Origin: a virus
Virus record (IMG/VR): IMGVR_UViG_3300009130_000011
Span: 1-64,000 of that record
Strand: one strand, 5' to 3'
Length of the DNA stretch: 64,000 nucleotides
Positions 1-64,000 of the stretch are shown piece after piece; positions within the stretch are counted from its first letter, which is position 1, and each line of letters opens with the position of its first letter. Both the position numbers and the translations under genes were made by a program. The notes under the pieces were generated by a model, which was not told the DNA's origin, ran no database searches, and saw only the letters and a list, made by a program, of their open reading frames with translations.

Positions 1-69
1 CGTCGGAGTTGGTGTCGCCGTCGGAGTTGGTGTCGGCGTCGGCGTCGGAGTTGGTGTCGGGGTAGACAT
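1..69 (-). CDS. Thr-Pro repeat protein, N-terminal fragment
   Basis: The frame starts with ATG at 69 and runs off the window edge, so only 23 codons are visible. After Met-Ser it is an almost pure alternation of Thr and Pro, with one Ala interruption. A GGAGGG ribosome-binding site lies inside the last codons of the upstream SAP-domain gene, two bases from whose stop codon it starts. Thr-Pro tracts are usually extended linkers or stalks in phage structural proteins. The function cannot be named from this fragment. Confidence 0.7.
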   Translation of the reverse strand, partial: MSTPTPTPTPTPTPTPTATPTPT

Positions 70-71
70 TC

Positions 72-455
72 TTACCCTCCAGTTATTCTTTTATACTCCT
101 CTGAGTTTCGATCTATTACAGGCCTTGACTCAGACGCGATAGTTCCTATTCTTGCGGCATGAAAAGCCTTCCTGAGCTTATTCCTGAGGATCGGACGTGT
201 ACCAGAAGGAAATACTCCAGCCCTAACAGCCAAGGCCTGCATATCCGTCAGATTCATTTCAGCTATTTTTTGATTAAACTCTTCTTCGTCTTCCGTCCTA
301 AAAGGATTTGAACGAGTGATGCCTATTGCTTTTTCTAACCTGCGAAGCTCCTCTATTTTATCTTCCTTAGTTTGCACTTTTCCATCTGCAAACTCCATAG
401 GCTTCTTGGTTTTACTTGCGCGTGGTTTCTTAGTAGTTTTTGATTTCTTTGGCAT
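72..455 (-). CDS. SAP-like domain protein in capsid operon
   Basis: 127 aa. The N-terminus is Lys-rich (about 12 lysines in the first 20 residues), as in a flexible nucleic-acid-binding tail. Residues about 68-102 (LTDMQALAVRAG, then PSGTRPILRNKL) match the SAP helix-turn-helix pattern for DNA binding. It lies downstream of the major capsid gene, separated by a terminator, and has its own late-type promoter and GGAGAAAGG ribosome-binding site. A role in head completion or packaged-DNA binding is an inference from position. Confidence 0.7.
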   Translation of the reverse strand: MPKKSKTTKKPRASKTKKPMEFADGKVQTKEDKIEELRRLEKAIGITRSNPFRTEDEEEFNQKIAEMNLTDMQALAVRAGVFPSGTRPILRNKLRKAFHAARIGTIASESRPVIDRNSEEYKRITGG

Positions 456-480
456 GGTGTAACCTTTCTCCTTTTCTTAT

Positions 481-500
481 TATACCCTATATACACAAAA
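481..500 (-). promoter_or_regulatory. Putative phage late promoter for SAP gene
   Basis: The minus strand reads TTTTGTGTATATAGGGTATA, about 25 nt before the ATG at 455. It shares the TTTTGTGTATA core with sites before the protease-scaffold, portal, membrane-protein and PhoH genes. No TTGACA box lies at the usual distance. Confidence 0.55.
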
Positions 501-528
501 AATCCACTCAAGAAGAGTGGATTTTTTG
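496..528. terminator. Bidirectional terminator after major capsid gene
   Basis: A 14-bp perfect stem (496-509 with 515-528) and 5-nt loop AAGAA; the stem base is A6/T6, so it gives a U-tract on either strand. It follows the capsid stop at 550 on the minus strand. Confidence 0.85.
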
Positions 529-549
529 AGAAAGAATGTCTTAACCGAA

Positions 550-1692
550 TTAAGCGGCGTCAACATGCATACCGTACAGTACGCGGTTGTCGAGGATCAT
601 ACGACCTTCTTCAACCGAACCGTAGTAACCAACTTTTTGCTGGCGGCTAACGAACTGATCATCTGGTACCAAGGAAAGCTCGGCTCCATTGTCAGCGTCG
701 CTGGCAACTGCGCGGACCATCATGTCTGCACGGCTACGATCAATACCAAGGATGAGGTCATCTTTGGTGGCATCAAAATCACCTTGAGCAACAGTCGTTA
801 ATCCACCTCCAGAACCATCAAGAAGACCATGATAGATCTTGGTGTACTTGGCTCCGGGACCAAACTCAAGAGATTCTTGAATGTTGATTCCGTAGAACTC
901 AGGAATTCCGCCGTTAGCATAGATGGACTCACGCATGGAATCTGTAGCAGCAATGCCATCTTCAGTATTAGCTGGAGCACCTCCATCAGCAGCTCTTGTA
1001 TTTACTGGATTGTATGCCATCTCGCGAAGGTTTTCAACAACCTCTGGAGAAACGATAAGGTCAGTAATTCCGCTTACTCCACCTACTGGTGTTCCGCCTG
1101 TCCAAGAAGTGTGAATTCTCTTGGAAACGGTAAGCATTTTATTAAAGTCGTGAAGAAGAACGCGGCCTTTTTGCGTGTTTGATAGTGTGTGACTAACGCT
1201 ATTTGTTTTAGCCTTAGAAAGCACCGACAAGATCATATTGGCAGAAGTCGACTCCATTTTAAGGAGAAGTTCTTGAGCCATACGAGTGAATGTCTTACTT
1301 AAAACATCCATCCGAGAGCGTGCGACATACTTCTTATCGAAGCTAAGTGCGCTGTCCAGACGATAAGTCGTGAACTTGAGCTCTTGAGTTGTTGGAGCAA
1401 CTTGATTGCTGGGAAGACCACCGGGGGCATTTTGGCTCCAGATTTCGATGTAATCTTCGTCAGTAATGTCGAAGTACAAATCCAGAGGAATGCTGGGGTT
1501 GTCGTCAGCAGTGAAGCTTAGCGTTTTAAACATGTTGCTCAAAGTAGGAGCTTGCTGGATTACCTCAGCGAGCACAGGCGCAATGAATTCTGCAAGGGCG
1601 GCTTGTGCTTCATAAGCAACGTCCCTGTCCTTGGAGGCCATTGCCTTTACGAGTTCGAGCTGTTCTTCTGTTCTTTTGAGTGTGATATTCAT
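550..1692 (-). CDS. Major capsid protein (HK97-fold type)
   Basis: 380 aa, the usual size for a phage major capsid protein. It follows the portal, the protease-scaffold fusion and a decoration-like gene, the canonical head-gene order, and is followed by a strong terminator as highly expressed capsid genes often are. The N-terminal about 60 residues are helical and charged, resembling a delta-type region removed by the prohead protease; the remainder is rich in beta/turn residues with a short C-terminal MHVDAA tail. Start chosen at the ATG with upstream AGGGA. Assignment rests on size, context and general character, not on a motif. Confidence 0.82.
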   Translation of the reverse strand: MNITLKRTEEQLELVKAMASKDRDVAYEAQAALAEFIAPVLAEVIQQAPTLSNMFKTLSFTADDNPSIPLDLYFDITDEDYIEIWSQNAPGGLPSNQVAPTTQELKFTTYRLDSALSFDKKYVARSRMDVLSKTFTRMAQELLLKMESTSANMILSVLSKAKTNSVSHTLSNTQKGRVLLHDFNKMLTVSKRIHTSWTGGTPVGGVSGITDLIVSPEVVENLREMAYNPVNTRAADGGAPANTEDGIAATDSMRESIYANGGIPEFYGINIQESLEFGPGAKYTKIYHGLLDGSGGGLTTVAQGDFDATKDDLILGIDRSRADMMVRAVASDADNGAELSLVPDDQFVSRQQKVGYYGSVEEGRMILDNRVLYGMHVDAA

Positions 1693-1723
1693 TGTTATAG
1701 TGTCCCTGAGTTAAAGTTTGAAA

Positions 1724-2398
1724 TTAAAGTTCGATCTTAACCAAGGCAAAAGTACCTTCGTGAATGTCAATATTGGATGGGCCTTGCTTGGTGCGAGAAC
1801 CAATAGCGAGTACTGTTCCGATTCTAACGCCGGTAGAAACTTTCGTTGACATGCATCCGTCGGCCAATGCGTAAATCGCTGCACCAGCTTTTAACGAATT
1901 GTCAGCTTTAGAATCGGCAATTGCCTTGCTATCAACCATGATTAGACCTTTAGTAAGAACTGGAACTACTTGGCCGGGAGATACTGCCATGTACTCATCT
2001 TTCTTTACGGGGTAACGAAGTAAGCTCTCTCCGTTTTCGTCGTACTTAGCAGTTTGGCGAAGGGTGACCCCAAATACAGATTCTCCAGCACTGCCTGCAG
2101 ATGCAGCCATTTCAAGAGAAGCAGATGGGTATCCATTTGATCCCAAGTGGGGGATCGTATGATTGCCCATCATGTAGTTATTGGTATCTGCGCCGTAGGT
2201 TACTGGAGCCTTATTAAGGTCCCAACCTTCGGGGGCGGCGTCCGCAGCATGAGCGGTTGACGTTAATTTTACAACTACTCCGGCGTCACCTTTACCTATT
2301 GTGGTAAGTTTATCGTTTACGTCGGCAGCAGCAAGCGCGAATAAATTAATGACGTCGTGTTCGTCATAATCTCTGAATGGTAGAAGTCGATTAGCCAT
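1724..2398 (-). CDS. Putative head decoration / structural protein
   Basis: 224 aa, acidic to neutral, rich in Ala, Gly, Thr and Val with no membrane segment. It sits between the protease-scaffold and the major capsid gene, where phages often encode a head decoration (cement) protein. The N-terminal motif ANRLLPFRDYDEHDVINLF is typical of virion proteins that begin with a short anchor. No family-specific motif is recognised, so the role is inferred from position. Confidence 0.6.
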   Translation of the reverse strand: MANRLLPFRDYDEHDVINLFALAAADVNDKLTTIGKGDAGVVVKLTSTAHAADAAPEGWDLNKAPVTYGADTNNYMMGNHTIPHLGSNGYPSASLEMAASAGSAGESVFGVTLRQTAKYDENGESLLRYPVKKDEYMAVSPGQVVPVLTKGLIMVDSKAIADSKADNSLKAGAAIYALADGCMSTKVSTGVRIGTVLAIGSRTKQGPSNIDIHEGTFALVKIEL

Positions 2399-2404
2399 TG
2401 TAGT

Positions 2405-4021
2405 TTAGTAGTTAACAGTTACGTGTTCTTTAGTGAAAGCTTGTTTGAATTTTTGCTTTAGTGTGAGTTCTTCTTCAGAAGCTTCTGCATTGTTATTAGC
2501 AACAACTTCGTCAGTTTCTTCTGCATTTTCCAATGCGGAGTCAACGACTTCTTCTGTTACTTCTTCTGTTGCAGGCTCTTCTGAAGCTGTCGAAAGTTCG
2601 GCGAGACGTTTTTCAACTTCTTCGTCGATTTTTTCTTTCAAAGATTCTTCTTGCTTAGCGATGTGCTCCTTATTCTTATGGGCCCAGACTACAGCAAGTT
2701 TTTCTTGGTATTCCGAAAATGATTCTTCGGACTCGTCAAGCGACTTGATTTCAGCAACAAGAATTTTGCTGTCATCTTCGCTTAGTTCATAAATTTCATT
2801 CACAGCAGCCATGCGGACTTGAAACCTTTCAGCAGCTTCGCGAACCTTGTTATCCTCTTCGAGCTGACTAAGGGACTCTTTCGTGTCCTTCAGTTGGCCT
2901 TCGAGATCAGAAACTTTGGTTTCGAAATCTGCTTGAGCTTTTAATAGATTTTCCTTTTCAGCCTTAGCTTGGTCAATTTCTTGGACGTACTGTTCGTTCT
3001 TTTCCTTAATGGCGTCACGAAAGATTTGTCCGAGATTGGCAACTGCTTCGTCCGAAAAGCTCTTTTCTGACTTTACGTCTTTAAGCGCTTTGGTGAATTC
3101 TTCGATGAGTTGAGAGTTTTCCATAACTTTTTTGGTGTTTGTTGTTTTTACATGCTCTTCGGAGCATTGGGAAATTATTTCTTTATTATTTTTAATTTTT
3201 TTTAAAAATTCTAAATTATTTATATAAAAACTTTTATATTCTGCATAGTCCTCTTCTTTTTCTTCTTGTTTTTCGGGACTGGATTTTTCTACATGAATTC
3301 CTTTTACATCTGCAGCGGGGTTAGTAGTAAAGCCGATACCTAAAGGATAAACGTCTCCACTAAGCAATCTATAAACTGGCGATCCGTCTTTTGTTTGACC
3401 CTCGCCCTGATTGCATTTTAAAAATTTTGAATATTCTTTTATTCCATTTGCTTCTGTAATGATTTCACATTCAGATAGATTCTTGCTTCCTACTGCAATT
3501 ACGTAATCATTGAAGCCTACTTCCCAGCTCGCTGAAATATATTCATTATAGCTACCCTCTGTATTAGCCATCATCTCGATCATTTGAGCGAAAGGCCCGC
3601 CAGCCATTTTATATAAAACAGCGGCCAAAGAAATATTAAAAGGTTGAAAAGTTCCAGAAGCTTCGGTCTTTGATAAAATCTTACTATCTCCATATGTAGA
3701 AAAAGAGCTAGATACAATATGTCCAACTATATTATCTCTTTCGTGTTCTACATTGGTTGGCTTATGATTAAAGTAGTCTACTACGGCAAGAGCTGTTTCA
3801 GTATCTATGCCGTCACCGTTTTTATTAAACATATTTACCACGGCAGCGTTGAATGCAACTGCCACTAAATCAACGTTCTGCTCGAAGTCGATATCATCAG
3901 GGATCAGCGGTCTAAGAGACTCAAGTGAAGCTTCGGTAATATTCATCTGCGGATCATCCACAGAAGAAGAAGCTGTTATTTCCCCAGTAAATTTTGTAAT
4001 ATATTTAAAAGGCCTTTTCAT
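2405..4021 (-). CDS. Prohead protease fused to scaffold domain
   Basis: 538 aa in two parts. Residues 1-240 resemble a prohead maturation protease: a VEHERDNIVGHIV segment (about 94-106) could carry the catalytic His, and YISASWEVGF (about 160-169) a candidate nucleophilic Ser. Residues about 290-520 are a highly charged Glu/Lys-rich coiled coil with an acidic Glu/Val/Ala tail, typical of a scaffold core. It lies between portal and capsid genes, as expected. A late-type promoter is just upstream. An alternative is separate products from an internal start: Met-Glu-Asn-Ser at codon 300 follows a coding break in character. Catalytic residues are proposals. Confidence 0.72.
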   Translation of the reverse strand: MKRPFKYITKFTGEITASSSVDDPQMNITEASLESLRPLIPDDIDFEQNVDLVAVAFNAAVVNMFNKNGDGIDTETALAVVDYFNHKPTNVEHERDNIVGHIVSSSFSTYGDSKILSKTEASGTFQPFNISLAAVLYKMAGGPFAQMIEMMANTEGSYNEYISASWEVGFNDYVIAVGSKNLSECEIITEANGIKEYSKFLKCNQGEGQTKDGSPVYRLLSGDVYPLGIGFTTNPAADVKGIHVEKSSPEKQEEKEEDYAEYKSFYINNLEFLKKIKNNKEIISQCSEEHVKTTNTKKVMENSQLIEEFTKALKDVKSEKSFSDEAVANLGQIFRDAIKEKNEQYVQEIDQAKAEKENLLKAQADFETKVSDLEGQLKDTKESLSQLEEDNKVREAAERFQVRMAAVNEIYELSEDDSKILVAEIKSLDESEESFSEYQEKLAVVWAHKNKEHIAKQEESLKEKIDEEVEKRLAELSTASEEPATEEVTEEVVDSALENAEETDEVVANNNAEASEEELTLKQKFKQAFTKEHVTVNY

Positions 4022-4030
4022 GCATTCTAG

Positions 4031-4046
4031 GTATTATACACAAAAA
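4031..4046 (-). promoter_or_regulatory. Putative phage late promoter for protease-scaffold
   Basis: The minus strand reads TTTTTGTGTATAATAC, ending 10 nt before the ATG at 4021. Same core as the sites at 481, 6115, 12506 and 14419. Confidence 0.6.
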
Positions 4047-4065
4047 GATTGTAATTTACAAAAGT

Positions 4066-6108
4066 TTATTCTTCAGAGTGATATAGAATTGCCGAAGGGT
4101 ACTGCTCTAACTCATGGGTAGCAGAAATATCAAGGACTCCTTGTATTGAGGATAGCTTTTCCAGTTCATCAATATTTTTTATGCACGCATCAACAGAAGA
4201 TTCCCATTCATCTTTTTCTTTTGCGCACACAACAGCTTCAACAAAGCTATCAAGCATTTCGCTCTGCTGCTTGTTAAGCCTCTTTACTGAAAATTTATCT
4301 TTAATACTCTTTGTAGCGTGAGATCTCAAAGACTCTATTTTATATACAGTTTCTTGAATATTCTTTCTGCTATAATTTGGCCTACCAGATTCAGACGCAG
4401 TTGCACCCGGCGGACGCCCGTTTTGATTGGGAGTTACCTGCTGATTAAGATTTTGAGGTGCAGCTGGAGCGGGTTTAGACTTTATTGCTTTCTCTTTAAT
4501 CTCTCTTTCTTCTTCAGCGCCAGCAGCTTCAACAGCGGGCACTCCGCCAACCAGAGGATTATAATAACCCTTCTCCCTTTCCTTTGTATATTGTTCTTGA
4601 GCAGGAGACAGCTCTTCTGGCTTCGGATAAATTCCGGTTTTTATTACGTCTACCCCTTGCTGAGGAGTAAGTATACCAATTTCCATAAGTCTCGTAGCCA
4701 CTCTTTGAAGCTGAACTTCGTCCTTTATATCTAGTTGCTCAAATCTTGCTGCAGGAAATTTTCTGAATCCCAGATTTCTACATATTAGTTTTATTTGTGG
4801 CTGAATAAAATCATGAATAAAAGCGTGTCTAGCTTCTTTTAATCTTTCTAAGAATATCTCTGCCTTAACCTGAGTGTTTGCAAATTTTTCATTACCAACT
4901 ACTACATTCTGTAGGCCTTCCCTAATATCATTGTTAACAATTTCATACTTGTCGGGGCCAATTATTTTTGATATATCAGGTATAATAAATTCTGCTTCTG
5001 TAGTATAGTCACTAACCAGCACCCTGCCCACGCTTTCGTTTTGGAAGAGCGCTTGCATCGCATGTAAGTTGTTTGCATTAATACCTCCTTTATCAGGCTC
5101 GGCGCCCATTGTTATAAGGAGTATTACATTTTCAATTGTTCTGCTTACTGCTTGATCAATCTTTTTAAGTTCTAGCTTCCAGTTAATATCATCTAATACA
5201 GGAAACCCAAAAGGCACGGCAAAAGGCTCGTAGTCTTGTTTTTTATAAAAACTATAAGAAAGTTTCTCAGGTTCTAAATCTATATAAATTCCTGTGTCTA
5301 GAAATTGACCCTTTTTAATTTCAGCTTTCTTTTCTTCTGGAAGCGCGTCAAATATTGCCTTATCTTCTTCTGTCGTTGGGTTTCTTAATCGCTCGAGATC
5401 ATACTTCGACAAAACCTTCCTAAAGTTAGACCCAGAAAATGAGGTCTTTGGCTTCATGGCAATATCAAAAGGATTCAAAAGAATATATTTTATTGGAATA
5501 TGATTTGCCTTAAGCTGTCCGGCTGCGCCGTACACTTTAGTCAATTTAGCAAAGTCTTCTGTGCTGAATTTTCCATCAATTCTATATAGAAAAATATTCC
5601 CCGTTTTATAGTATTCCCTAAAATACTGATCTTTTAAGCTCCAGATATTTATTTTCTCAAACCACTTCTCCACAAAAGCTCGAGCTTTTTCTGAGCCTCC
5701 TTCCAACTTTATTTCAGAGTTAGTCAACTCCGACATAATGTCAATAGCGTTCTTGAATATAGAGATATTTGCGTAAGCTTTTTGACATAAATCTATTGTA
5801 TCTTTTATGTTTATTCCATCTGCTCCATACTCATAAGGAAGCATTCCTTTTCTTATGTTAGCGAATCGCCGCTCCTTATCCCCAGATGTAATTGCATTGC
5901 GCCTGCCAAGTGTTCTAGTGCCTTCACTAGTTTTCCTGACATATGATGAGGCATCAGCTTCTATATAATAAGGTTGCCCTGCGGACTGAGGCTCAGTATC
6001 TTCCGCTTTTGTTTTAAAGAAGTCCTCTACAGACCCTACTCCTTCACCCTTGTCTTGATCGAACTTATCCCAATAAGAAGACTTTTTATTATACTTTCTT
6101 TTTGCCAT
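4066..6108 (-). CDS. Portal protein
   Basis: 680 aa, in the size range of large-phage portals. It follows the large terminase gene and precedes the protease-scaffold. Central residues (about 100-480) alternate helix and beta with the charged, aromatic-rich composition of portal clip and stem. Residues about 540-600 are a Pro/Gln/Asn-rich linker (PAPAAPQNLNQQ), followed by a helical C-terminus. The portal forms the DNA entry ring at one capsid vertex and docks the terminase. It has its own late-type promoter. Confidence 0.85.
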   Translation of the reverse strand: MAKRKYNKKSSYWDKFDQDKGEGVGSVEDFFKTKAEDTEPQSAGQPYYIEADASSYVRKTSEGTRTLGRRNAITSGDKERRFANIRKGMLPYEYGADGINIKDTIDLCQKAYANISIFKNAIDIMSELTNSEIKLEGGSEKARAFVEKWFEKINIWSLKDQYFREYYKTGNIFLYRIDGKFSTEDFAKLTKVYGAAGQLKANHIPIKYILLNPFDIAMKPKTSFSGSNFRKVLSKYDLERLRNPTTEEDKAIFDALPEEKKAEIKKGQFLDTGIYIDLEPEKLSYSFYKKQDYEPFAVPFGFPVLDDINWKLELKKIDQAVSRTIENVILLITMGAEPDKGGINANNLHAMQALFQNESVGRVLVSDYTTEAEFIIPDISKIIGPDKYEIVNNDIREGLQNVVVGNEKFANTQVKAEIFLERLKEARHAFIHDFIQPQIKLICRNLGFRKFPAARFEQLDIKDEVQLQRVATRLMEIGILTPQQGVDVIKTGIYPKPEELSPAQEQYTKEREKGYYNPLVGGVPAVEAAGAEEEREIKEKAIKSKPAPAAPQNLNQQVTPNQNGRPPGATASESGRPNYSRKNIQETVYKIESLRSHATKSIKDKFSVKRLNKQQSEMLDSFVEAVVCAKEKDEWESSVDACIKNIDELEKLSSIQGVLDISATHELEQYPSAILYHSEE

Positions 6109-6114
6109 AATGAA

Positions 6115-6129
6115 GTATTATACACGAAA
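6115..6129 (-). promoter_or_regulatory. Putative phage late promoter for portal
   Basis: The minus strand reads TTTCGTGTATAATAC, 6-7 nt before the portal ATG. It differs from the 4031 site by one base in the core. Confidence 0.55.
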
Positions 6130-6176
6130 GAACGGGCAAAGTCAAAGTTAAAGTTAAACAAAGTTAAAGTTGACTT

Positions 6177-8054
6177 TTAACTTACGAACATTGGCGTGAA
6201 TGTAACTTGCGTCTCATCCTTGGGCGCGTGCATCATATCATAGTATACTTTTATCATCCAGTTGCCTAGCACCAAAGCAGAGTAAGAGTCTTTTCTTAGC
6301 TTGTCTGGACCCGTCTGTCTTCTTAGCTCTAGGGGTAAATCAAAAGTTTGAGTTCCTTGAGGGGAAGTGGATATCTGAATTAACGCGCATTCAGATTTGG
6401 CAAGATCTATCATATCACTTTGATGTTCTACAAAGTCTATCATTTTTGCAGATTCAGCCTGTTTATCCACATCAGCATGAACGGAAAATTTTATTTTTTT
6501 AATTGGTATTTTCTTTTTTCTTTGTGCGTGGTAGGAATCGTCTACAGCCCGACCGGCAAACTTAATTCTTTTATGGTCGAAGTTTGCTTGCAGGAGTTCG
6601 TTAGCTCTTCTTATCCAAGGGCTAGATGGTTTTTGTAAATAGCAAATTCTTTTATCGGGTAAATTATATTGTTTTTTTGCTTCTTTTATTACGGAGGGAT
6701 AATCAACGACATTTGTAAAATCTACGTCTTTTATTTGGTCGATTTTAAGTTTATCTTTTTTAAATATAGAGCTTTCGTTTGCAGCGCTAAGAAATTGAAC
6801 GCCTCCATTATAGTCTCCAACAATAGATACTATATTAAAATTAGTAAGTAGATAATGAAAGTATTTTATGTGTTCTCTTAATGTTGTCCCCGGCAAAGCA
6901 TAGCCGTGAACCATTGTGCCTATTTTCTTTTCGTCATCGAGTTTAAATACTTGCATTGCAAAATTATCTGAGCTCTCAGATTCTGCCCAGCTCGGGTCAA
7001 AAGATAAAATGTACTTTGATTCTGGCTCGCCTTTTATTTCTACATGAGTTCCTTGCCCATCTGGTATTGTGCAGGCAGCCATTGTTGATGTTTTAAAATA
7101 TCCAGAGCTGTCATCGGTAAATATTGCGCCAAATTCTCTTTCAAACTGACTTTGACTCATGCTAGATTTTGCTTGGGTAATAAGATTTTGATCGTAAAGC
7201 TGTTTTGGCGCGCAATCATAGCTAAACTTCATTATTGCTCTTCTTGCTGAGGCTGGATCCTGAGTCCCGCTCGAAATTAATTCTTCAAATTGCTCATACA
7301 GCTTATACATATACTCAAATTTGTAACACGCAGAAGACAGCATAATTAATTTATTGTTCGGCCAAATATGCTTGTCTTTTCTTTCCATTTTTCCCTGCAA
7401 TATCAACTCTTCTTCGGCTTGGTCAAGATCTTCTCTCTCGGTAGGGTTTTCTACTACGGAAAGGAAGGGCACAATAACCTCATTATAAATTCTTTCTGGC
7501 ATCAATGCAAACTCATCAATGATAATGCGATGAAATCTAAACCCACGGAGCTTATCTCCATCACCAAGTGGAAGGGCTCTTATTCTCGATGACCCAATCT
7601 CCATCAGCCACTCGTCATTGCTTTTGCTTTTCTTTGTTATGCACTGCGCCAGAAATCCAGCTTCAGGCTTTGCGGCAATGTCCTCGATTTTTTTGAAGAT
7701 CATTTTTGCCTGCCTAAAAGACTTTGATAAAATACCTATCTCGACACCTTGGTTTAAAATAGCATCTAAAAAAGCATATATTCCCGTGGTAAAAGATTTA
7801 GACATGCCTCGAGACCAAACTCCCATAAAGTAATCTGATTCAAACATGCTTTTGATTGCAAGATGCTGAAAAGGAAATAGCTTTACCCCAGAAACCAAGT
7901 CAACCGTAAAAGTCATATTGCTCCTCAAGAATTTGTAAAGCGCTATCTTGGCCTCATTCTCATCTAAATACCCTTCGAGCTCCATAAGCTCTTTATTTAA
8001 CTGCTCCGAGCCTTTCGTTACTGGAGTAGGATTGCCTCCCTCTTCCCAAGTCAT
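6177..8054 (-). CDS. terL: Terminase large subunit
   Basis: 625 aa. The packaging ATPase has a Walker A-like segment VWSRGMSKSFTT (79-90), a variant P-loop as in many large terminases, and Walker B IIIDEF (177-182). The C-terminal RNase H-like nuclease shows Asp353 in ILSFDPSW, Asp414 in IVGDYNGG and a late acidic site near DSYSALVL (about residue 600). It pumps and cuts concatemeric DNA at the portal. The ATG overlaps the stop of the ERCC4 nuclease gene by 4 bp (ATGA), implying coupled translation. Confidence 0.93.
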   Translation of the reverse strand: MTWEEGGNPTPVTKGSEQLNKELMELEGYLDENEAKIALYKFLRSNMTFTVDLVSGVKLFPFQHLAIKSMFESDYFMGVWSRGMSKSFTTGIYAFLDAILNQGVEIGILSKSFRQAKMIFKKIEDIAAKPEAGFLAQCITKKSKSNDEWLMEIGSSRIRALPLGDGDKLRGFRFHRIIIDEFALMPERIYNEVIVPFLSVVENPTEREDLDQAEEELILQGKMERKDKHIWPNNKLIMLSSACYKFEYMYKLYEQFEELISSGTQDPASARRAIMKFSYDCAPKQLYDQNLITQAKSSMSQSQFEREFGAIFTDDSSGYFKTSTMAACTIPDGQGTHVEIKGEPESKYILSFDPSWAESESSDNFAMQVFKLDDEKKIGTMVHGYALPGTTLREHIKYFHYLLTNFNIVSIVGDYNGGVQFLSAANESSIFKKDKLKIDQIKDVDFTNVVDYPSVIKEAKKQYNLPDKRICYLQKPSSPWIRRANELLQANFDHKRIKFAGRAVDDSYHAQRKKKIPIKKIKFSVHADVDKQAESAKMIDFVEHQSDMIDLAKSECALIQISTSPQGTQTFDLPLELRRQTGPDKLRKDSYSALVLGNWMIKVYYDMMHAPKDETQVTFTPMFVS

Positions 8055-8989
8055 GACTTCCTTCCTTTCAGCCAGTCACCCATGTAATGCTGTAAATCAA
8101 CGTTCCATATCTTCTCTTGATGGTGCAGAATCCTAGGGATTAAGTCCTCTGAATTTTCTCTACTTCCAGAAAAAACAAATTGGCAGCGCCCCGCGAACTC
8201 GTGCCCGATATCTATAATGTTGTGCCAAAGATACTCGAGATTACTTTTATGTTGCCACCGTTGGTTATTGTTTTTGTAAATATTTTGAATACTACTTTCT
8301 ATCACAATGAACAAATATCCATTTAGATCTACTGCTCGATTGATTTCTTTTTTAAATCTATCTAAATTCTTTTTTACCGTAAAAGTGCTCTTGAAATCGC
8401 TTTCGCTTTTCCGGTCAACGAACGTCAGCGTGCTTTCGTCAGTTAGAGCGTAGTCTCCAATGTCGAGCTTCTTTTTAACAAAGCACGGGAAATTTAAAGG
8501 TTGCTTTTCTCTCGTGTCTACTATAATTTCCATCTCTCTTGAGATCTCTACATCGAAAAAGTCTGCAGGCAGCCTTTCGCTAAATAGAGGTTCGACATTT
8601 ACTAATTCACAAACACGAGTAAAGCTTCCGTAATGCTTTTGGTATTCCTCTATTTCTGGCAGCATTCTTAACTGTAATTCTAGATGGCTTGGCCCGTGAG
8701 ATAAATTCTTTTCTTCTACTCGTGCCCTCAAAAGTTTTAATATATAAGACTTTACAGTTTCATCGGGGTTTGTTTTGCACCATTTTTTAAGTTGAGTTCT
8801 AGTGGTAAAATCTCTGGAGAAATAGTCTTTTTTATTTTTATATGGTAGTCTTTCTCCAGTAAGTAAATTATATCTTGGATGAAAAGTTGTATAGTACTCG
8901 GCCAAGGTTACAGAATGCACCTTAATATGTTTTGTTAAAGCTTCTTCGGAATCGAACTCTTCCTTGCAAATTTTGCATTGAAATTTCAT
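8051..8989 (-). CDS. C2H2 zinc finger plus ERCC4-type nuclease
   Basis: 312 aa. Residues 5-25 form a C2H2 finger (Cys5, Cys8, His21, His25). Residues 155-260 match the ERCC4/XPF nuclease core: VDTREKQPL (Asp158, Arg160, Glu161), LDIGDYAL (176-182) and VDRKSESDF (191-199), the metal-binding VDxRE...GDY...DRK set of structure-selective endonucleases. It is coupled to terL (ATGA overlap) and to the upstream gene (TAATG), so it is made with the packaging motor. Possible roles are resolving branched replicative DNA before packaging or end-processing; this is inference. Confidence 0.8.
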   Translation of the reverse strand: MKFQCKICKEEFDSEEALTKHIKVHSVTLAEYYTTFHPRYNLLTGERLPYKNKKDYFSRDFTTRTQLKKWCKTNPDETVKSYILKLLRARVEEKNLSHGPSHLELQLRMLPEIEEYQKHYGSFTRVCELVNVEPLFSERLPADFFDVEISREMEIIVDTREKQPLNFPCFVKKKLDIGDYALTDESTLTFVDRKSESDFKSTFTVKKNLDRFKKEINRAVDLNGYLFIVIESSIQNIYKNNNQRWQHKSNLEYLWHNIIDIGHEFAGRCQFVFSGSRENSEDLIPRILHHQEKIWNVDLQHYMGDWLKGRKS

Positions 8990-10035
8990 TAAACCGCATC
9001 GTTCTTAGTTATCCCTAATACCCTAGCTTTCCATTCAGGCATTTTTTCAAGTTCCTCGACCTCTTCTTCGACAGCTTTGCGCTGCAGCTCTGCGATCTTT
9101 ATCATAATCTTTCTCTCCTCTTCGGATTGAAAAACTTGCACTAAATTAAGCAGACTTGCATTCTGTTTTTGCTTTGCTAAAATTCTTTTTGATCTATCTC
9201 CTTGCAATTTTTGAATCAATGACTCCATTCTTTTTTCGCATTGATTGTATTCTTCGCTTTTTGTTTTTAAAAGCTCCGCCAACCTTACGGTCATTTCTTG
9301 CTGAGTTTCTGCATTATCAAACATAGCGTTCAGCTTATCCATCGCCTTGGAAATATGCTTAATATTAATGTATTCCATGCATACATTTATATATAAATTA
9401 ATTTCGTCTGAGGTGAGGTCGGGCTTATCCCATGTTGCTCTAATAAATTCTGATTCAAATAGTTCTCTGTCTAAATCATTTGAGTATCCACTGACCACCT
9501 GAACAAATCTAGGAGATTGCAAATAATTCATCAATTGCTCTATACAGAGCCTTTGCTGCATATTAATCTCTTCTTTTTCTAGAGAAGTTCCTGCGCAGAT
9601 ATTAATTTTACTTAAAACTCCCTCAAAAGCTTTTTCGGGGATATATTTTTTACTTTTTTCTGCGTCGCTAAGACGGTCTTTATTAGATTCTTTTATGTAT
9701 TTCTGAACAACTAAAGTGGGCTTACTTAGAGGCGTTATCTCTCTGCTCGGGAAAACCATCGTCGCAATCTGATAAGAGTTTAGCCCCTCTTCTGAGTAAG
9801 TATCAATTATAGCTTTATCATCGTCGGATAGCTCAATATCTTCGACAAGGTCTACCTTACTTGTTTTATACTCAATGCCTTCCAGCCTCATGAATTCTCT
9901 AACAGCTCTTCCTTCTTTTGTTCTTCCGTCTAGATATGGATCCTCAAAAACATTTCTAGTCATGTCGGTAAGGTTCGGGTATTTTTTAACATTTTCCCGT
10001 ATAAACTTTTTTTGCTCTTCTGATAAATCGCTCAT
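8989..10035 (-). CDS. Terminase-operon protein, candidate small terminase
   Basis: 348 aa. Two related helix-turn-helix-like units begin LSEEQKKFIRENVKKYP (about 4-20) and LSDDDKAIIDTYSEEG (about 69-84); residues about 225-335 form a long charged coiled coil. DNA-binding HTH modules plus oligomerising coiled coil next to terL fit a small terminase, but the length is greater than usual and no family motif was recognised. It overlaps its upstream and downstream neighbours by 4 bp and 1 bp. Confidence 0.45.
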   Translation of the reverse strand: MSDLSEEQKKFIRENVKKYPNLTDMTRNVFEDPYLDGRTKEGRAVREFMRLEGIEYKTSKVDLVEDIELSDDDKAIIDTYSEEGLNSYQIATMVFPSREITPLSKPTLVVQKYIKESNKDRLSDAEKSKKYIPEKAFEGVLSKINICAGTSLEKEEINMQQRLCIEQLMNYLQSPRFVQVVSGYSNDLDRELFESEFIRATWDKPDLTSDEINLYINVCMEYINIKHISKAMDKLNAMFDNAETQQEMTVRLAELLKTKSEEYNQCEKRMESLIQKLQGDRSKRILAKQKQNASLLNLVQVFQSEEERKIMIKIAELQRKAVEEEVEELEKMPEWKARVLGITKNDAV

Positions 10036-10751
10036 AAGATTATATCTTGAGTTTGTAGTATATGCTCAGCTTTTTTAGCAAATAATTTTTTAAGGTTTTT
10101 TATTTGTTTGTAGCCTGCTTTTCTTCCTTTTTCAGTAGTTTTAAATCCTAGTATTTCTGCGACCTCTTCTTCGCTTCTGTTTTGGATGAAGAGAAGTTCG
10201 TAAACTAAATATTGCCGATCTGAAAGAACTTCTTTAATTGCTCTATTAAGTCTTCCTCTCGCGGTGTCCATATCGTAAAAGCTTTCTTCTATGTGGTGCG
10301 CTTCATGAACATGATGTTCCAAGGCGACGGGCATTTTTATGTCATATGCATGCTTTTTTGTTTTCTCCCACTTCGCAAATAAGGGGCATTCAGAGTCCTG
10401 AAGCCCGCTACTAGTAAAACCACATAAGCTATCAACTTGCTCTGATTTTGTCGGCCCTGCTTGATTAAAAGGGCAGCTTAAGCATGGGCGTACAAAATTA
10501 CTATAATAATTACGTAGGATGTTCTTCAGTTGATTTGTGATAATTTTATTTATCCACGGAAGAAGGGGCCTTTCTTGATCCCATTGATGCCATTTGTTAT
10601 AGATGTGGGTTCTTATGATTTGAGATACATCGTCATAATCCACCCAAGCCAAAGAGCTTAGAGACCACTTACCCCTCCTTTTTTTGATCTCTTGATCAAT
10701 GGCGGGGAACATTTCCTCGTAGGAAACTTTGCCTTTCTTTTTTTTAGCCAA
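10032..10751 (-). CDS. Phage sigma-70-like transcription factor
   Basis: 239 aa. Residues about 38-80 (YDDVSQIIRTHIYNKWHQW, then PWINKIITNQL) match sigma region 2, which binds core polymerase and melts the -10. Residues about 165-230 (SDRQYLVYELLF, EEEVAEILGF) match the region 4 helix-turn-helix. An insertion carries a Cys cluster (PCLSCPF, then CGF and ECPLF), possibly zinc-binding. Divergent late sigma factors of this kind sit in structural blocks of T4-like phages. It probably reads the TTTTGTGTATA motif here. The frame opens with TTG, overlapping the zinc-ribbon stop by 8 bp; a later Met15 is the alternative start. Confidence 0.78.
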   Translation of the reverse strand: MAKKKKGKVSYEEMFPAIDQEIKKRRGKWSLSSLAWVDYDDVSQIIRTHIYNKWHQWDQERPLLPWINKIITNQLKNILRNYYSNFVRPCLSCPFNQAGPTKSEQVDSLCGFTSSGLQDSECPLFAKWEKTKKHAYDIKMPVALEHHVHEAHHIEESFYDMDTARGRLNRAIKEVLSDRQYLVYELLFIQNRSEEEVAEILGFKTTEKGRKAGYKQIKNLKKLFAKKAEHILQTQDIIL

Positions 10752-11094
10752 CGTCGGTAGTTCCTCTAGCTGGCCTGCATTCTTTCATGGCTCTCTCTAG
10801 AGGGTCACCGTCCACCGTTTTTCTTGGGATATTCCCAAGCCCCAGCTTCTTTTCTTTCATTATCTCATTCATAGGCTTAGGTCCTTCGGCGTAAGAAACT
10901 TCGTAATCGATTTTAAAGTTTCTGGGTATCCTGACTGTTTTATTTTCTGTAATTTCCTCTTGCTCAACTTCTTCGGTATTTCTAGATGCTTTTGATGTTC
11001 CGTCAAGTGGGGAACCACAAGATGAGCAAAATTTTGGAGGTCTATTAGCGGAAAACTCAATTTTAGAGCCACAATCTGTGCAGAATTTATTCAT
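10744..11094 (-). CDS. Zinc-ribbon protein
   Basis: 116 aa. The N-terminus holds a double CxxC zinc ribbon (Cys5, Cys8, Cys23, Cys26: FCTDCG...FCSSCG). The rest is charged and probably disordered, apart from a short basic patch. Such small ribbons often bind nucleic acid or a polymerase subunit. It directly precedes the sigma-like gene and overlaps it by 8 bp, so a role in the same transcription complex is possible, but this is only inferred. Confidence 0.72.
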   Translation of the reverse strand: MNKFCTDCGSKIEFSANRPPKFCSSCGSPLDGTSKASRNTEEVEQEEITENKTVRIPRNFKIDYEVSYAEGPKPMNEIMKEKKLGLGNIPRKTVDGDPLERAMKECRPARGTTDVG

Positions 11095-11133
11095 TTATTT
11101 ATTTTAATTCTTTTTAATTAAATTTCAAATAAA

Positions 11134-11727
11134 TTATATTAGGTATCCACTTACTATTCTGGCCTGCCTTCTCATGAATTTATGGACGTCATCTTCCGGG
11201 CAATTCTCGCATCCTTTAAAATCATTTTTTACATAGTCTACCCCGAGTATCCCTATCACTTTTCCATTAAGAGTTGTAATCGGTACATTGTATATGTATT
11301 TTACTCCTTTGTCTCTAAGCAAAGACTTAAAGCCTTCGTCTGCAATATCATTCGCAGATTTTTCATAATAACCATCTTTAATAAGCTTATGAAGATATTT
11401 ACTATATCTTGATACTTTATAATCTTGAGAATTGTCGGACTCGGCGCTAACGCCGGGCTCAACAAGTTCATATGTAGAACTGAACTTTTGCTGACCTCTT
11501 CCCGAGAAGAAGTGTCCTCCATTGTGAAATTCAAAAACATAAGTTCGGTCAGACCCCATAACTGATTGGATGTACTCCAAGGCAGTGTATACATTCACTC
11601 CGATGCGAGCCTGATTGGCGACGCAAGTTTTTTTTCTATAAGATACTTTATTTCTTAACCAAATGCCCATGAGCGTGGTTACTGCGGATAATATAGCCGC
11701 GATTACTGTTGCTGTTGATGTTTCCAT
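11134..11727 (-). CDS. Membrane-anchored GAF-like sensor protein
   Basis: 197 aa. Residues 4-24 are a transmembrane helix, followed by a short basic stretch (positive-inside). Residues about 45-195 have a GAF-like pattern: YVFEFHNGGHFF near residue 64, a central variable loop, then VPITTLNGKVIGILGVDY, the typical GAF beta-hairpin. GAF domains bind small ligands such as cyclic nucleotides. It forms a small envelope cluster with the EF-hand lipoprotein (shared TAATG) and the following membrane protein. Role unknown. Confidence 0.65.
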   Translation of the reverse strand: METSTATVIAAILSAVTTLMGIWLRNKVSYRKKTCVANQARIGVNVYTALEYIQSVMGSDRTYVFEFHNGGHFFSGRGQQKFSSTYELVEPGVSAESDNSQDYKVSRYSKYLHKLIKDGYYEKSANDIADEGFKSLLRDKGVKYIYNVPITTLNGKVIGILGVDYVKNDFKGCENCPEDDVHKFMRRQARIVSGYLI

Positions 11728-12059
11728 TAATCTTTCTTTTTGCCCTCCTTTTTAACTTTAAATAATTCATAAACCATGCTACCTGCGCACAAAACAATAA
11801 CGGCAAACATTATATAAGAAAATGTAGTTGTTGGCTCGTTATATTTTAAATTAGATGTGCCTTCTATTTTATTATACTCTTCTATTTCTTTGCGAGTGAC
11901 GTTGCCGTCATTATTGGCATCTATCTCTGCGAAGGATATAGAAGGTCTTAAAGACGGTTGATCAACGCTAGGAGAGGTAATATGCCTATTCATAGATATA
12001 CAGCCTCCTAGAGCCGTCAGGATCGCGGCAAATAAAAAGGGGTTGATTGAGTATTTCAT
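11727..12059 (-). CDS. EF-hand lipoprotein with C-terminal membrane helix
   Basis: 110 aa. The first 20 residues are a signal peptide ending in a lipobox (LGGC, Cys20), so a lipid-anchored envelope protein is predicted. Residues about 46-57 form a canonical 12-residue EF-hand loop, DANNDGNVTRKE, with Asp/Asn ligands at 1, 3, 5 and Glu at 12. A hydrophobic helix (FSYIMFAVIVLCAGSMVYEL) lies near the C-terminus. A calcium-binding lipoprotein in the late block suggests lysis, superinfection exclusion or host-envelope modification; none is proven. Confidence 0.7.
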   Translation of the reverse strand: MKYSINPFLFAAILTALGGCISMNRHITSPSVDQPSLRPSISFAEIDANNDGNVTRKEIEEYNKIEGTSNLKYNEPTTTFSYIMFAVIVLCAGSMVYELFKVKKEGKKKD

Positions 12060-12063
12060 TTAT

Positions 12064-12498
12064 TTATCTTTTTTTGCTGGGGATAGCATAAAACCCTACA
12101 ACCATAAAACATAAATCCATAAAAGATGTAAGCAACAAACCGCCAGTTAATTTTACTATAACCCAGTCAGTTCCTCCGAACAGCCATCCGAAGAATCCCC
12201 ATTTTGCATTATCCCCTTTGGGAACAATGACATCATAGGATATATTTGGATTCATAGCATAGTACAACATTAAATAACAAAGCGTTAAAGTAATAGATAA
12301 AAATAGTATTCTTCTTGTTACCTTAACAAACGAATCTCCTGCTTGAGTTTTCTGATTATCTATAATGGCTAGCGTAAGCTCTCTGTCCCTTGCGGCAAGC
12401 ATCATTTGGTCCTGCCGTTTTTGCTCTAGCCAGTGATTTATGAGGTTGCAAAGAATCTTGATCCCTGCGCCCATCACTGTGTATAATATAGGTCCCAT
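12064..12498 (-). CDS. Multi-pass membrane protein
   Basis: 144 aa. It has two clear hydrophobic segments, about residues 65-83 (ILFLSITLTLCYLMLYYAM) and 118-138 (GGLLLTSFMDLCFMVVGFY), preceded by a charged amphipathic N-terminus (LEQKRQDQMMLAARDREL). Size, two or three membrane segments and late promoter control would suit a holin-like lysis protein, but no endolysin is adjacent and no family is recognised. Confidence 0.6.
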   Translation of the reverse strand: MGPILYTVMGAGIKILCNLINHWLEQKRQDQMMLAARDRELTLAIIDNQKTQAGDSFVKVTRRILFLSITLTLCYLMLYYAMNPNISYDVIVPKGDNAKWGFFGWLFGGTDWVIVKLTGGLLLTSFMDLCFMVVGFYAIPSKKR

Positions 12499-12505
12499 GG
12501 TAATT

Positions 12506-12519
12506 CTATATACACAAAA
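12506..12519 (-). promoter_or_regulatory. Putative phage late promoter for envelope cluster
   Basis: The minus strand reads ATTTTGTGTATATAG, 8 nt before the ATG at 12498. Same core as the sites at 481 and 4031. Confidence 0.55.
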
Positions 12520-12571
12520 TACAAAAAAAATGTAATTTAGAATTTGATAGCCCCAAAATTAATATATTTAT

Positions 12572-13678
12572 ATGAGCAACTCTATTCCCGAAATTCATGG
12601 ATCAGTAATATTGATCGGCAACGGACCATCTTCTGCGATGTTTGAGCTTGGAGATCAAATAGATCAATTTGACGAAGTTATTAGATTTAACAGATTTAAA
12701 ATAAATGGCTTTGAGAAAAATCTTGGAACAAAAGTTACATTCTGGGCGACCTTCGGAAGGGGAGAAAGACCTCAAGAAACAGATCCGCCAAAAAAGGTAA
12801 TATTAACTCATGAGGGCGCACGAATAAAAGATATCGAAAATCATGATGTTTTTAGGATTCCATATCATTACCATCAAGAAAAAAGAAAAATTATTCAAGA
12901 TATTGTAAAATCAAAAGGAAGAAATGAAGTGCCAATCTTACCTTCAAGTGGATTTCTTACCACATGTTGGTTGCTGGAAAAGGTTGGAGTTGAACAAGTT
13001 ACGCTGTTAGGTTTTGATCACTTTTCTAAAGAACAAAGCTCGCAACATCATTATTGGTTAAAACAATCATTTGGCAAACCTCAAGAGCACGACGGAGAAG
13101 TAGAGCATCTGCTTCTTTCTGAGTTTGGATCTAGAGTTATGTACTTATCAGGAGAAGACAAAAATGAAAAACAAAAATATGAAGGACTTTATTCTGATCC
13201 AAAAACAAAAAATAGATATGGCCGGACAAATCACGGCAAACATGCAATTCCTTACGTCCTCGAGTCTGGATGCAAATCTTTACTCGATGTAGGTTGCGGA
13301 CATAATAACTTTGTAAATAACTTAAAAATACAATCCCCCGAAATTAAAGGTGTTGGCGTCGACTTTGCTGGTGAATGGGCTGATATTACATGTTGCGCTA
13401 CAAAAATGCCTTTTGTGGACAAAGAATTTGATATGCTTACTGCTTTTGACATGATGGAGCACTTAACTCCAGTTCAAGTTGATTCTGTCTTGAAAGAAAT
13501 GAATAGGGTTTCTAAAAACTTTATATTCTCCATATCTTATGTTCCTAGCGTCTGGAAGTGGCAGGGCAAAACTCTACACCCCACTGTTCGATCCGAAGAG
13601 TGGTGGGTAGATAGAATCAAGAAGCATGGAGGCAAAAATATAATAAAAAAGAGAAACTATATAACAGGAAATTGGTGA
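12572..13678 (+). CDS. GT29-like glycosyltransferase fused to methyltransferase
   Basis: 368 aa, the only plus-strand gene in the late block. The N-terminal half resembles family GT29 (sialyltransferase-type): VILIGNGPSSAMFELG (11-26), then VIRFNRFKI and a later LGFDHF segment. The C-terminal half (from about residue 228) is a class I SAM-dependent methyltransferase: motif I LLDVGCGHNNF (about 237-247) and FDMLTAFDMMEHL (about 286-298), the Methyltransf_11 pattern. The fused enzyme could add and methylate a sugar on virion or host surface glycans. It starts 73 bp from the divergent membrane-protein gene, with AT-rich sequence and no clear SD. Opposite orientation and self-contained fusion suggest a cargo insertion. 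Confidence 0.75.
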   Translation: MSNSIPEIHGSVILIGNGPSSAMFELGDQIDQFDEVIRFNRFKINGFEKNLGTKVTFWATFGRGERPQETDPPKKVILTHEGARIKDIENHDVFRIPYHYHQEKRKIIQDIVKSKGRNEVPILPSSGFLTTCWLLEKVGVEQVTLLGFDHFSKEQSSQHHYWLKQSFGKPQEHDGEVEHLLLSEFGSRVMYLSGEDKNEKQKYEGLYSDPKTKNRYGRTNHGKHAIPYVLESGCKSLLDVGCGHNNFVNNLKIQSPEIKGVGVDFAGEWADITCCATKMPFVDKEFDMLTAFDMMEHLTPVQVDSVLKEMNRVSKNFIFSISYVPSVWKWQGKTLHPTVRSEEWWVDRIKKHGGKNIIKKRNYITGNW

Positions 13679-13692
13679 GCCCCAAAAATATG

Positions 13693-14409
13693 CTAACTTG
13701 CCTTTCCTTCTAGCTTTGATATAATAAATTTCAATATCTCGCTTCTTAAAATATCTTCTTTCCCGAATTTAAAGGCATGTATTCCTCTGTCTTTACTCTC
13801 TGGATCATTAAATAAATCAAACATTGGGCCAAATCCGCTTTTGCCATTAATGTCGCTCTGCATAAAATCGCCGCAGATAAAAAGCTTACAATTCTCTCCG
13901 ACTCTTGTGAGCAATGTAGTAAGTTCCTTATATGTAAAGTTTTGCGCCTCGTCGGCTACAACGACTTTATCAGTCCAGCTTGCTCCTCTTAAATAGTTTA
14001 TAGGCATAGCTGAAATTCTACCGCTCTCTAAAAGTTCTTTTTTGCAAGTATTTGTTTTGGGGAGCATTTCGGTTAGCTTATCTTCTAGAGGCGAAATATA
14101 AGGATTAAACTTATCATCTATATCGCCGGGCAATGCGCCGAGACCTTTATCTGCACTTTCAATTACAGTTCTTATATACAGCAAATCTAATTCTTCTTTA
14201 GCGCTCAATAATCTTAGCGCCGCGTATACTGCCATATAAGTTTTCGTCGACCCTGCCGGCCCAGCAATAAACATTATATTTGTATCTTCATTAAACGCAA
14301 GCGAAATGAATTTTTTTTGCTTCTCTGTTAACTTCAGAGAATTGACGTGAATAGTTTGGGGGAGCTGAGGAATATGTATCTCAGAATGGGTGTTAGACTT
14401 TTTAGCCAT
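13693..14409 (-). CDS. phoH: PhoH-like ATPase
   Basis: 238 aa. Residues 27-235 are a PhoH-type P-loop ATPase: LTEKQKKFISLA lead-in, Walker A GPAGSTKT (50-57), Walker B VVVADEAQNF (about 148-157) and a downstream ICGDFMQ sensor segment. PhoH-like genes are common in phages; RNA-helicase or phosphate-stress roles are proposed but not settled. It has a late-type promoter and ends 14 bp from the convergent glycosyltransferase gene. Confidence 0.88.
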   Translation of the reverse strand: MAKKSNTHSEIHIPQLPQTIHVNSLKLTEKQKKFISLAFNEDTNIMFIAGPAGSTKTYMAVYAALRLLSAKEELDLLYIRTVIESADKGLGALPGDIDDKFNPYISPLEDKLTEMLPKTNTCKKELLESGRISAMPINYLRGASWTDKVVVADEAQNFTYKELTTLLTRVGENCKLFICGDFMQSDINGKSGFGPMFDLFNDPESKDRGIHAFKFGKEDILRSEILKFIISKLEGKAS

Positions 14410-14418
14410 TACTACAAG

Positions 14419-14432
14419 TAATATACACTATA
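14419..14432 (-). promoter_or_regulatory. Putative phage late promoter for phoH
   Basis: The minus strand reads ATAGTGTATATTA, 10 nt before the ATG. The GTGTATA core matches the other late sites, but the leading T-run is weaker. Confidence 0.45.
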
Positions 14433-14469
14433 AATTGAAATAAATTAAAAATAACATAATATAAAATAG

Positions 14470-14661
14470 ATGACTAAAGCCAAGATCATGGAAACTCTAT
14501 CGCAAGTAGCGCCTCCGTACGAAGCGACAGTTTGGTTGAAAACTGAAAATAAAAAACTCAATAATGAGACTCCCGCTAAGCTTATCTTAGAGAATAGAGA
14601 TATAGACAAAGTGCAAGTTGCTATTGAATTTGACTTTCAGAAAAAACTAAATAAAAAGTAG
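14470..14661 (+). CDS. Small protein resembling antitoxin DUF2384 domain
   Basis: 63 aa. The C-terminal half, with TVWLKTENKKLNNETPAKLI followed by an acidic helix, follows the pattern of the MbcA/ParS/Xre (DUF2384) toxin-binding domain, in which a conserved W-L and a P-x-x-L-L motif are spaced this way. No toxin partner lies next to it. It is divergent from phoH, preceded by a very AT-rich stretch with TATAAAAT. If real, it could neutralise a host toxin or regulate transcription. The family match is by eye. Confidence 0.5.
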   Translation: MTKAKIMETLSQVAPPYEATVWLKTENKKLNNETPAKLILENRDIDKVQVAIEFDFQKKLNKK

Positions 14662-14928
14662 AACAAGCCGCCGAGCTGTTTATTCTGTAGAAAGTGGGTC
14701 GTCGATTTTTTTTGACCCCCATGATTCTATAATATCGTTTTGTGTTTTCATATTGAAGAAAACCACCCCCCGCCGGTTGTCAAGTGATTTGTCAAGCTTT
14801 TTTTTCAAAAAACCGGGGCGGGGGGGTAAGTAGTAGAGCTACTAATGAGTCCATTAGCTGAGCTACAAACGCATCTGATACCGGTTTTTGTTCTCGCTTT
14901 TTTGGGTTTTTCTTGCTATGTTATACTT
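14662..14928. other. Non-coding segment with three stem-loops
   Basis: No gene seen. It holds a GGGTC/GACCC hairpin around 14695-14717; a long GC-rich inverted repeat (C-run arm near 14765-14778, G-run arm near 14811-14826) whose loop contains two TGTCAAG copies; and a CTAATG/CATTAG hairpin at about 14839-14855. It separates the minus late block from the plus small-gene block and could insulate transcription or be a control site. Confidence 0.5.
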
Positions 14929-14979
14929 ATGAATCAATCAGTTAGCCTCACCTTAAAACAAGTTGGCAATGATAAATAA
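14929..14979 (+). CDS. 16-residue mini-ORF with leaderless layout
   Basis: ATG to TAA encodes 16 residues beginning MNQSVSL. The ATG follows TATGTT and a 6-nt ATACTT, the same geometry as the other leaderless starts, although no good TTGACA box lies 17 bp upstream. It may be a true microprotein, a leader peptide or chance. Confidence 0.35.
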   Translation: MNQSVSLTLKQVGNDK

Positions 14980-14993
14980 TTGCAAAAAATAAT

Positions 14994-15028
14994 TTGACTT
15001 TTAACCTCAACCGTGCTACTTTATACAT
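14994..15028 (+). promoter_or_regulatory. Leaderless promoter
   Basis: TTGACT, 17-bp spacer, TACTTT, then ATACAT and the ATG at 15029. The predicted +1 is the A of the start codon. Confidence 0.75.
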
Positions 15029-15214
15029 ATGAATAACAAAAACAAATTCCAAAAGGGCGATGTCCTTCTCTCACGGGACGGCAAAGTCTTCCAATTCATC
15101 CAAGCCACCAAGCATGATACGCTTGGCACTATCGCCATGGTTCGCCCATACCGCACCAATCGCAAGGTTGGCATCCGTTTTCAGGATGTAAAACTTCATC
15201 CCATTTTTAACTAA
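15029..15214 (+). CDS. Small basic protein, unknown
   Basis: 61 aa, basic, with beta-rich character (GDVLLSRDGKVFQFIQ) suggesting a small SH3-like barrel. The leaderless promoter fixes the ATG. The stop lies 4 bp before the next start, so the two genes form one unit. No family recognised. Confidence 0.75.
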   Translation: MNNKNKFQKGDVLLSRDGKVFQFIQATKHDTLGTIAMVRPYRTNRKVGIRFQDVKLHPIFN

Positions 15215-15218
15215 TACT

Positions 15219-15527
15219 ATGAGAAAAGTAACTGAACAAATCAAGCGTGCCTTTGAGCAAGGCACATCCTTAAAAGTCGGCAACACCGAGACAGACGGCA
15301 ACACCGTTTGGCTACATGGCAACGCCATTGTCAAGCGAGATCCTGACGGGCTTGTTCGTTGGAGCTTGGCGGGTTGGAATACGCCCACCACACGCGAACG
15401 CGTCAACGGCATAGTGAACGCGGGCGTTCACCAAGTCGCTTTTGAGCCTGTACTAAACGGGCAAGTCATTAACTCATCTGATTGGTTCGCAAGCAACACA
15501 AAGTTGCCCAATCCTCTTGTGTTCTAA
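15219..15527 (+). CDS. Small protein, unknown
   Basis: 102 aa, mixed alpha/beta with a central NGxx-turn and WxxxGW segment (RWSLAGWNTPTTRERVNG) reminiscent of small phage proteins that mark repeated codes in cyanophage-like genomes. Cotranscribed with 15029-15214. The first palindromic repeat copy lies 30 bp downstream. Function unknown. Confidence 0.75.
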   Translation: MRKVTEQIKRAFEQGTSLKVGNTETDGNTVWLHGNAIVKRDPDGLVRWSLAGWNTPTTRERVNGIVNAGVHQVAFEPVLNGQVINSSDWFASNTKLPNPLVF

Positions 15528-15556
15528 GTTGGCACGACATCTGAACGGCCCTTTCA

Positions 15557-15624
15557 TAAGTCGTTGACTATCAGCCGGTTAGCCGGCGCAGGGCGGCGTA
15601 AGTCCTTCATTGCCAATGACTTAC
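15557..15624. repeat. Tripartite palindromic repeat, copy 1
   Basis: Layout: hairpin AAGTCGTTGA...(imperfect partner), GC core ending GGGCGGCG, then AAGTCCTTCA...CAATGACTTA. It is preceded by a TTGGCACG...TGAACGGCC leader also found before copies 3 and 5. Confidence 0.8.
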
Positions 15625-15660
15625 AACATACAAAAAAACGAAAAAAAAATAACTTTTTTC

Positions 15661-15695
15661 TTGCAATTCCACGAAAAATTCTTTAAGTTTATAGT
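15661..15695 (+). promoter_or_regulatory. Leaderless promoter
   Basis: TTGCAA, 17-bp spacer, TAAGTT, 6-nt TATAGT, then ATG at 15696. Confidence 0.7.
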
Positions 15696-15893
15696 ATGTT
15701 AAACAAGAAAATACAAGTAAGAATCCAAGAGTGGTCAACTCATTGGGCAGTTAAAATCTTTGACACAGGAACGGACTACCCTCGTGTTCGGACTGCGTCA
15801 AGCCTTTCCCACCTTCGCACCATAAAGCAAGAGGAAAAGCTTAACTCTCCACGCTTTCAAGTTGTAATGCAACGCAGGCATTTTAATGCTTGA
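15696..15893 (+). CDS. Small basic protein, unknown
   Basis: 65 aa, strongly basic, with WSTHWAVKIFDTG and a C-terminal RFQVVMQRRHF beta strand. Start set by the promoter. The TTGACT box of the next gene overlaps its last codon. No family recognised. Confidence 0.72.
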   Translation: MLNKKIQVRIQEWSTHWAVKIFDTGTDYPRVRTASSLSHLRTIKQEEKLNSPRFQVVMQRRHFNA

Positions 15894-15924
15894 CTTTTAT
15901 AAAAAAATCCTTTAGTTTATACTT
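15890..15924 (+). promoter_or_regulatory. Leaderless promoter
   Basis: TTGACT, 17-bp spacer, TAGTTT, 6-nt ATACTT, then ATG at 15925. The -35 box overlaps the upstream stop codon. Confidence 0.75.
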
Positions 15925-16179
15925 ATGAATTACTCAAACAGAAATGTCCCAACTCGGAGAGTCGAGTTTCAGAATGTAACGATGGAGCTTACCAAAAGAT
16001 TCCAAGATGACCCTAGCGTGGTCAAGACCCAACGCTTGCGGTTTTCTGCTGACCTAGACCAAGAGCTAGACAATGCCTTCCTAAAGTCTCACGCAGAGAG
16101 TGTTTTCAAGTTTTGGGACATCCTAGATGTCGAGCTTGTCCACTCCTTCGTTGACTCAACCGATCAATACATATACTAA
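15925..16179 (+). CDS. Small acidic protein, unknown
   Basis: 84 aa. Basic N-terminus, then an acidic alpha-helical region (DLDQELDNAFLKSHAESVF). Its TAA ends 1 bp before the ATG of the next gene, so the pair are probably coupled. No family recognised. Confidence 0.72.
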   Translation: MNYSNRNVPTRRVEFQNVTMELTKRFQDDPSVVKTQRLRFSADLDQELDNAFLKSHAESVFKFWDILDVELVHSFVDSTDQYIY

Positions 16180-16180
16180 G

Positions 16181-16357
16181 ATGATAACAATAAAACAAAA
16201 CCCTAACTTCACCAAGTTCTTCCAAGTCTTTGCCTTTGGGCAGTACATCGACGAGGTCGAGCGTCGCAGTAAAGCCTTGCGTATAGCTACCAAGCTCGCC
16301 AAGCAACACAAGCAAGACTTTATAAATGTTGACGGCTTGATGCAAGAAGTGTCCTAA
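16181..16357 (+). CDS. FQVFAFG-family small protein, copy A
   Basis: 58 aa, starting MITIKQNPNF with FFQVFAFGQYIDEV and a basic helix (RSKALRIATKLAKQHK). It is a clear paralogue of 21163-21348 on the other strand (MITIKK...QVFAFGNLIDEV...KALRLAKTIAKQ). The shared start shows that the longer open frame is wrong. The TAA stop is the first three bases of palindromic repeat copy 2. Function unknown. Confidence 0.78.
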   Translation: MITIKQNPNFTKFFQVFAFGQYIDEVERRSKALRIATKLAKQHKQDFINVDGLMQEVS

Positions 16358-16422
16358 GTCGTTGATAATCAGGGCCTTAGGCCGCCCTGCGCCGGCTAAC
16401 CGGCTGATAATCAAGGACTTAC
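16355..16422. repeat. Tripartite palindromic repeat, copy 2
   Basis: AAGTCGTTGATAATCAGGG, core CCGCCCTGCGCCGG, then GATAATCAAGGACTTAC. It begins with the stop codon of the preceding gene. The shared leader (GTTGGCACG on the minus strand) lies on its right side, so this copy is inverted relative to copies 1, 3 and 5. Confidence 0.8.
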
Positions 16423-16531
16423 GAAACCGGCGTTCACATAGCGTGCCAACTTAATAGCTTGCGGCAAGTATAAGCCCGGGTGTAATAAGCTATAAGCTAA
16501 GCTAAAAAGAAGCTAATAGTAAAAAAAAATC

Positions 16532-16566
16532 TTGTAAATATGCGTTTTATGTGCTACCTTATAGGT
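16532..16566 (+). promoter_or_regulatory. Leaderless promoter
   Basis: TTGTAA, 17-bp spacer, TACCTT, 6-nt ATAGGT, then ATG at 16567. Confidence 0.7.
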
Positions 16567-16758
16567 ATGAATGATAAAGATAAGAAAGTAAACGGCTTCA
16601 TCGCCAAAGTTAACATCGTCGACCGCAAGTCGGGCGACATCATCGCACGGAATCAAATCCTCAAGTGTGAGCATCACACCACCATTGATGCCTTGAATCG
16701 TGACCTCGCCAAGTTTGGCTTGCCACGCAAGTTTGAGTTTGTCGATTGGATTGCATAA
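16567..16758 (+). CDS. Small basic protein, unknown
   Basis: 63 aa, starting MNDKDKKVNGF. The promoter fixes this ATG; an in-frame ATG 27 bp upstream lies inside the spacer and cannot be used by this transcript. Sequence suggests a small beta-rich fold followed by a helix. Function unknown. Confidence 0.75.
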   Translation: MNDKDKKVNGFIAKVNIVDRKSGDIIARNQILKCEHHTTIDALNRDLAKFGLPRKFEFVDWIA

Positions 16759-16765
16759 AAAAAGC

Positions 16766-16800
16766 TTGCAATAAAACTTTAAATCCTTAGTCTTATACAT
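16766..16800 (+). promoter_or_regulatory. Leaderless promoter
   Basis: TTGCAA, 17-bp spacer, AGTCTT, 6-nt ATACAT, then ATG at 16801. Confidence 0.65.
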
Positions 16801-17034
16801 ATGAATATAATTGAACAAACCCGCAAAGAATGCAACCGCGAGCTTGACCTCGGTCTTGCTCTTTCCAAAGCTGAGGGAAATCTGAATTTCCTCGCAGGAC
16901 AATCCCACGAGAATAAGCTCGGACTAAATGCCATAACTCAAGACATGGCAATCCTTGACGCCCTTAATGCGGTACAAATCGCCCGCAAAGCTTTTCAAGA
17001 AATACTTTCAGAAAAGCGAAAAAAAAGCTTGTAA
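16801..17034 (+). CDS. Small helical protein, unknown
   Basis: 77 aa, predicted all-helical with heptad-like Leu/Ala spacing (LALSKAEGNLNFLAGQ, MAILDALNAVQIARKAFQE). The stop overlaps the -35 box of the next promoter. Function unknown. Confidence 0.72.
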   Translation: MNIIEQTRKECNRELDLGLALSKAEGNLNFLAGQSHENKLGLNAITQDMAILDALNAVQIARKAFQEILSEKRKKSL

Positions 17035-17063
17035 TAAACTAAAAAATCCTTACTCTTATACTT
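17029..17063 (+). promoter_or_regulatory. Leaderless promoter
   Basis: TTGTAA, 17-bp spacer, ACTCTT, 6-nt ATACTT, then ATG at 17064. Confidence 0.65.
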
Positions 17064-17264
17064 ATGGAAAATACTGATTCACTCGACCGCACCGCCCACG
17101 CCTTCGGCATGACCGATCTCGAATTTGAGGAACGCTCTCAAGTCGAGGCTGAGATTGCCGCCCAACAAGTCATCCGTAGATGGCAAGAAGAGGAGCAGAT
17201 CCTCAGAGAGTCCTTTGAAGCTCTCAGCCTCTTTGACGAAGAGGAAAACCCCCATCTCTTCTGA
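17064..17264 (+). CDS. RTAHAFGMTD-family small protein, copy A
   Basis: 66 aa, acidic. Its N-terminus (DSLDRTAHAFGMTDLEFEE) is almost identical to that of 19849-20073, while the rest differs: here a Gln/Glu-rich helix. The conserved N-terminal module with variable tails suggests a targeting or partner-binding segment. Function unknown. Confidence 0.75.
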   Translation: MENTDSLDRTAHAFGMTDLEFEERSQVEAEIAAQQVIRRWQEEEQILRESFEALSLFDEEENPHLF

Positions 17265-17296
17265 CGGGTTGGCACGCTTCTTGAACGGCCCTTTTA

Positions 17297-17364
17297 TAAG
17301 TCGTTCATAATCAAGGGCTTAGGCCGCCCTGAGCGAGCTAAGTAGCTGATAGCCAAGGACTTAC
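17297..17364. repeat. Tripartite palindromic repeat, copy 3
   Basis: AAGTCGTTCATAATCAAGGGCTTA, core GGCCGCCCTGAGCGAGC, then AAGTAGCTGATAGCCAAGGACTTAC. Preceded by the shared GGCACGCTTCTTGAACGGCC leader. Confidence 0.8.
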
Positions 17365-17389
17365 GACGCAAAAAAAGTTAAAAAAGTTC

Positions 17390-17424
17390 TTGACTTTTCG
17401 GGGTTGCTGTGCTATGTTATAGGT
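17390..17424 (+). promoter_or_regulatory. Leaderless promoter for mini-ORF 1
   Basis: TTGACT, 17-bp spacer, TATGTT, 6-nt ATAGGT, then ATG at 17425. Confidence 0.75.
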
Positions 17425-17448
17425 ATGATTAAGAAAATCCCAAACTAA
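17425..17448 (+). CDS. 7-residue leader peptide 1
   Basis: ATG-to-TAA frame encoding MIKKIPN, directly under a full leaderless promoter. The TAA is followed at once by a structured RNA motif. Two further copies (MKMKIPN, MKMKTPN) lie at 17545 and 17605. Ending in Pro-Asn-stop suggests slow termination, as in attenuator peptides, but no downstream gene is obviously controlled. Confidence 0.5.
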   Translation: MIKKIPN

Positions 17449-17449
17449 G

Positions 17450-17483
17450 AGCCGTAGAATGGCGGGACGTGGCTCCCCGCAGA
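17450..17483 (+). ncRNA. Alternative-pairing RNA motif, copy 1
   Basis: Order of segments: GAGCC, GTAGAAT, GCGGG, ACGT, GGCTC, CCCGC. The first and third pair-partners (GAGCC/GGCTC) and second set (GCGGG/CCCGC) interlock, giving either a pseudoknot or two mutually exclusive hairpins. Copy 2 preserves both pairings with different bases. Confidence 0.55.
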
Positions 17484-17509
17484 TCACCAAAAAAAACTTA
17501 AAATAATCC

Positions 17510-17544
17510 TTGACTTTTAGCCCAAACTCCGTTAACTTATAAGT
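17510..17544 (+). promoter_or_regulatory. Leaderless promoter for mini-ORF 2
   Basis: TTGACT, 17-bp spacer, TAACTT, 6-nt ATAAGT, then ATG at 17545. Confidence 0.75.
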
Positions 17545-17568
17545 ATGAAAATGAAAATCCCCAACTAA
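17545..17568 (+). CDS. 7-residue leader peptide 2
   Basis: Encodes MKMKIPN under its own leaderless promoter. It is the first half of a 60-bp unit repeated in tandem at 17605, in the same frame. Confidence 0.5.
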   Translation: MKMKIPN

Positions 17569-17599
17569 GCGCCGTATAAGTCGGGACGTGGCGCCCCGA
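17569..17599 (+). ncRNA. Alternative-pairing RNA motif, copy 2
   Basis: Segments: GCGCC, GTATAAG, TCGGG, ACGT, GGCGC, CCCGA. Relative to copies 1 and 3, A-T became C-G in the first helix and G-C became T-A in the second: compensatory changes in both helices. Confidence 0.6.
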
Positions 17600-17604
17600 A
17601 GATT

Positions 17605-17628
17605 ATGAAAATGAAAACCCCCAACTAA
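17605..17628 (+). CDS. 7-residue leader peptide 3
   Basis: Encodes MKMKTPN, in frame with and 60 bp after peptide 2. It has no promoter of its own, so it is probably on the same transcript. Confidence 0.45.
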   Translation: MKMKTPN

Positions 17629-17663
17629 GAGCCGTAGAACGGCGGGACGTGGCTCCCCGCAGA
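17629..17663 (+). ncRNA. Alternative-pairing RNA motif, copy 3
   Basis: Segments: GAGCC, GTAGAAC, GCGGG, ACGT, GGCTC, CCCGC, nearly identical to copy 1. A truncated palindromic repeat follows. Confidence 0.55.
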
Positions 17664-17676
17664 GTTTGGTAACCCT

Positions 17677-17737
17677 CTTATAATCAAGGACTTACGCCGC
17701 CCCTGTCCGCGTAAGCGGTTGAATACCAAAGACTTAT
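17677..17737. repeat. Tripartite palindromic repeat, copy 4 (truncated)
   Basis: The left arm is shortened to TTATAATCAAGGACTTAC; the core CGCCGCCCCTGTCCGCG and the right arm ending AAAGACTTAT are kept. Confidence 0.7.
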
Positions 17738-17807
17738 GAAACATAAGTACAGAAATCATGCCAATTCATGCGATAGGATAGTGCAAAAAATTAGTTGAAA
17801 GTTTTTC

Positions 17808-17842
17808 TTGACTTTTGGCGTTTTTTGGGTTATGTTGTAGAC
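17808..17842 (+). promoter_or_regulatory. Leaderless promoter
   Basis: TTGACT, 17-bp spacer, TATGTT, 6-nt GTAGAC, then ATG at 17843. Confidence 0.75.
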
Positions 17843-17938
17843 ATGAAATTAACTGAAAGAGAAAAAATCCTCCTCGCAATCGTCCTTCCTAAAAAGGAAA
17901 AAAAAGCAAAAAAAAGTTTGCAATTCCGCCAAAACTAG
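17843..17938 (+). CDS. 31-residue basic peptide
   Basis: Encodes a Lys-rich peptide (MKLTEREKILLAIVLPKKEK start) with a short hydrophobic stretch ILLAIVL after an acidic turn. Strong promoter and matched start support it despite its size. The -35 box of the next promoter lies inside it. Function unknown. Confidence 0.6.
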   Translation: MKLTEREKILLAIVLPKKEKKAKKSLQFRQN

Positions 17939-17946
17939 TTTAGCTT
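17918..17946 (+). promoter_or_regulatory. Sigma-70-type promoter with 32-nt leader
   Basis: TTGCAA, 17-bp spacer, TAGCTT. Here the ATG (17985) is about 38 nt beyond the -10, so this unit is an exception to the leaderless rule. Confidence 0.65.
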
Positions 17947-17984
17947 ATATACATACAACAAAGATAACCTAACTCAAAAAAATT

Positions 17985-18173
17985 ATGACCAAGTCCGAAA
18001 TGCTCAAAGAAATCTCCATCCTCCACGAAACGCTGAAAGATTGCGTTCTCACCATCGCTGACCGCGTTGCGATCCGCAACGAGATCGGTGACCTGCAGGA
18101 CAGGGTCGCCCTCCTCGACTTCCAAAACGAAGGCGAGGACTTCGACTTCGGTCATCACTCCGAATGGGAGTAA
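17985..18173 (+). CDS. Small acidic helical protein, unknown
   Basis: 62 aa, helical with a coiled-coil-like pattern (MLKEISILHETLKDCV, RNEIGDLQDRVALLDF) and a very acidic C-terminus. No SD is evident in its A-rich leader. Function unknown. Confidence 0.72.
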   Translation: MTKSEMLKEISILHETLKDCVLTIADRVAIRNEIGDLQDRVALLDFQNEGEDFDFGHHSEWE

Positions 18174-18188
18174 AAAGCAAAAAAAAGT

Positions 18189-18223
18189 TTGCAATCACCT
18201 AAAAAATCGTTTAAATTATACTC
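18189..18223 (+). promoter_or_regulatory. Leaderless promoter
   Basis: TTGCAA, 17-bp spacer, TAAATT, 6-nt ATACTC, then ATG at 18224. Confidence 0.72.
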
Positions 18224-18445
18224 ATGAATAAAGCAGAATTAAATCAAAAATTCGAGCTTCTCAATCGAGAAGTAAATGCCCTTTGGGATTCTTCAAAGTC
18301 TTTGCAAGATCAATCTGCCGAGTACAGCCAAGCTTGGCAAGCTCGTTTCGAGGTTTCTCGTGAACTTCGCAACTTTCGGGAGCTTGGCGGTTCTCGCTCT
18401 CGTTGCCATGATATGGCTTTTAAGATCCGCGAGCAAAACGCTTAA
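18224..18445 (+). CDS. Small helical protein, unknown
   Basis: 73 aa, helical, with an N-terminal amphipathic segment (LNQKFELLNREVNALWDSS) and an Arg-rich middle (EVSRELRNFRELGGSRSR). Followed 26 bp later by a gene with a classical SD. Function unknown. Confidence 0.72.
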   Translation: MNKAELNQKFELLNREVNALWDSSKSLQDQSAEYSQAWQARFEVSRELRNFRELGGSRSRCHDMAFKIREQNA

Positions 18446-18471
18446 AGTCTAACCTCAACAGAAAGGAAAAT

Positions 18472-18624
18472 ATGTTCATCCTCAAATCTATTCTCAACCA
18501 AGCGGGCGCCGTTTGGAAAGTTGAAAGCATCGCAATGCGCGAGCGTGACGCAAGGCGTCTCCTCCGTAGGCGTCAAGCACAAAATGACGGCAGTCGCCGT
18601 TACGGGCTTTTCCCTGCCAAGTAA
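18472..18624 (+). CDS. 50-residue Arg-rich protein
   Basis: Encodes MFILKSILNQAGAVWKVES followed by an Arg-rich stretch (RERDARRLLRRRQAQNDGSRR). A GAAAGGAAAA ribosome-binding site sits 5-14 nt upstream, so it is translated from the mRNA of the preceding gene rather than leaderless. Function unknown; nucleic-acid binding is plausible. Confidence 0.6.
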   Translation: MFILKSILNQAGAVWKVESIAMRERDARRLLRRRQAQNDGSRRYGLFPAK

Positions 18625-18652
18625 TTGGCACGCTTCTTGAACGGCTGTTTCA

Positions 18653-18720
18653 TAAGTCGTTGACTGTCAGGCGGTTAGGCCGACAGGGGCGGCGTAAGTC
18701 ATTGATAGTGTGACACTTAC
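18653..18720. repeat. Tripartite palindromic repeat, copy 5
   Basis: AAGTCGTTGACTGTCAGGCGG, core CGACAGGGGCGGCG, then AAGTCATTGATAGTGTGACACTTAC. It has the shared GGCACGCTTCTTGAACGGC leader. Confidence 0.78.
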
Positions 18721-18763
18721 GACACGCAAGAGAATAGTGTAAGAAAATAGTTGAAAGTTTTTC

Positions 18764-18798
18764 TTGACTTTTCGCATTTTTTGGCTTATGTTATAGGC
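18764..18798 (+). promoter_or_regulatory. Leaderless promoter
   Basis: TTGACT, 17-bp spacer, TATGTT, 6-nt ATAGGC, then ATG at 18799. Confidence 0.75.
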
Positions 18799-18906
18799 AT
18801 GAAAGTTAAAGTGAGAAAGACAATCCTTATGCCCAAAAGCATTCCGCACAAGCGGAAAAACAAAGTCTTGCCACGCAAGGCAAAGCACAAGGGAATTGTG
18901 CAATAA
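18799..18906 (+). CDS. 35-residue highly basic peptide, copy A
   Basis: Starts MKVKVRKTILMPKSIPHKRK and has 15 or so Lys/Arg. It is similar to 25918-26037 on the minus strand (MKAREIKIRKPILFTKARPF...), also leaderless. The charge suggests RNA or DNA binding. Function unknown. Confidence 0.62.
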   Translation: MKVKVRKTILMPKSIPHKRKNKVLPRKAKHKGIVQ

Positions 18907-18924
18907 AATAGTTGAACATTTTTC

Positions 18925-18959
18925 TTGCAATTTTACAAAAAATCCTTTATATTCTTAAT
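18925..18959 (+). promoter_or_regulatory. Leaderless promoter
   Basis: TTGCAA, 17-bp spacer, TATATT, 6-nt CTTAAT, then ATG at 18960. Confidence 0.7.
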
Positions 18960-19103
18960 ATGAAAACAAAAGAACAACTTCTTAAAGACCTTGCCTTTTG
19001 GCAGGATAAGGTCAATCGTTCACGCAAGGAGTCTCTCCGCTCCATCAGAGTTCTGCACCTTCAGCATGTGCAGGATGAACTCAAGAAACTTCAAGAAAGT
19101 TAA
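18960..19103 (+). CDS. 47-residue helical protein
   Basis: Starts MKTKEQLLKDLAFWQDKVNR; fully helical and amphipathic. The longer in-frame opening at 18912 overlaps the promoter and is rejected. Function unknown. Confidence 0.65.
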   Translation: MKTKEQLLKDLAFWQDKVNRSRKESLRSIRVLHLQHVQDELKKLQES

Positions 19104-19112
19104 GTTTCGGGG

Positions 19113-19149
19113 TTGACTTTATCGCTACAAACTGACAAAATATAATCTT
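19113..19149 (+). promoter_or_regulatory. Promoter with near-leaderless start
   Basis: TTGACT, 17-bp spacer, CAAAAT, then 8 nt (ATAATCTT) before the ATG at 19150. Confidence 0.6.
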
Positions 19150-19341
19150 ATGAAAATCACTAACGGAAAACTATACTTCTCAAAATCTAACGCTTGTGTT
19201 GTCCGAGTCTTGCGGGCAGACCAAACCCAAAAGGTTGCAACGCTGAAGCATCACGCTTCTGATATGGTGGAATCCGAGGTCTTGTTTAAGGACTTGACTC
19301 CCGCCACTTCCGAGCAAGTAAAATCCTACTTGGGCAAATAA
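19150..19341 (+). CDS. Small basic protein, unknown
   Basis: 63 aa, beta-rich N-terminus (ITNGKLYFSKSNACVVRVLR) then a polar helix. It has the general look of the 15029-15214 protein, a compact barrel that starts with a turn and two strands, but no real alignment. The next mini-ORF starts 1 bp after its stop. Confidence 0.72.
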   Translation: MKITNGKLYFSKSNACVVRVLRADQTQKVATLKHHASDMVESEVLFKDLTPATSEQVKSYLGK

Positions 19342-19342
19342 G

Positions 19343-19414
19343 ATGATTGAAATGATTCTTATAATCGCCTTCGCTCTAGTAATCCCAACGCTTGCAAAAG
19401 CGAACGCACAATGA
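19343..19414 (+). CDS. 23-residue hydrophobic peptide
   Basis: Encodes MIEMILIIAFALVIPTLAKA plus NAQ: a single membrane helix or a bare signal-peptide-like sequence with an AKA motif. The stop overlaps the next ATG (ATGA), so all three genes are coupled. One of several one-helix micro-proteins in this window. Confidence 0.55.
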   Translation: MIEMILIIAFALVIPTLAKANAQ

Positions 19415-19671
19415 GCGAAGCAGAAGTTGCACGATACAACGAAACACTTGCAGATCTCTCTCAAAGCATTGATCTGGGTTGGAAAAAGTTTTGGCAAGAG
19501 CGAGGAATAAACGCGGCTCTTGCTTGTAAGGATATAAATACGGGCGGACCTTGGTACTCCCGAGGCTATGGCGAGCAGGACGCCACAGGCGTTTTCGCCC
19601 ACATGCTAGAACCCGCCGAGCTTATCACCCGAGCAGTCACCCGCAAGAAAACCTTAAAGCAGTTTCATTAA
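19411..19671 (+). CDS. Small protein, unknown
   Basis: 86 aa, mixed helix with SQSIDLGWKKFWQERGINAA and an aromatic-glycine middle (GGPWYSRGYGEQ). Its TAA stop coincides with the first bases of repeat copy 6. Function unknown. Confidence 0.72.
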   Translation: MSEAEVARYNETLADLSQSIDLGWKKFWQERGINAALACKDINTGGPWYSRGYGEQDATGVFAHMLEPAELITRAVTRKKTLKQFH

Positions 19672-19735
19672 TCCTTGATAATCAAGGGTTTACGCCGCCC
19701 TGAGCGACATAAGTCGTTGAACACCAAGACCTTAC
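19669..19735. repeat. Tripartite palindromic repeat, copy 6
   Basis: TAATCCTTGATAATCAAGGGTTTA, core CGCCGCCCTGAGCGACA, then AAGTCGTTGAACACCAAGACCTTAC. Begins with the preceding gene's stop codon. Confidence 0.8.
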
Positions 19736-19813
19736 GGAAACATAGTTAAAATCAAAATTCTGCCCGGGGTAGTTATTTGGTATTGTATTTGTTAAAATTT
19801 GTTTAAAAATCTC
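19736..19813. other. Intergenic spacer
   Basis: AT-rich with a CCCGGG patch; no gene seen. It joins repeat copy 6 to the next promoter. Confidence 0.5.
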
Positions 19814-19848
19814 TTGACTTTTCCCCGTTTCCCCCTTATGTTGTTCTT
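19814..19848 (+). promoter_or_regulatory. Leaderless promoter
   Basis: TTGACT, 17-bp spacer, TATGTT, 6-nt GTTCTT, then ATG at 19849. Confidence 0.75.
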
Positions 19849-20073
19849 ATGATTAACGAAAACGATTCCCTCGCCCGCACCGCCCACGCCTTCGGCATGA
19901 CTGATGTCGAATTTACCGCCCGCCACGGGTTCGCCCCCGTGGACGATCTCCCGCTCCCGCCTCCTCCTGCGGGCTTCACGGTCTCGCCCAGCGGAGCCAT
20001 CCGCGAGGCTAGCCCCGAGGAACTCAGCGACTGGGTCGCTGAGGATATCCTCAACGGAGAGTTTGACGACTAG
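19849..20073 (+). CDS. RTAHAFGMTD-family small protein, copy B
   Basis: 74 aa, acidic. N-terminus DSLARTAHAFGMTDVEF matches 17064-17264. The tail is Pro-rich (LPLPPPPAGFTVSP) and ends in an acidic helix. The codon use is much more GC-rich than its neighbours. Last gene of the plus-strand block. Function unknown. Confidence 0.75.
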   Translation: MINENDSLARTAHAFGMTDVEFTARHGFAPVDDLPLPPPPAGFTVSPSGAIREASPEELSDWVAEDILNGEFDD

Positions 20074-20077
20074 GCCC

Positions 20078-20145
20078 TAAGTCGTTGACAATCAAAGGGT
20101 TAGCCCGCCCTGAGCGGCGTAAGTAGCTAATGATCAACGACTTAC
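20078..20145. repeat. Tripartite palindromic repeat, copy 7
   Basis: AAGTCGTTGACAATCAAAGGGTTA, core GCCCGCCCTGAGCGGCG, then AAGTAGCTAATGATCAACGACTTAC. Confidence 0.8.
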
Positions 20146-20201
20146 AAAAAGTATTGTTCTGTCGCCCGCCCGCCCGCAAAATTGTTATTTAGCTATTTGC
20201 G

Positions 20202-20241
20202 AAAAACCCCCCATCCGCCTTTCCGAAGGGCGAATGAGGGG
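20202..20241 (-). terminator. Terminator of the minus small-gene block
   Basis: An imperfect GC-rich stem (CCCCCCATCCGCC with GGCGAATGAGGGG) with loop TTTCCGAAG, followed on the minus strand by TTTTT. It lies between convergent gene blocks and stops transcripts from 20.9 kb. Confidence 0.75.
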
Positions 20242-20355
20242 CTTCAATAACTAATAACCTAACCAATAATAACTAACCACTAAAAATTTTCATTGCAATG
20301 CCACATAAAAGCGAAAGCTAAAGCCCACGGCAAGAAAATAAAAAGATCTGCCCAC

Positions 20356-20607
20356 TCACCCATTGCCCAAGATTCCTTCAACAACGGGTTTTGCCACAAG
20401 GTTTCTGATGGCAACACCATCTCCGTACTGACTACCCCTAACGGCAGACTTGAACTTGCGAGTGCTATACTCATAAAAAGCATTGACCACTACGCCCGCC
20501 TTGTTGACATAAGAGAAACAAAGCTTGTCCCCTTGCTTGTTTACATTTTGCGGTTGGTACTTTGCCACCGCATTAGCTTTTTCTATGAATGAGAATTCTG
20601 ATTGCAT
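20356..20607 (-). CDS. Small phage protein, unknown
   Basis: 83 aa, beta-rich with QGDKLCFSYVNKAGVVVNAF followed by EYSTRKFKSA. A strong AAGGAGG sits 8 nt before the ATG, which decides strand and start over the overlapping frames. Last gene of its operon. Function unknown. Confidence 0.72.
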   Translation of the reverse strand: MQSEFSFIEKANAVAKYQPQNVNKQGDKLCFSYVNKAGVVVNAFYEYSTRKFKSAVRGSQYGDGVAIRNLVAKPVVEGILGNG

Positions 20608-20621
20608 AATATGTTTCCTCC

Positions 20622-20909
20622 TTAGTTGTTGTTGTTGTAAACTTCACGCATCTCGGAGCTTACTCCGAAAGATTCGTCTTCCTCGTCAATGTCTTCAGCA
20701 GAGTCGCTGAACAAAAACTGAGACTCGTCCTCCAAGTCTTCTTTTTGACTATCGAGCAAACCATGCTCGACAACCAATTCTTCGGTCTTCACATCCTCGA
20801 CAAACTCTTGGGCTTGATCGCTAAGTGCGACTCCCTTGGCTTGCTCGAAAGCTTGACGGATGATCTCGATGCGTTCTTCTTGAGTGAGTTGTTCTTGTGT
20901 TAATTCCAT
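20622..20909 (-). CDS. Acidic protein, unknown
   Basis: 95 aa, extremely acidic (over a third Asp/Glu) with helical N-terminus LTQEQLTQEERIEIIRQAFE and a C-terminal Asn run. Acidic phage proteins of this sort are sometimes DNA mimics, but nothing more supports that here. Starts 7 nt after a TATATT box. Confidence 0.72.
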   Translation of the reverse strand: MELTQEQLTQEERIEIIRQAFEQAKGVALSDQAQEFVEDVKTEELVVEHGLLDSQKEDLEDESQFLFSDSAEDIDEEDESFGVSSEMREVYNNNN

Positions 20910-20945
20910 AGTGTTTAATATAGTTTAGTTTGAGAATAAAGTCAA
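20910..20945 (-). promoter_or_regulatory. Near-leaderless promoter
   Basis: Minus strand: TTGACT, 17-bp spacer, TATATT, 7-nt AAACACT, then ATG at 20909. The 3' half of the spacer and the -10 are the same as in the next promoter at 21123. Confidence 0.72.
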
Positions 20946-21122
20946 GCTTTCGTTTTCTAATTGTATGCGAATATATGGCTCAGAATATTCGTCTGTGTCC
21001 ATGTCTGCATAATTACAATCAACAAAATCGGAAACTTCGTTTACTCCGTTGTTGTTTTCTGATTCATTAACTACGAATGAGCAAATGTCATTTCCAAAGT
21101 AATCTTCAATTTTTATCTTCAT
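20925..21122 (-). CDS. Small acidic protein, unknown
   Basis: 65 aa, acidic and Asn-rich (VNESENNNGVNEVSDFVD), beta-like ends. Its last codons overlap the promoter of the next gene. Function unknown. Confidence 0.68.
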   Translation of the reverse strand: MKIKIEDYFGNDICSFVVNESENNNGVNEVSDFVDCNYADMDTDEYSEPYIRIQLENESLTLFSN

Positions 21123-21157
21123 GTGTTTAATATAGTTTAGTTGTGATCAGTAGTCAA
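21123..21157 (-). promoter_or_regulatory. Leaderless promoter
   Basis: Minus strand: TTGACT, 17-bp spacer, TATATT, 6-nt AAACAC, then ATG at 21122. Confidence 0.75.
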
Positions 21158-21162
21158 GCCCA

Positions 21163-21348
21163 TTAGGCATTTTCTTGAACTTTTTTTACTTCGCCAAAAG
21201 CGTGAATGTGGGCGACTCCGTTTTGTTTTGCAATGGTCTTTGCTAGACGCAATGCCTTTGCGTTACTTTGCACCTCGTCAATTAAATTACCGAAGGCGAA
21301 GACTTGAATCCACTTGGGAAAGTTAGCGTTTTTCTTAATAGTTATCAT
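21163..21348 (-). CDS. FQVFAFG-family small protein, copy B
   Basis: 61 aa, paralogue of 16181-16357 on the other strand: MITIKKNANF, WIQVFAFGNLIDEV, KALRLAKTIAKQ. Both the paralogue and a leaderless promoter fix this ATG; the first 11 codons of the longer frame are promoter. Function unknown. Confidence 0.8.
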   Translation of the reverse strand: MITIKKNANFPKWIQVFAFGNLIDEVQSNAKALRLAKTIAKQNGVAHIHAFGEVKKVQENA

Positions 21349-21383
21349 ACATAAGATACTAAGGACTTTTGAGTAAACCACAA
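21349..21383 (-). promoter_or_regulatory. Leaderless promoter (weak -35)
   Basis: Minus strand: TTGTGG, 17-bp spacer, AGTATC, 6-nt TTATGT, then ATG at 21348. Confidence 0.55.
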
Positions 21384-21452
21384 CAAAAAAAAATGTAAAA
21401 TAATCACTTTATCCGCCCGCTTATATCCTTCATAAGTTTCTCTAATAATACG

Positions 21453-21519
21453 TAAGTCTTTGTCTTTCAATGACTTGCGCCGCCCAGAGCGCCCTAAGTG
21501 CCTGAGTATCAATGACTTA
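21453..21519. repeat. Tripartite palindromic repeat, copy 8
   Basis: AAGTCTTTGTCTTTCAATGACTTG, core GCCGCCCAGAGCGCC, then AAGTGCCTGAGTATCAATGACTTA. Its right end supplies the stop codon of 21517-21681. Confidence 0.8.
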
Positions 21520-21681
21520 GTAGCCTAACCAAACCAAAACCTCTTGTGCTTCATACTCTTCCCTGTCTCCCAAGTCATCAAAGAATTGCTCGATATCTTC
21601 GCAATGATGCCTTGCCAATTCAAGCAAAGCTCTTTCTCTCGTTATAGTTAAACCTTCGGCTGAATCGTAATAGTCCATCAT
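21517..21681 (-). CDS. 54-residue acidic protein
   Basis: Starts MMDYYDSAEGLTITRERALL and is helical and acidic. It overlaps the end of the upstream GP88-like gene by 4 bp (coupled) and ends inside repeat copy 8. Function unknown. Confidence 0.62.
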   Translation of the reverse strand: MMDYYDSAEGLTITRERALLELARHHCEDIEQFFDDLGDREEYEAQEVLVWLGY

Positions 21682-22394
21682 GAATTTATACCTTCTTTAA
21701 CGAATCCTGTCAAATCTTTTTTGGCAAGACCTTTTTCGATAAGCCCGACGACCACGCCTTGCTTGTCAAGAAATCGCAAGTCCGATTCGTCGCCATTGAT
21801 AACCTCGACACCATTCCAAGTTTCAGGTAATTGGTTACGAAAGACAACGGCAACATTACCGCCCATTTCCAAAACTAGCTTGGCGATCTTTTCATTCGTT
21901 TCGGAGCATGAAAAAGTCAAGTGGTAGTTGCTTGGCAACTCGCCATTGAGAAAGCGTTGCATCCTCTTAAATGACTTGGTATAATCATAAAATTGAGTCT
22001 TGCCGTGCTTTTCAAAGAGGGTTACCCCATCTTCGTTTATAATGTTTTCCCATGCAATATCGCTTGTAAGGTTAGGACGGAAAACCGCTTGCAAACCTTT
22101 CTTGCTTGCCGACTTAATAGTTGAAGTAATTTCCTTTGATAGCTTGGCAAGGAAATCGAACCTTTGCTCGAAAAAGAGCTTAGTCTTTGCAATTCGTGAA
22201 TCTTGAACAGAATTCATTTGCCCACGACCTGCCGTATTCAAACAAGCCATGGTGCAACCTTTGGAACGCCATTGGCAAACTTCATAACCCGACAAATTAG
22301 CGGGAGCTAAGTGGATGCCTTTAGTTAAATATCCGAACGCCTCGCCTTTTGTGATCTTGGCGTTCCCTGCGGTGAGTAGAGTTGTTTTAATCAT
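21678..22394 (-). CDS. GP88-like phage protein
   Basis: 238 aa. The N-terminal pattern LLTAGNAKITKGEAFGYLT, then IHLAPANLSGYEVCQW and GCTMACLNTAGRG with closely spaced Cys, matches a conserved phage family (gene product 88 / DUF7227-type, seen in mycobacteriophages and marine phages). The biochemical role is unknown; the Cys cluster suggests a metal or Fe-S site. A leaderless promoter fixes the start. Confidence 0.72.
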   Translation of the reverse strand: MIKTTLLTAGNAKITKGEAFGYLTKGIHLAPANLSGYEVCQWRSKGCTMACLNTAGRGQMNSVQDSRIAKTKLFFEQRFDFLAKLSKEITSTIKSASKKGLQAVFRPNLTSDIAWENIINEDGVTLFEKHGKTQFYDYTKSFKRMQRFLNGELPSNYHLTFSCSETNEKIAKLVLEMGGNVAVVFRNQLPETWNGVEVINGDESDLRFLDKQGVVVGLIEKGLAKKDLTGFVKEGINS

Positions 22395-22429
22395 AATAGA
22401 ATACTAATTGAATTAGTTTGACTATGCAA
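22395..22429 (-). promoter_or_regulatory. Leaderless promoter
   Basis: Minus strand: TTGCAT, 17-bp spacer, TAGTAT, 6-nt TCTATT, then ATG at 22394. Confidence 0.65.
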
Positions 22430-22622
22430 GCCTAAAAATAAAATCTTCAAAGTAATCGGGTTCAAGCCCGAACTCACTCATAAAGGTATGCTCCCATTCG
22501 GAAAGGTCGCCGCCGGCTTCCCAATCAGCTTTCATTTCGTTGAAGAATTGGATAACTTGCTTGACCGCCTCGGCTTGCGTTAAGCCGTCGCGGGACATTA
22601 GGACTTTTACTGTTTCTTTCAT
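22422..22622 (-). CDS. Small acidic helical protein
   Basis: 66 aa, start MKETVKVLMSRDGLTQAEAV, with helix-turn-helix-like pattern at residues 9-30 and acidic C-terminus. The 16 upstream codons of the longer frame are promoter sequence. Function unknown. Confidence 0.7.
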   Translation of the reverse strand: MKETVKVLMSRDGLTQAEAVKQVIQFFNEMKADWEAGGDLSEWEHTFMSEFGLEPDYFEDFIFRLA

Positions 22623-22656
22623 TCCTATATACTGACAGATTCTCAGTAAAACACAA
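22623..22656 (-). promoter_or_regulatory. Near-leaderless promoter, CTGTCAG class
   Basis: Minus strand: TTGTGT, 17-bp spacer ending CTGTC, AGTATA, 5-nt TAGGA, then ATG. The CTGTCA motif recurs at 26038, 29292, 30199, 31407, 32206 and 38206. Confidence 0.6.
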
Positions 22657-22687
22657 GAAAAAAATTGCAACTAAGTGAAAATAGTTG

Positions 22688-22754
22688 TAAGTCCTTGAAT
22701 ACCAACGCTTTCCGGCGCCCAGAGCGACGCAAGTCGCTGATTGTCAACGACTTA
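22688..22754. repeat. Tripartite palindromic repeat, copy 9
   Basis: AAGTCCTTGAATACCAACGCTTT, core CCGGCGCCCAGAGCGACGC, then AAGTCGCTGATTGTCAACGACTTA. Its right end supplies the stop codon of the 22752-22982 gene. Confidence 0.8.
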
Positions 22755-22982
22755 GTCGTCTTCTCTTAGCTCATCGAAATACTCTTCGAGCCTTGGGAGG
22801 TCAAGACTGCTGTCGTTGTAAGCTACCCTGTCGGGAGTCTCGGTATAGCCCACCTCTCGCATTTGCTCAACAAAGTTTGCGTAAGTTCCGCACTCTTTGG
22901 CGAAACTATACATTCCCTCGTCGTTGCCGATCCAAAGAGCGATATTCCAAGTTTCTCTGTTTTTCCATCCGTTGTAGCTCAT
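22752..22982 (-). CDS. Conserved phage protein (NRETWN family)
   Basis: 76 aa. The opening SYNGWKNRETWNIALWIGND is a widespread motif of small proteins in marine phages and plasmids (DUF7249-like), function unknown. The C-terminus is acidic. It overlaps the upstream gene's stop by 4 bp and ends inside repeat copy 9. Confidence 0.78.
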   Translation of the reverse strand: MSYNGWKNRETWNIALWIGNDEGMYSFAKECGTYANFVEQMREVGYTETPDRVAYNDSSLDLPRLEEYFDELREDD

Positions 22983-23128
22983 GAGTTTGCCTTTCCAATT
23001 GTGTAGGGTGAATGTTGGGTGAACTTGTCGATGTGAGATTCAAGCTGTCTTATGATCCAAACTGCACGCTCGATGGAGCAAGGATCAAAGCCTTCCATGG
23101 GTTGTCCGTTTTTTAATATAATATACAT
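22979..23128 (-). CDS. 49-residue protein, unknown
   Basis: Starts MYIILKNGQPMEGFDPCSIE, with a helical middle. A clean ATG-to-TGA frame coupled by ATGA to 22752-22982 and 3 bp after the previous stop. Function unknown. Confidence 0.6.
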   Translation of the reverse strand: MYIILKNGQPMEGFDPCSIERAVWIIRQLESHIDKFTQHSPYTIGKANS

Positions 23129-23131
23129 ATC

Positions 23132-23260
23132 TTATAGGTTCTCCGTGTTATGTCCTGCTCTCCTCATTGAGTGCAAGGCTTCTTGCTTTGTCATGTTGAA
23201 TCGGGACATGAGATACATGAGCAAGTCATGCCCTGTGAGTTGTTGGTTTCGATCTGTCAT
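23132..23260 (-). CDS. 42-residue helical protein
   Basis: Starts MTDRNQQLTGHDLLMYLMSR, with MTKQEALHSMRRAG helix. It lies directly under a leaderless promoter and begins a three-gene set with 22979 and 22752. Function unknown. Confidence 0.62.
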   Translation of the reverse strand: MTDRNQQLTGHDLLMYLMSRFNMTKQEALHSMRRAGHNTENL

Positions 23261-23295
23261 GGTAGTATTCTCTCAGTATTGGTCTAAGTTGTCAA
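23261..23295 (-). promoter_or_regulatory. Leaderless promoter, CTGAGAGAATA class
   Basis: Minus strand: TTGACA, 17-bp spacer ending ACTGA, GAGAAT, 6-nt ACTACC, then ATG. The same ACTGAGAGAATA block occurs at 25645 and 26540. Confidence 0.75.
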
Positions 23296-23710
23296 GACCT
23301 AATTCTTTGTTATGTTGTTGTCTTGCGTCAGTAAGAAGGCAGACCCAAGCGAAGTCGTTAAGATGTGCTTGATGCATTAGCTTAGTGATCTGCGTGGGAG
23401 TTTGCCACGCAAGAACATCATCACCAATAGACAAGGGAAGCATGGTGTCTCTACCATCATACCACATTGCGACCTCGTAAGTGTTGTCTGAATGGTCGCC
23501 ATACAATCCAGTACCATCTGCAATGTTTTGCACGGCTGAGATGGTGAATTGATTCCTTGAACCAAAATCAAGCATGGCTTGAATAGCTTTGCCATCGGCA
23601 AATCCCGCGTGAGACTTGAAAACTAAATCATCAAACCCCTTGAGGTTGCTCCTTGGGGCAGAGGCTTGATAATCTGAAATGTAGTTTGGTATATCGTAGT
23701 TAATAATCAT
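23273..23710 (-). CDS. Conserved phage-like protein, unknown
   Basis: 145 aa, mixed alpha/beta (MIINYDIPNYISDY start, a GDDVLAWQTPTQITKLM segment near the C-terminus). Its last 20 bp include the -35 region of the next promoter. No family recognised. Confidence 0.72.
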   Translation of the reverse strand: MIINYDIPNYISDYQASAPRSNLKGFDDLVFKSHAGFADGKAIQAMLDFGSRNQFTISAVQNIADGTGLYGDHSDNTYEVAMWYDGRDTMLPLSIGDDVLAWQTPTQITKLMHQAHLNDFAWVCLLTDARQQHNKELGLDNLDQY

Positions 23711-23745
23711 AAATAGATACTAAGCCCGTTTTGTCTTAATTGCAA
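23711..23745 (-). promoter_or_regulatory. Leaderless promoter
   Basis: Minus strand: TTGCAA, 17-bp spacer, TAGTAT, 6-nt CTATTT, then ATG at 23710. Confidence 0.72.
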
Positions 23746-23787
23746 GAAAAAAGATGCTAAATCGCAAAAAAGGTTTGCTTAATGCTG

Positions 23788-23855
23788 TAAGTCATTGTCT
23801 GGCAAGGACTTGTGCCGCTCAGGGCGGCATAAACCCTTGAGTCGCAAAGGCTTAT
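23788..23855. repeat. Tripartite palindromic repeat, copy 10
   Basis: AAGTCATTGTCTGGCAAGGACTTG, core TGCCGCTCAGGGCGGCA, then AAACCCTTGAGTCGCAAAGGCTTA. The core is a perfect GCCGC/GCGGC-type hairpin. Confidence 0.8.
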
Positions 23856-23859
23856 GAAA

Positions 23860-24066
23860 TTAGAACTTCAATGCCTTTAGGCTCGTGTTGTTCTTTAGCC
23901 ACCTGCGAAGCGGGTGAAATGCTTTGGCAGACATATGAGCCAAGTATTGCTCTCCGTTCTTTGCCATGATCATATACCCATTTGCAGTTGCCCGAATCTC
24001 CTGAATATCGGGGCATTTCTTTATTTGCTTTAGAACTTTGCGATTACCGCTCTCTGAATGTTTCAT
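23860..24066 (-). CDS. Small basic protein, unknown
   Basis: 68 aa, strongly basic (KHSESGNRKVLKQIKKCPDI start and RRWLKNNTS near the end), alpha/beta pattern with a central ATANGYMIMAKNGEQYL hairpin, like a small RNA-binding fold. A leaderless promoter fixes the ATG. Confidence 0.72.
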   Translation of the reverse strand: MKHSESGNRKVLKQIKKCPDIQEIRATANGYMIMAKNGEQYLAHMSAKAFHPLRRWLKNNTSLKALKF

Positions 24067-24101
24067 GATATAAATCTAAACAATTTTTTATTGATTGTCA
24101 A
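24067..24101 (-). promoter_or_regulatory. Leaderless promoter
   Basis: Minus strand: TTGACA, 17-bp spacer, TAGATT, 6-nt TATATC, then ATG at 24066. The -35 overlaps the upstream mini-ORF stop. Confidence 0.78.
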
Positions 24102-24184
24102 CCACTAAGCCCAAGAAAATGAACTATTGCGATGGCAATCATGATGATTAAGAATGCTAGTGAGAATGTTTGTTGTTGCGTCAT
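24098..24184 (-). CDS. 28-residue single-helix membrane peptide
   Basis: Encodes MTQQQTFSLAFLIIMIAIAI then VHFLGLSG: polar head plus one membrane helix. Clean ATG-to-TGA frame whose stop overlaps the next promoter. Micro-membrane proteins recur at 29453, 43341, 44534, 52928 and 56786. Confidence 0.5.
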   Translation of the reverse strand: MTQQQTFSLAFLIIMIAIAIVHFLGLSG

Positions 24185-24195
24185 AATAAAGTGAA

Positions 24196-24288
24196 TTGAG
24201 AGCCACGGAGCCGCCCGTGGTAAATGCTACCCCGTCTTACCGAGGATGTGACACTAGGTGCCTATAAGGCTTGGTACTGCACTCTCAA
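24196..24288. ncRNA. Structured element closed by 7-bp stem
   Basis: TTGAGAG (196-202) pairs with CTCTCAA (282-288). Inside are a perfect CCACGG/CCGTGG hairpin (203-220), GGTA/TACC, and GCCT/AGGC with an ATA loop. The 93-nt size and closing stem are tRNA-like, but there is no T-loop. Strand is unclear. Confidence 0.45.
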
Positions 24289-24295
24289 AATTGTG

Positions 24296-24366
24296 AACCT
24301 TTTTCTCTCTCCCGAAGGTTGTAGGCGTGTGCTGACGCCTCGTTGTTCAATGCTTTCGCATCTACA
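24296..24366. ncRNA. Three-way-junction element
   Basis: TGTAG (320-324) pairs with CTACA (362-366), enclosing a GGCGT/ACGCC hairpin and an ATGC/GCAT hairpin with TTTC loop; an AACC/GGTT stem lies just before. No coding frame fits. Strand is unclear. Confidence 0.42.
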
Positions 24367-24375
24367 GAAAAAGCA

Positions 24376-24491
24376 GCCCTCTGTGAGATTCGAACTCACC
24401 TCTTTGACTCTAAAACGATGATCGGTCGCTCGCAGGCTTAACTAGTATACTGCCGAGAGCCATTGTTTTCACCAATGTAAACTAAGAGGGC
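24376..24491 (-). tRNA. tRNA-like element with enlarged centre (possible pseudo-tRNA)
   Basis: The acceptor arms GCCCTCT and AGAGGGC are perfectly paired. A D-arm (GTTT...AAAC with GG in the loop) and a canonical T-arm (GTGAG, TTCGAAT, CTCAC) are present. The middle is about 64 nt instead of 22-35 nt. A possible anticodon stem GGCTC/GAGTC encloses a 46-nt loop containing its own GCAG/CTGC hairpin. No 3' CCA is encoded (TGC follows), unlike the other two tRNAs here. No anticodon can be assigned. It could be a decayed tRNA, an insertion-bearing tRNA or a mimic. Confidence 0.55.
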
Positions 24492-24574
24492 ACAAATGAA
24501 ATTGATTATCAAAAGAACTAAATACAATTGTGACAGAATACCGAGCGAAGTCAATACTTTTTTTCTTTTTGTCA

Positions 24575-24642
24575 TAAGTGTCTGTTAATCAATGGTTTGC
24601 GCCGCTCAGAGCGCCATAAGCCCTTGACCATCAATGACTTAC
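24575..24642. repeat. Tripartite palindromic repeat, copy 11
   Basis: AAGTGTCTGTTAATCAATGGTTTG, core GCCGCTCAGAGCGCC, then AAGCCCTTGACCATCAATGACTTAC. Confidence 0.8.
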
Positions 24643-24660
24643 AGAAAGTAAATGCCCAAT

Positions 24661-24689
24661 AAAAAAGCCCCCTCGGGGTGAGGGGGCTT
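24661..24689 (-). terminator. Terminator of the DUF932 gene
   Basis: A perfect 10-bp stem AAGCCCCCTC/GAGGGGGCTT with loop GGGGT, followed on the minus strand by a T-run. Confidence 0.9.
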
Positions 24690-24714
24690 ATTTGCCTATT
24701 TGGCGACTGACCCT

Positions 24715-25644
24715 TTAGAAGGGGTAGTCATCCTCTGCATCATATAGATCGGCAGGAACTTCGCCATCTATGTTTCCTGCTACCTCAAGAACTTGAGGGG
24801 CAGGGGCATGAGCAACTTCGACAAGTTCAGCTTCCTCGACTTGAGAATCGAAAGCTGAAAGATCGAAACCGACCTCAGAGTCAAGAACAGAGTGCAATGC
24901 CTCAGAGCGTTGAGGCAAGGCAACAAGATTGCCCTTGTATACCTCGGTAAAGGCATTATAAAGGGAGTTCATGTTTCTGTCCCAAAACTCGGTGTGGTCA
25001 GACTTTTCCCATTGGTCAACCACATCAGCAATCTTAGTCTTGCTGACTGCACCTGCTTTGTAGGCACGAATCACAAGATCGTTGACTTGAGCGTTGGTCA
25101 AATCAAAATCCTTGTAGGATACGATGCGTTGATCTTGACCCATCCAAAAATTGAACAACTTGCCCAAAGTGCGAGAGATCACATGATCTAGCTCGGAAAG
25201 GATGTTCTTAGTGTGCCTGCGAGCCAACTTGACCGAATTGGTAAAGATGAGGTTGTCGCAAACAAATGGAGCGTCACCTGCACACAATCCTGCAGGGAAG
25301 CACTTGTCGTGAGCATTACGCAATCCAACGATTGTGCCTCTCTCGGTGTTTTCCCTGTTTGGGTGAGTGACCTCAAACAATCCAAAGTAGCGTTTGCCAC
25401 CTCTTGCGAGGTTGTGGCACTCGTCTACAACTTCAAACCCACCTTGCTCAAGATGGTTACGAGTCTTGTCAATCAAGAGATTGTGCGAAATAGGCTGATA
25501 AGAAACGGAGTGCGTTCCGTCCTTGTTCGCCTCTTTGCGATACTCGATATCGGGAGTCACTACATCAGCGACTTCCCCTAGCGTTACTACCTTATGCTCG
25601 CCTCCGCAGATGGCGAGATTAATTTTGTTTTTCGTGTTAGACAT
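24715..25644 (-). CDS. DUF932-like phage/plasmid protein
   Basis: 309 aa. The central block HNLARGGKRYFGLFEVTHPN, then GTIVGLRNAHDKCFPAGLCAG and FVCDNLIF, is the DUF932 (phage/plasmid-like protein) signature: charged R-N-S/A-H-D then a cys-asn strand. An acidic C-terminal tail follows (DLYDAEDDYPF). It is the largest gene between 14.5 and 34 kb, with its own leaderless promoter and terminator. DUF932 proteins often travel with replication or recombination genes; their biochemical role is unsettled. Confidence 0.78.
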   Translation of the reverse strand: MSNTKNKINLAICGGEHKVVTLGEVADVVTPDIEYRKEANKDGTHSVSYQPISHNLLIDKTRNHLEQGGFEVVDECHNLARGGKRYFGLFEVTHPNRENTERGTIVGLRNAHDKCFPAGLCAGDAPFVCDNLIFTNSVKLARRHTKNILSELDHVISRTLGKLFNFWMGQDQRIVSYKDFDLTNAQVNDLVIRAYKAGAVSKTKIADVVDQWEKSDHTEFWDRNMNSLYNAFTEVYKGNLVALPQRSEALHSVLDSEVGFDLSAFDSQVEEAELVEVAHAPAPQVLEVAGNIDGEVPADLYDAEDDYPF

Positions 25645-25679
25645 GATTATATTCTCTCAGTTTTTTTGTTAATTGTCAA
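25645..25679 (-). promoter_or_regulatory. Leaderless promoter, CTGAGAGAATA class
   Basis: Minus strand: TTGACA, 17-bp spacer ending ACTGA, GAGAAT, 6-nt ATAATC, then ATG at 25644. Confidence 0.78.
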
Positions 25680-25682
25680 GGG

Positions 25683-25928
25683 TTAATTTCTGTAAAAGTC
25701 TTGTGTGGTATCTTCTGACATCAACTTTTCGTAAAGTGATGCTTGTTCCGAAACGATCTTGAAGCTTATGCCGATAAGGCTAATCATTGCTAAGTCTTCC
25801 TCGTTGAGCTTGCCCATTTCATTCATGGGGTTGATGAGCTTCTCGAATATGAAATCCATACCCGAAGACATTACCTCTTCTGCTTGGGGGCATTCAAATT
25901 CGTTTGTGAAATCTTCATTAATATTCAT
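25683..25928 (-). CDS. Small acidic helical protein
   Basis: 81 aa, acidic, helical (FIFEKLINPMNEMGKLNEED). Its ATG lies within the last codons of the upstream basic peptide, in another frame. Function unknown. Confidence 0.7.
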   Translation of the reverse strand: MNINEDFTNEFECPQAEEVMSSGMDFIFEKLINPMNEMGKLNEEDLAMISLIGISFKIVSEQASLYEKLMSEDTTQDFYRN

Positions 25929-26037
25929 AGCGTTTTTTATGTTTGAGTTTTCTGTCTAAGGTTTTGTTCTTCATCTTGAAGGGGCGAGCCTTAGTGAAAA
26001 GGATCGGCTTTCTAATCTTAATTTCCCTTGCTTTCAT
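25918..26037 (-). CDS. 39-residue highly basic peptide, copy B
   Basis: Starts MKAREIKIRKPILFTKARPF and has about 16 Lys/Arg. Similar to 18799-18906. Leaderless promoter fixes the start; it overlaps the next gene by 11 bp. Possibly RNA- or ribosome-binding, by charge only. Confidence 0.6.
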   Translation of the reverse strand: MKAREIKIRKPILFTKARPFKMKNKTLDRKLKHKKRYEY

Positions 26038-26072
26038 AATATATATTCTGACAGATTTTGAGTAAACCGCAA
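26038..26072 (-). promoter_or_regulatory. Leaderless promoter, CTGTCAG class
   Basis: Minus strand: TTGCGG, 17-bp spacer ending CTGTC, AGAATA, 6-nt TATATT, then ATG at 26037. Confidence 0.65.
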
Positions 26073-26142
26073 GAAAAAAAAAGTTTTTAAGTGAAGTTTT
26101 TTTTGTCGCTTATAGCTAGAATAAGCTGAGCTTATGATTCCG

Positions 26143-26210
26143 TAAGTCGTTGGGTCGCAAGGACTTACGCCGCCCAGAGCGCCCTAACTCGTTGGTATGG
26201 AGCGACTTAT
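26143..26210. repeat. Tripartite palindromic repeat, copy 12
   Basis: AAGTCGTTGGGTCGCAAGGACTTA, core CGCCGCCCAGAGCGCC, then TAACTCGTTGGTATGGAGCGACTTAT. It ends with the stop codon of the next gene. Confidence 0.8.
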
Positions 26211-26539
26211 GCCATCGCGTTGTGCATAGATTCGTAGAAACCTTTGTCTGCCGTCCCATCGTCTTTGCGAACTTGAAGCTCCTCCGTTTCAGCAGGGAAG
26301 ACATGGCAAGGTTCGTCAGCACCATTTTGCTTAATGTACCAAGCGGGTGGATCGAAAGGTTGAACAAGCATTCCAATGAAGCCATACTCCACAAAATACT
26401 TCAAAACTTTTGATCGACCAATGCCATTGATCTTTACATTAACTTCTGATCCTACAGCAGGTATGGGTTGATCTGATCCCCATGCTAGTTTCTCAAACTC
26501 GGTGTAGGAGTTTACGGGTTGTTCGATTTTTTCGTGCAT
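26207..26539 (-). CDS. Small protein, unknown
   Basis: 110 aa with a beta-rich centre: IPAVGSEVNVKINGIGRSKV then YFVEYGFIGMLVQP. This resembles a small OB or SH3-like barrel, as in phage modulators that bind a partner. Leaderless start. Its stop codon lies in repeat copy 12. Function unknown. Confidence 0.75.
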   Translation of the reverse strand: MHEKIEQPVNSYTEFEKLAWGSDQPIPAVGSEVNVKINGIGRSKVLKYFVEYGFIGMLVQPFDPPAWYIKQNGADEPCHVFPAETEELQVRKDDGTADKGFYESMHNAMA

Positions 26540-26574
26540 AATAGTATTCTCTCAGTTTTTGTTGTGATTGTCAA
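26540..26574 (-). promoter_or_regulatory. Leaderless promoter, CTGAGAGAATA class
   Basis: Minus strand: TTGACA, 17-bp spacer ending ACTGA, GAGAAT, 6-nt ACTATT, then ATG at 26539. Confidence 0.78.
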
Positions 26575-26792
26575 TTACAAAATGGATCGGGTTTCCCAAG
26601 AGTATAATCCCATGAGATAGTTGGGTCGCAGTCTAGCATCTCTAATACTTTCTGCCAAGTTTCAGCTACCTGCGTAGTAAATTCACTCTCTCCCATTTCG
26701 GGGTAGACATGACTTATGTCGTTTGGATCGTAGACATTAAGGACATCAAAGATTACCTCAAGGTCGGCTCGGTTTAGGCTAACTTTATCCAT
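26571..26792 (-). CDS. Small acidic protein, unknown
   Basis: 73 aa, acidic, starting MDKVSLNRADLEVIFDVLNV. The ATG overlaps the stop of the upstream gene by 8 bp, the usual coupling here. The longer frame from 26915 runs through the upstream gene and is rejected. Function unknown. Confidence 0.65.
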   Translation of the reverse strand: MDKVSLNRADLEVIFDVLNVYDPNDISHVYPEMGESEFTTQVAETWQKVLEMLDCDPTISWDYTLGKPDPFCN

Positions 26793-26967
26793 TTTGCTTT
26801 GCTTCTTCATTTTTAACTTTGCTAAGTTGGTCAATAGTCTTCGCAAGAAATATAAGTTCTTCCCTTGCAGTCCTCTTCCCCTCAAATGAGGCGTTTTCGT
26901 TTTCGAGAACCGCAATGTAAATCTTTACTGCGGATTCCCAAGTCGGAGTCATATCAATCGTTTTCAT
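26785..26967 (-). CDS. Small helical protein, unknown
   Basis: 60 aa, helical: WESAVKIYIAVLENENASFE, then REELIFLAKTIDQLSKVK. The promoter fixes the start. Function unknown. Confidence 0.7.
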   Translation of the reverse strand: MKTIDMTPTWESAVKIYIAVLENENASFEGKRTAREELIFLAKTIDQLSKVKNEEAKQNG

Positions 26968-27003
26968 AGTATAAATCTTAAAAAATTTTCGTTAAGTTGT
27001 CAA
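26968..27003 (-). promoter_or_regulatory. Near-leaderless promoter
   Basis: Minus strand: TTGACA, 17-bp spacer, TAAGAT, 7-nt TTATACT, then ATG at 26967. Confidence 0.72.
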
Positions 27004-27007
27004 GCGT

Positions 27008-27427
27008 TTACCACCAAGAAGAGTAAAATACTTTCTTGCCTTGTGCTATGGCTTTGTACGCATCAGATATAAACTGCAAGTCAGTTTCCTTGTAATAGTA
27101 ATCACCATCTTCGTAGGGCGTTCCATCCTCCTTCTCCCAAGAGTAAGAATCACTACCAAAGAAGAAACCGCCTGTTTCGGGCATATGCTTTTGATTGATA
27201 ACTGCCTCAAGTTGCTCAAGGTCAGTAAGCGTTAGCTCGACAGGAACACAATTAAATTCTCCCATGCCCCCGCTATCTAAATCATCTAAATTACCTTCGT
27301 ATGGTCTGCCCTTGTCCTCCCAAAGTTGCTCCATGTATCCTTGGAGGCGGTTGTGCTTTCTCCAATCAACGAGATGCTCGGTTTCTCCGTTCTTGTCTTT
27401 TGCGTATGCGTATTGATCTAGTCCCAT
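27008..27427 (-). CDS. Conserved phage protein (MGLDxY family)
   Basis: 139 aa. The start MGLDQYAYAKDKNG, then WRKHNRLQGYMEQLW, and TGGFFFGSDSY followed by a C-terminal SDAYKAIAQGKKVFYSSWW, match a phage protein family of unknown function that is common in cyanophages and other marine myoviruses. An AAGGAG motif precedes the ATG. Its promoter is a few tens of bases further upstream (TTGCGT, 17 bp, ATACTC), so this is an SD-led gene. Confidence 0.8.
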   Translation of the reverse strand: MGLDQYAYAKDKNGETEHLVDWRKHNRLQGYMEQLWEDKGRPYEGNLDDLDSGGMGEFNCVPVELTLTDLEQLEAVINQKHMPETGGFFFGSDSYSWEKEDGTPYEDGDYYYKETDLQFISDAYKAIAQGKKVFYSSWW

Positions 27428-27523
27428 GATTTTCTCCTTATGTTTAAGTTAATTTGTATATATGAGTATGACAGGTCATAAGTAAAACGCAAGAAAAAAA
27501 ATCAAATAAAGTTAAAATAGTCA

Positions 27524-27591
27524 TAACCCGTTAGCTATCAAGCACTTACGCCGCTCAGGGCGACGCAAGCCGCTGATAGTCAACGACTTGC
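27524..27591. repeat. Tripartite palindromic repeat, copy 13
   Basis: TAACCCGTTAGCTATCAAGCACTTAC, core GCCGCTCAGGGCGACGC, then AAGCCGCTGATAGTCAACGACTTGC. Confidence 0.78.
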
Positions 27592-27641
27592 GAAGTTTCT
27601 CATTAACCCTACAACACGAACATACTCAAAGGCTTATTTGG

Positions 27642-27875
27642 TTAGGCTCTATTTAGTGATACGATTCTATCATATCGAAAAGAGCGAATGCCATTCTTGT
27701 TATGGCAGTATGCCCTGAAGCCCGCAGTAACAAGCTTCTCACTTACATTGCCAAACTCATTGACATGCAAAGGCTTCTCAATGGTGTACATTTCGGTGCG
27801 TCCATCCTTAGTGGTATAGACCAAGCTATACAATGGGTTGAACATTCTTTTAATTTTATTAATTATCTTCTTCAT
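27642..27875 (-). CDS. Small basic protein with WYL-like tail
   Basis: 77 aa, basic N-terminus. The C-terminal FRAYCHNKNGIRSFRYDRI has the F-x-x-YC...R-x-F-R-x-D-R-I pattern of WYL domains, which bind nucleic acids or ligands in phage and CRISPR regulators. Only the C-terminal third of such a domain is present, so either a mini-WYL or chance. It overlaps the preceding gene's stop by 17 bp. Confidence 0.62.
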   Translation of the reverse strand: MKKIINKIKRMFNPLYSLVYTTKDGRTEMYTIEKPLHVNEFGNVSEKLVTAGFRAYCHNKNGIRSFRYDRIVSLNRA

Positions 27876-28098
27876 TTGTATTATCCTCCGTTATTGGGTT
27901 TGCGTTATAAAAATTGTAAACATCACACGCTTCTTGAGAGTTATCACATGTCACGCCTATGACATCCCTTGGCTCTTCAATGGGACTCCAAGGTGTCTCC
28001 GACTCTTCAAAATATACTGCCCACAATTCTGCGTCTTCATCATATTCGGGAAGACCAAGAGGTTTGCCGACACATACTGCTTCTACATGTTTATTCAT
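27859..28098 (-). CDS. Small acidic protein, unknown
   Basis: 79 aa, acidic, starting MNKHVEAVCVGKPLGLPEYD. The ATG overlaps the upstream stop (ATGA); a GTG three codons earlier is less likely. The C-terminus ends in an Asn/Glu/Asp tail. Function unknown. Confidence 0.68.
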   Translation of the reverse strand: MNKHVEAVCVGKPLGLPEYDEDAELWAVYFEESETPWSPIEEPRDVIGVTCDNSQEACDVYNFYNANPITEDNTNEEDN

Positions 28099-28277
28099 AA
28101 ATCCCACTCTCCCGCTTTTACATTGTCAATATCTTGCATCGCCTTATCATAGGCGGTGCTTTCGCTAGTGTCTTGAATCTCGTCATCGTATAGTTCAAGT
28201 ATATCATTTGCATACTGAATGTTAAAATTTTCTTCTTTAACTAATCGTTCTAGTTCTGTTTTTAATTGTTTTCTCAT
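28095..28277 (-). CDS. Small acidic helical protein
   Basis: 60 aa, helical, acidic (LERLVKEENFNIQYANDILE). Coupled at both ends by ATGA overlaps. Function unknown. Confidence 0.65.
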   Translation of the reverse strand: MRKQLKTELERLVKEENFNIQYANDILELYDDEIQDTSESTAYDKAMQDIDNVKAGEWDL

Positions 28278-28501
28278 AGTGCTAGTCTCGTAAGTTTTGG
28301 TTCGTAGTTATGAAGGGTTACTCCGAAGTGAGATGCAAGCTCGGCAATCAAATCGTTGTAGTGCCAAGTGTCGTAGGCATGATTAAGCAAGGCTTCTTGT
28401 TCGTCTGCGGTGTGACCATCTCTAAGTTCGTCATAAATCTCGAATATGTTCATGTTGCCATCCCACATATTCACTTGCCATTCGATGTCTGCTTTATCCA
28501 T
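28274..28501 (-). CDS. Small acidic helical protein
   Basis: 75 aa, helical (EIYDELRDGHTADEQEALLN). Overlaps the upstream stop by 8 bp. Function unknown. Confidence 0.68.
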   Translation of the reverse strand: MDKADIEWQVNMWDGNMNIFEIYDELRDGHTADEQEALLNHAYDTWHYNDLIAELASHFGVTLHNYEPKLTRLAL

Positions 28502-28697
28502 TTTTAACCTCCTTGATAATTTTTTCCATTTGTTCTAAGACGGACTTCTTGTTACCTTTTAATCCGTACTCGGCTTTTACGATTGAATATGCTGATTGAC
28601 CTCTTCTGCTCATTCCAAGGCACTCCAACTTGAGAGCGGATCTGAGACTGAGGAATCGAAACATATCGATTTGTTCGGGTGTGTCTAATGTAATCAT
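28494..28697 (-). CDS. Conserved cyanophage-type small protein
   Basis: 67 aa. The segment LRSALKLECLGMSRRGQSAY then SIVKAEYGLKG is a short conserved phage family pattern in large marine phages (function unknown); basic and helical, plausibly nucleic-acid binding. A near-leaderless promoter fixes the start and opens a five-gene set. Confidence 0.75.
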   Translation of the reverse strand: MITLDTPEQIDMFRFLSLRSALKLECLGMSRRGQSAYSIVKAEYGLKGNKKSVLEQMEKIIKEVKNG

Positions 28698-28733
28698 GGT
28701 TAAAATACTATTGAATTAATGCGTCTGTGTCAA
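28698..28733 (-). promoter_or_regulatory. Near-leaderless promoter
   Basis: Minus strand: TTGACA, 17-bp spacer, TAGTAT, 7-nt TTTAACC, then ATG at 28697. The -35 overlaps the end of the previous gene. Confidence 0.72.
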
Positions 28734-28956
28734 CACTTTTCTCATTGTTTTTCTTTAATTCCCAACTAATATCATAGAGGTACTGACTGATGAAGTCGAG
28801 CGATCCCGCTATGTTTTTTAATTGAAACAAAGTTTCATCGTTGTTCTTTCTCATCTCGTAGAGTTCGTCTGCAATTCCATTGATTGCTACGACATCTTCG
28901 GATAGTTCGTGTCCTCTTTTAAGGATCTGCTTTGCTTTTTCCATAGTCTTATTCAT
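28708..28956 (-). CDS. Small helical protein, unknown
   Basis: 82 aa, helical with coiled-coil heptads (QLKNIAGSLDFISQYLYDIS). Overlaps the upstream gene by 8 bp. Function unknown. Confidence 0.68.
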   Translation of the reverse strand: MNKTMEKAKQILKRGHELSEDVVAINGIADELYEMRKNNDETLFQLKNIAGSLDFISQYLYDISWELKKNNEKSVDTDALIQ

Positions 28957-29128
28957 TTGACATTTCCTCCTCGTCTAGTACTTTTTGTTTTAGCTCCTCT
29001 AGCAATTCAAAGGTTGAGTACCAAGGATCTGTCTTGTCTACCTCACCCTCCATTTCACTATATAAAATATAATCTTTAACTTCCTCAATACATTGGGAAA
29101 CAGGAATCTTAATCCTAAGCATTCTCAT
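28949..29128 (-). CDS. 59-residue acidic protein
   Basis: Starts MRMLRIKIPVSQCIEEVKDY; later WYSTFELLEELKQKVLDEEE. It overlaps both neighbours (14 and 8 bp) as part of the packed operon. Function unknown. Confidence 0.62.
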   Translation of the reverse strand: MRMLRIKIPVSQCIEEVKDYILYSEMEGEVDKTDPWYSTFELLEELKQKVLDEEEMSNE

Positions 29129-29291
29129 TTTGCTCCTCCTCTTCTCTGACTTTCATTAATAGCACGGCAAGCGTGGCAAATGTTTCTCCCCAAGGACTAT
29201 CGTCATTAGTCGCTCCAAGGCGTTGTAGTTTCATCATCACTTGTTCAACGGCAAGTGAGAGATGGTATTCGTTGTCTTGTTCAATCTTCAT
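29115..29291 (-). CDS. Small acidic helical protein
   Basis: 58 aa, starting MKIEQDNEYHLSLAVEQVMM. A leaderless promoter fixes this ATG; the first 16 codons of the longer frame are promoter. It opens a set that runs through 28708. Function unknown. Confidence 0.7.
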   Translation of the reverse strand: MKIEQDNEYHLSLAVEQVMMKLQRLGATNDDSPWGETFATLAVLLMKVREEEEQNENA

Positions 29292-29326
29292 ACCTATTAG
29301 TTTGACAGATTCTTGGGTTAAGTCAA
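29292..29326 (-). promoter_or_regulatory. Leaderless promoter, CTGTCA class
   Basis: Minus strand: TTGACT, 17-bp spacer ending CTGTC, AAACTA, 6-nt ATAGGT, then ATG at 29291. Confidence 0.75.
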
Positions 29327-29346
29327 CACCTTTTTTCAAATAAACG

Positions 29347-29414
29347 TAACTTACTGAATACCAACAACTTGCGCCGCCCAGAGCGCCGTAACCCCTTGAC
29401 CTTCAGTGACTTAG
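29347..29414. repeat. Tripartite palindromic repeat, copy 14
   Basis: TAACTTACTGAATACCAACAACTTG, core GCCGCCCAGAGCGCCG, then TAACCCCTTGACCTTCAGTGACTTA. Last copy; none is seen between here and 64 kb. Confidence 0.78.
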
Positions 29415-29452
29415 GCCAAAAAGCTACGCGCTTGATTATAGTATTGCAAATT

Positions 29453-29524
29453 TTAATTCATAAGATTATTTGTTCTAATATACATTGCTATTCCAATTGC
29501 TATAGATATTAAGATTATTTCCAT
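29453..29524 (-). CDS. 23-residue single-helix membrane peptide
   Basis: Encodes MEIILISIAIGIAMYIRTNN then LMN: one membrane helix followed by a basic residue. It follows 29549-29947 by 24 bp. No SD seen; low certainty. Confidence 0.45.
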   Translation of the reverse strand: MEIILISIAIGIAMYIRTNNLMN

Positions 29525-29548
29525 ATATTTGGTTTGTTGTTTAGATTG

Positions 29549-29947
29549 TTATCGCTCGGGCCCATAGTCTACCAAGACTTTGTTGTGCGATAGTTTGACT
29601 GAGTGGGAGGCGTAGATTGGGTTCTCTGAGCTCTTGTATACGAAAGTCTCATACTTGTAGGGGTTGTATGTTACTTCAATGCCATTATCGTACGATGCGA
29701 TAGGGTCTTCATCGATGTAACCCTTGATTCCTGCGTGAACATTCTTACGCTTCTCCTCTAGAACTTTTTTCCTGCCGCGTGAGTTTACCTGAAACGCGCA
29801 ATCCCAAAGCTCCACTTCTGCGGTATGAGCTTTTACTAAACCGGCTTGTTTTATAGACCAACAGTCTCTATGTAAATTCTTATAAACAAAGACCTTTTTA
29901 TTATAATCAATTTTGTATCTAATATCGTTTTGATTTCTTAATTCCAT
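29549..29947 (-). CDS. Conserved phage protein (KNVHAGI family)
   Basis: 132 aa, basic. A KKVFVYKNLHRDCWSIKQAG opening and the LEEKRKNVHAGIKG segment match a phage family widespread in cyanophages and other marine myoviruses, function unknown; tandem beta strands follow (NPYKYETFVYKSS). It overlaps the upstream stop by 1 bp (TAATG). Confidence 0.75.
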   Translation of the reverse strand: MELRNQNDIRYKIDYNKKVFVYKNLHRDCWSIKQAGLVKAHTAEVELWDCAFQVNSRGRKKVLEEKRKNVHAGIKGYIDEDPIASYDNGIEVTYNPYKYETFVYKSSENPIYASHSVKLSHNKVLVDYGPER

Positions 29948-30198
29948 TACTCTACTCCTAATACTGATTTTAATTGGCGGAAGTTGTCCACTTGAATGAA
30001 GACTTCACGAACATAGTCGTCTGACTCGGATTCTACCTTCTCGATACGATCAGCAACATCGCAAGCTTGGCAGATCTCTCTCTGACGCATTCCCCACTTG
30101 ATAACCAATGGAGTGTTTGGAAAATACTTAACCAACTCTTTAAGTTGAATAGAATTAACAAACCCCCAACAATCTATAATTTCTTTTAATGTATTCAT
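29947..30198 (-). CDS. Small protein, unknown
   Basis: 83 aa; a helical N-terminus (ELVKYFPNTPLVIKWG), a single CxxC-like pair (EICQACDVADRIEKV) and an acidic C-terminal half. Leaderless promoter. First gene downstream of the non-coding RNA locus. Function unknown. Confidence 0.7.
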   Translation of the reverse strand: MNTLKEIIDCWGFVNSIQLKELVKYFPNTPLVIKWGMRQREICQACDVADRIEKVESESDDYVREVFIQVDNFRQLKSVLGVE

Positions 30199-30233
30199 GC
30201 TTTATATACTGACAGAATAACCCGCAAAGTCAA
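30199..30233 (-). promoter_or_regulatory. Leaderless promoter, CTGTCAG class
   Basis: Minus strand: TTGACT, 17-bp spacer ending CTGTC, AGTATA, 6-nt TAAAGC, then ATG at 30198. Confidence 0.72.
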
Positions 30234-30237
30234 CAAC

Positions 30238-30276
30238 AAAAAAACCCCCACCTGCGATAAATTAAACAGGTGAGGG
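30238..30276 (-). terminator. Terminator of the large non-coding RNA
   Basis: Stem CACCTG/CAGGTG extended by CCC/GGG across one mismatch, with a 12-nt loop, followed on the minus strand by a run of seven T. It ends transcription that comes from 30.66 kb. Confidence 0.85.
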
Positions 30277-30665
30277 TCGGAGGAGTGGGAAAGTGTTCCA
30301 CGCTTTTATGTAGTTACGGGAAAGGCGATGAAATAACCAGACTACGAAATCCGCTACAATACCTTTTACATACCCCATCAACGAAAGGAGGTCGATTTGG
30401 TCGTTTCAGTCCAAATGCAACCTATACTATGAGAATAAATAGATGTGGGGGAGGACTACTGAATACCTCCAACTTTTCGGCGTGAACATCAGTTCAATGG
30501 TGTACCTACTTCGAACTACAGACTAGACTTGGTATTTGTCTTTTGGCTCATCCGATTGGACTCTGCCATCCCCACCACAGGGGTCTGCATACCTTAACCC
30601 GCTCACGACAGGTTTATTCGAGTCACCCACAGGAAGGATTATAAGCCCTTCCAAAGTGTTTAAAA
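30277..30665 (-). ncRNA. Large structured non-coding RNA candidate
   Basis: About 390 nt with no credible coding frame, GC content above the flanks and a strong terminator at its minus-strand end. Stems on the minus strand, 5' to 3': GGAAGG/CCTTCC, AACC/GGTT, a closing GACTC/GAGTC pair, CCCC/GGGG, TGAAC/GTTCA with TGAT loop, GGAGG/CCTCC, ATTTGG/CCAAAT, GTGG/CCAC. Elements of RNase P RNA, tmRNA, SRP RNA or group I introns were not found. Large ornate phage RNAs such as GOLLD and ROOL occupy similar places, but identity is unproven. A promoter was not clearly located; the AT-rich stretch at 30661-30767 is the likely place. Confidence 0.6.
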
Positions 30666-30767
30666 TGTTAAAGATCAATTTATTTTATTTATTTGAGTTT
30701 GGTTCTCAATTTTGATTATTTATATATCATACTACATTATTTGATATTTGTCAAGTATTATTTTTTA

Positions 30768-30950
30768 TTATTTGCTTCCTCCGTTGATTGCGTCAAGTGC
30801 ATTATTTTTTTCTTGTAGTTTCCTTGCTTCCTGCTTTTGTATTTGAACCATCTTGTCGATGTGGCTCAAGTCCTCAACTTCTGTTTCAAGATACTCATCT
30901 ATTAATTGAGCAATTTTTTCTATTAAATCATTTTCTTGTGAATTATTCAT
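30768..30950 (-). CDS. Small acidic helical protein
   Basis: 60 aa, helical with a coiled-coil pattern (IEKIAQLIDEYLETEVEDLS). Ends about 100 bp before the RNA locus. Function unknown. Confidence 0.65.
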   Translation of the reverse strand: MNNSQENDLIEKIAQLIDEYLETEVEDLSHIDKMVQIQKQEARKLQEKNNALDAINGGSK

Positions 30951-30956
30951 ATTTAG

Positions 30957-31187
30957 TTATTTATTTGTTTGTTTTTCTGCAACTAGATCGCAGGTTGGCT
31001 TGAATCCATAATAATACATTTCATCAAAAATTCTCTGCATTCTCCTGTCAATCTCTTCTTTAGCCCACACAACTGATCGTGCGATACTAATGTCATCATA
31101 GTCACCTGCTAGATCATTCATGTTTACTTGCAACAAATTTTCTGCAAATTCTCTATAATATTTGTAGCCCATGTCTATTCGATTCAT
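30957..31187 (-). CDS. Small helical protein, unknown
   Basis: 76 aa, helical (GYKYYREFAENLLQVNMNDL), overlapping the upstream stop by 4 bp. Function unknown. Confidence 0.68.
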   Translation of the reverse strand: MNRIDMGYKYYREFAENLLQVNMNDLAGDYDDISIARSVVWAKEEIDRRMQRIFDEMYYYGFKPTCDLVAEKQTNK

Positions 31188-31384
31188 GCTACCCCCTTTG
31201 CCATTCTAACTGCTCTCTCAGCTTGGATTTGTTTAAGGCGAAGATCGGCTTGCCTCTGTTGGGCAAGAATACCTTCCGTTGCCTCGTTGTATCCCATGAA
31301 CCTGCGATTAAAGGCGTGAGGGTCTTTGCCCTTTACCTTGTTCATTACCGCAGTTGCTCTTGCGCATTTTGCTATGTTTGCCAT
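31184..31384 (-). CDS. Small basic helical protein
   Basis: 66 aa, basic: CARATAVMNKVKGKDPHAFN, FMGYNEATEGILAQQRQADL. Preceded by AGGAGG 8 nt before the ATG; an upstream sigma-70 promoter of the CTGTCAG class gives a roughly 30-nt leader, so it is SD-led. Function unknown. Confidence 0.72.
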   Translation of the reverse strand: MANIAKCARATAVMNKVKGKDPHAFNRRFMGYNEATEGILAQQRQADLRLKQIQAERAVRMAKGVA

Positions 31385-31406
31385 ATACTTTTTCCTCCTG
31401 TTTTAA

Positions 31407-31441
31407 TTGTTATTCTATAAGTCTGACAGATTATTCAACAA
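31407..31441 (-). promoter_or_regulatory. Promoter, CTGTCAG class, SD-led
   Basis: Minus strand: TTGACT, 17-bp spacer ending CTGTC, AGACTT, then ATAGAA; the gene's AGGAGG and ATG follow about 20 nt later. Its -35 overlaps the end of the upstream lipoprotein gene. Confidence 0.7.
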
Positions 31442-31688
31442 AGTCAACACCTTTTTTATTATTTTTTAACCACATAGAATTATTTATATAATAAGGTATT
31501 CCTATTGGTGGAAGTGGAATAAAGTCGGGCGGTGAAGGTGGAATGAAATCGGGGGCATTATTTGGTGGAGTTATATTTGGGGGTCTAGATGGCGCTTCCG
31601 CATAGTGCGGATGTTGCCCTAAATAATCAAACTGATCGGTCGAGCGACAACTACATAAAAAAAATAGTATTATTAAAACATATTTCAT
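31431..31688 (-). CDS. Proline-rich lipoprotein
   Basis: 85 aa. The first 14 residues are a short signal sequence ending in a lipobox-like FLCSC (Cys14 probable acylation site). The rest is Pro-rich (PPNNAPDFIPPSPPDFIPLP), so an extended surface or periplasmic spacer. It overlaps the upstream stop by 4 bp. Such small phage lipoproteins can block superinfection, by analogy only. Confidence 0.65.
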   Translation of the reverse strand: MKYVLIILFFLCSCRSTDQFDYLGQHPHYAEAPSRPPNITPPNNAPDFIPPSPPDFIPLPPIGIPYYINNSMWLKNNKKGVDFVE

Positions 31689-32191
31689 TCTTCTTCTCCC
31701 CTTTCTTTACGCTCATAGTATTCTCTCAATTTTTTCATGAATTCTTCTTGTGAAAGTCCCTCATATTTATTACTATCTAATTTATTTTTTAAGTCATTTA
31801 ACTTATCCGCCTGTGGTCGGGGGATTGACCTGCGGGAAGGTCTTATTTCCGAGATATTAATTTCGGGTTTTATTTTATTTGATTTTGTTTGTTTTTTACT
31901 CTTTACCCCATTGGGTCGTTCCTTATCTTGTAATAGATCATTAATATAGAAAGGATTATTAAAAATATTTCTAACATTCTGTCCTTGGTTTGTAAGTTTA
32001 TTTAGGTCGTCAGTAATGCGCTCGATAACACCTTCTGCTACCTTTATCGCATCATCACGAGACATAGTATCACCTGTTTCGGTATTTGTCAAGGACGCAT
32101 CAGAAGAAACTTCTTCCCTCAACTTATTTATTTCATCCTTAATTGACAATATTTCATCTAATTTTTTATTAATTTCTCTTGCTAAACTCAT
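31685..32191 (-). CDS. Coiled-coil protein, unknown
   Basis: 168 aa, starting MSLAREINKKLDEILSIKDE. N-terminal coiled coil, a basic middle (KSKKQTKSNKIKPE) and charged C-terminus with an EEFMKKLREYYERKERGEEE end. The TTG-initiated longer frame starts inside the -35 box of its own promoter and is rejected. Function unknown. Confidence 0.7.
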   Translation of the reverse strand: MSLAREINKKLDEILSIKDEINKLREEVSSDASLTNTETGDTMSRDDAIKVAEGVIERITDDLNKLTNQGQNVRNIFNNPFYINDLLQDKERPNGVKSKKQTKSNKIKPEINISEIRPSRRSIPRPQADKLNDLKNKLDSNKYEGLSQEEFMKKLREYYERKERGEEE

Positions 32192-32205
32192 ATTGATATT
32201 TGGGT

Positions 32206-32251
32206 TCTCATTGTTTATCCTAAAGTCTGACAGAATTATCCATAATGTCAA
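32206..32251 (-). promoter_or_regulatory. Promoter, CTGTCAG class
   Basis: Minus strand: TTGACA, 17-bp spacer ending CTGTC, AGACTT, then TAGGAT; about 28 nt further is the ATG at 32191. Confidence 0.68.
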
Positions 32252-32330
32252 ACAAAAAAATCACTATACAAAAAACACAAAAAAAATTATAAAATTAACT
32301 TGGGGCGCAGGTTCTTTATTTGATAAAATA

Positions 32331-32558
32331 TTATTTGGATTCTTTTGGTTTGAACGGAGGAAACAAACATACTATATTTGATTCAGTTAAACCATACTCC
32401 TCACACATTTCACCCATAGTTGCCATTGCTCTTATTTCGCCCTCAAACTCCCATTCTATCCAATCCACATCTAAAACTAATAATTCAGACATTATTTGAT
32501 TAAATTCAGTATCCATCATCAACTGAAGAAATTCTGCTGATTCAGTCTCGATGTCCAT
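32331..32558 (-). CDS. Small acidic protein, unknown
   Basis: 75 aa, acidic, starting MDIETESAEFLQLMMDTEFN, ending in a basic FPPFKPKESK. A TTG nine codons earlier is a less likely start; GGAAATAAG precedes the ATG. Function unknown. Confidence 0.62.
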   Translation of the reverse strand: MDIETESAEFLQLMMDTEFNQIMSELLVLDVDWIEWEFEGEIRAMATMGEMCEEYGLTESNIVCLFPPFKPKESK

Positions 32559-32786
32559 CTTATTTCCGCACAAAATCTTTTGCAATTAAATTATTTGTAC
32601 TTTATATATTTCTTTATTTAATTATTTCCGCGTTTGCATCTCATTCGGGCGATTATTTCGCAGATGCTTATTTGTGTTTATTTTAAATTATTTTAAATTT
32701 AATTAAATGCGCTCTAATCTTATGAAAATTATTATAAATCTTTATTAAGTTCTATTATTTAGCGAAAATTTGATTAGTAATTTTAT
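32559..32786. other. AT-rich intergenic segment
   Basis: Very AT-rich (long T and A runs, TTTAAATT blocks), with one nested hairpin near 32635-32670 (GCATCT/AGATGC enclosing GCGA/TCGC). No gene is seen. The composition would suit a melting region, but there are no repeated motifs to call an origin. Confidence 0.45.
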
Positions 32787-32936
32787 CTATTTAAAAATAG
32801 GAAATCCATAATCATTTCTTTGCAGTCTCTTCGGGCGCTGAGTATTTGTTTTATTTTGATTTATTTTGTTTTGCTTTCTCCTCGCTCTCAGCTTGCCCCA
32901 CAAAACCATCGAACATAACATCGGTAAAGTTTTCAT
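32787..32936 (-). CDS. 49-residue basic protein
   Basis: Starts MKTLPMLCSMVLWGKLRARR and continues with a Lys/Asn/Gln/Arg-rich stretch. A weak AAGGA precedes the ATG. Real size evidence is thin: it lies in an AT-rich gap and may be a non-coding frame. Confidence 0.35.
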   Translation of the reverse strand: MKTLPMLCSMVLWGKLRARRKQNKINQNKTNTQRPKRLQRNDYGFPIFK

Positions 32937-33009
32937 TAATTTAAAATTCCTTATTTTATCTTATTTTTTATATATTTAAAAACTCCACATCGCAAACCCA
33001 TATATTTTA

Positions 33010-33255
33010 TTACTTCTTATTTTCCTTATTATATACGCTATTAGCATTATTGTTATATTTCTTATGGGAGAAGTTGTGGATGACTCGCAAAGTCTCTGAT
33101 TCAGAGGACTTTAGCAAAATTAACCCATGAATATGCTTGGCGGTCATCTTAGCCCAATTAAGGGCATCGGCTTGACTCCAATTACGACAATCAATGTCGT
33201 ATCCTGCGTGAAAATTGCCTTTGGCATCATATACTTGGTAAGCGTTGTGACTCAT
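33010..33255 (-). CDS. Small basic protein, unknown
   Basis: 81 aa. The N-terminal AYQVYDAKGNFHAGYDIDCR followed by a helix ADALNWAKMTAKHIHG gives a small alpha/beta fold, then an Asn/Lys-rich tail. Function unknown. Confidence 0.7.
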   Translation of the reverse strand: MSHNAYQVYDAKGNFHAGYDIDCRNWSQADALNWAKMTAKHIHGLILLKSSESETLRVIHNFSHKKYNNNANSVYNKENKK

Positions 33256-33321
33256 TATAAAATTTAGTTTGAGTTATTTTAAATTATAATTAAATTATAT
33301 TAATAAATAAGAATCTTTTGT

Positions 33322-33495
33322 CTATTTGTTTTTTCTTTCTTCGGTGGATTGTCTAATCATTCCAATTTTAATTATCTTGTTTTCTTCGGCTAATTTGCTT
33401 ATTGGTTTATTGTCTTCTTTGTCTAATGATTTGGGTACTTCTGCCCTCAAGTTTTTCAAATCGTCTATTGCTTTGAATCTAACATTACTTATCAT
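33322..33495 (-). CDS. 57-residue basic protein
   Basis: Starts MISNVRFKAIDDLKNLRAEV, later SKLAEENKIIKIGMIRQSTE, which has the look of a short HTH. Clean ATG-to-TAG frame filling the gap. Function unknown. Confidence 0.6.
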   Translation of the reverse strand: MISNVRFKAIDDLKNLRAEVPKSLDKEDNKPISKLAEENKIIKIGMIRQSTEERKNK

Positions 33496-33637
33496 ATTTT
33501 TGTATTTAATTAACTAGCGCCCCGAATTTGGCTCTTCCGTTCGTCTTTCTTGTTTTCGCTCTACCACAAATGACAATTTTTTATTATGTAAAATAAATTA
33601 TATTAAATTTAAATTAATTGTCTATGTTGGTTAAAGT

Positions 33638-33880
33638 TTATTCAAAATTTGTTATAGTAAACTCTACCTTATCTGAACTCTCTTCATTGACTTTATTTGG
33701 AGTAACAGAACTTTCTTTGTACCCAAGTGCGTTAAGCCACTTTCTACTGACAGGAATTGTAACTCCATCCTTAACTAGATTCTTGAGCGTAGAGAGTTTG
33801 ATTTCAACGAAAGAAGTAGAACCTTTTGTCTTTCCACTCCCCTTCTTGCGAGGAGTACCATCTTTATTTAAAGTAACCAT
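33638..33880 (-). CDS. Small phage protein with GKTKGSTSF motif
   Basis: 80 aa. The basic start (NKDGTPRKKGSGKTKGSTSF) resembles the AT-hook-like K/R-G-x-P-K-G-S motif of a small phage family, followed by a helical VEIKLSTLKNLVKDG and strands. Minor-groove DNA binding is plausible. Function unknown. Confidence 0.68.
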   Translation of the reverse strand: MVTLNKDGTPRKKGSGKTKGSTSFVEIKLSTLKNLVKDGVTIPVSRKWLNALGYKESSVTPNKVNEESSDKVEFTITNFE

Positions 33881-33930
33881 TTTAACAAAATTAATTTATG
33901 CCCCAATCTTACGAAATAACTAGAGCAGAG

Positions 33931-34170
33931 TCAAGAATATTTTTTCAAACTCGCATCAATCATATTGCGAGTATGCTGATCGTAAATTCTACCTTCATTA
34001 CTAGATGGACATTCTTTTAGAAAAGCGTCATAATCCATGTCTAGCACAAAACTAATGCAACGAACTTTTCTTAGAATACCCATGTCCTTATATTTCAAGA
34101 TCGCCCAACAAGCGTCAATTTGAGTAACTGACGCTTGCTTGAGCGAACTTTCTAATAGAGAAATTGACAT
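33931..34170 (-). CDS. Small helical protein, unknown
   Basis: 79 aa, helical (LLESSLKQASVTQIDACWAI). It follows the rIIB-like gene by 1 bp, so cotranscribed. Function unknown. Confidence 0.7.
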   Translation of the reverse strand: MSISLLESSLKQASVTQIDACWAILKYKDMGILRKVRCISFVLDMDYDAFLKECPSSNEGRIYDQHTRNMIDASLKKYS

Positions 34171-34171
34171 A

Positions 34172-35302
34172 TCAGTTTCTTACAACTAACTTATCGGTAA
34201 GAGAACCATTTCCCTCTAAATTAAACCCTAATTGATCTAAAATGTCTCCAACTTGTGAAGTCCCCAATCCTGCATCACGAACAACTTGTAGAGAACGAAC
34301 TTGCTTGACAGAGGGATTGATCCCTTGTTCATGCTTATTATCTACATAATTTCGTATAGCTAAGTGAGTCAAGCTGAAATCGTTTTCTGACTCCGTTTGA
34401 TCCATGTCGTAATCGTCATCCATTCCATCATCATCATAAAGATAATCACGACCTTCATCGTCATCGTCATCATAGTCATCGGAATCGTAATCATTATCTG
34501 ACCCATAGATAGGCTTATTAGCCTCGTAGACAGGTTTATTCATCTCTTTTCTATGTTCAGTAATGTCTTCGACTACCTTGTACTTGGAAACCCTCAATTT
34601 CTGAAAATCACAATCGGTAGGAACGCTAACTGCATCAGCAGGGTCAAACTCGACTACAAGCAATCTTCCACCTTCCCCTGCCCAAGAATCTGCATAGTCG
34701 TAAGAACCGACATGAAGTCCAAAAGAACAATGATTGTCTTTGTTGTCATCCACGCATCTGCGCTGAACTTCAATGGTTGCGCCAACTTCATTCAAAATTT
34801 GATGCCTTTCGTTTGTCTCTCCTTGAAGAACGATGGTATCTGCATTACCTGTGGTTGACCAATAATCAGATTGAACTCCCTTGTATCCCAAAACCTTGCC
34901 TTCGGGGGTATTCGGAAGCATCTTATAATTCATAAAAGAATAAAGTTCAGTTACTGAATTAGCGCTTGGATTGGCTTGCAAGCGAGAAATAAAATTAGTA
35001 AGAGGAGCAGAGTCTCTCATTCCTGCACGAAGCATTTCAAGCAACTTATTGACCACAACTCCATGCAAACGATGTCCCTTGTAGTAAACTACTTCGTCAC
35101 GAACTTCGATGTCGCCTTCAACAAAGTTTTCTACTGCCTTAACGATGTCAAGATATTGTGGAATATCCTCATATCTAGCGTCAAAGATCGCTTGCTTCAA
35201 ATTTTCAAAGTTTACATTGTCTTTGCGAATGGTGTAAGGCTTGCCTTCCCAAAAGACGCAGATTGAACTTTCGCTTAATGTATATGGTACTCTTTCACTC
35301 AT
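34172..35302 (-). CDS. rIIB: rIIB-like protein
   Basis: 376 aa. It lies directly downstream of the rIIA-like gene, as in T4-like phages, and has the size and layout of rIIB-like proteins of marine phages: an N-terminal beta domain (SSICVFWEGKPYTIRKDNVN), a central vRNA-binding-like region (LEMLRAGMRDSAPLTNFISR; SFMNYKMLPNTPEGKVLGYK), a very acidic Asp/Tyr linker (about 268-315) and a helical end. rIIA and rIIB counter host exclusion systems in T4; the mechanism is not known. A strong TTGACA / TATAGT promoter precedes it. Confidence 0.78.
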   Translation of the reverse strand: MSERVPYTLSESSICVFWEGKPYTIRKDNVNFENLKQAIFDARYEDIPQYLDIVKAVENFVEGDIEVRDEVVYYKGHRLHGVVVNKLLEMLRAGMRDSAPLTNFISRLQANPSANSVTELYSFMNYKMLPNTPEGKVLGYKGVQSDYWSTTGNADTIVLQGETNERHQILNEVGATIEVQRRCVDDNKDNHCSFGLHVGSYDYADSWAGEGGRLLVVEFDPADAVSVPTDCDFQKLRVSKYKVVEDITEHRKEMNKPVYEANKPIYGSDNDYDSDDYDDDDDEGRDYLYDDDGMDDDYDMDQTESENDFSLTHLAIRNYVDNKHEQGINPSVKQVRSLQVVRDAGLGTSQVGDILDQLGFNLEGNGSLTDKLVVRN

Positions 35303-35337
35303 AATTTTTTATCTCTATTTCTTAATGTTATTGCTAT

Positions 35338-35366
35338 ACTATACTAAAAATTTTTGATTCTGTCAA
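35338..35366 (-). promoter_or_regulatory. Sigma-70 promoter of rIIB-like gene
   Basis: Minus strand: TTGACA, 17-bp spacer, TATAGT, with about 35 nt of leader before the ATG. Not leaderless. Confidence 0.75.
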
Positions 35367-35475
35367 GTTTATTTTTGGTGATTTTAAATTTTAAAAAAGT
35401 TGTTTTCTCTAAGTATTCCTATAATTATGTGGATGTATATGAACTTGTCAACAAAAAATGTGAGGGAAGGGAAAA

Positions 35476-37818
35476 TTAATTCCCAACCCCCACTTTATCG
35501 CACAAATTTATGTAGTTAATCATGTTGTCTCCAAGGTTTCCCTCTTCCATACTTCTCCATCCGTAAACCCCTTCAGAGATATTGACGAGCAATGGGTATT
35601 GCTTTGAAATTTCTAAGCATTTATTATCGAATTCATTCACATCATAATCTGACTGAATATTTTCCTTAACCCATTCTTCGTCCTGTTGCTTCAAGAAGTT
35701 TACTAAACGATAAATAGTTGTAAGTTTCTGCTCTTCTGCGCCTTCCACGATCATCAACTCAACATCTTCCATGAGTTCAGACCAAATGTGATCGGAAGGC
35801 AAATTAGCTTGGACGCATTTTCTCCAATTAGGATTATCCAATAAAGAATGAAGTAAGCGATAATTTTCCATGTTGTACTGATTATCCTTGAATGCCATTG
35901 CTTTCTCAGATTTTGCAATTACATCCTTATGGTCTACTAGATAAGACTTTGCAAAAGATTTCTTGTAATCATCCCATGATTGCCAATGCGCTTTATTAAG
36001 TTTACTGCAATCTTTTTTGCGTACACCTAGTATCAAGGGTTGACTGAATGAATCGTCTGCTTCTTTCTGCATATTGAAAACTGCTCTGACATCTCTCTCG
36101 AAAGAATCCAATCCCATGATTGCCTCTTGACCTGCTTCTTTTTCATTGACAATCTTGTAATTAGAGATAGGAACATAAATTAGCGTATCCCCACCTTCTG
36201 ATGCAATGGATTCTAATTCATCAATTTTTTCTATGCAATTAAGCCAATAGTCTGCGTTCTTGTGTTTCCACTTGTTTTTGCCATCTGCATCAAATTCAAA
36301 AAGAGGAACATCTGCTCGACTCTCTCCCGAAAAACCTCTGCCTCTCGATTGCAACTTTGCCTTATCAATAGTAGAAAGGTCGATAATCCTACTCTTCTTG
36401 ATTTTGTTAAACTGCATACCATCAATATCATAGAGATGCTCTTCTCCTACTTCAGTAGCGTAAACGCAAGTAACTTTATCAAGATTTTCGTTCTGTTGGA
36501 ACAAGGTTCTAACTCTTTGAGCGTTCCCATGAGGATGCTTGTTGAAGCAACGACAAAGTTGAGTATTCTCATGCGGAAGAATTCTGTGGACTTTTGAAGA
36601 ACGAACTCTGTAACCATCAGTCGCATCTGCATCCGAATCCTTGTAGTAATCAGTAATAGTAATTTCGTCTTGAAACTTGTAATTCCTACTGATTTCTATT
36701 CCTTTGATCTTGATACCATCCCATTCAAAAGAATTTTGAAATAAGTTTTTAAGACCATAAGGAAGAGCATTAATTACTTGGGCATACTTGGCTTTTGCGT
36801 CCCACAAATCTTCTGCATCACCAAGTTTTTTCTTTGCAATCTTCTCAATATCCTTTTGGACATCCATCAAAACAGATAGAATTTCTTTTTGAGTTTGCTT
36901 ATTGTACTCCAAGGATTCTCTGCTATGATGCAATTTGAGTTGACCAATATCAAAACGAATGTAAAGATTTTCGTGTGAAGCTAACTCTTTCAAGTTTTTA
37001 GCTAGAGATTCATCTCCATCTGTAATTGATGAGAAATTAATTGCATTTGTGTTAAGCGGATAGTGAACTCTACCCATAACTGCATGAGATTCACTATGAC
37101 TTCTTCTCCAATACTCTCTTTCATCCTCAAGAATCCACCAAGATTTATCATCTGCTTCCATTACAACCTTGTATGAGTCAAAGAACTTTTCATCTTCTCC
37201 AACACCAATAAACTTAGGCATTTCTTCTTCAGAGAAAAAGCGAAAAAATTGCTTGCAAACATCTCTAAAAGTGTCTACATCTTCATCTGCAACTGCAACT
37301 TCTATCACTAAGCCACTTGGTTCATCAGATGGTTGAGGCTTTTGCAACTCAACAATCTTGGTATCATCATCGTCATTAACAAAAATATTGTATGTAGCTT
37401 TCGTACCATTGTGATAAGATACGCAAGTGAAGTTGTCACCATAAGAAAGAGGCGCAAACTTGCCAATGCCAAAAGCACCGATATAATTATTGCTATCCCT
37501 TTTCGTTGATTTTCCATACTTGGAGTAAAGACCGAAAATATCTTCCTTACTAAGTCCACCCCCGAAATCACGAACAACAAAATGGGGGTTGAGAGTTGAT
37601 GGAATAGTAACTTCAATCCTGCGACTTGAATTTGCTTCAAGGTTTGCGTCAAGCGCATTTGCAGTAATCTCACGAACTACTGCGAGAGGTGGATTGGAGT
37701 AATTGTTTCTCAAAAGAGATGCGACATAGCGCATATCCTCTGCATCAATCGTGCAATTTACTTGCTCGAAATCATGGGATTGAATTACTTGTTTAGATTT
37801 GTCTTGTGTTATAATCAT
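35476..37818 (-). CDS. rIIA: rIIA-like protein (GHKL ATPase)
   Basis: 780 aa. N-terminal GHKL ATPase fold: VREITANALDAN (48-59: Glu50, Asn54, Asp57 in the N box), VRDFGGGLSKEDIF (G1 box) and GAFGIGKFAPLSY (G2-type). The start MIITQDKSKQVI resembles T4 rIIA, and the order rIIA then rIIB is conserved. The rIIA/rIIB pair prevents abortive infection such as by the lambda Rex system in T4; the target here is unknown. Intergenic distance 173 bp to rIIB-like, with separate promoters. Confidence 0.88.
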   Translation of the reverse strand: MIITQDKSKQVIQSHDFEQVNCTIDAEDMRYVASLLRNNYSNPPLAVVREITANALDANLEANSSRRIEVTIPSTLNPHFVVRDFGGGLSKEDIFGLYSKYGKSTKRDSNNYIGAFGIGKFAPLSYGDNFTCVSYHNGTKATYNIFVNDDDDTKIVELQKPQPSDEPSGLVIEVAVADEDVDTFRDVCKQFFRFFSEEEMPKFIGVGEDEKFFDSYKVVMEADDKSWWILEDEREYWRRSHSESHAVMGRVHYPLNTNAINFSSITDGDESLAKNLKELASHENLYIRFDIGQLKLHHSRESLEYNKQTQKEILSVLMDVQKDIEKIAKKKLGDAEDLWDAKAKYAQVINALPYGLKNLFQNSFEWDGIKIKGIEISRNYKFQDEITITDYYKDSDADATDGYRVRSSKVHRILPHENTQLCRCFNKHPHGNAQRVRTLFQQNENLDKVTCVYATEVGEEHLYDIDGMQFNKIKKSRIIDLSTIDKAKLQSRGRGFSGESRADVPLFEFDADGKNKWKHKNADYWLNCIEKIDELESIASEGGDTLIYVPISNYKIVNEKEAGQEAIMGLDSFERDVRAVFNMQKEADDSFSQPLILGVRKKDCSKLNKAHWQSWDDYKKSFAKSYLVDHKDVIAKSEKAMAFKDNQYNMENYRLLHSLLDNPNWRKCVQANLPSDHIWSELMEDVELMIVEGAEEQKLTTIYRLVNFLKQQDEEWVKENIQSDYDVNEFDNKCLEISKQYPLLVNISEGVYGWRSMEEGNLGDNMINYINLCDKVGVGN

Positions 37819-37868
37819 TTTGTGCGAATTTCTATTTTTCTTTGTGTGATAAATTTGATTGAGCCTCT

Positions 37869-37897
37869 ACTATTACATAAAGGATAATGCCTGTCAA
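37869..37897 (-). promoter_or_regulatory. Sigma-70 promoter of rIIA-like gene
   Basis: Minus strand: TTGACA, 17-bp spacer, AATAGT, followed by a roughly 50-nt leader. The -35 lies in the end of the upstream gene. Confidence 0.68.
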
Positions 37898-38205
37898 GAC
37901 TTTTTTTCCATTTTAGGAAGAAAAGTTAAAATTGTGTTTGTGGTAGGATCAAAAACAACCCTAAATCTCTTTTTCTTGTGTGGAAGAGAGACGACTTTTC
38001 TACCGCCCTTAGCTTTCCTTTTGATTGGAGCGTTGAGAGCCTTCAGACAGAGTTCTCTATAAACCTTAATATCTATCTCAATTCCATGCCTCTCTAACGC
38101 TCTTTTCTGTGCATGGCGAAAAGCTGAATAGTCTCCCCATCCACCTGTTTCTGTGCCTCTTAAAATTTTCTTTAATGTTTTCTTGTCTAAATCTTCCTTC
38201 ATCAT
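37894..38205 (-). CDS. Small basic protein, unknown
   Basis: 103 aa, basic, starting MMKEDLDKKTLKKILRGTET; then GDYSAFRHAQKRALERHGIE and a Lys/Arg C-terminus. A leaderless promoter fixes the start 13 codons into the GTG-initiated longer frame. Its centre shows a short helix-turn-helix; nucleic-acid binding is plausible. Confidence 0.7.
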   Translation of the reverse strand: MMKEDLDKKTLKKILRGTETGGWGDYSAFRHAQKRALERHGIEIDIKVYRELCLKALNAPIKRKAKGGRKVVSLPHKKKRFRVVFDPTTNTILTFLPKMEKKS

Positions 38206-38240
38206 GCTAATAAGTTTGACAAGATTTTTGGAAATGTCAA
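38206..38240 (-). promoter_or_regulatory. Leaderless promoter, inverted-repeat type
   Basis: Minus strand: TTGACA, 17-bp spacer ending TTGTC, AAACTT, 6-nt ATTAGC, then ATG. GTTTGACA and TGTCAAAC form an 8-bp inverted repeat, so an operator may cover the promoter. Confidence 0.75.
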
Positions 38241-38248
38241 ACACTTTT

Positions 38249-38407
38249 TTAACCTACCAAAAGATTTTTATCTCCCTCTAGCAAAAACTTAGTCTGAATT
38301 AGGCAATTTATCTCATGGATATATCTCTCCTCGTTCTCTTGAGTGTCTATTGCATAATTTTCAATCTCTTCAATTTTTTTGTCAATTAACTCTATTAGTT
38401 TATTCAT
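38249..38407 (-). CDS. 52-residue acidic helical protein
   Basis: Starts MNKLIELIDKKIEEIENYAI, helical and acidic. It overlaps the upstream gene by 4 bp. Function unknown. Confidence 0.6.
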   Translation of the reverse strand: MNKLIELIDKKIEEIENYAIDTQENEERYIHEINCLIQTKFLLEGDKNLLVG

Positions 38408-38583
38408 TTTCTTTTATTTGTCTCTTGCGCTTTTCTAACTTTTTGAGTAACCATGACATTATCATCATAAAGAGATTGAGTCAAGCGTAAAGCGCCTGTG
38501 TGCGACATTTTCTTTGAAACCATGTTTAGTTTTGCGCTCTGCTCTTTTGCAGTCATACCTTTTTTTGTAGCTTTCTTTCCCAT
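38404..38583 (-). CDS. 59-residue basic protein
   Basis: Starts MGKKATKKGMTAKEQSAKLN, with helical TGALRLTQSLYDDN and a Lys/Arg tail. Nucleic-acid binding is plausible by charge. Function unknown. Confidence 0.62.
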   Translation of the reverse strand: MGKKATKKGMTAKEQSAKLNMVSKKMSHTGALRLTQSLYDDNVMVTQKVRKAQETNKRK

Positions 38584-38596
38584 AATTTAATTTAAT

Positions 38597-39088
38597 TTAA
38601 TTTAATTTATTATTATTTTTAAATTTACTACCCCACTCTTCTACATCATCATCATTTAAATCGCAAGCAATTTCTATGTTAGTAATATTATGCCATGCTT
38701 CATCTGCAAAGGTGCTACCATCGGGATTGAGACTTGGTTTTTTGAAAATATAGTCTTTGTCATATCGACAAATATGGTTTTCAATAATTTCAAGATCAGC
38801 AGAAATGCAAGACAAGCGATGTTTAAGCTCAAAGTTTTCTTTAATTAATCTTTCTAAATTATCTTTAGTTATCTGTTGTTCTGCTTCTGTCATATAAGCG
38901 TAGGTTGAATCTTTCTTATTGCAAACATTATGGTTGCCATCTAAAACATTTGCTTCTGTGCAACCACATTCCATTCTCCATGTATTTGTCTCGTCCAAGT
39001 ACATTCCTTCCTTTTCTCTTTCTGCAAGCGTTTGCTTGACTGAATCTTCGTAAGTTGGGTAATCGTCTCCTATAATTTCTTTATTCAT
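38597..39088 (-). CDS. Protein with Cys cluster, unknown
   Basis: 163 aa, acidic. A short CxCx-type cluster (MECGCTEANVLDGNHNVCNK) could bind a metal; a helical RLIKENFELKHRLSCISADL follows. Starts at the ATG overlapping the upstream stop by 8 bp; the TTG six codons upstream is rejected. Function unknown. Confidence 0.68.
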   Translation of the reverse strand: MNKEIIGDDYPTYEDSVKQTLAEREKEGMYLDETNTWRMECGCTEANVLDGNHNVCNKKDSTYAYMTEAEQQITKDNLERLIKENFELKHRLSCISADLEIIENHICRYDKDYIFKKPSLNPDGSTFADEAWHNITNIEIACDLNDDDVEEWGSKFKNNNKLN

Positions 39089-39266
39089 AAACTTTTTCGT
39101 GTTCAATTATCCCTTCGATATGATCTCTAAGTATTTCGTGCATAAGTTCAACATCATAAACTCTTTTACCTTCATCTGTCAAGGAAAAAAGAACAGGAAT
39201 TAAAATCTTATCGTGATGGGGATAATCGTTATCCTTATGTATTTGAATTGTGTGTGAATTTCTCAT
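39081..39266 (-). CDS. Small acidic protein, unknown
   Basis: 61 aa (MRNSHTIQIHKDNDYPHHDK start), acidic C-terminus. It overlaps the upstream frame by 32 bp. Function unknown. Confidence 0.6.
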   Translation of the reverse strand: MRNSHTIQIHKDNDYPHHDKILIPVLFSLTDEGKRVYDVELMHEILRDHIEGIIEHEKVYE

Positions 39267-39390
39267 CGTTAATTAATTCTATTAAAATTTCTTGATTATT
39301 AAATATTTCCTCTGCTAAAGTATTTATTTGGTCATCACTTAAAATAGAGTCTATTTCATAAAGAAAGTTTTGTATTTGTACTATTGTCAT
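39235..39390 (-). CDS. 51-residue acidic helical protein
   Basis: Starts MTIVQIQNFLYEIDSILSDD. The frame is clean and fills the interval before 39387. It overlaps the upstream gene by 4 bp. Function unknown. Confidence 0.58.
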   Translation of the reverse strand: MTIVQIQNFLYEIDSILSDDQINTLAEEIFNNQEILIELINDEKFTHNSNT

Positions 39391-39572
39391 TCGCCATGCC
39401 CCTCTGTATTTATAATAATATTTATGTGATCTAGCGCCCTCTCGATAGCTAAGTCTTCGCCATGCTCTTCTGACTCTTTATCGTAATCATCAAGCATTTG
39501 TTGCGCTCTTTTGCTAGGAACGAGTTTATTTGAAACTAAATCTTTAAGTTTTGCTATGAGGTAATCTCTCAT
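39387..39572 (-). CDS. Small acidic protein, unknown
   Basis: 61 aa, starting MRDYLIAKLKDLVSNKLVPS. The ATG shares TAATG with the upstream stop; an earlier TTG is less likely. Function unknown. Confidence 0.65.
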   Translation of the reverse strand: MRDYLIAKLKDLVSNKLVPSKRAQQMLDDYDKESEEHGEDLAIERALDHINIIINTEGHGE

Positions 39573-39754
39573 TAGAATATGCTTTGATTTTGACAAAATT
39601 CATTGAGATAAATTCCTTCTTGAATTAATTCGTCTTCGGTAAACTCCATAGGTTCTTCCCATTCTTCATCATGGAGAAAGTAAGTGCCTGTGTAGGTATC
39701 GTAATAAAATTTTTCTTCAACTGAATCGTCTTCGTATATATAATTAATGTTCAT
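39572..39754 (-). CDS. Small acidic protein, unknown
   Basis: 60 aa, very acidic (Asp/Glu/Tyr-rich: IYEDDSVEEKFYYDTYTGTY). A leaderless promoter fixes the start. Function unknown. Confidence 0.68.
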   Translation of the reverse strand: MNINYIYEDDSVEEKFYYDTYTGTYFLHDEEWEEPMEFTEDELIQEGIYLNEFCQNQSIF

Positions 39755-39789
39755 ATTCGTACTCTAGTATATTAAAATGATTCTGTCAA
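39755..39789 (-). promoter_or_regulatory. Leaderless promoter
   Basis: Minus strand: TTGACA, 17-bp spacer, TAGAGT, 6-nt ACGAAT, then ATG at 39754. The box overlaps the end of the upstream gene. Confidence 0.75.
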
Positions 39790-39972
39790 CACTAAATCTC
39801 CTGCTTCCCACATATCCCAATGAGATTCATAAGCATGATGCCAATCCTCATACTCTCCATTTTCTACGGAAATGGTTGCTTCTCGTTTAATTAACTCGTC
39901 ATCAATTTCTTCCCAATTAAAATCGAGAGACATTTGATCTTTGTGGTAAACTATTTCTTCTGTATCATTCAT
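39772..39972 (-). CDS. Small acidic protein, unknown
   Basis: 66 aa, acidic (MNDTEEIVYHKDQMSLDFNW), with EDWHHAYESHWDMWEAGDL near the end. Leaderless promoter fixes the start. Function unknown. Confidence 0.68.
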   Translation of the reverse strand: MNDTEEIVYHKDQMSLDFNWEEIDDELIKREATISVENGEYEDWHHAYESHWDMWEAGDLVLTESF

Positions 39973-40007
39973 GCGTAAACTCTATTCTAATTCTGATTCT
40001 TTGTCAA
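39973..40007 (-). promoter_or_regulatory. Leaderless promoter
   Basis: Minus strand: TTGACA, 17-bp spacer, TAGAGT, 6-nt TTACGC, then ATG at 39972. Confidence 0.75.
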
Positions 40008-40161
40008 GCCCCAATTTTTTTACTTGTTCTTCAAATTCTTCACTATCTTGGTCAAATCGAAAGAAGTAATCCTCGCATACATACGCTTGCAAGTCTGCTA
40101 AAGACATATTTAAAACAACTTTTTCTGCAACTAATTGCATATTGTCATCTGTATATTCCAT
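39982..40161 (-). CDS. 59-residue acidic protein
   Basis: Starts MEYTDDNMQLVAEKVVLNMS; central ADLQAYVCEDYFFRFDQDSE. It looks like a short phage family in which L-x-x-Y-V-x-E-D recurs, function unknown. The next promoter is inside its end. Confidence 0.62.
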   Translation of the reverse strand: MEYTDDNMQLVAEKVVLNMSLADLQAYVCEDYFFRFDQDSEEFEEQVKKLGLDKESELE

Positions 40162-40388
40162 TATGCTATCTCCAATCTATAATATCCATTCTCTATTTGC
40201 TCTACTTCTGTGAGAGTTTCAAGACCATTGTAATCTTCATAAACTTCACGAATGTAATCTAAATCCTTACCAATGTAAAAAGTGGGTTGATATTCCTCTG
40301 ACGCTCTTCCATTTGCTTTGTCTGCCTCAAGAATATAATCTAACATTTTTTGTGGCTCAATATTCCAAACTTTTCTTACATATTTCAT
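40161..40388 (-). CDS. Small acidic protein, unknown
   Basis: 75 aa, helical start KYVRKVWNIEPQKMLDYILE, then acidic. TAATG coupling with its downstream neighbour (40161) and ATGA with the upstream one. Function unknown. Confidence 0.68.
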   Translation of the reverse strand: MKYVRKVWNIEPQKMLDYILEADKANGRASEEYQPTFYIGKDLDYIREVYEDYNGLETLTEVEQIENGYYRLEIA

Positions 40389-40663
40389 TGTATATATTCT
40401 CTTTCTCTTAGGTTTTCTTCAAATTCTTTGTTAAATTCATTTAGCCAATTAGGATTAGTTGCAACTTGTGCGACAATCTCCCAAGGATCGACCATCCATC
40501 CATCGGGAAAAAACTCTTCAAGGTCTACATCGTAATGAAATTTTATTTGATCTGTCAATGACATATCTTTCGTCCATTCTTTAAATGTTGGTAAGTCCAT
40601 GATTACATTATCATAATATTCGCACTCATCTTCGTTTGTGCCATCGTATATAGGTTGTTTCAT
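40385..40663 (-). CDS. Small acidic protein, unknown
   Basis: 92 aa, acidic, with IKFHYDVDLEEFFPDGWMVD then PNWLNEFNKEFEENL. First gene of a six-gene cluster (40663 to 39982). Function unknown. Confidence 0.7.
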   Translation of the reverse strand: MKQPIYDGTNEDECEYYDNVIMDLPTFKEWTKDMSLTDQIKFHYDVDLEEFFPDGWMVDPWEIVAQVATNPNWLNEFNKEFEENLREREYIQ

Positions 40664-40699
40664 ATTTTCTAAACTAGGTTAATTTGCATGGTATGTCAA
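40664..40699 (-). promoter_or_regulatory. Near-leaderless promoter
   Basis: Minus strand: TTGACA, 17-bp spacer, TAGTTT, 7-nt AGAAAAT, then ATG at 40663. Confidence 0.72.
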
Positions 40700-40839
40700 G
40701 CATTTTGTTGTGTTTTCGATAAAAAAATAGTATTTATATAGTTAAACAATTATTTTGCATCTTTTATCATGCGTTGTGAGTCATTTTTGCAACTTTTGAT
40801 TAACAATTTGATTTATTCATCATCCATGATGCACAAAAT
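40700..40839. other. Short AT-rich intergenic spacer
   Basis: 140 bp without a credible gene; low complexity with scattered GCATC/GATGC-like words. Nothing functional was recognised. Confidence 0.4.
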
Positions 40840-41073
40840 TCATTGCAATCTACCCCCTGCATCTAATACATTGCGAAGGCAACTTGATTGACCTGCTCTT
40901 GCGGTAACTTTCTTAGCATACTCAAATGAGCTTGGATCACTAAAGGTTTGCATAACCATAGTTGATTTGTCAAGATAGACATTAAGACCCTTCTTGGGAA
41001 TGGAATTTGCTATCTTCTCTGCGCTTTTGATTGATTGTTCTATATCTGCTAAAAATGCTTGTGCGGTATTCAT
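40840..41073 (-). CDS. Small basic protein, unknown
   Basis: 77 aa; helical (QAFLADIEQSIKSAEKIANS) then ARAGQSSCLRNVLDAGGR near the C-terminus. Function unknown. Confidence 0.7.
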   Translation of the reverse strand: MNTAQAFLADIEQSIKSAEKIANSIPKKGLNVYLDKSTMVMQTFSDPSSFEYAKKVTARAGQSSCLRNVLDAGGRLQ

Positions 41074-41082
41074 ATAAAGGGA

Positions 41083-41111
41083 AGACTAATTTCTTTTTCC
41101 GTATTTGTCAA
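41083..41111 (-). promoter_or_regulatory. Sigma-70 promoter
   Basis: Minus strand: TTGACA, 17-bp spacer, TAGTCT, then 9 nt before the ATG at 41073. Confidence 0.68.
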
Positions 41112-41114
41112 GAA

Positions 41115-42335
41115 TTATTTGAAAGGAGTATTGATTTTTCTCGCAATATATTTCGTGTACTCACGCTCAACAGGGTCTTCTCCGTTTTCGCCCAACACTT
41201 TAGGGTAATAATATTTCTTACCCTTCTCCATGTTCACATACCTGTCATTTTTATAGATGCGGAAATAAGGTAACTTGCCTAAAAATTTTCGTTTTTCTTT
41301 TGAAGTGTTATTTGAAGATGCGCTATTCTCATATTGGACTTTAGGTACATAAATAATTTTATTCACTTCGCCTTTTGGTCTGCCCTTTATCTTTGCTTTG
41401 CCATCTTTTAAAGTGGATTGGGGTACATCATGTCGAATATGCGTAGGATCGCAATGAGCATAAACCATAGATTTCAAACAAGTAACGACTCCACTAACTA
41501 AATGAGGAATTTCCTCTTTCGTAAGTTCTGCGCCATCTTTTGAGTTAAGCGTTAATTTGGAAGTTGTGTCGGAATTTACAACTGAAAGTAATTCATCATA
41601 ATTTCTTGAGAATAAGAATGGTAAAGTCTCATTGTCAACGCTGAATAGAACTGAGCCTAGAGTAGGAGTTTCTGCAAAAAAATGAATTCCTTCTTCTCGC
41701 TCACCAAGAAATTTATATGGGATGTTGAACTCATTTACTAATCCATCAAAAGAACCTCTGTAAACTAAAAAAGTAGGCAAATCCGAATCTTCAAAGAAAA
41801 ATTCAATAACTTTATGATGAAACCAAGGTATATCTGAAACGCTAGTTATTTGAGAACTATCACAAAACAAAGCATCTCTTGAGACTTCTTTCTGAATTTG
41901 AAATTGACAAGAGTTTCGCAAGTGCATTATTTTTGATAAAATAAAATAGAAATCAATCTCCCCCATAAACTTATTTAAATCTAAAGCAAAATTTATGAAA
42001 TCTTTTCTTGTATGCTTCTTTGAAAGATTGTCAGCAAAATTTGCAAAATAAAAATCTAAATGCTTTACTAGAGGCTCAATCCCATCGTAAGTGGAATGAG
42101 AAACATAGGTTCTGTTGTCTATTGGATAATAGTTTCCGTTTTTTTGAATGCCATAATTCTTGAAGGGCTTTTGTATTTTCCCGCACTCTTCAAAAAATTT
42201 TATGCTAATTGGATTATCTGTCATAATTTTTGTATCTCTCATCCATTGTGTTCTAGTTTTACCTTGGTATAGCGTCTTGTCTTCGTAAACAGACCTATCA
42301 AACCCAAACTCTTTGTAGAAATCTTCGTAACTCAT
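41115..42335 (-). CDS. Large protein of unknown function
   Basis: 406 aa, mixed alpha/beta, no membrane segment. The N-terminal half is aromatic and polar (FKNYGIQKNGNYYPIDNRTY; DFYFANFADNLSKKHTRKDF). The C-terminal about 90 residues are basic (GRPKGEVNKIIYVPKVQ, then KRKFLGKLPYFRIYKNDR) and look like an RNA- or DNA-binding tail. No family recognised. One of the few large unknowns of the middle region, with its own leaderless promoter. Confidence 0.75.
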   Translation of the reverse strand: MSYEDFYKEFGFDRSVYEDKTLYQGKTRTQWMRDTKIMTDNPISIKFFEECGKIQKPFKNYGIQKNGNYYPIDNRTYVSHSTYDGIEPLVKHLDFYFANFADNLSKKHTRKDFINFALDLNKFMGEIDFYFILSKIMHLRNSCQFQIQKEVSRDALFCDSSQITSVSDIPWFHHKVIEFFFEDSDLPTFLVYRGSFDGLVNEFNIPYKFLGEREEGIHFFAETPTLGSVLFSVDNETLPFLFSRNYDELLSVVNSDTTSKLTLNSKDGAELTKEEIPHLVSGVVTCLKSMVYAHCDPTHIRHDVPQSTLKDGKAKIKGRPKGEVNKIIYVPKVQYENSASSNNTSKEKRKFLGKLPYFRIYKNDRYVNMEKGKKYYYPKVLGENGEDPVEREYTKYIARKINTPFK

Positions 42336-42370
42336 AACCTTTACAATAACATTGTTTATCTAGTTGTCAA
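42336..42370 (-). promoter_or_regulatory. Leaderless promoter
   Basis: Minus strand: TTGACA, 17-bp spacer, ATTGTA, 6-nt AAGGTT, then ATG at 42335. The same AAGGTT could act as a weak SD. Confidence 0.6.
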
Positions 42371-42884
42371 GCCCAAAAAGTTCTTCCATTAAATAATCAG
42401 CAGTAACCTTTGCTGATAGCCATTCCTTTTTTCTTTTGGAATTAAAAAGAGGTTCTCTGCATTTTGGGCAACGATATTTTACCCCTTTTCTTATTCTATG
42501 CCTTTTGTAGGTAATCTTGCACCCACAAGTATCTACATATTTGTGATGATTGTCGGGGTATTCTACTATTCCCTTATGCAATCTTTCGGGAGTTGCGCCA
42601 ATCTCTATGCAAACTTGTTTCCATAGCTTGCCATGACCCTTGGCTTTTTTGCCATATCTTGTCCACGATAAAGCGTGAGCAATTTCGTGTAGGATGGTAT
42701 CCTCTACATCTTTTTCATTGTTTAACTCTACATACCACTCGGACAAAGAAATCTTTCTTTTTGTATAATGACATCGACCAAGAGAGCGTTTGCAATCTTC
42801 AAAACCAAAATGCCAAAGTTCATCAAAAAGCCCATGTTCGTCCATGTGAAGTAGGGCAAGTGCTTTTGCGTCATTTGTGTCCAT
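42360..42884 (-). CDS. SprT-like zinc metalloprotease
   Basis: 174 aa. The HEIAH motif (in TILHEIAHALSW, about 64-75) with a downstream GHGKLWKQVC is the SprT/Spartan pattern; a C-terminal zinc ribbon follows (CGCKITYKRH, then CPKC near residue 142). Spartan proteases remove DNA-protein crosslinks, and SprT-like proteins occur in several phages. A DNA-repair role here is inferred from the nearby ligase, UV endonuclease and RuvB-like genes. Confidence 0.88.
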   Translation of the reverse strand: MDTNDAKALALLHMDEHGLFDELWHFGFEDCKRSLGRCHYTKRKISLSEWYVELNNEKDVEDTILHEIAHALSWTRYGKKAKGHGKLWKQVCIEIGATPERLHKGIVEYPDNHHKYVDTCGCKITYKRHRIRKGVKYRCPKCREPLFNSKRKKEWLSAKVTADYLMEELFGLDN

Positions 42885-42920
42885 GCTTAAAACACTAGAC
42901 TAAATCTTGAATTATGTCAA
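42885..42920 (-). promoter_or_regulatory. Near-leaderless promoter
   Basis: Minus strand: TTGACA, 17-bp spacer, TAGTGT, 7-nt TTTAAGC, then ATG at 42884. Confidence 0.7.
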
Positions 42921-42926
42921 GAACTT

Positions 42927-43139
42927 TTAACCATAGCTATTGGAAATTTCTTCAAGTATAAAATCTATATGACCATTCTTCATTGGAAACCCATGCCTGT
43001 TTTTGACGACATGATATTTGTCGCCTTCAACAACAATGACTTTTTGCATAGACCAAGTTAATTTCTCAACCAAATCTTTTGGTAGATTATTGTCTTTTTC
43101 TAAGATTAATGTTGACACTCTTCTTCTAGTCTTCTTCAT
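42927..43139 (-). CDS. Small basic protein, unknown
   Basis: 70 aa, basic start (MKKTRRRVSTLILEKDNNLP), alpha/beta. Overlaps the upstream stop by 14 bp. Function unknown. Confidence 0.68.
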   Translation of the reverse strand: MKKTRRRVSTLILEKDNNLPKDLVEKLTWSMQKVIVVEGDKYHVVKNRHGFPMKNGHIDFILEEISNSYG

Positions 43140-43341
43140 GCACTTCTTCTTCCATTATTTTGTTAATTGCTCCATATATTTCATAGAGAAAATCTTTTTT
43201 AATATTATATAAATTAGATTTGCCTACTTTATATATATCTTCACCTTCGCAATCTGATAGTTGCCTATCAATATCTCTTAATGCAAGTTTTGCCATGCAG
43301 AATCCATGCCTTGCCCCACTATTAAATTCATCGTGCGCCAT
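43126..43341 (-). CDS. Small acidic protein, unknown
   Basis: 71 aa, with MAHDEFNSGARHGFCMAKLA start and acidic IMEEEVHEED end. TAATG with the upstream gene. Function unknown. Confidence 0.68.
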   Translation of the reverse strand: MAHDEFNSGARHGFCMAKLALRDIDRQLSDCEGEDIYKVGKSNLYNIKKDFLYEIYGAINKIMEEEVHEED

Positions 43342-43457
43342 TACTTCTTAAATTTATTATCTATCCAAACCTTGTAAGTATAAAGCGCCATCAACATAAA
43401 TGTCAACAATAAACCATCAGTCCAAGATAAATCCCATAACTCTTTTATTTCACTCAT
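43341..43457 (-). CDS. 38-residue membrane peptide
   Basis: Encodes MSEIKELWDLSWTDGLLLTF then MLMALYTYKVWIDNKFKK: one membrane helix with basic inside end. Overlaps both neighbours. Function unknown. Confidence 0.58.
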   Translation of the reverse strand: MSEIKELWDLSWTDGLLLTFMLMALYTYKVWIDNKFKK

Positions 43458-43623
43458 TGTTATTTGACTCTATTTTTTCTGCAATTAATTCCATTGCTTC
43501 TTTAAGGATTTCTTGTTCGCAGTCCATGTTGTTATATGCCCTCTGTAAATGCCTAATAAGGACGATAGACTTAGTGTATCCATCAAGCAAGCCTTTCTTG
43601 TAACCTGCATCATAATCATCCAT
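43450..43623 (-). CDS. Small helical protein, unknown
   Basis: 57 aa from MDDYDAGYKKGLLDGYTKSI; the Y-x-x-G-Y/L-x-x-G pattern occurs also in 56321-56551 and 58048-58251. ATGGATGA overlaps the upstream stop, so this second Met is preferred to the one three codons earlier. Function unknown. Confidence 0.62.
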   Translation of the reverse strand: MDDYDAGYKKGLLDGYTKSIVLIRHLQRAYNNMDCEQEILKEAMELIAEKIESNNNE

Positions 43624-43879
43624 TATCGGCATATTTAATTATTTCTCCATTTAAATTTAATTCTCTTTCAATTTCCTTGGCAACATTTTCACCAACAGAT
43701 ATTTCATGGTCTTTCGATAGGGTATCTAATAATTCAATTAAATTTTTTCCTGTTTTATCTCTACCTTCTTCTCCTACTAGGAATAAATTCTCAGCAGTTA
43801 TTAACATAAGATCATCTATCTTGATGATGATATGATTGATTGCATCTGTGTTTCCTCGTATTCCTAATTTTATTTTCAT
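43616..43879 (-). CDS. Small acidic protein, unknown
   Basis: 87 aa; alpha/beta with INHIIIKIDDLMLITAENLF, then acidic helix. It lies within the end of the upstream frame by 68 bp, the largest overlap here. Function unknown. Confidence 0.62.
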   Translation of the reverse strand: MKIKLGIRGNTDAINHIIIKIDDLMLITAENLFLVGEEGRDKTGKNLIELLDTLSKDHEISVGENVAKEIERELNLNGEIIKYADNG

Positions 43880-44084
43880 TTTTTACTTTTAAAATTAAAT
43901 CTGTTCTTAAACTTTCTTTAGTTTCTACATTCTCCCATACAATGTAATCTTTGTCAAGACTAATACTAACTAGCATTAACCATCTATATATCGGATAAAA
44001 AATTACCCCTGTTAAATTATACCGCAAAAGATGAGAAATTAAGTCTCCTAAAAAATAGAAAACTTTACTCAAATATGTTTTCAT
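43812..44084 (-). CDS. Small membrane-associated protein
   Basis: 90 aa. The N-terminal half is hydrophobic (YFLGDLISHLLRYNLTGVIF, YPIYRWLMLVSISLD) and resembles a small family in large phages with W/R-L-M-x-x-S-x-x-L-D; the tail is basic with several His. It overlaps the upstream and downstream genes. Function unknown. Confidence 0.58.
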   Translation of the reverse strand: MKTYLSKVFYFLGDLISHLLRYNLTGVIFYPIYRWLMLVSISLDKDYIVWENVETKESLRTDLILKVKNENKIRNTRKHRCNQSYHHQDR

Positions 44085-44167
44085 TGATTTCTTCTATCTG
44101 TCTGTTGCTTAATTAACTTAGATATATTTTTAATAAAATTAATTTGTTGTTGCATTGGTTGGCTCAT
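44081..44167 (-). CDS. 28-residue basic peptide
   Basis: Starts MSQPMQQQINFIKNISKLIK and is Gln/Lys-rich. ATGA overlap with the downstream gene supports it. Function unknown. Confidence 0.42.
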   Translation of the reverse strand: MSQPMQQQINFIKNISKLIKQQTDRRNQ

Positions 44168-44188
44168 GTCAATATTTGATTCCGATAC

Positions 44189-44359
44189 TTATACACCATG
44201 TTTACCACTAATCCTAGCAATATCTCGCAAGACTTTTTCGTGATCTTTGATGTATTGCAACATCGGAAGCAACACATTATTTATTAGATTAATAGTTTCT
44301 TCGCTATGGTCACTACTTAATCTTTCAATTTCTTTTTTAATTTTATTTTCTAAAGTCAT
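44189..44359 (-). CDS. 56-residue helical protein
   Basis: Starts MTLENKIKKEIERLSSDHSE, helical with heptads. Clean frame; ATGA overlap with the upstream gene. Function unknown. Confidence 0.58.
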   Translation of the reverse strand: MTLENKIKKEIERLSSDHSEETINLINNVLLPMLQYIKDHEKVLRDIARISGKHGV

Positions 44360-44541
44360 TCTTTCTTTTTAATTGGCGGGAATCTGCCCCAATCTCCCAT
44401 ACCATCATAATCTGCTTCGTCACCCAACTGAACCAATACATCTTTATTTATTTCAATTAACTCATCTATTTGCGCAACTGACAATTTAGATTGTTTTTCC
44501 CTGCGAAATAAACGCACTAATCTTTTTACAAAATTAATCAT
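44356..44541 (-). CDS. Small protein, unknown
   Basis: 61 aa, N-terminal basic amphipathic helix (NFVKRLVRLFRREKQSKLSV), then acidic. It could attach to membrane or nucleic acid. Function unknown. Confidence 0.65.
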   Translation of the reverse strand: MINFVKRLVRLFRREKQSKLSVAQIDELIEINKDVLVQLGDEADYDGMGDWGRFPPIKKKE

Positions 44542-44626
44542 GCGAAGAGATCATCAATAAAAAAACAACAACTAATGCAATGGTTATTGCGGTAAAATTC
44601 ATCTGCAATATGTCAAAGACATCCAT
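44534..44626 (-). CDS. 30-residue membrane peptide
   Basis: Encodes MDVFDILQMNFTAITIALVV then VFLLMISSHD: one membrane helix. Overlaps downstream gene by 8 bp and touches the upstream gene by TAATG-like spacing. Function unknown. Confidence 0.5.
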   Translation of the reverse strand: MDVFDILQMNFTAITIALVVVFLLMISSHD

Positions 44627-45246
44627 TATGCAACTAGCGCTAAATCTTGTGATAGAATACCTCTTTTGAGTGGCAAGACTCTATCTACAAGAAATTTTCT
44701 GACTGATTCAGTAATATCAGCAATCTCAATCAATTCTCTATGGGTTAGATAATTATTATCTCCTTGACCCCCATAGGCAATTCTATAACCTTCATCATCA
44801 GCAAGAGAGACTTTATTTGTCTTTTTCATGCTATAATTACCGCTTGAGTCCTTTACCCACTCATGCCTATCATGGAAAGAACCAATGTAAACTAAAGCGT
44901 CAAGAGATGCAAGGTGATTACCTTGGCTATCTTTTTTTTCTAGGTAATTAATGAAATCTAAATTCGCAGTAACATATTCTTTCTTAACATTCGTAAGTTG
45001 AACAAAAACTCCTTTGTAGCTATTTCTAGGGTAGTAAGTATAAACTTGCCCATTCCACCTCTGAGTATGGTGAGGAGTTGCGCCTGTTTTCTTTGCGATT
45101 GCCTCATGCCTACTCGTTTTGGTCGTCCAAGACAAAACATTGTCTTCGGGCAATAGCTTTTTGGTTATAGCATTGCTTTTGAAAAAGATGTCTTTAGGAC
45201 TAAATTGATTCCAATGAATTGGTTGATTTGCGAAATAATTATTCAT
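44626..45246 (-). CDS. Conserved phage-type protein, unknown
   Basis: 206 aa, mixed alpha/beta, basic mid-region. Motif-like WTTKTSRHEAIAKKTGATPH and NSYKGVFVQLTNVKKEYVTA; a C-terminal VRKFLVDRVLPLKRGILSQD. No family recognised. Its ATG overlaps the upstream stop (ATGA). Confidence 0.72.
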   Translation of the reverse strand: MNNYFANQPIHWNQFSPKDIFFKSNAITKKLLPEDNVLSWTTKTSRHEAIAKKTGATPHHTQRWNGQVYTYYPRNSYKGVFVQLTNVKKEYVTANLDFINYLEKKDSQGNHLASLDALVYIGSFHDRHEWVKDSSGNYSMKKTNKVSLADDEGYRIAYGGQGDNNYLTHRELIEIADITESVRKFLVDRVLPLKRGILSQDLALVA

Positions 45247-45419
45247 TTTTTTTCCTTTAATGTTTGATTGATATTTTCTGTAATAAGTTTCTCTATTTCA
45301 AGATCACTATACCCATCTAATACTAAATCGTAAGCATAGTCAAGAAAAATTTGCGCTTCAGAGTAAGAAAGTTTATTTTCTTCTAGTAAATCTGATATAT
45401 ATACGCTTGCTTCATTCAT
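45243..45419 (-). CDS. 58-residue acidic helical protein
   Basis: Starts MNEASVYISDLLEENKLSYS, helical, acidic. Overlaps the upstream gene by 8 bp. Function unknown. Confidence 0.6.
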   Translation of the reverse strand: MNEASVYISDLLEENKLSYSEAQIFLDYAYDLVLDGYSDLEIEKLITENINQTLKEKK

Positions 45420-45630
45420 TAGTTTCCCAATTTTTTAATTGACCAAAAGTTTGCTCCCATTCATCTTTTACTTGAAGGTCGGGACATTCATCAAGTGGCT
45501 CAACTCCATAGATTAGCATTTCAATAATATTTGAGACACTCATGTTCATCGCTTCATATTCTGCGAGGTCATATCGCATTTCATCAATGGTAGGATTGCC
45601 TTCTCTTATTTCTCTTTGTGTAGTTCTCAT
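45412..45630 (-). CDS. Small acidic protein, unknown
   Basis: 72 aa, acidic, basic start then ADYEAMNMSVSNIIEMLIYG-like helix; C-terminal WEQTFGQLKNWE. Function unknown. Confidence 0.66.
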   Translation of the reverse strand: MRTTQREIREGNPTIDEMRYDLAEYEAMNMSVSNIIEMLIYGVEPLDECPDLQVKDEWEQTFGQLKNWETNE

Positions 45631-45633
45631 ATT

Positions 45634-45939
45634 TTAAGTTCCATTGTTATGGGGATGCTTTAAAGCGAAATCCCTAACTTCTTTAAGAGCTTGACAGAAC
45701 TCATCTACTTTGTCAAGAGGAATATCAAAATTTTTCCAATAAGACTCTCCATCCCTTGAGTGAGCGGTGCATTGAACTGAGCCTTCAACTAAAGAATCAT
45801 TGTATTGCCCTAGATTTGTAATGGTAAACCCGCCAAGACGACAAGAATCCTTGCTACTACTCCAATAAGTAAAATGGGGGGCATCTGCTTTCTTGCGCCC
45901 CTTTGCCCAAGACACTTCTCTGCGAATTATTTTTGACAT
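45634..45939 (-). CDS. Small beta-rich protein, unknown
   Basis: 101 aa, SSKDSCRLGGFTITNLGQYN start then HSRDGESYWKNFDIPLDKVD; a helical tail. A small all-beta domain is likely. Function unknown. Confidence 0.68.
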   Translation of the reverse strand: MSKIIRREVSWAKGRKKADAPHFTYWSSSKDSCRLGGFTITNLGQYNDSLVEGSVQCTAHSRDGESYWKNFDIPLDKVDEFCQALKEVRDFALKHPHNNGT

Positions 45940-45941
45940 AA

Positions 45942-46265
45942 TTAATCTTCCCCTCTTTCTTTTTGTTTGCTTCTTGTCGCATTATATTCTAGTTCTGTAA
46001 GGTAAGAATAACCCGAAAGAAATTCTTCTTTACTTAAAGTATTAAAATCTTTCATTTTTTCTTCGTCATCGCAAAAGTCACCATATTCAACAGGAGCATA
46101 TCTTTTAGGAGTTTCGTCTTTAGTAAAACCTTCGGGTAAATATTTTACAAATTGATTAACTATCTCACACGCTTTTAAGATTCGCAAATGTTCGTCTGTG
46201 CGCTCACCGATAGCAGAAACTTCTGCTTCGTTTACGACTATATTCAATGCTTCTTTAAAATTCAT
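45942..46265 (-). CDS. Small acidic protein, unknown
   Basis: 107 aa, starting MNFKEALNIVVNEAEVSAIG. The ATG overlaps the upstream stop (8-11 bp); the TTG nine codons upstream is rejected. C-terminal LSGYSYLTELEYNATRSKQK. Function unknown. Confidence 0.7.
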   Translation of the reverse strand: MNFKEALNIVVNEAEVSAIGERTDEHLRILKACEIVNQFVKYLPEGFTKDETPKRYAPVEYGDFCDDEEKMKDFNTLSKEEFLSGYSYLTELEYNATRSKQKERGED

Positions 46266-46473
46266 CTTTATTATCTTCTGCGGTAGCAACAACCAATAGC
46301 TTTACATCTTTCCCATTGCCTGTCAACCCTAAAGTTTTTACAACTTCTCCAAAAATTGATCCATCTTCGGGGCGAATACTTACCCAAGCACAATTTTGCT
46401 TACCATCATCGGTAGTATAAACATCCCATTCATGTTCAAGCAATCTAGCTTTTTGATATTTAGTTAATCTCAT
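46255..46473 (-). CDS. Small protein, unknown
   Basis: 72 aa, with DVYTTDDGKQNCAWVSIRPE and a GNGKDVKLLVVATAED end: alpha/beta. TAATG with the upstream gene. Function unknown. Confidence 0.68.
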   Translation of the reverse strand: MRLTKYQKARLLEHEWDVYTTDDGKQNCAWVSIRPEDGSIFGEVVKTLGLTGNGKDVKLLVVATAEDNKDEF

Positions 46474-46700
46474 TATTCAATTTCTTTAATCGCAAGAAAT
46501 TCAACATCTAGTTTTGTAACTCTTGCATATTGTTCATCTAAAACTTTTTGTAGCCTAGCAATGTATTCTACTTCATCGGGTTCTCTTGAGTGCATCCATT
46601 CCAATTCTGCTTCCAAGTCTTTAATGTGAGAACAGGCATCTCTTATTTCGCTCTTTAAATCTTCTTCTTTCTTTAAACCTTCCATAGCTTTTTTATTCAT
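46473..46700 (-). CDS. Small coiled-coil protein
   Basis: 75 aa, acidic coiled coil (SEIRDACSHIKDLEAELEWM). TAATG at both ends. Function unknown. Confidence 0.68.
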   Translation of the reverse strand: MNKKAMEGLKKEEDLKSEIRDACSHIKDLEAELEWMHSREPDEVEYIARLQKVLDEQYARVTKLDVEFLAIKEIE

Positions 46701-46957
46701 TATGTTTCGTAAGTAGGATCATCACCATAAAGATCATCTATGCGTTTGTCAAGCCAATTACATTCATCGGCTTTTATTTTCCATGCAATCTCTCCATTTG
46801 TAGGATCAGCATATTCAATATTAAAATCACAATCGTCAAGAGTTTTGTATGGGTCATACTCTCGCACTATTTGTTCTGCCTCGTCTCGACTTTCTGCCTC
46901 GACATAAAAGCAATTAATTATTTTAATTCCAACACAATATTCTCTTTTTTTACTCAT
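46700..46957 (-). CDS. AESxDEA-family small protein, copy A
   Basis: 85 aa. The strand-helix start VGIKIINCFYVEAESRDEAE with helix EQIVREYD is shared in pattern with 47237-47443 and 53135-53359 (Y-F-x-x-D-A-E/D-S-x-D-E-A). This is a DpnD/PcfM-like small alpha/beta module. Function unknown. Confidence 0.7.
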   Translation of the reverse strand: MSKKREYCVGIKIINCFYVEAESRDEAEQIVREYDPYKTLDDCDFNIEYADPTNGEIAWKIKADECNWLDKRIDDLYGDDPTYET

Positions 46958-47240
46958 TATTAAATTGTTCTATTCTTTCTTTTAATGCTTGCTCTACAAA
47001 TTGATTAAAACTTAAATTTTGTTCGTGTGCGCACATCATGTATAATAACAACTCTTCTTCGCTAAAGTCAAGCTCAATCGTTTCATATTTAACTTTTGTT
47101 AAGAGAAATCCACCATCTTTTTCTATAAATTTAATTTCATCGCCCTCTTCCCAACCTAAGCGATTTAAAACATCATCGGGGATAGTAAAATATAAATCGC
47201 CATCCTTATTTTCTTTTATTTCTAATTGTGATAATTTCAT
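46950..47240 (-). CDS. AbrB/SpoVT-like DNA-binding protein
   Basis: 96 aa. Residues about 10-45 match the swapped-hairpin AbrB/MazE domain: DLYFTIPDDVLNRLGWEEGD then EIKFIEKDGGFLLTK. The C-terminal half is a helical, Glu-rich part (ELLLYMMCAHEQNLSFNQFV). Such proteins are antitoxins or transcription regulators; no toxin partner is visible here. It overlaps its neighbours by 4 and 8 bp. Confidence 0.75.
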   Translation of the reverse strand: MKLSQLEIKENKDGDLYFTIPDDVLNRLGWEEGDEIKFIEKDGGFLLTKVKYETIELDFSEEELLLYMMCAHEQNLSFNQFVEQALKERIEQFNNE

Positions 47241-47443
47241 TTTAATTCCATTGAATCTTCTTTAGATTCTTTTTCTTGTTCTTCTATAAAGCTAACTTCA
47301 GCATTTTGTTTCCACGCTTTACTTATTTCCCAATCGGCATCTAATTCTTCAAATGCTCTTTTCTCTGCCTCGTCTTGCGATTCTGCATCAATAAAATAAG
47401 TGCGATAAGTTGTGCTTGCTATTTCTATTTCAAATGTTTTCAT
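47237..47443 (-). CDS. AESxDEA-family small protein, copy B
   Basis: 68 aa: IEIASTTYRTYFIDAESQDE then AEKRAFEELDADW. Same fold pattern as 46700-46957 and 53135-53359. Function unknown. Confidence 0.7.
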   Translation of the reverse strand: MKTFEIEIASTTYRTYFIDAESQDEAEKRAFEELDADWEISKAWKQNAEVSFIEEQEKESKEDSMELK

Positions 47444-47446
47444 TAT

Positions 47447-47740
47447 TTATTCCTCGTACATATAAATTGGAGTGTATTCGCCAAGATAAGCGCACTCCAT
47501 ATTAAAATTAAAATAATCTATTGCTTCATCGGGAGTCATACCATCTCTATTAACAAGAGTTCCTACGATCATATCAACGGAATAAACGACTTTCCCATCA
47601 CTAGAATACCCCATAATCGACTCATCAAAACCATCAGCGAATAATGCTTCGGGATTATGCTCAGAAATAGTCTGCCTTAATCGTTCCGCACGATCAGCAC
47701 GAATTTTTCTAATTTTATCTATTGTATCTTTTTCACTCAT
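47447..47740 (-). CDS. Conserved phage protein (ADGFDxSIxGY family)
   Basis: 97 aa. The pattern EALFADGFDESIMGYSSDG, VVYSVDMIVGTLVNRDGMTP, then ECAYLGEYTPIYMYEE matches a family in many phage genomes, function unknown. The near-leaderless promoter selects the ATG two codons inside the TTG-initiated frame. Confidence 0.8.
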   Translation of the reverse strand: MSEKDTIDKIRKIRADRAERLRQTISEHNPEALFADGFDESIMGYSSDGKVVYSVDMIVGTLVNRDGMTPDEAIDYFNFNMECAYLGEYTPIYMYEE

Positions 47741-47776
47741 ATTCAAAAGACTAAAGTAAATTAATTAAAGAGTCAA
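47741..47776 (-). promoter_or_regulatory. Near-leaderless promoter
   Basis: Minus strand: TTGACT, 17-bp spacer, TAGTCT, 7-nt TTTGAAT, then ATG at 47740. Confidence 0.72.
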
Positions 47777-47783
47777 GACTTTT

Positions 47784-48782
47784 TTAGGCGAAAGCTAAGT
47801 TTTTTCTCATTAAGCGAATAGCTTTGTCTTTTTGCTTTACTTCGCACTCCCACTTGGCTTCCTTATTTGGCTCGATAGCAATAACAGGTGGAATATTACC
47901 TAGAGCAAAATACTCTGCATGAGAACGAGGTTTTTCGGGAGTGCCTTCAGACCAATGAAAGACAGGAGCAATAAAGTTATGATCTCCTTCTCCTTGGTTG
48001 ACCCATGTATAAGCGCAACGCTCTGCTTGAAATACGACATTGTGATCTTCTGATGGATTGCAAAAATCATGTAAGTTGTCGTAGCAAACAGGAATACCTA
48101 CCCCGAATGCATTAAATAAATGGTCGCTAAATTTAATACAATTATCTACATTAAAGAAACCTTTGTCTTCGTTCTCGATAGTCAAGCGTTTGTAAACACC
48201 TTTATCGCACATAGAAAGATTGCGAAAGAATCTAGTAGCAACTAACTCTAGCGTTTCATCTGCTTTTGGAGTATAGTTTATGTGAATGTTCATTGGTGCA
48301 GTATGATCTTGTGGAAGACCTAGCATATCAAGAACACTTGCTTGAAAATTTAACTCATTAATTGTGCGAGCGACCTTATCTCTATCGGGAGACGCAAGAA
48401 CATTGAACTGATCGGGGTGAGAGCCGATAGATATATTAAAATCTTTAGCGATTTTACCTGCAAATTCTAACTCTTCTTGTATAAGAGTTTTATCGGGTAA
48501 ATCATCGAAAGTAACTTCTGTCTTTTCGTCAGTAACAAGAGGAAAGAGAGCAGAACTAAGACGATAATGTAGGATGTTATTACTAATGCAATGGCGAATA
48601 ATGTAGCGAGTAGTGCGAGCATTATGCAGAATCCTTTCTGATAGTTCTTTAATAGCTTCATCTTTGCCATCTCTTACACAAAGGTCGTTAAACCTTTTGC
48701 GAGTCATAGTTTTAAAAGAATACTTTTTCTTATCCTTCTGTTTTAATTCTTCGCTAATACAAGTTAAGCCTAATATTGTCAT
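47784..48782 (-). CDS. uvsE: UV damage endonuclease
   Basis: 332 aa, full length for the UvsE/UVDE TIM-barrel family. Family pattern: RTTRYIIRHCISNNILHYRL, then FNISIGSHPDQFNVL, NIHINYTPKADE, LTIENEDKGFFN and PVCYDNLHDFCNP, with the metal-binding His/Glu/Asp residues in place. The enzyme nicks DNA 5' to UV photoproducts without glycosylase action and opens an excision-repair path. Together with the ligase, RuvB-like and SprT-like genes it forms a DNA-repair set suited to a sunlit habitat. Confidence 0.93.
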   Translation of the reverse strand: MTILGLTCISEELKQKDKKKYSFKTMTRKRFNDLCVRDGKDEAIKELSERILHNARTTRYIIRHCISNNILHYRLSSALFPLVTDEKTEVTFDDLPDKTLIQEELEFAGKIAKDFNISIGSHPDQFNVLASPDRDKVARTINELNFQASVLDMLGLPQDHTAPMNIHINYTPKADETLELVATRFFRNLSMCDKGVYKRLTIENEDKGFFNVDNCIKFSDHLFNAFGVGIPVCYDNLHDFCNPSEDHNVVFQAERCAYTWVNQGEGDHNFIAPVFHWSEGTPEKPRSHAEYFALGNIPPVIAIEPNKEAKWECEVKQKDKAIRLMRKNLAFA

Positions 48783-48790
48783 AGAGTATA

Positions 48791-48819
48791 ATTATCTTAC
48801 AAAACAAAATAAATGTCAA
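48791..48819 (-). promoter_or_regulatory. Sigma-70 promoter of uvsE
   Basis: Minus strand: TTGACA, 17-bp spacer, GATAAT, then 8 nt before the ATG at 48782. Confidence 0.75.
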
Positions 48820-48821
48820 GG

Positions 48822-49079
48822 CTAATCCCAAGATTGCCTTTCTTTTTCTGCAATAAAGTCGCATAACCAATTTGCAAAATCTTTTAAGTCGTAATAAAAT
48901 CTTTCTCGATTATCCTTGCTCATCCAAAACAAAGCATTATTTAAAAAACTTTTCATTCTTCTTTGGACTATAATTAAATCCTTCGGCTCTAATTTCTTTA
49001 GACAATTATCAACCAAATGCGAAACATTGTTTACCAACTTATTTATCTCTTCGTCATCGCTATGCCATTTTTTAAACAT
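48822..49079 (-). CDS. Small basic helical protein
   Basis: 85 aa from MFKKWHSDDEEINKLVNNVS; the ATG overlaps the upstream stop by 8 bp. Helical with FWMSKDNRERFYYDLKDFAN. Function unknown. Confidence 0.66.
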   Translation of the reverse strand: MFKKWHSDDEEINKLVNNVSHLVDNCLKKLEPKDLIIVQRRMKSFLNNALFWMSKDNRERFYYDLKDFANWLCDFIAEKERQSWD

Positions 49080-49269
49080 CTTTAGGATAAGCGTATGGCT
49101 TTTGTGGGGTGACAATCGCTTCAATTAAATCAAGAAAGTATGGTTGGAGTTTTTCTTCTACTTTATCTGCAACCATTTGCCTACCCGCTTCAGCGCCAAG
49201 ATTGATCTGCACCTCTGATAGAGACTCAAGAGACTCTAAGATTGCCTTATTTAAATCGCTCTTTTCCAT
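49072..49269 (-). CDS. Small helical protein, unknown
   Basis: 65 aa, coiled-coil character (KAILESLESLSEVQINLGAE). TAATG with the upstream gene. Function unknown. Confidence 0.66.
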   Translation of the reverse strand: MEKSDLNKAILESLESLSEVQINLGAEAGRQMVADKVEEKLQPYFLDLIEAIVTPQKPYAYPKDV

Positions 49270-49439
49270 TAATCAAAAATCCTCTCGTATTCTTCATTAA
49301 ATTCTTCGTCTGATAAACTCATCAACCATGCCTCAACCTTATCTAAGGCATATTCCATTAGAGTTTCCATGTCCCATGAGTTTACTATTTCGTTAGATAG
49401 TTTTTCTAACTTTTCTGTACTAATATTTTCGGTAATCAT
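49269..49439 (-). CDS. 56-residue acidic protein
   Basis: Starts MITENISTEKLEKLSNEIVN; acidic, helical. Clean frame, shares TAATG with 49072-49269. Function unknown. Confidence 0.6.
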   Translation of the reverse strand: MITENISTEKLEKLSNEIVNSWDMETLMEYALDKVEAWLMSLSDEEFNEEYERIFD

Positions 49440-49478
49440 TTCTATTTATATTACTATTTGTTTTTTATATAGTCAAGC

Positions 49479-50024
49479 TCAAAATGGAACTTGATGCGCA
49501 GGGTCGTCCTGCTCAGATTCTTCTGCTTTATAAGCAACACCTTGACCGCCATTAGGAAAAATTACTTTTGCTTTCTTTGTTTGAAATGGGTTTTGAGATA
49601 TGATTGTTTCATTTGTTCCGTATAAATCATCTAGCGCAAGAGTCATTGTCTCTAAAGCGTAGCGAGAATGTGTCATACTGCCATAAACACCCTTATTATC
49701 ACAAAGAGTATATATTTTCATTAGATATTCTTTTGCGTCAATATGATTGCCTATTTTTGACGCACACAAAAATTCTTTCCAAAAACGATAAGTTTCTCTT
49801 TTTCGGTAGCGTTTTTTTATTTGCTCTTCAATATTTTCTGATGGTGGATTAAAGTCTAATTCAGTTTGAACGGATTCAAAAACTTTTTTAGGAATTTTAT
49901 AATTGCCATCTTTTGTTTGCAAACAATTCATGTAAACTAATTGTAAGACATTCTCAAACCTTCTTAAAATTTTATCTTTATCTATATTGCCTTGGAGTCT
50001 TGCTCCGCTCATTGTCATACTCAT
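49479..50024 (-). CDS. Protein of unknown function
   Basis: 181 aa; basic helical middle (EEQIKKRYRKRETYRFWKEF), an Asp/Cys/Gly region (IYTLCDNKGVYGSMTHSRYA) and an acidic C-terminus. No family recognised. ATGA overlap with the upstream gene. Confidence 0.7.
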   Translation of the reverse strand: MSMTMSGARLQGNIDKDKILRRFENVLQLVYMNCLQTKDGNYKIPKKVFESVQTELDFNPPSENIEEQIKKRYRKRETYRFWKEFLCASKIGNHIDAKEYLMKIYTLCDNKGVYGSMTHSRYALETMTLALDDLYGTNETIISQNPFQTKKAKVIFPNGGQGVAYKAEESEQDDPAHQVPF

Positions 50025-50215
50025 ATTAAATTAAATATTTTTAAAAGAATAATAATTTGCAAAAACATTGTCATTGCAATCATTATAGTTTTTGCTTGCT
50101 CTGTGTCAAACTTTTTTTTGGATTCCACTACAACTTCTTTCGGCTTTGGGTTATCTAAATGCTTTCCGTTTATATCTTTCCAATTTGCTATTGCTTGATT
50201 TTTTTTGCTTGGCAT
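50021..50215 (-). CDS. Small tail-anchored membrane protein
   Basis: 64 aa from MPSKKNQAIANWKDINGKHL, basic, with a C-terminal membrane helix (IMIAMTMFLQIIILLKIFNL). The upstream gene stops 4 bp before this ATG, so the longer frame is rejected. Function unknown. Confidence 0.66.
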   Translation of the reverse strand: MPSKKNQAIANWKDINGKHLDNPKPKEVVVESKKKFDTEQAKTIMIAMTMFLQIIILLKIFNLI

Positions 50216-50219
50216 AGCA

Positions 50220-50498
50220 TTAGTTCCAATCAAAATCTGCGGATATTGCAAAAGCTAATCTATCTTTCCAAGGATTGCCGTATTTATCGAACTGAGTTGG
50301 ATCACTAATTTTTACTATAATATTTGCGCCCCAAGCGTTTAGTTCTTCTCCATCGGTGCAATAATCGCAATCAATATTTAATGAGGGAGTGTCTTCTACA
50401 TGAGTATCTTCTTGGTAATCAAGAAACCAAACAGGTACAGACAAACCTTCTTCTACTAAATCTTCTCTAATTGTTAAATGACTATCTTTTACGCTCAT
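50220..50498 (-). CDS. Small acidic protein, unknown
   Basis: 92 aa, acidic, with a Cys pair in NIDCDYCTDGEELNAWGANI that could bind metal. Function unknown. Confidence 0.68.
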   Translation of the reverse strand: MSVKDSHLTIREDLVEEGLSVPVWFLDYQEDTHVEDTPSLNIDCDYCTDGEELNAWGANIIVKISDPTQFDKYGNPWKDRLAFAISADFDWN

Positions 50499-50499
50499 A

Positions 50500-50664
50500 T
50501 TACTTTTTGTTTAAATTATTTAAGGTTAATCCAAATTCTTCTCTTACATACCTTTTACTTTCGCCATTCAAAACCAACTGCTTATTTAAATTAAATGCTT
50601 CAAATTTTGTAAGAAGAATTGGTCTTTTGGGTAGAATTGGATTTGGTTTATCCCAATTAACCAT
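50500..50664 (-). CDS. 54-residue basic protein
   Basis: Starts MVNWDKPNPILPKRPILLTK, with a helical RYVREEFGLTLNNLNKK tail. A TTG nine codons upstream (50691) would overlap the previous stop; the ATG is preferred. Function unknown. Confidence 0.55.
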   Translation of the reverse strand: MVNWDKPNPILPKRPILLTKFEAFNLNKQLVLNGESKRYVREEFGLTLNNLNKK

Positions 50665-50681
50665 GATGTAAGGTTTTAAGC

Positions 50682-50858
50682 TCAATTCCAATCTTTCTCC
50701 AACACATATTTTTTTCTTACTCCATTTAATCCGAAAGCATAGTTTTTTGTTTTAGCTTCATATTCTGTTAGCTTTGCTCTCTTGAGAAAAGCGTAGCATG
50801 ACTTTAAGTTTAAGTCGATTAAAACATAAGTGTGTAATGATGAATTATCTAAGTGCAT
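50682..50858 (-). CDS. 58-residue basic protein
   Basis: Starts MHLDNSSLHTYVLIDLNLKS, basic, alpha/beta. Clean frame between the ligase and the next gene. Function unknown. Confidence 0.58.
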   Translation of the reverse strand: MHLDNSSLHTYVLIDLNLKSCYAFLKRAKLTEYEAKTKNYAFGLNGVRKKYVLEKDWN

Positions 50859-50869
50859 AATATAAAAAA

Positions 50870-52063
50870 TTATTCATAGTTTCTAAATCCGATTGCATAC
50901 GGAAATCTAGGTATCCCATCGGGAGTAAGCTGAAAAAATTTGATAGTCGCTAACTGACCAATATAATTCTTGCGATTATCATAAATTTCTTTAAGGTAAT
51001 CGAATGAACCTTTAATATTTGAATTGAAAGTTTTTTGAGTATTCTCGCAAAAGCATACTAGGTGCTTTGCAGTCCCACTACGATTACCATTACCTACATC
51101 AATGTCGATAACTCGATATTCTGCATCAATAAATTCTTTGCGTTTAAGAAGAGTTTTACTGCGCTTGTTCTCATAGCCTTCGTCCTTGCGAACCATTTGA
51201 CCTTCGTAGCCTAAGTCGATATACTGACCATATAAATCGTCAAGCTCATCTTCACTATCAACTTTAGATGTTTCTACAAGCAACACATTATGTTGAATAA
51301 TGTTTGCACTTTTGTTGAAAGCGTTTTTAAGTTGATTAAAGCGCATATCGAATGTAGTATTCTCTGTGCAGTAATGATTAAGATAAGGTGCATCATACAC
51401 ATGGTACTCAATAGTCTCTTCTGCCTCTGCAAGCCTCTCTTCATAATCAACGACTTTTTTTGCAAAAACATTGTCGCTCATCTTATCTGATTGAGTTGGT
51501 TTTTGTTTGCGAACAAGCGAAGTAATCTTATTGAAATTATCCCTCAAATCGTGATTATACAACTCTCCATCAAGAATGGCATTTGGGTAGTCAAGAAAGA
51601 AGCTATTGAGGCTTTTGAGAATATGAGGAATACACTCTATCTCCTTGCCGTTACGAGTGCGTCCTACGAGCGCATCATCTTCCATACGAACAACGCAACG
51701 AATACCATCAAGCTTTGGTTGGGAGTATATTGGATACTCAAGTTCACCCTTGCGATCTTTATAATTATGCGCAAGCATTGGTTCATAAAACTTCTTCTCT
51801 TGCGCATCTATTTCATTGAACGCATAGCCCGAATCTAATTTCTTCTGAAACTTTGCTTGAGCCTCAAGCTCCGCTTGCTCTTCGGGGGTTGTTTCATTTG
51901 ACCTACCGACATTTTTAGCGATTGTAGTCGTAGCCTTGTCTTGAGTCTTTTTGCCTTCGACAAGACCTTTGACTGCATAGAATGAATTGCCATCAATGTG
52001 CATAGTCCACTCACGCAACTTGCCTGTTGAATCTACTTTATATAGTGTGTCTAGTTTTTTCAT
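50870..52063 (-). CDS. ATP-dependent DNA ligase
   Basis: 397 aa. Motif I KLDGIR (117-122, catalytic Lys117), then GRTRNGKEI (motif Ia region), LDGELYNHDL (motif III) and YEGQMVRKDEGY (IV) with LLKRKEFIDAEY (V). It seals nicks during replication and repair. Residues 1-60 (LYKVDSTGKLREWTMHIDGN) are a WGR-like module also found in other phage ligases. Confidence 0.92.
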   Translation of the reverse strand: MKKLDTLYKVDSTGKLREWTMHIDGNSFYAVKGLVEGKKTQDKATTTIAKNVGRSNETTPEEQAELEAQAKFQKKLDSGYAFNEIDAQEKKFYEPMLAHNYKDRKGELEYPIYSQPKLDGIRCVVRMEDDALVGRTRNGKEIECIPHILKSLNSFFLDYPNAILDGELYNHDLRDNFNKITSLVRKQKPTQSDKMSDNVFAKKVVDYEERLAEAEETIEYHVYDAPYLNHYCTENTTFDMRFNQLKNAFNKSANIIQHNVLLVETSKVDSEDELDDLYGQYIDLGYEGQMVRKDEGYENKRSKTLLKRKEFIDAEYRVIDIDVGNGNRSGTAKHLVCFCENTQKTFNSNIKGSFDYLKEIYDNRKNYIGQLATIKFFQLTPDGIPRFPYAIGFRNYE

Positions 52064-52072
52064 TACTCAATA

Positions 52073-52101
52073 ATATTGACATAGATTTAAGGTGATGTCA
52101 A
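52073..52101 (-). promoter_or_regulatory. Sigma-70 promoter of the ligase
   Basis: Minus strand: TTGACA, 17-bp spacer, CAATAT, then 9 nt (TATTGAGTA) before the ATG. Confidence 0.68.
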
Positions 52102-52105
52102 GATA

Positions 52106-52354
52106 TTATTTAAAATAATCAAACCTCTCAAGCTCATCTTCAGCCTCTTTCCCAAGATGAAAGAGCGCAACTGAAATTCTGTTATCATGGTTACTAATCA
52201 TTAAAGAATATCCATCTATTCTAAGCCAAGCGTTGTGACCTGTCAAGACAAAATCTTCTCCACCAAAAGAACCATCATCGTTCCCTACCGAATCATGTTT
52301 AATGTCGGGTTGGATGTTCATTTCAAAATTTACTGATTCAGATACAACACTCAT
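52106..52354 (-). CDS. Small beta-rich protein, unknown
   Basis: 82 aa. Beta-rich (GEDFVLTGHNAWLRIDGYSL, then DNRISVALFHLGKEAEDE). Overlaps the upstream stop by 17 bp. Function unknown. Confidence 0.68.
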   Translation of the reverse strand: MSVVSESVNFEMNIQPDIKHDSVGNDDGSFGGEDFVLTGHNAWLRIDGYSLMISNHDNRISVALFHLGKEAEDELERFDYFK

Positions 52355-52931
52355 TTTTATGCTCCATTATTTTTTTAATTTCATCTCTAGCTTGCTCCCA
52401 ATAGAAGCGTTTCATTTCATCGGTTTGACCAAATTGCTCGGCTCTAACCATGCACATTCCATAATGATGCCATATTTTGCATATCTTGTCAATGTTTTTA
52501 TCATCGGGTTTGACATTAAAATGATTCCAACAATTTTCTCCATCAATAGTTTCTGTTTCTATCCATTCAGCAGGAAAACCTTTAGCAAAATACATAAGAC
52601 CATTGTGGTCTGCAAACTTTCTAGCAAGAGAAACAAAACTATCTTCTACTTCATGTGACTCGTACAAGTTTGCATCCTCATACCAAGACTCGTAGACACT
52701 AATTTCAAATTGAAAAGTATCTTTAATTGCAACATATTCTTGTTGAAATTTTGGTCGATTGTCGTCACCATGCTCTAGTATGTCAACACTATGAAGTTTG
52801 CCATACCATTTCATGTGCTTCATTACTCGACTACTATAAATAATCTTTTGGAACTCTTCAAGGAGTTCGCTATTAGACTTCGTAGTCGCTTGCGTTCTTC
52901 TAAAACTTACTGATAAACCTTCTCCACTCAT
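52338..52931 (-). CDS. Protein of unknown function
   Basis: 197 aa, mixed, aromatic-rich (FEISVYESWYEDANLYESHE; MYFAKGFPAEWIETETIDGE). Repeated WxxxG-type turns suggest a beta/alpha domain; Cys/His residues near the C-terminus (HNECCI) could bind metal. No family recognised. Confidence 0.7.
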   Translation of the reverse strand: MSGEGLSVSFRRTQATTKSNSELLEEFQKIIYSSRVMKHMKWYGKLHSVDILEHGDDNRPKFQQEYVAIKDTFQFEISVYESWYEDANLYESHEVEDSFVSLARKFADHNGLMYFAKGFPAEWIETETIDGENCWNHFNVKPDDKNIDKICKIWHHYGMCMVRAEQFGQTDEMKRFYWEQARDEIKKIMEHKNECCI

Positions 52932-53047
52932 AATATAATATATAATAAAAAACTAAGGGTGAGTATATTGATAACAATAGCGTATGTCAACAAAAAAATA
53001 TCTTTTTTGCTCCAAGAGTTATCTTTTGGATCGTGAAATTGATTCAT
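52928..53047 (-). CDS. 39-residue membrane peptide
   Basis: Encodes MNQFHDPKDNSWSKKDIFLL then TYAIVINILTLSFLLYIIL: polar head plus one long membrane helix. ATGA overlap with the downstream gene. Function unknown. Confidence 0.6.
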   Translation of the reverse strand: MNQFHDPKDNSWSKKDIFLLTYAIVINILTLSFLLYIIL

Positions 53048-53115
53048 CAAAATGCTGAACACCACAAGGTAATGGTGATTGTTGCAATGATGAGTAATTC
53101 AATAAAAAAATTCAC
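53047..53115 (-). CDS. 22-residue membrane peptide (GTG start)
   Basis: GTG-initiated frame with sequence NFFIELLIIATITITLWCSA: a single membrane helix, ending in the TGATG overlap of the next peptide. Unusual start codon; may be spurious. Confidence 0.32.
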   Translation of the reverse strand: MNFFIELLIIATITITLWCSAF

Positions 53116-53134
53116 ATCATTATGTACACTATAT

Positions 53135-53359
53135 TTATTCACTTGTCCAAGTTTCTTCAAGGGTAGCGTTCATATAATCTTTATGAGTGATTTCTCCAAG
53201 AGTACCCATAATGTCCATACCGCCCTCTTCTTCCAATAGCTTCCTTGCTTCATCTTCGGAATCTGCATCTATTTCATAAAAATAAGTTGCAGGGACGCTG
53301 AATACATAAGTATTTTTTTTGGTTAAATCCATTCTATCGTAATAATTGCCATGACTCAT
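53135..53359 (-). CDS. AESxDEA-family small protein, copy C
   Basis: 74 aa. FSVPATYFYEIDADSEDEAR then KLLEEEGG matches the pattern of 46700-46957 and 47237-47443. The ATG overlaps the upstream stop (ATGA). Function unknown. Confidence 0.7.
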   Translation of the reverse strand: MSHGNYYDRMDLTKKNTYVFSVPATYFYEIDADSEDEARKLLEEEGGMDIMGTLGEITHKDYMNATLEETWTSE

Positions 53360-53745
53360 TTTTCAAATTCTACCTCTTTATTTCCTTTTTTATTATAACT
53401 AAATAAATATTGTTCTCTATCTGTATCAATCTGATGATAGGGATTATCTTTAGTTGGTGGATCAACTGCATAAGCACAAACATCCCAAGACCATGTACTA
53501 GGGTCAGTATATTCATACTCTCCCGAACCATCTTGCTTAACTACGCACCACTCGTCTCCACAATGAATATTATAATCTATATAATTACCATCTCCTAAAT
53601 CATAGCTATTCCAATAGTCAAAGTTATCTCCTTCGGTTTCAATTTCGGGATTAAGCTCAACTTTTTTAATGTGAGTTAATGCTAAATCAATAATCGCTAG
53701 AGCGACTTCTTGAGGCGCTTTCCAAGTTTCTATTGTATTAATCAT
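53356..53745 (-). CDS. Small acidic protein, unknown
   Basis: 129 aa, helical start (TWKAPQEVALAIIDLALTHI) and aromatic/Asp-rich middle (GDEWCVVKQDGSGEYEYTDP). It is coupled to the RuvB-like gene by ATGA. Function unknown. Confidence 0.7.
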   Translation of the reverse strand: MINTIETWKAPQEVALAIIDLALTHIKKVELNPEIETEGDNFDYWNSYDLGDGNYIDYNIHCGDEWCVVKQDGSGEYEYTDPSTWSWDVCAYAVDPPTKDNPYHQIDTDREQYLFSYNKKGNKEVEFEK

Positions 53746-54695
53746 TTTGTTTCTCCTTCTAATATTCTTGCTATTAATTTTCTGCCATTTGGGGTTAGCT
53801 TTCTTTTGCCATCAATCTCAATAAAAGACTTTCTCAATAAGTACATTTCGTGATCTTGCATTAGCGCAGTCTTGCTTAAACCTGTTTTTGCTGATAAAGA
53901 TGTTAATGTGCAACACCCATCTTTGTGTAATATTTCTAAGATTTCCTTTTCTGTTCTTGATATTCCAAATGGAAGAATATCTAAAGTATCTCTTAAATCT
54001 TCTAAATCGTCAAGAGAAAAATTATCTTTTCCTTTAGCTTCGCAATAAAGATGGACTTCTTTAGCTCTCTTTACCGCATTTCTCGCGTTGCCCCTAGTCG
54101 TCTTACTAAGTTTTTCTAAAACCTCGTCATCAATATTAATGTCATCACTAATATTCAAAGCCATAATATTTGAAAGCTCATTGTAAGAATAAGGCTCAAA
54201 GTCTATTGGGGTCAACCTGTCTTTTAAAGGTGGAAACAACTTATCTGTTTCAGTCGTTGCAAACATATAGGTTTGTCTTGTAAAATCAAAATGACAAACA
54301 GACTCTTGCCAAATAAATTCTTTATTAGCGCTACTTTCAGTATTAAAAATAGTCAAAAAAGCATTGGTTAAATCTTTAGGTAATTCATGCGCCTCGTCAA
54401 ACAAAATTGAAACTTCATTATTATTAATAACAGGCAAGAAGACTTGCTCAAAGAATGTGTCCACATTAGACAATGTAGAACAATTCAATTCTAGTAATGG
54501 TCTTTTGCTCCCACTTTGATTGTGAAGCTCATTAGCAAACGCTTTAGCAAACTCTGTCTTGCCCAAGCCTTTCGCACCTGCAAAAAGCAAAAATGGGCAT
54601 AAGCTAGTTTGATTGAAAGCCGATTTGTAAAAAGCTAATTTTCTTTTGACGCTTGATTGTCCTACCAAGCCACGAAACATTGTATCTGATTCCAT
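53742..54695 (-). CDS. RuvB-like Holliday junction ATPase
   Basis: 317 aa, near RuvB length. AAA+ domain: Walker A GAKGLGKT (40-47), Walker B SILFDEAHEL (96-105), then a sensor/lid region (DRLTPIDFEPYS, NARNAVKRA). The C-terminal winged-helix domain (GISRTEKEILEILHKDGCCT, then GLSKTALMQDHEMYLLRK) matches RuvB C-terminal domain order. It would drive branch migration of recombination intermediates; no ruvA or ruvC is seen here. Confidence 0.88.
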   Translation of the reverse strand: MESDTMFRGLVGQSSVKRKLAFYKSAFNQTSLCPFLLFAGAKGLGKTEFAKAFANELHNQSGSKRPLLELNCSTLSNVDTFFEQVFLPVINNNEVSILFDEAHELPKDLTNAFLTIFNTESSANKEFIWQESVCHFDFTRQTYMFATTETDKLFPPLKDRLTPIDFEPYSYNELSNIMALNISDDINIDDEVLEKLSKTTRGNARNAVKRAKEVHLYCEAKGKDNFSLDDLEDLRDTLDILPFGISRTEKEILEILHKDGCCTLTSLSAKTGLSKTALMQDHEMYLLRKSFIEIDGKRKLTPNGRKLIARILEGETK

Positions 54696-54705
54696 AATAC
54701 CTTTC

Positions 54706-54734
54706 TATATTGAGCGAAAAAAAATAATTGTCAA
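54706..54734 (-). promoter_or_regulatory. Sigma-70 promoter of RuvB-like gene
   Basis: Minus strand: TTGACA, 17-bp spacer, AATATA, then 10 nt before the ATG at 54695. The -35 lies over the end of the upstream gene. Confidence 0.7.
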
Positions 54735-55000
54735 GAACTTTCGTCTCCAAATAAATCGTCCATGACATTTATGCTAAAATCTTCTACGGAGTGACCTTTG
54801 GGCATGAGGGATTGTATGTACGCTACAACTTTCTTGCCTACTTCGTCATGTATAGTAGAAAAAGTATAAGTAGTCATATCTTTATCACTACCATAACCAA
54901 ACTCTATTACGATATGACAATCATCAAGCACATCTTTATTTGTTATTGGGCAAGTCAAATTTAAATCCTCATCGTAGAATGGATCATTTTTTTTACTCAT
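54731..55000 (-). CDS. Small acidic protein, unknown
   Basis: 89 aa; a possible Cys site in DLNLTCPITNKDVLDDCHIV, then beta-rich, acidic C-terminus. ATGA overlap with the upstream gene. Function unknown. Confidence 0.68.
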   Translation of the reverse strand: MSKKNDPFYDEDLNLTCPITNKDVLDDCHIVIEFGYGSDKDMTTYTFSTIHDEVGKKVVAYIQSLMPKGHSVEDFSINVMDDLFGDESS

Positions 55001-55242
55001 TTTATAATTTTATTTTTAATTAAATCTTCAAAAACATGAAAAAGTTTTTCTTGCCTAGATTTATGCAACTCTTTCGCCCCAATTAACATATTTAGTATTT
55101 TGTCTTCAGAGGGATGCCCCACAAAAGCCGTAGGCGAGTCGGAAAAAGAATACATTATTGTATCTATATCATCCTCTACCATAGCCATTTTCTGAATTGC
55201 TTCCTCTAAATCAAACCTGTCATATAATCCATTTTCTTTCAT
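54997..55242 (-). CDS. Conserved helical phage protein
   Basis: 81 aa from MKENGLYDRFDLEEAIQKMA, the ATGA start. The VEDDIDTIMYSFSDSPTAFV then LIGAKELHKSRQEKLFHVFE pattern is a short family found in several large phages, function unknown. Confidence 0.72.
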   Translation of the reverse strand: MKENGLYDRFDLEEAIQKMAMVEDDIDTIMYSFSDSPTAFVGHPSEDKILNMLIGAKELHKSRQEKLFHVFEDLIKNKIIK

Positions 55243-55622
55243 TTTAAATAAGACTCCCATCTATTTTTCATTAAGTTAATTGTTTCTTGTGGTACTCCAT
55301 GTATATTTTGAAAAGAGTTTTGACACTCAATAACAAAAGGGGAATAATTAAATTCTTTAGCTAAAATAAAATATGGCTCTGCTTCCCACGCTTGAGAAAA
55401 AGTATTTGCTACTGCAATCACATTAGCTTTTTGGGTCATAGCATATTTAACATTTCTTTGGCAATTCTCATGTGCTATCTTTAATTTGCTTGCATCAAAG
55501 TTGTAGTTACCTGCTTGATCTGTAAACCAATCATCCGCAGAGTAAACCACAGGAGATAGCTTGTGGGCAAGGGTAGTTTTACCACTCCCCGAAAGACCTC
55601 TGATTATGTATAAAATGTTCAT
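55239..55622 (-). CDS. P-loop kinase (AAA_33 / polynucleotide-kinase-like)
   Basis: 127 aa from MNILYIIRGLSGSGKTTLAH. Walker A GLSGSGKTT (9-17) plus lid region ANTFSQAWEAEPYF fits the AAA_33 kinase family, as in N4BP2-like 5' polynucleotide kinases and small phage kinases. The first 13 codons of the longer frame overlap the promoter. Location next to tRNA-Leu makes RNA-end repair a reasonable, unproven idea. Confidence 0.82.
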   Translation of the reverse strand: MNILYIIRGLSGSGKTTLAHKLSPVVYSADDWFTDQAGNYNFDASKLKIAHENCQRNVKYAMTQKANVIAVANTFSQAWEAEPYFILAKEFNYSPFVIECQNSFQNIHGVPQETINLMKNRWESYLK

Positions 55623-55632
55623 TACGCTATAT

Positions 55633-55661
55633 AAACTAAGAAAAAAAAATTTAAATGTCAA
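55633..55661 (-). promoter_or_regulatory. Sigma-70 promoter of P-loop kinase
   Basis: Minus strand: TTGACA, 17-bp spacer, TAGTTT, then 10 nt before the ATG at 55622. It lies between the tRNA-Leu gene and the kinase. Confidence 0.7.
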
Positions 55662-55668
55662 GCAAAAA

Positions 55669-55753
55669 TGGTGCGGATGGTGGGAATCGAACCCACACTC
55701 CCAAGGGAAACGGATTTTAAGTCCGTAGCGTCTACCAATTCCGCCACATCCGC
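55669..55753 (-). tRNA. tRNA-Leu (UAA)
   Basis: 85 nt with encoded CCA. Acceptor GCGGATG/CATCCGC, T-arm GTGGG TTCGATT CCCAC, long class II variable arm, anticodon loop CTTAAAA with anticodon TAA. It reads UUA and could support the AT-rich codon use. Confidence 0.93.
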
Positions 55754-56275
55754 CTACGCTAAATCAAACTTAACTATATAGCATTGTATCGGAGAGTCAA
55801 GAAAAATATCTTCAATCATTGCTTTTATAATGCCCCAATTTCCCCCCGCTAAACCGCAAGAAATTCCGTATGGCAATCCAAGAACAGGGGGTGGACTTCC
55901 ATCGTATTCATGTTTATTTACATTCATCTCAAAAAGGTCTTGCTCTACTTTTTTTAATGCTTGCCAAAACTTTTCGTAATGAACTTGTCTTGAGCCATCT
56001 CCAATACTTGCTTGGTTATACATATTGTATATATATTTGTCGCCATTTATTTTGGCTTTTGAGAATTTTCCGAGCCAATGAACATATTGTCCATTGTGGT
56101 CGTACTCTTGGTTAAATGCCTTCCAATCTGCTTCGTATGCTTCGGGATAGCGATCTTTAATCTGTTTAGCTATACCTGCTCCCATGATGTGCATAGTATT
56201 GCAGGAATGGGCGATAGTATTAATATCGTTTGGAAAATCGAGGAGATTGCCTTCTATCTGTGTTACTTCTGCCAT
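55754..56275 (-). CDS. Macro-domain protein
   Basis: 173 aa from MAEVTQIEGNLLDF. Macro-domain layout: INTIAHSCNTMHIMGAGIAK (adenine-ribose loop), PEAYEADW, then PPVLGLPYGISCGLAGGNWG and IEDIF. Such domains bind or hydrolyse ADP-ribose derivatives; one subclass removes the 1''-phosphate of ADP-ribose made in tRNA splicing. In a phage this may counter NAD+/ADPR-based defence. The promoter overlaps the first six codons of the longer frame, so this ATG is chosen. Confidence 0.85.
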   Translation of the reverse strand: MAEVTQIEGNLLDFPNDINTIAHSCNTMHIMGAGIAKQIKDRYPEAYEADWKAFNQEYDHNGQYVHWLGKFSKAKINGDKYIYNMYNQASIGDGSRQVHYEKFWQALKKVEQDLFEMNVNKHEYDGSPPPVLGLPYGISCGLAGGNWGIIKAMIEDIFLDSPIQCYIVKFDLA

Positions 56276-56284
56276 AATTGCTCG

Positions 56285-56313
56285 ACTATACATGAAGAAG
56301 CAAAGGATGTCAA
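56285..56313 (-). promoter_or_regulatory. Sigma-70 promoter of macro-domain gene
   Basis: Minus strand: TTGACA, 17-bp spacer, TATAGT, then 9 nt before the ATG at 56275. Confidence 0.75.
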
Positions 56314-56320
56314 GAACTAT

Positions 56321-56551
56321 TTACCAACTATTTATTGAGATGTTTTCTCTGTTGTCCTTATCTCTCTCCATTTTATTCAAGAGTCTTTTGAGAGTTCCTT
56401 CCCCCGACTTTAAGTAGTCTTTGCTATTAAGCATATCTCTAATCATCTGTCGGTAATATCTCCCTTTATAAGACCAACCTAAATCAAAGCCTCTATGCAA
56501 GCCTTTCTGATGAGCTTCTTCAAACTCATTACTTATACCGCTATCAAACAT
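56321..56551 (-). CDS. Small basic helical protein
   Basis: 76 aa (MFDSGISNEFEEAHQKGLHR start, with G-x-x-x-G/YKGRYYRQMI) helical, basic. Function unknown. Confidence 0.66.
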   Translation of the reverse strand: MFDSGISNEFEEAHQKGLHRGFDLGWSYKGRYYRQMIRDMLNSKDYLKSGEGTLKRLLNKMERDKDNRENISINSW

Positions 56552-56583
56552 AATAAATTTATTTAAATTAATTTTTCTACATA

Positions 56584-56793
56584 TTAATCTTTTTCAAATT
56601 GTTTTAAAACTTCTAATCTCCCCTGCGCATCATCGAGCAAACATAGGGCTTCTTTGGCATTGTTGTAAAAATCTTCTGTCGAATGATCTCCTATGCCAAC
56701 TGCTTTTTCTCCGAGTAAATGGAGACTTAACTTCGCTTTATCTACATCTGCTTGCGCAGAGTTTTTTAACATATTGTATAATAATTTATTCAT
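56584..56793 (-). CDS. Small helical protein, unknown
   Basis: 69 aa from MNKLLYNMLKNSAQADVDKA, helical. The hydrophobic N-terminal extension of the longer frame is really the shifted frame of the membrane peptide at 56786. Function unknown. Confidence 0.64.
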   Translation of the reverse strand: MNKLLYNMLKNSAQADVDKAKLSLHLLGEKAVGIGDHSTEDFYNNAKEALCLLDDAQGRLEVLKQFEKD

Positions 56794-56887
56794 CGTTTGT
56801 AAATAATAATATAAAACTAGCAAAAATGCAATAACAAAATACCCCAATCACACAAATAGTATCCCATGCCCATTCTAAAAATTTCAT
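56786..56887 (-). CDS. 33-residue membrane peptide
   Basis: Encodes MKFLEWAWDTICVIGVFCYC then IFASFILLFTNDE: one membrane helix. ATG overlaps the stop of the nucleotidyltransferase gene (ATGA). Function unknown. Confidence 0.55.
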   Translation of the reverse strand: MKFLEWAWDTICVIGVFCYCIFASFILLFTNDE

Positions 56888-57303
56888 AAGTTGCTTTGTG
56901 CCTCAGCGATTCTTTGCCTTAATTCTGTGCTTGAGAACTCATGTGATCTTTCGTTGTAATAAATCTCAATGCCTTTTGATTGACAAATGTCAAGCCCCGA
57001 AAAATTATCACCTTTATAGTCAGCGCCAATAATTCTCACATCAATAGGGTAAGCCCATAAAATATCATGCAAATCTTTTTCAAGATTATATGGTATAACT
57101 TCATCAACATATTCTACTGAAGATAATTGAATATAGCGCTCAACCACACTTTGAATAGGTTTATTTTTCTGAGGGCGCTCGATCTGAGGGTCAATGTGAA
57201 GACCACAAATAAGATAATCGCAAACAGATTTTGCTTCTTTTAGCATTAAGATATGACCTGCATGAAGAAGATCAAAGGTTGAAAATGTAATTCCTGTTTT
57301 CAT
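56884..57303 (-). CDS. Cytidylyltransferase-like nucleotidyltransferase
   Basis: 139 aa. HxGH motif LLHAGHIL (12-19; His14, His17) and C-terminal RSHEFSSTELR (the RTxGISTT-like signature) define the TagD/RfaE type nucleotidyltransferase family. Enzymes of this type activate glycerol-3-phosphate or sugar phosphates (CDP- or ADP- derivatives) for surface polymers. It is the same length as TagD. It may supply activated donors for the glycosyltransferases at 60-63 kb. Confidence 0.88.
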   Translation of the reverse strand: MKTGITFSTFDLLHAGHILMLKEAKSVCDYLICGLHIDPQIERPQKNKPIQSVVERYIQLSSVEYVDEVIPYNLEKDLHDILWAYPIDVRIIGADYKGDNFSGLDICQSKGIEIYYNERSHEFSSTELRQRIAEAQSNL

Positions 57304-57581
57304 CGCTTAATTTTTTTTATGCACTCTATATTTGATTTGTACATTTCTTTTTGTCTTCTTAGTTCGTTCCCTGCTCCTTGCAAGGTGCTAATGGCTTTAT
57401 TTTCGGTCATTCTACCATCAAGCACCATGCCGACACAAATTGTCACCTCTCTTGCATTAACTCGATAAGGGAAATTCCTGCAAAGAAATTTATAAAAGCG
57501 ACCGCTTATTTTCCCATGCTTTAATTTTTTATGCAAAAATCTTCTGTAATTGCAATTTTTAGTATTATGTAATGTTTTCAT
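57300..57581 (-). CDS. Small basic protein, unknown
   Basis: 93 aa, Lys/Arg-rich (NCNYRRFLHKKLKHGKISGR; FYKFLCRNFPYRVNAREVTI) with helical C-terminus. Possibly RNA-binding. It overlaps the upstream gene by 17 bp. Confidence 0.66.
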   Translation of the reverse strand: MKTLHNTKNCNYRRFLHKKLKHGKISGRFYKFLCRNFPYRVNAREVTICVGMVLDGRMTENKAISTLQGAGNELRRQKEMYKSNIECIKKIKR

Positions 57582-57876
57582 AACTTATAGGCTTTTTTAA
57601 TTTATTTATTTGAAGTTTAGTTTCTTCAAAAAATTCTCTATCTGCGTCAACTCTCCACTCTGCACCTTCACCTTCGGGGTAATCAATATAGCAATAATGA
57701 GTGACATCTCCTGTTAAGAACCCTGCATCGCTACCAAATACATGGTTATTTGAATCGTGATAATCTTCGTCTCTACCATAGTAAAAACCTGTCCACACTC
57801 CTGTTCCCTCAAAGAAGTAAAGCAATCTTACACCTTCTTCGGGAATCTCGTCTTCAATTTTAATCCAATTTATCAT
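57565..57876 (-). CDS. DUF551-like protein
   Basis: 103 aa. NWIKIEDEIPEEGVRLLYFF then GFYYGRDEDYHD, with VTHYCYIDYPEG, match the DUF551 pattern (W-I-x-x-x-D-x-x-P-x-x-G ... T-H-W), a family common in phages with no known function. Confidence 0.7.
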   Translation of the reverse strand: MINWIKIEDEIPEEGVRLLYFFEGTGVWTGFYYGRDEDYHDSNNHVFGSDAGFLTGDVTHYCYIDYPEGEGAEWRVDADREFFEETKLQINKLKKPISYENIT

Positions 57877-58051
57877 TTTCTTCTTCTGAGAACCATTCGT
57901 ATTCTGTGTTAAATAATTCGTCTACATTTTTAGGATGAAAGCCCATGCTTACCATTAAGCCCTTAAACATATCTGCCAAGCCTTCTGCATCTACATCTTC
58001 ATTGGATTCAACGCTATAAGTTTTATTATAATTAGTAATTGATATTTTCAT
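57860..58051 (-). CDS. Conserved small phage protein (NYNKTYSVE)
   Basis: 63 aa from MKISITNYNKTYSVESNEDV, with LADMFKGLMVSMGFHPKNVD. A frequent phage ORF family; function unknown. ATGA start fixes it against the longer frame. Confidence 0.72.
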   Translation of the reverse strand: MKISITNYNKTYSVESNEDVDAEGLADMFKGLMVSMGFHPKNVDELFNTEYEWFSEEENDKLD

Positions 58052-58251
58052 TTTTTCTGCCCCCAAAATCCGCAAAGACAGGGTTGGTTATCTTTCTGAT
58101 TTGCGCCTTCTTTGTAGCCCTTATCGTACGCCTCTGTTTGATTTTTTAGCATACTTTTTTCAAAATTTTTAGCAAGATATTCTTGTGCATCTGCCCACCC
58201 TTTATCGTAGCCTTTTTGATAGTTTATTTCTTCGCTTATTTGTTCAATCAT
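58048..58251 (-). CDS. Small protein with repeated YxxGY pattern
   Basis: 67 aa from MIEQISEEINYQKGYDKGWA; later DKGYKEGANQ and a CLCGF Cys pair near the C-terminus. The same YxxGY helix motif occurs in 43450-43623. Function unknown. Confidence 0.66.
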   Translation of the reverse strand: MIEQISEEINYQKGYDKGWADAQEYLAKNFEKSMLKNQTEAYDKGYKEGANQKDNQPCLCGFWGQKK

Positions 58252-58261
58252 TTTTTTCAAA

Positions 58262-58453
58262 TTATTTTTTTATAGAGCGTATAATTTGCTCTATTCCATG
58301 TGAATTTTTTGTAACAATAGATTCCCCATTTGATAAAGCTATTCTGTAGAAAATAGAGTCTCCATGCGCTTTTTCTTTTACATACATAACCTGCTTTGGA
58401 TTTATATGGTACTTTTCATTATTTGAATCTTCAACTTGAATAATATTTTTCAT
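58262..58453 (-). CDS. Small beta-rich protein, unknown
   Basis: 63 aa, beta-rich (INPKQVMYVKEKAHGDSIFY; RIALSNGESIVTKNSHGIEQ) like a short LytTR-type fold. Function unknown. Confidence 0.64.
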   Translation of the reverse strand: MKNIIQVEDSNNEKYHINPKQVMYVKEKAHGDSIFYRIALSNGESIVTKNSHGIEQIIRSIKK

Positions 58454-58470
58454 AATATTTTTTATTTAAA

Positions 58471-58659
58471 TTAATTTTTAAGTTCTTTAAATTTTAAAAT
58501 CCATTTCTCAACATCTTTAATTTCTGAAAATATTTCATTTAAATTTTCTTTCTTTGGCTTATTTACGCAATGTAAAACTTCTACCGATAGCTCGTTCAAT
58601 TCTTCCGCAAGTTTAAGTAGGATATGCCTTTCTCTGCGCCTGTTTTCAATTTCTCTCAT
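58471..58659 (-). CDS. Small helical protein, unknown
   Basis: 62 aa, basic start then helical (LAEELNELSVEVLHCVNKPK). Overlaps the upstream gene by 14 bp. Function unknown. Confidence 0.64.
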   Translation of the reverse strand: MREIENRRRERHILLKLAEELNELSVEVLHCVNKPKKENLNEIFSEIKDVEKWILKFKELKN

Positions 58660-59029
58660 TTAAATCGTTAATTAGTTGTTTGATTTCTTCGCCTGTAACC
58701 CTGTGGTTTTCTAATAAATCGATAGTAGCAACCCTCAAAGCGTAAAGTGTATTAATGTCAATTTCTCTTTCTGGTGGAATGTCTATATTTTCTTCATGCA
58801 AGGGGATTATGTCATCCAAGCAAACTAATTGCTTGCCGTAGAATAAATCTAAATCTTTGTTTATTTGCAAAAATGCCGTTAGTAATTTATGTGGATTGTT
58901 TACTTCCTTTTTTAATTGTTTAATGTTCTCGTAAAGTATTTCGTTTTCTTGCTCAAGAGGATATATTTTCTCTAGTAAAAAATCATGGGTCATCCATAGC
59001 AGTTCTATCTGTTCCTTTCTGCTCACCAT
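58646..59029 (-). CDS. Coiled-coil protein, unknown
   Basis: 127 aa, coiled coil (IYPLEQENEILYENIKQLKK) then LDDIIPLHEENIDIPPEREI and helices. TAATG with the upstream gene. Function unknown. Confidence 0.68.
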   Translation of the reverse strand: MVSRKEQIELLWMTHDFLLEKIYPLEQENEILYENIKQLKKEVNNPHKLLTAFLQINKDLDLFYGKQLVCLDDIIPLHEENIDIPPEREIDINTLYALRVATIDLLENHRVTGEEIKQLINDLNERN

Positions 59030-59280
59030 TAAAAAGCTCCGTACACCTCTTGTCGATCTTCTTCTGTAAAGCCAAAATCATTTTCATGCAAATTATTGTG
59101 GGCTTGATATGCCTTTTGAAGCTTTACGCGGAAATCGTCTAATGTTTCATTATTTATGTAATGCTTATTTGTAAATTCAGCAATCGCTTCCGCAACCAAC
59201 TTCATTTCAAATGGGCTGGATATGAAATTGGCTTCCATGGTTTGGTGCGCAGAATTTATATAAATAACTTCGGTTTTCAT
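59029..59280 (-). CDS. Small helical protein, unknown
   Basis: 83 aa, helical (VAEAIAEFTNKHYINNETLD), TAATG start. It shares an end with its upstream neighbour at 59280. Function unknown. Confidence 0.68.
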   Translation of the reverse strand: MKTEVIYINSAHQTMEANFISSPFEMKLVAEAIAEFTNKHYINNETLDDFRVKLQKAYQAHNNLHENDFGFTEEDRQEVYGAF

Positions 59281-59456
59281 TATAAAAATTTATATAGTAT
59301 ATTTAGCTGAGAAGTACCAAGATACCTTGTAACATAAGCGCAAAATTCTGCGACCCTAGAAGCGCTCCACTTCTCTTCGTTAATAATATTTCCGACTTCA
59401 GAAAAGCCGCCGTCTTGCCATAGTTCTGTAAGTTGTACAAACGATGTATTATCCAT
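59280..59456 (-). CDS. 58-residue protein, unknown
   Basis: Starts MDNTSFVQLTELWQDGGFSE, helical. Upstream, TTGACT near 59550 with 17 bp to ATTATT gives a possible promoter. Clean frame; overlaps the next gene by 1 bp. Function unknown. Confidence 0.62.
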   Translation of the reverse strand: MDNTSFVQLTELWQDGGFSEVGNIINEEKWSASRVAEFCAYVTRYLGTSQLNILYKFL

Positions 59457-59608
59457 TTTTTTATATATTTGAGTTTTTATTGTTTTGCTTTTGAGACTTT
59501 TATCTCATTGACTAAGAACAATAATGCATATTCGGCAGGCAAAGTCAAGCTTTTTGTGTATTTTTTTATATGAGGAACAGGATAATCGATTATTTGACTG
59601 TGGAAATT

Positions 59609-59746
59609 ATGGCTGACAAAAGCTTTAAAGTCCATTACGCGGTAAGGGTTAGAGCTGCTTGGGCGCTTGCTGAAAAAAAATATGAGACGCTGACTGAAGA
59701 AGAAAAGGAGGAAATTATAAAAAAAATAAAACAACAGGGCGGTTAA
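59609..59746 (+). CDS. 45-residue plus-strand protein
   Basis: Starts MADKSFKVHYAVRVRAAWAL and ends with a Lys/Glu helix. Sensible amphipathic composition on the plus strand, unlike the overlapping hydrophobic minus frame. A TTTTTGTGTAT sequence like the late motif lies about 50 bp upstream, and no SD is clear. It ends 1 bp before the tRNA-Thr gene. Confidence 0.55.
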   Translation: MADKSFKVHYAVRVRAAWALAEKKYETLTEEEKEEIIKKIKQQGG

Positions 59747-59747
59747 A

Positions 59748-59823
59748 TGGAGCCACCTGTCAGGATCGAACTGACGACATCCTCATTACAAGTGAGGTGC
59801 TCTACCATCTGAGCTAAGGTGGC
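59748..59823 (-). tRNA. tRNA-Thr (UGU)
   Basis: 76 nt with encoded CCA. Acceptor GCCACCT/AGGTGGC, D-arm AGCTCAGATGGTAGAGC, anticodon loop CTTGTAA with anticodon TGT, T-arm GTCAG TTCGATC CTGAC. Confidence 0.94.
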
Positions 59824-59829
59824 AATATA

Positions 59830-60075
59830 TTAATCCAAAACTTGCTGGACATCTTCTAGAACCCATTTATCTGCATAGGGATCTTTTCTTTCCACGCTAA
59901 TGGTTTGGCTAATGAAATTCTTTCTTTCCATCATTGCAAAATGAAATTCTAAGGCTTGCTCGGCATTTATTGCTTGAAAATAATGAAACGAATCATTCGC
60001 TTCATGACCTGCACCTGCGTTATATTTGACGCGAAAGGTGTAGAGCTTTGGTTGTTCATATTTCTTTTTTTTCAC
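59830..60075 (-). CDS. Small protein, unknown (GTG start)
   Basis: 81 aa starting at GTG 60075 (no ATG is available in frame nearby). Lys-rich start, then strands LYTFRVKYNAGAGHEANDSF and a helix AEQALEFHFAMM: alpha/beta fold. Function unknown. Confidence 0.66.
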   Translation of the reverse strand: MKKKKYEQPKLYTFRVKYNAGAGHEANDSFHYFQAINAEQALEFHFAMMERKNFISQTISVERKDPYADKWVLEDVQQVLD

Positions 60076-60106
60076 ACTATATTATAAAATTTTTAAGAGA
60101 AAATTT

Positions 60107-60292
60107 CTAAGTAAATGACTCGTCTTTATGCCCTTTATTAGGGCAAGTTGCATCATGAAACCAAACTGAAGCCACACTAGCTTTTGTGGAATTAAACGGA
60201 AGAATCACCCAATAAAGCATTTCTGAGACAGGATGCCCGATGACATTATGAATAAACCAATTTCTGAATATCTTGTTTGTTATAGTTTTCAT
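60107..60292 (-). CDS. Conserved small phage protein (HNVIGHP family)
   Basis: 61 aa. The FRNWFIHNVIGHPVSEMLYW segment is a recurrent motif of large-phage ORFs with unknown function; the tail has His and Cys (FHDATCPNKGH). It overlaps the upstream gene by 47 bp. Confidence 0.72.
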   Translation of the reverse strand: MKTITNKIFRNWFIHNVIGHPVSEMLYWVILPFNSTKASVASVWFHDATCPNKGHKDESFT

Positions 60293-60911
60293 GTTTGTTT
60301 AATAATTTAATTATATTTACTAAAGCTTTGTCTGCAATTTCGTCTTTTTGTTGGCGATTGCAATTTGGAAAAGCGCAATTATATATTAAAATATTTTTTG
60401 AATTGTAAGTTTTACTAAGCTTAAAGCAGAGAGAGCATAGCAAAATTAATACGATCTTAAATTTTAATTTAGGGTGTTTTATTTTCAGGTAAGCACTTAA
60501 CTCTTCGCATTCATGTATATCATTTTTTATCGACCAATCATGTTTTGTCGCATATTCTGCATTATGATGAGATTCTAGATGACCCCGTTTAAGGAAAATT
60601 AATTGATCATCTTTCAGTTCAAGCAATTCCATAAAACGGACAATTCTTCTTTTCATGGCTTGTTCGTCCTTAGGAAACGTATTATGAGGAAAAATTAATT
60701 TAGACTCTAAATTCATCGGATGCTCATCTCCGTGTGAATTTATAAATTTATCTTGAGGTAAAAAATTTTTAAAATTATTTTTAATTATGTTTGAAACTCC
60801 TCCGTGTGGTATTACCCAGTCGAAGGGCAAAGAAAAATTCCTTAAGTTTAAATCTCGAAGTTTTTCAGCTATTTGACATCCATAGCCCAAAGAAATGTAG
60901 ATATTTTGCAT
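60246..60911 (-). CDS. DUF1796-like putative cysteine peptidase
   Basis: 221 aa. The start NIYISLGYGCQIAEKLRDLN then LRNFSLPFDWVIP is the DUF1796 pattern (S-L-G-x-x-C-x-x-A ... P-F-D-W); Cys12 would be the nucleophile. A later CAFPNC segment may hold Zn. Genes like this travel in surface-polysaccharide clusters, here with FkbM and GT32 neighbours. Confidence 0.75.
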   Translation of the reverse strand: MQNIYISLGYGCQIAEKLRDLNLRNFSLPFDWVIPHGGVSNIIKNNFKNFLPQDKFINSHGDEHPMNLESKLIFPHNTFPKDEQAMKRRIVRFMELLELKDDQLIFLKRGHLESHHNAEYATKHDWSIKNDIHECEELSAYLKIKHPKLKFKIVLILLCSLCFKLSKTYNSKNILIYNCAFPNCNRQQKDEIADKALVNIIKLLNKHENYNKQDIQKLVYS

Positions 60912-60913
60912 AC

Positions 60914-61705
60914 TTATATTGAGTAGGGAAACCCCTGATAGTTAATAACTCTCCTATTTGGGTCGTTAGGTTTATCTAATTTTGTTGGAAATGTTGATTT
61001 ATTAAGATTCGGCTCGCCTTTTATGTCTGCCTTCCTTATGTATGTCATTTCAAAACACTCGGCAACTCTTGTGGAAACTTCATCATTAACATGATAGCAA
61101 ACAGAACCACAATTATTGGGGTTAAAATGAATTGCCCAATGGCTTGAAGATAATCTTTCTAAGCACCTCCATTTGTATCGCTCATATGGCTCATGGAACT
61201 CAATGGCGATTTGCTTGAATTTAGATAGCTGGTCATCATCAAGGCTATTTAGCCAAATATATTCGTCTCCTTCTATGTCCATCTTTAAAAAAATGTCATC
61301 ATAGTCTTTCAACAAGTTAGATAAATTATCTTCTTTTTTAGAGTTTTTATCTGAGATATTCTTGCTGTAGAATTTTATTCTTCTATCTTTTGTAGGCATC
61401 TTCTCTATAGAGCCATCAAAAGCGTAAGCTGGAACATCATTGAGAGATAGAAAATCTTGCTCAAAAGAGTCATCGTCATTGACTCCTGCACTAATTAAGC
61501 AATCGTAAGTCAAACCCTCTGCAATTACATAGCCTCCATCTCCATCTCTGCCAACACGAATTTTATTGAAAGGTGATTCATGTATTAAAATAGAAGCTAA
61601 TGGAAAATCTTTATTAATGAACTTAAACTTGTCTAGCCTAACAATATCTGCCACATCTATACCCATTTGTTGAGCAAAAGATAGATAATAACTTGGTAGA
61701 TTCAT
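60914..61705 (-). CDS. FkbM-type methyltransferase
   Basis: 263 aa. The GRDGDGGYVIAEGLTYDCLI region, ISAGVNDDDSFEQDF and FLKMDIEGDEYIWL (Asp-Glu SAM site) match FkbM (Methyltransf_21), O-methyltransferases common in polysaccharide and glycan modification. It sits between the DUF1796 and nuclease-fold genes in one packed operon. Confidence 0.8.
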   Translation of the reverse strand: MNLPSYYLSFAQQMGIDVADIVRLDKFKFINKDFPLASILIHESPFNKIRVGRDGDGGYVIAEGLTYDCLISAGVNDDDSFEQDFLSLNDVPAYAFDGSIEKMPTKDRRIKFYSKNISDKNSKKEDNLSNLLKDYDDIFLKMDIEGDEYIWLNSLDDDQLSKFKQIAIEFHEPYERYKWRCLERLSSSHWAIHFNPNNCGSVCYHVNDEVSTRVAECFEMTYIRKADIKGEPNLNKSTFPTKLDKPNDPNRRVINYQGFPYSI

Positions 61706-61707
61706 AT

Positions 61708-62268
61708 TTATTTAAATATATTAAAAAATTCTTTTGGATGAATTAATTCTGAATAAGGAAGGTTATACATGTCAACTTTTGTGGTAAAGTCATTGCTATT
61801 GTCCACATCTCCTTTCTTCCATAGTTTAGCTTTTTTAAAATACTCGTCTCTTTCCATGAAGCCACAAAACCATACGCTTAATGGGTTGTAATACTGCCTA
61901 GGATGTTCTTTTGTTGAGCGTTGAAAGGTTATACTTAAAAATAAGTAATAATTAGGTTGTTGGTGCTTGCTTGTGTCTGCTATAGAAGCATCGTAATAAG
62001 ACTTAGGATTGGCAGTCCTGCGCTTAGTCTTTACTTCAAGATCAATCTCTGTAGAGCCTTTGTATTTTATTAAATCTCTGTCATATTTGGATCTACCAAG
62101 TTCGCAACTAACATTATTTGCCTTAATATGTTTTGCAATTGAAAACTCCCCTAAATATCCAGCCCTATTACCCCCACCTTTAGTTATTGAATTATTTATT
62201 TCTCCAAGTTCTTCAGCCTTTTTTTTGGCTTCTGCGATCATTGCGTGAGTAAATGGTATTTCAATCAT
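61708..62268 (-). CDS. PD-(D/E)XK nuclease-fold protein
   Basis: 186 aa. GYLGEFSIAKHI supplies the first Glu, YDRDLI the Asp, and TEIDLEVKTKRR the E-x-K pair, spaced as in restriction-endonuclease-fold nucleases. A small helical N-terminus precedes. Why it lies in a glycan operon is unclear; it may be a DNA- or RNA-degrading weapon or a repair nuclease. ATGA overlap with the GT gene. Confidence 0.68.
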   Translation of the reverse strand: MIEIPFTHAMIAEAKKKAEELGEINNSITKGGGNRAGYLGEFSIAKHIKANNVSCELGRSKYDRDLIKYKGSTEIDLEVKTKRRTANPKSYYDASIADTSKHQQPNYYLFLSITFQRSTKEHPRQYYNPLSVWFCGFMERDEYFKKAKLWKKGDVDNSNDFTTKVDMYNLPYSELIHPKEFFNIFK

Positions 62269-63125
62269 AAATCTTTATGCCATGTCTGTAGGCTTTGGTG
62301 AATGAAGAAAGTATTCGGATGGTCTTCTGCTTTAACAGTAAAGGGTAGAAATCTTGACCAAGCTGCAGAAGCTGGGTTGTCATTATCAACTTTACTTAGA
62401 TTTTTTGGATGAAAACTATCATAAACCACCCAAGGGTTTTCTTTGTCAATACTTGGAACTCTAGGCAGATTAACGCAGAACCAAGGAAATACATTAACTC
62501 CGTTTCCTGTTGCTAAATTTTCTGTTGCGTTTTTATACTTTATGTACGCTTCTCTTAGAAATCTTGGGCCAGTACTCCTTAATACGTTTTGGGTTTTAGG
62601 GTTCACATGAGGATTTGCTTTTAATTTTTTTTCTTGCTGAAATTGATAAGCTTGCAAACAAAAATGAACGAAAGGCCAAAACGGATCGCCTTTTGAAGAA
62701 ACCATAATCCCGTTAAAAATTGTTTTTTGCAGGAAGAAAGCATTAGGGTATTCTTCAAAAAGAAATACTGATTTAGCACCTGCCCCAGATCTGTCGAGCG
62801 GCTGAATGACCCCTTTGTCTAGAAAATTAATCATTCTAGCAATGGGCTGAACTGCCTCCATGTCTAAGTCTAAATAAATGCCTCCATAGCGGTGCAAATA
62901 AAAATATCTGCAAGCATCAGCTTTTTGCACTGGCCATTTATAAGAATCATATGTGGGGAGAAACCAATTATAATGATCTTTAATTAAATTGTAATTATCT
63001 TCGTCGGACCAAAACTTATATTCAAAATTAGGATTAATTTTTAACAAGCGTTCGCGGTAAAGGCTTTCTTCTTTAGTTATTGAGTCTTCATCCTTCTGAC
63101 TCTGGTGAATAATTTTTGGAATCAT
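62265..63125 (-). CDS. GT32-like glycosyltransferase
   Basis: 286 aa from MIPKIIHQSQKDEDSITKEE. IPKIIHQ is the usual start of capsular/mannosyl GT32-type enzymes; KADACRYFYLHRYGGIYLDL holds the D-A-x-R-Y...G-G-x-Y-x-D-x-D motif for metal and sugar-nucleotide binding. The seven extra codons of the longer frame overlap the infA stop region and lack an SD. Probably decorates virion or host surface. Confidence 0.85.
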   Translation of the reverse strand: MIPKIIHQSQKDEDSITKEESLYRERLLKINPNFEYKFWSDEDNYNLIKDHYNWFLPTYDSYKWPVQKADACRYFYLHRYGGIYLDLDMEAVQPIARMINFLDKGVIQPLDRSGAGAKSVFLFEEYPNAFFLQKTIFNGIMVSSKGDPFWPFVHFCLQAYQFQQEKKLKANPHVNPKTQNVLRSTGPRFLREAYIKYKNATENLATGNGVNVFPWFCVNLPRVPSIDKENPWVVYDSFHPKNLSKVDNDNPASAAWSRFLPFTVKAEDHPNTFFIHQSLQTWHKDL

Positions 63126-63126
63126 C

Positions 63127-63411
63127 TTATCTTTTTCTCGGGCCAAAACTTCTTTTTGGAGATTGTTTGTTTGAGACGGGGTTTCTGAGTCGATATATGA
63201 TTCTGGCTTTGTCCAGATCTAAGGGGCTCATCTCCATCTTAACAAGATCGCCAACAGTAATCTTAATAAAATGTTTTCTAAGTTTTCCAGATATGTGAGC
63301 TAAGACCTCATGACCATTTGAAAGCTCTGCGCGGAACATGGTGCTCGGTAGAACTGCAGTTATTTTTCCCTCAACCTCCACCATCCCTTGACTTTTTTTA
63401 TTCGGACTCAT
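63127..63411 (-). CDS. infA: Translation initiation factor IF-1
   Basis: 94 aa. Residues 11-76 are the IF-1 OB fold: [60 protein letters not shown]. Only the Lys/Arg tail ([10 protein letters not shown]) is longer than usual. IF-1 binds the ribosomal A site with IF-2 and IF-3. A phage-encoded infA is rare. It is coupled to the sigma-factor gene (14-bp overlap), so both are made together. Confidence 0.93.
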
Positions 63412-63928
63412 TGTATTTATTTAAAATTTTTTTAGCTTTATGAATGGTTCTTCGTCGATAGCTGTATATATTGCGCATTGAATACCCTGTTTCGTGAGAC
63501 ATTTGTTTTGGACTCTTGCCTTCCAGCATTTTATCAAACATAATTAAAGACTTTGAAGAAAGATTTGACCTAATTACTTCTATCAAGCGCATTCTCTCCA
63601 TTTTTATTTCATGCAAAATTTTCTCTTCAAGTTTTTCATCCGCCAAGAATTCATATAGAGGCTCTGCTCCATACGAAACTCTTTTCAATTCTCTAGCCCT
63701 CTTTTTTTTAAAAGCCATGAGAGTGAAACGAGCTACAGAAAAAGCCCAAGGCAAAAAGTCTCTAGAATCGTCAAAGTTATCCCGTTTTTTGATGAGAGTC
63801 AAATTAGTCTCTTGTAAGATGTCATTAACTTCGTCAGCATAATAATGCATTGAAGATAGAAAGCTTTTTAGCTTAGTCTGGCTGTCAGACATATTTTTGA
63901 AATAAGCGTCTTTAACTAACTTGGACAT
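63398..63928 (-). CDS. ECF-type sigma factor
   Basis: 176 aa. Region 2 ([20 protein letters not shown], then [20 protein letters not shown]) matches the sigma-70 ECF subfamily of Verrucomicrobia/Planctomycetes (D-D-I-L-Q-E-x-N-L ... F-R-x-W-A-F-x-I-A-R-F). Region 4 ([38 protein letters not shown]) is the HTH. It could redirect host RNA polymerase, and marks the likely host phylum. It is the second sigma-like gene after 10032-10751. Confidence 0.88.
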
Positions 63929-63931
63929 AAA

Positions 63932-64000
63932 TTAATGGATGCAAGCTCCTCCTTTTTTTAGAAAAGCCATAAAATCCGATAAAAAAGTTTTGTTACCGCT
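63932..64000 (-). CDS. Unidentified protein, C-terminal fragment
   Basis: Open from the window edge, 22 residues ending FMAFLKKGGACIH and TAA, 4 bp before the sigma ATG. Too short to identify; GGAGGA inside it may be the SD for the sigma gene. Confidence 0.5.
   Translation of the reverse strand, partial: SGNKTFLSDFMAFLKKGGACIH

Follow-up and report, generated by a model that had tools for sequence, protein, structure and literature searches.

What kind of RNA, if any, is encoded on the minus strand at positions 30238-30665 of the 64,000-nucleotide stretch of viral DNA analysed here (the window)? The initial annotation had proposed a large structured non-coding RNA of unknown type. Sequence analysis and comparison with relatives confirm a structured, non-coding RNA and split the question of its type in two. 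The Rfam covariance search that had been suggested as a check identifies the 5' half as the known family manA (RF01745), which is not recognisable by eye from sequence alone, and leaves the 3' half without a match; "unknown type" thus holds for a module of that half, here called element B, which is absent from Rfam 15. The boundaries first drawn were slightly short, as a promoter, a leader hairpin and a boxA lie upstream of them (30754-30666), and the predicted transcript, from promoter to terminator, runs on the minus strand from about 30719 to 30238, i.e., about 480 nt. Both predicted folds, the promoter-leader-boxA-RNA-terminator layout, the lack of coding and the presence of element B as a single copy at varied places are supported by the sequences compared. 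In the reading preferred here, to which a probability of roughly 0.7 can be given, the locus is a free-standing, probably trans-acting phage non-coding RNA, whose transcription would borrow Nus/boxA antitermination.

The absence of a gene was borne out by the relatives. No frame on the RNA strand is open throughout 29 aligned relatives, in which the median longest open run is 22-25 codons, and the lengths of both manA and element B are spread over all three classes modulo 3. A conserved protein-coding signal, named at the outset as the observation that would speak against an RNA, was looked for in these 29 relatives and not found, and protein coding was rejected. As also noted initially, the region is GC-richer than its flanks (44.9% vs 40.3% and 33.9% in the flanking 5 kb on either side). 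The folding energy of the region (z -1.54; 6 of 100 shuffles equally good) is weak evidence and was set aside as too weak to prove a structured RNA, which is established by comparison, namely by the covariance match of manA, the compensatory changes in manA and those in element B. The comparison drew on about 45 fetched loci in which manA is conserved ahead of the same small genes, reduced to 36 distinct sequences including that of the window. Nucleotide and protein searches returned no isolated relatives of the RNA or of the 83-aa protein encoded after it. Elsewhere in the window, rIIB-like and rIIA-like genes (34172-37818; PHROG matches) and a PhoH-like gene (13693-14409) can be found, and the terminase has no close isolate, its identity to those listed reaching about 27% at most.

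Table 1. Features of the RNA unit and of the gene that follows it, in window coordinates.
Feature	Position	Strand	Evidence or remark
Promoter of the RNA unit, TTGACA-17-TATGAT	30726-30754	-	11/12 consensus match; relatives; 91% identical in L122
Leader hairpin TTGAGAACCAAACTCAA, boxB-like position	30693-30709	-	stem with compensatory changes in relatives
boxA-like antitermination site GATCTTTAACA	30666-30676	-	one mismatch; exact form in several relatives
manA RNA (RF01745), complete, with 5' hairpin	30440-30652	-	cmscan 85.9 bits; conserved in clade
Variable spacer, long hairpin GGUUGCAUUUGG-ACUGAAACGA-CCAAAUCGACC	30370-30439	-	seen in the sequence; L122 is 72% identical
Element B, predicted pseudoknotted RNA	30291-30369	-	covariance model R1, 70.3 bits; alignment A1
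Pyrimidine tract after element B	30282-30290	-	positions +4 to +6 after P4
Intrinsic terminator ACCCTCACCTG-loop-CAGGTGGGGGTTTTTTT	30237-30281	-	seen in the sequence; L122 retains stem and T-run with another loop
Promoter-like TTGACT..TATATA of the next gene	30203-30233	-	sequence; ends 5 nt before start codon
83-aa gene, neighbour outside the RNA	29947-30198	-	same family in 29/36 relatives

Regarding the 5' half, the manA match covers the Rfam model from end to end (positions 1-192 of 192; E 1.7e-20) at a score well above the gathering threshold of 55.2 bits. The fold is kept in the clade, where 15 of 40 predicted pairs show compensatory changes among 29 members. No other Rfam family was detected in 30100-30800 at E values up to 1, apart from a fragment of RNase P, which was rejected at 14 bits on the opposite strand against a cut-off of 100; the initial judgement that the RNA is not RNase P, tmRNA, SRP RNA or a group I intron was right. 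The CCUCC stretches of the region were considered as an anti-Shine-Dalgarno decoy, a candidate that was dropped as those in manA are stem strands and those in the spacer are not conserved in L122, the closest relative. Between the window and L122, identity is 91-98% for promoter, leader, element B and terminator and 88% for manA; the flank upstream of the promoter is unrelated (53%). In L122, boxA and manA are also separated by an extra 207 nt, and the spacer between manA and element B has a 17-nt insertion. Variable hairpin domains inserted between boxA and manA can be found in L122 (5060-5270), L144 (4560-4610) and L288, and the motif TTTGGACTGAAA occurs in the L144 insertion as well as in the manA-B spacer of the window and L122.

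The start of the unit is conserved as well. Promoters matching at least 10 of 12 consensus positions are found upstream of boxA in 35 of the 36 relatives, and at least 11 of 12 in 26 (10.6% and 1.7%, respectively, in shuffled sequence), mostly with a 17-base spacer and 71-115 nt ahead of the boxA-like sequence. The stem of the leader hairpin varies by compensatory changes (TTGAG/CTCAA, CTGAG/CTCAG, ATGAG/CTCAT, TCGAG/CTCGA). In about one third of the relatives its loop is complementary to the bases before boxA (GGAT/ATCC, GAGGC/GCCTC, GGGGT/ACCCC, GGGC/GCCC), which allows a possible H-type pseudoknot; predicted covarying pseudoknots of this type with an A-rich third loop were noted in L130, L143, L148, L215 and L232, and they may constitute a new kind of antitermination leader. 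The boxA-like sequence itself lies near the 5' end of an untranslated predicted transcript, downstream of a promoter. That of the window, GATCTTTAACA, has one mismatch to GYTCTTTAANA, the consensus of gamma-proteobacteria (PMC5725501), and several relatives carry the exact boxA GTTCTTTAATA. Because the shuffle control is uninformative at the cut-off used, 4 of 12 positions being wildcards, the argument for boxA rests on position and exclusivity. The hairpin-boxA leader is present in nearly all clade members, and a search of 2.9 million viral contigs with the leader pattern gave 23 matches, every one of them ahead of manA (21 with manA by homology and 2 at a contig end with the first bases of manA). 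In the 102,754-base genome of this phage, the full 15-nt form of boxA and the leader hairpin each occur once. A leader found exclusively with manA suggests that the phage might use the rRNA antitermination of the cell for its own non-coding RNA, with boxA as a putative recruitment site for Nus factors.

At the other end, the strong terminator seen initially was recovered, and its different loop in the closest relative leaves the stem intact. In nearly all relatives, manA is followed within about 10-90 nt by a GC-rich hairpin and a T run, and then by TTGACA..TATAGT/CATACT, found at the equivalent place in most of them, with a start codon a few bases past the -10 box. By a strict scan, 30 of the 36 relatives have the terminator (1% in shuffled sequence); several were missed, including the window, L122 and L217, where it lies further downstream or has a less regular tail. 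The 83-aa gene would be leaderless because of the short distance from its promoter-like sequence to the start codon. Its product has no PHROG match, and genes of other families follow the manA unit in the remaining 7 of 36 relatives.

The predicted layout resembles that of a ribosomal-type non-coding RNA gene, not that of a leader. A strong sigma70-type promoter would fire at the RNA unit, and Nus factors of the host would be loaded at the hairpin and rRNA-type boxA with which the transcript begins, keeping the untranslated RNA from being cut short by Rho. The manA domain and the element B pseudoknot would fold independently of each other, and the intrinsic terminator would free a molecule of about 480 nt, the 83-aa gene being transcribed separately from its own leaderless promoter. 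We infer that this RNA accumulates and acts in trans, as a structured RNA or an RNA-protein particle binding a host or phage factor, and that it is probably not a switch for the neighbouring gene. Three findings weigh against this stand-alone reading: the 83-aa family so often follows the RNA that a conditional terminator may act on that gene, the boxA of the window, judged by sequence, departs by one base from the gamma-proteobacterial consensus, and manA in cyanophage-type contigs often lies shortly before a start codon (see below).

Element B is a predicted pseudoknot of about 75-90 nt; about 75 nt of the 3' half of the transcript recur in related phages away from manA, at 0.6-3 kb from it and on the same strand. 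Its helices are P1 (nGGY/RCCn), the P2 hairpin (CGNNN/NNNUG), the P3 pseudoknot (UGURR/YYACA) and the P4 hairpin, whose near-invariant loop UAACYACAUAAAAG contains the 3' side of P3. In an alignment of 53 sequences, 98.5% of the pairing cells pair, and both sides are changed in 191 cells; shuffled alignments gave 53.5 +/- 6.8 such cells, and sliding the partner gave no more than 34. P3 is paired in all sequences, with compensatory changes, its variable pairs being GC in 43 and AU in 10 sequences, and GC in 37, AU in 9 and GU in 7. The strand of element B is fixed by the G-U pairs in P1, P2 and P3. Positions +4 to +6 after P4 are C or T in 93-98% of 46 non-redundant loci, against a background of about 46%. 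The core pattern was found in 78 stretches among 2.9 million viral contigs and in 3 among 84,980 cellular genomes; L316 and L337 were left out as chance matches by eye, in which the helices are not formed. Neither the window region nor four other loci bearing element B gave an Rfam 15 match for it at E up to 1. At the gathering threshold, another ten loci, the majority with element B, matched only manA, and blastn with two members did not find it in phage isolates. On this comparative evidence, element B is a well-supported, putatively pseudoknotted RNA family absent from Rfam 15; a description of it was not found in the open-access literature in a non-exhaustive search. L336 (PBIO01000012.1), a phage-like contig from a diverged relative, is binned in a Halobacteriovorax MAG, a possible hint at a host, and has element B, the terminator and the 83-aa and 132-aa genes in the order of the window.

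Element B lies 3' of manA in the window, L122 and L336. In L288 it immediately precedes the promoter of manA, and in L217 it is missing from the manA transcript and found 2.2 kb upstream. Since its position varies and this genome has a single copy, element B need not serve one fixed neighbour. Judged from its placement, it is a putative movable module, which could be a small RNA in its own right or an element of 3' ends and intercistronic gaps. A first alternative, compatible with a stand-alone transcript and coming close to an even chance, is that manA has its own job and that element B is a 3'-end or intercistronic element placed before the terminator, where it would protect the 3' end, direct processing or terminate conditionally. 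A credible gene precedes element B in 48 loci, and in 45 of these the element begins within 20 nt of the stop codon, mostly at 3-18 nt (TAA in 44 of 48). The genes ahead of it, read from the sequences, belong to at least ten unrelated kinds, among them genes for proteins resembling HNH endonucleases and SSB. A terminator comes after element B in L296, L262 and L307, a tract of pyrimidines or U is its general sequel, and manA transcripts without element B are the majority in the clade. However, in several other loci the next gene begins 7-19 nt after element B, which is not always a 3' end, and the near-invariant P4 loop exceeds what a plain end-protecting hairpin needs. Mobility as an HNH homing-endonuclease cassette was considered and is not supported, because the approximately 28 HNH loci share similar sequence both upstream and downstream and represent one phage group. 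In this group (L259-L333), the region after element B seems to lack genes, contains short hairpins that are conserved (CCTCGGAAACGAGG..CCATG), and may hold another RNA.

That the locus is instead a cis-regulatory leader or riboswitch, in which manA (with element B) would sense a metabolite or factor and set terminator read-through into the 83-aa gene, is considered unlikely. The idea has a history, as manA was first put forward as a candidate riboswitch of 5' UTRs (Weinberg 2010, PMC2864571) and carries the label "Cis-reg" in Rfam (Rfam 14, PMC7779021), and the arrangement of an aptamer, a terminator and a neighbour conserved in 29 of 36 relatives is that of a riboswitch. Moreover, among 86 manA copies from other, mostly cyanophage-like contigs, 45 have a start codon less than 60 nt downstream, as expected of a leader. 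Yet in 29 of the same 86 loci a terminator separates manA from the next gene, and in 5 a tRNA gene comes next; in the cyanophage-like contigs L002-L121, tRNA genes or terminators follow manA in about 40% of the classified cases. In the clade itself, manA does not occupy its supposed place as part of a regulated gene's 5' UTR, as a terminator and a separate promoter precede the next gene in most of the 36 relatives; this placement is a functional hypothesis and lies outside the sequence definition of RF01745. At the locus, the full-length terminator stands alone and no alternative antiterminator pairing was seen, the 83-aa gene would have a separate leaderless promoter, its family is replaced in 7 of 36 relatives, and riboswitches do not characteristically have a boxA leader.

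Less probable still is a role of element B in self-cleavage, as a ribozyme, or in translation, as an IRES-like element or a readthrough stimulator: a compact pseudoknot with invariant unpaired bases, shortly past the stop codons of unrelated genes and in some copies before a U tract and an AUG without Shine-Dalgarno sequence, would suit such roles, but no Rfam ribozyme matched even at E up to 1, the copy in the window abuts no gene on either side, and lengths that vary over all frames make readthrough unlikely as a general role, so that this role was rejected.

Returning to the stand-alone RNA, manA is a known family, and its boxA-led, free-standing form is a new one that carries a new RNA family; no description of this form was found in the open-access literature, in a search that was not exhaustive. 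A clade in which manA is a discrete promoter-boxA-terminator unit argues that manA can work as a free RNA and offers a clean place for testing that role. For a riboswitch candidate dating from 2010, no ligand was found in the literature searched. It may be that manA is usable in both forms, as a free RNA and as a leader, and that the "Cis-reg" label is too narrow. As a tentative generalisation, with the odds somewhat against it, manA could at heart be a free-standing, trans-acting RNA with rRNA-like expression in this clade, fusible to element B as a pseudoknotted module that moves between phage transcripts.

Regarding known systems, the initial annotation had named GOLLD and ROOL (PMC12286853) as the closest class, a suggestion that did not hold. 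Like the RNA of the window, these are phage-encoded, large and structured. However, their Rfam models are unmatched over the whole window at the gathering threshold and in 30100-30800 at E up to 1, their folds are different, and their size (about 660 to more than 800 nt, the class being set above about 600 nt) exceeds the approximately 480 nt found here; they are often near tRNA islands, whereas no such island adjoins this RNA, the two tRNA genes lying 25-29 kb away. The cyanophage S-CREM1 likewise has manA in its genome among other structured RNAs, adjoining wcaG and abiF (PMC9964418), although it is an unrelated phage and manA is annotated there as cis-regulatory. As compared with manA in Rfam, the copy of the window, in a marine phage setting, spans the full length of the family and scores above its curated cut-off; the family is listed as cis-regulatory, whereas here manA forms a unit that runs from promoter to terminator, is headed by a boxA leader and is joined to a second RNA module. 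With the rRNA leader, in which boxB and boxA assemble a Nus complex (PMC5725501), the unit has in common that a hairpin and, after it, a boxA-like sequence stand close to the start of an RNA that is not translated. It differs in that the RNA is encoded by a phage and is not rRNA, that its dependence on Nus factors is putative, and that a hairpin of this type can turn into an H-type pseudoknot in some relatives.
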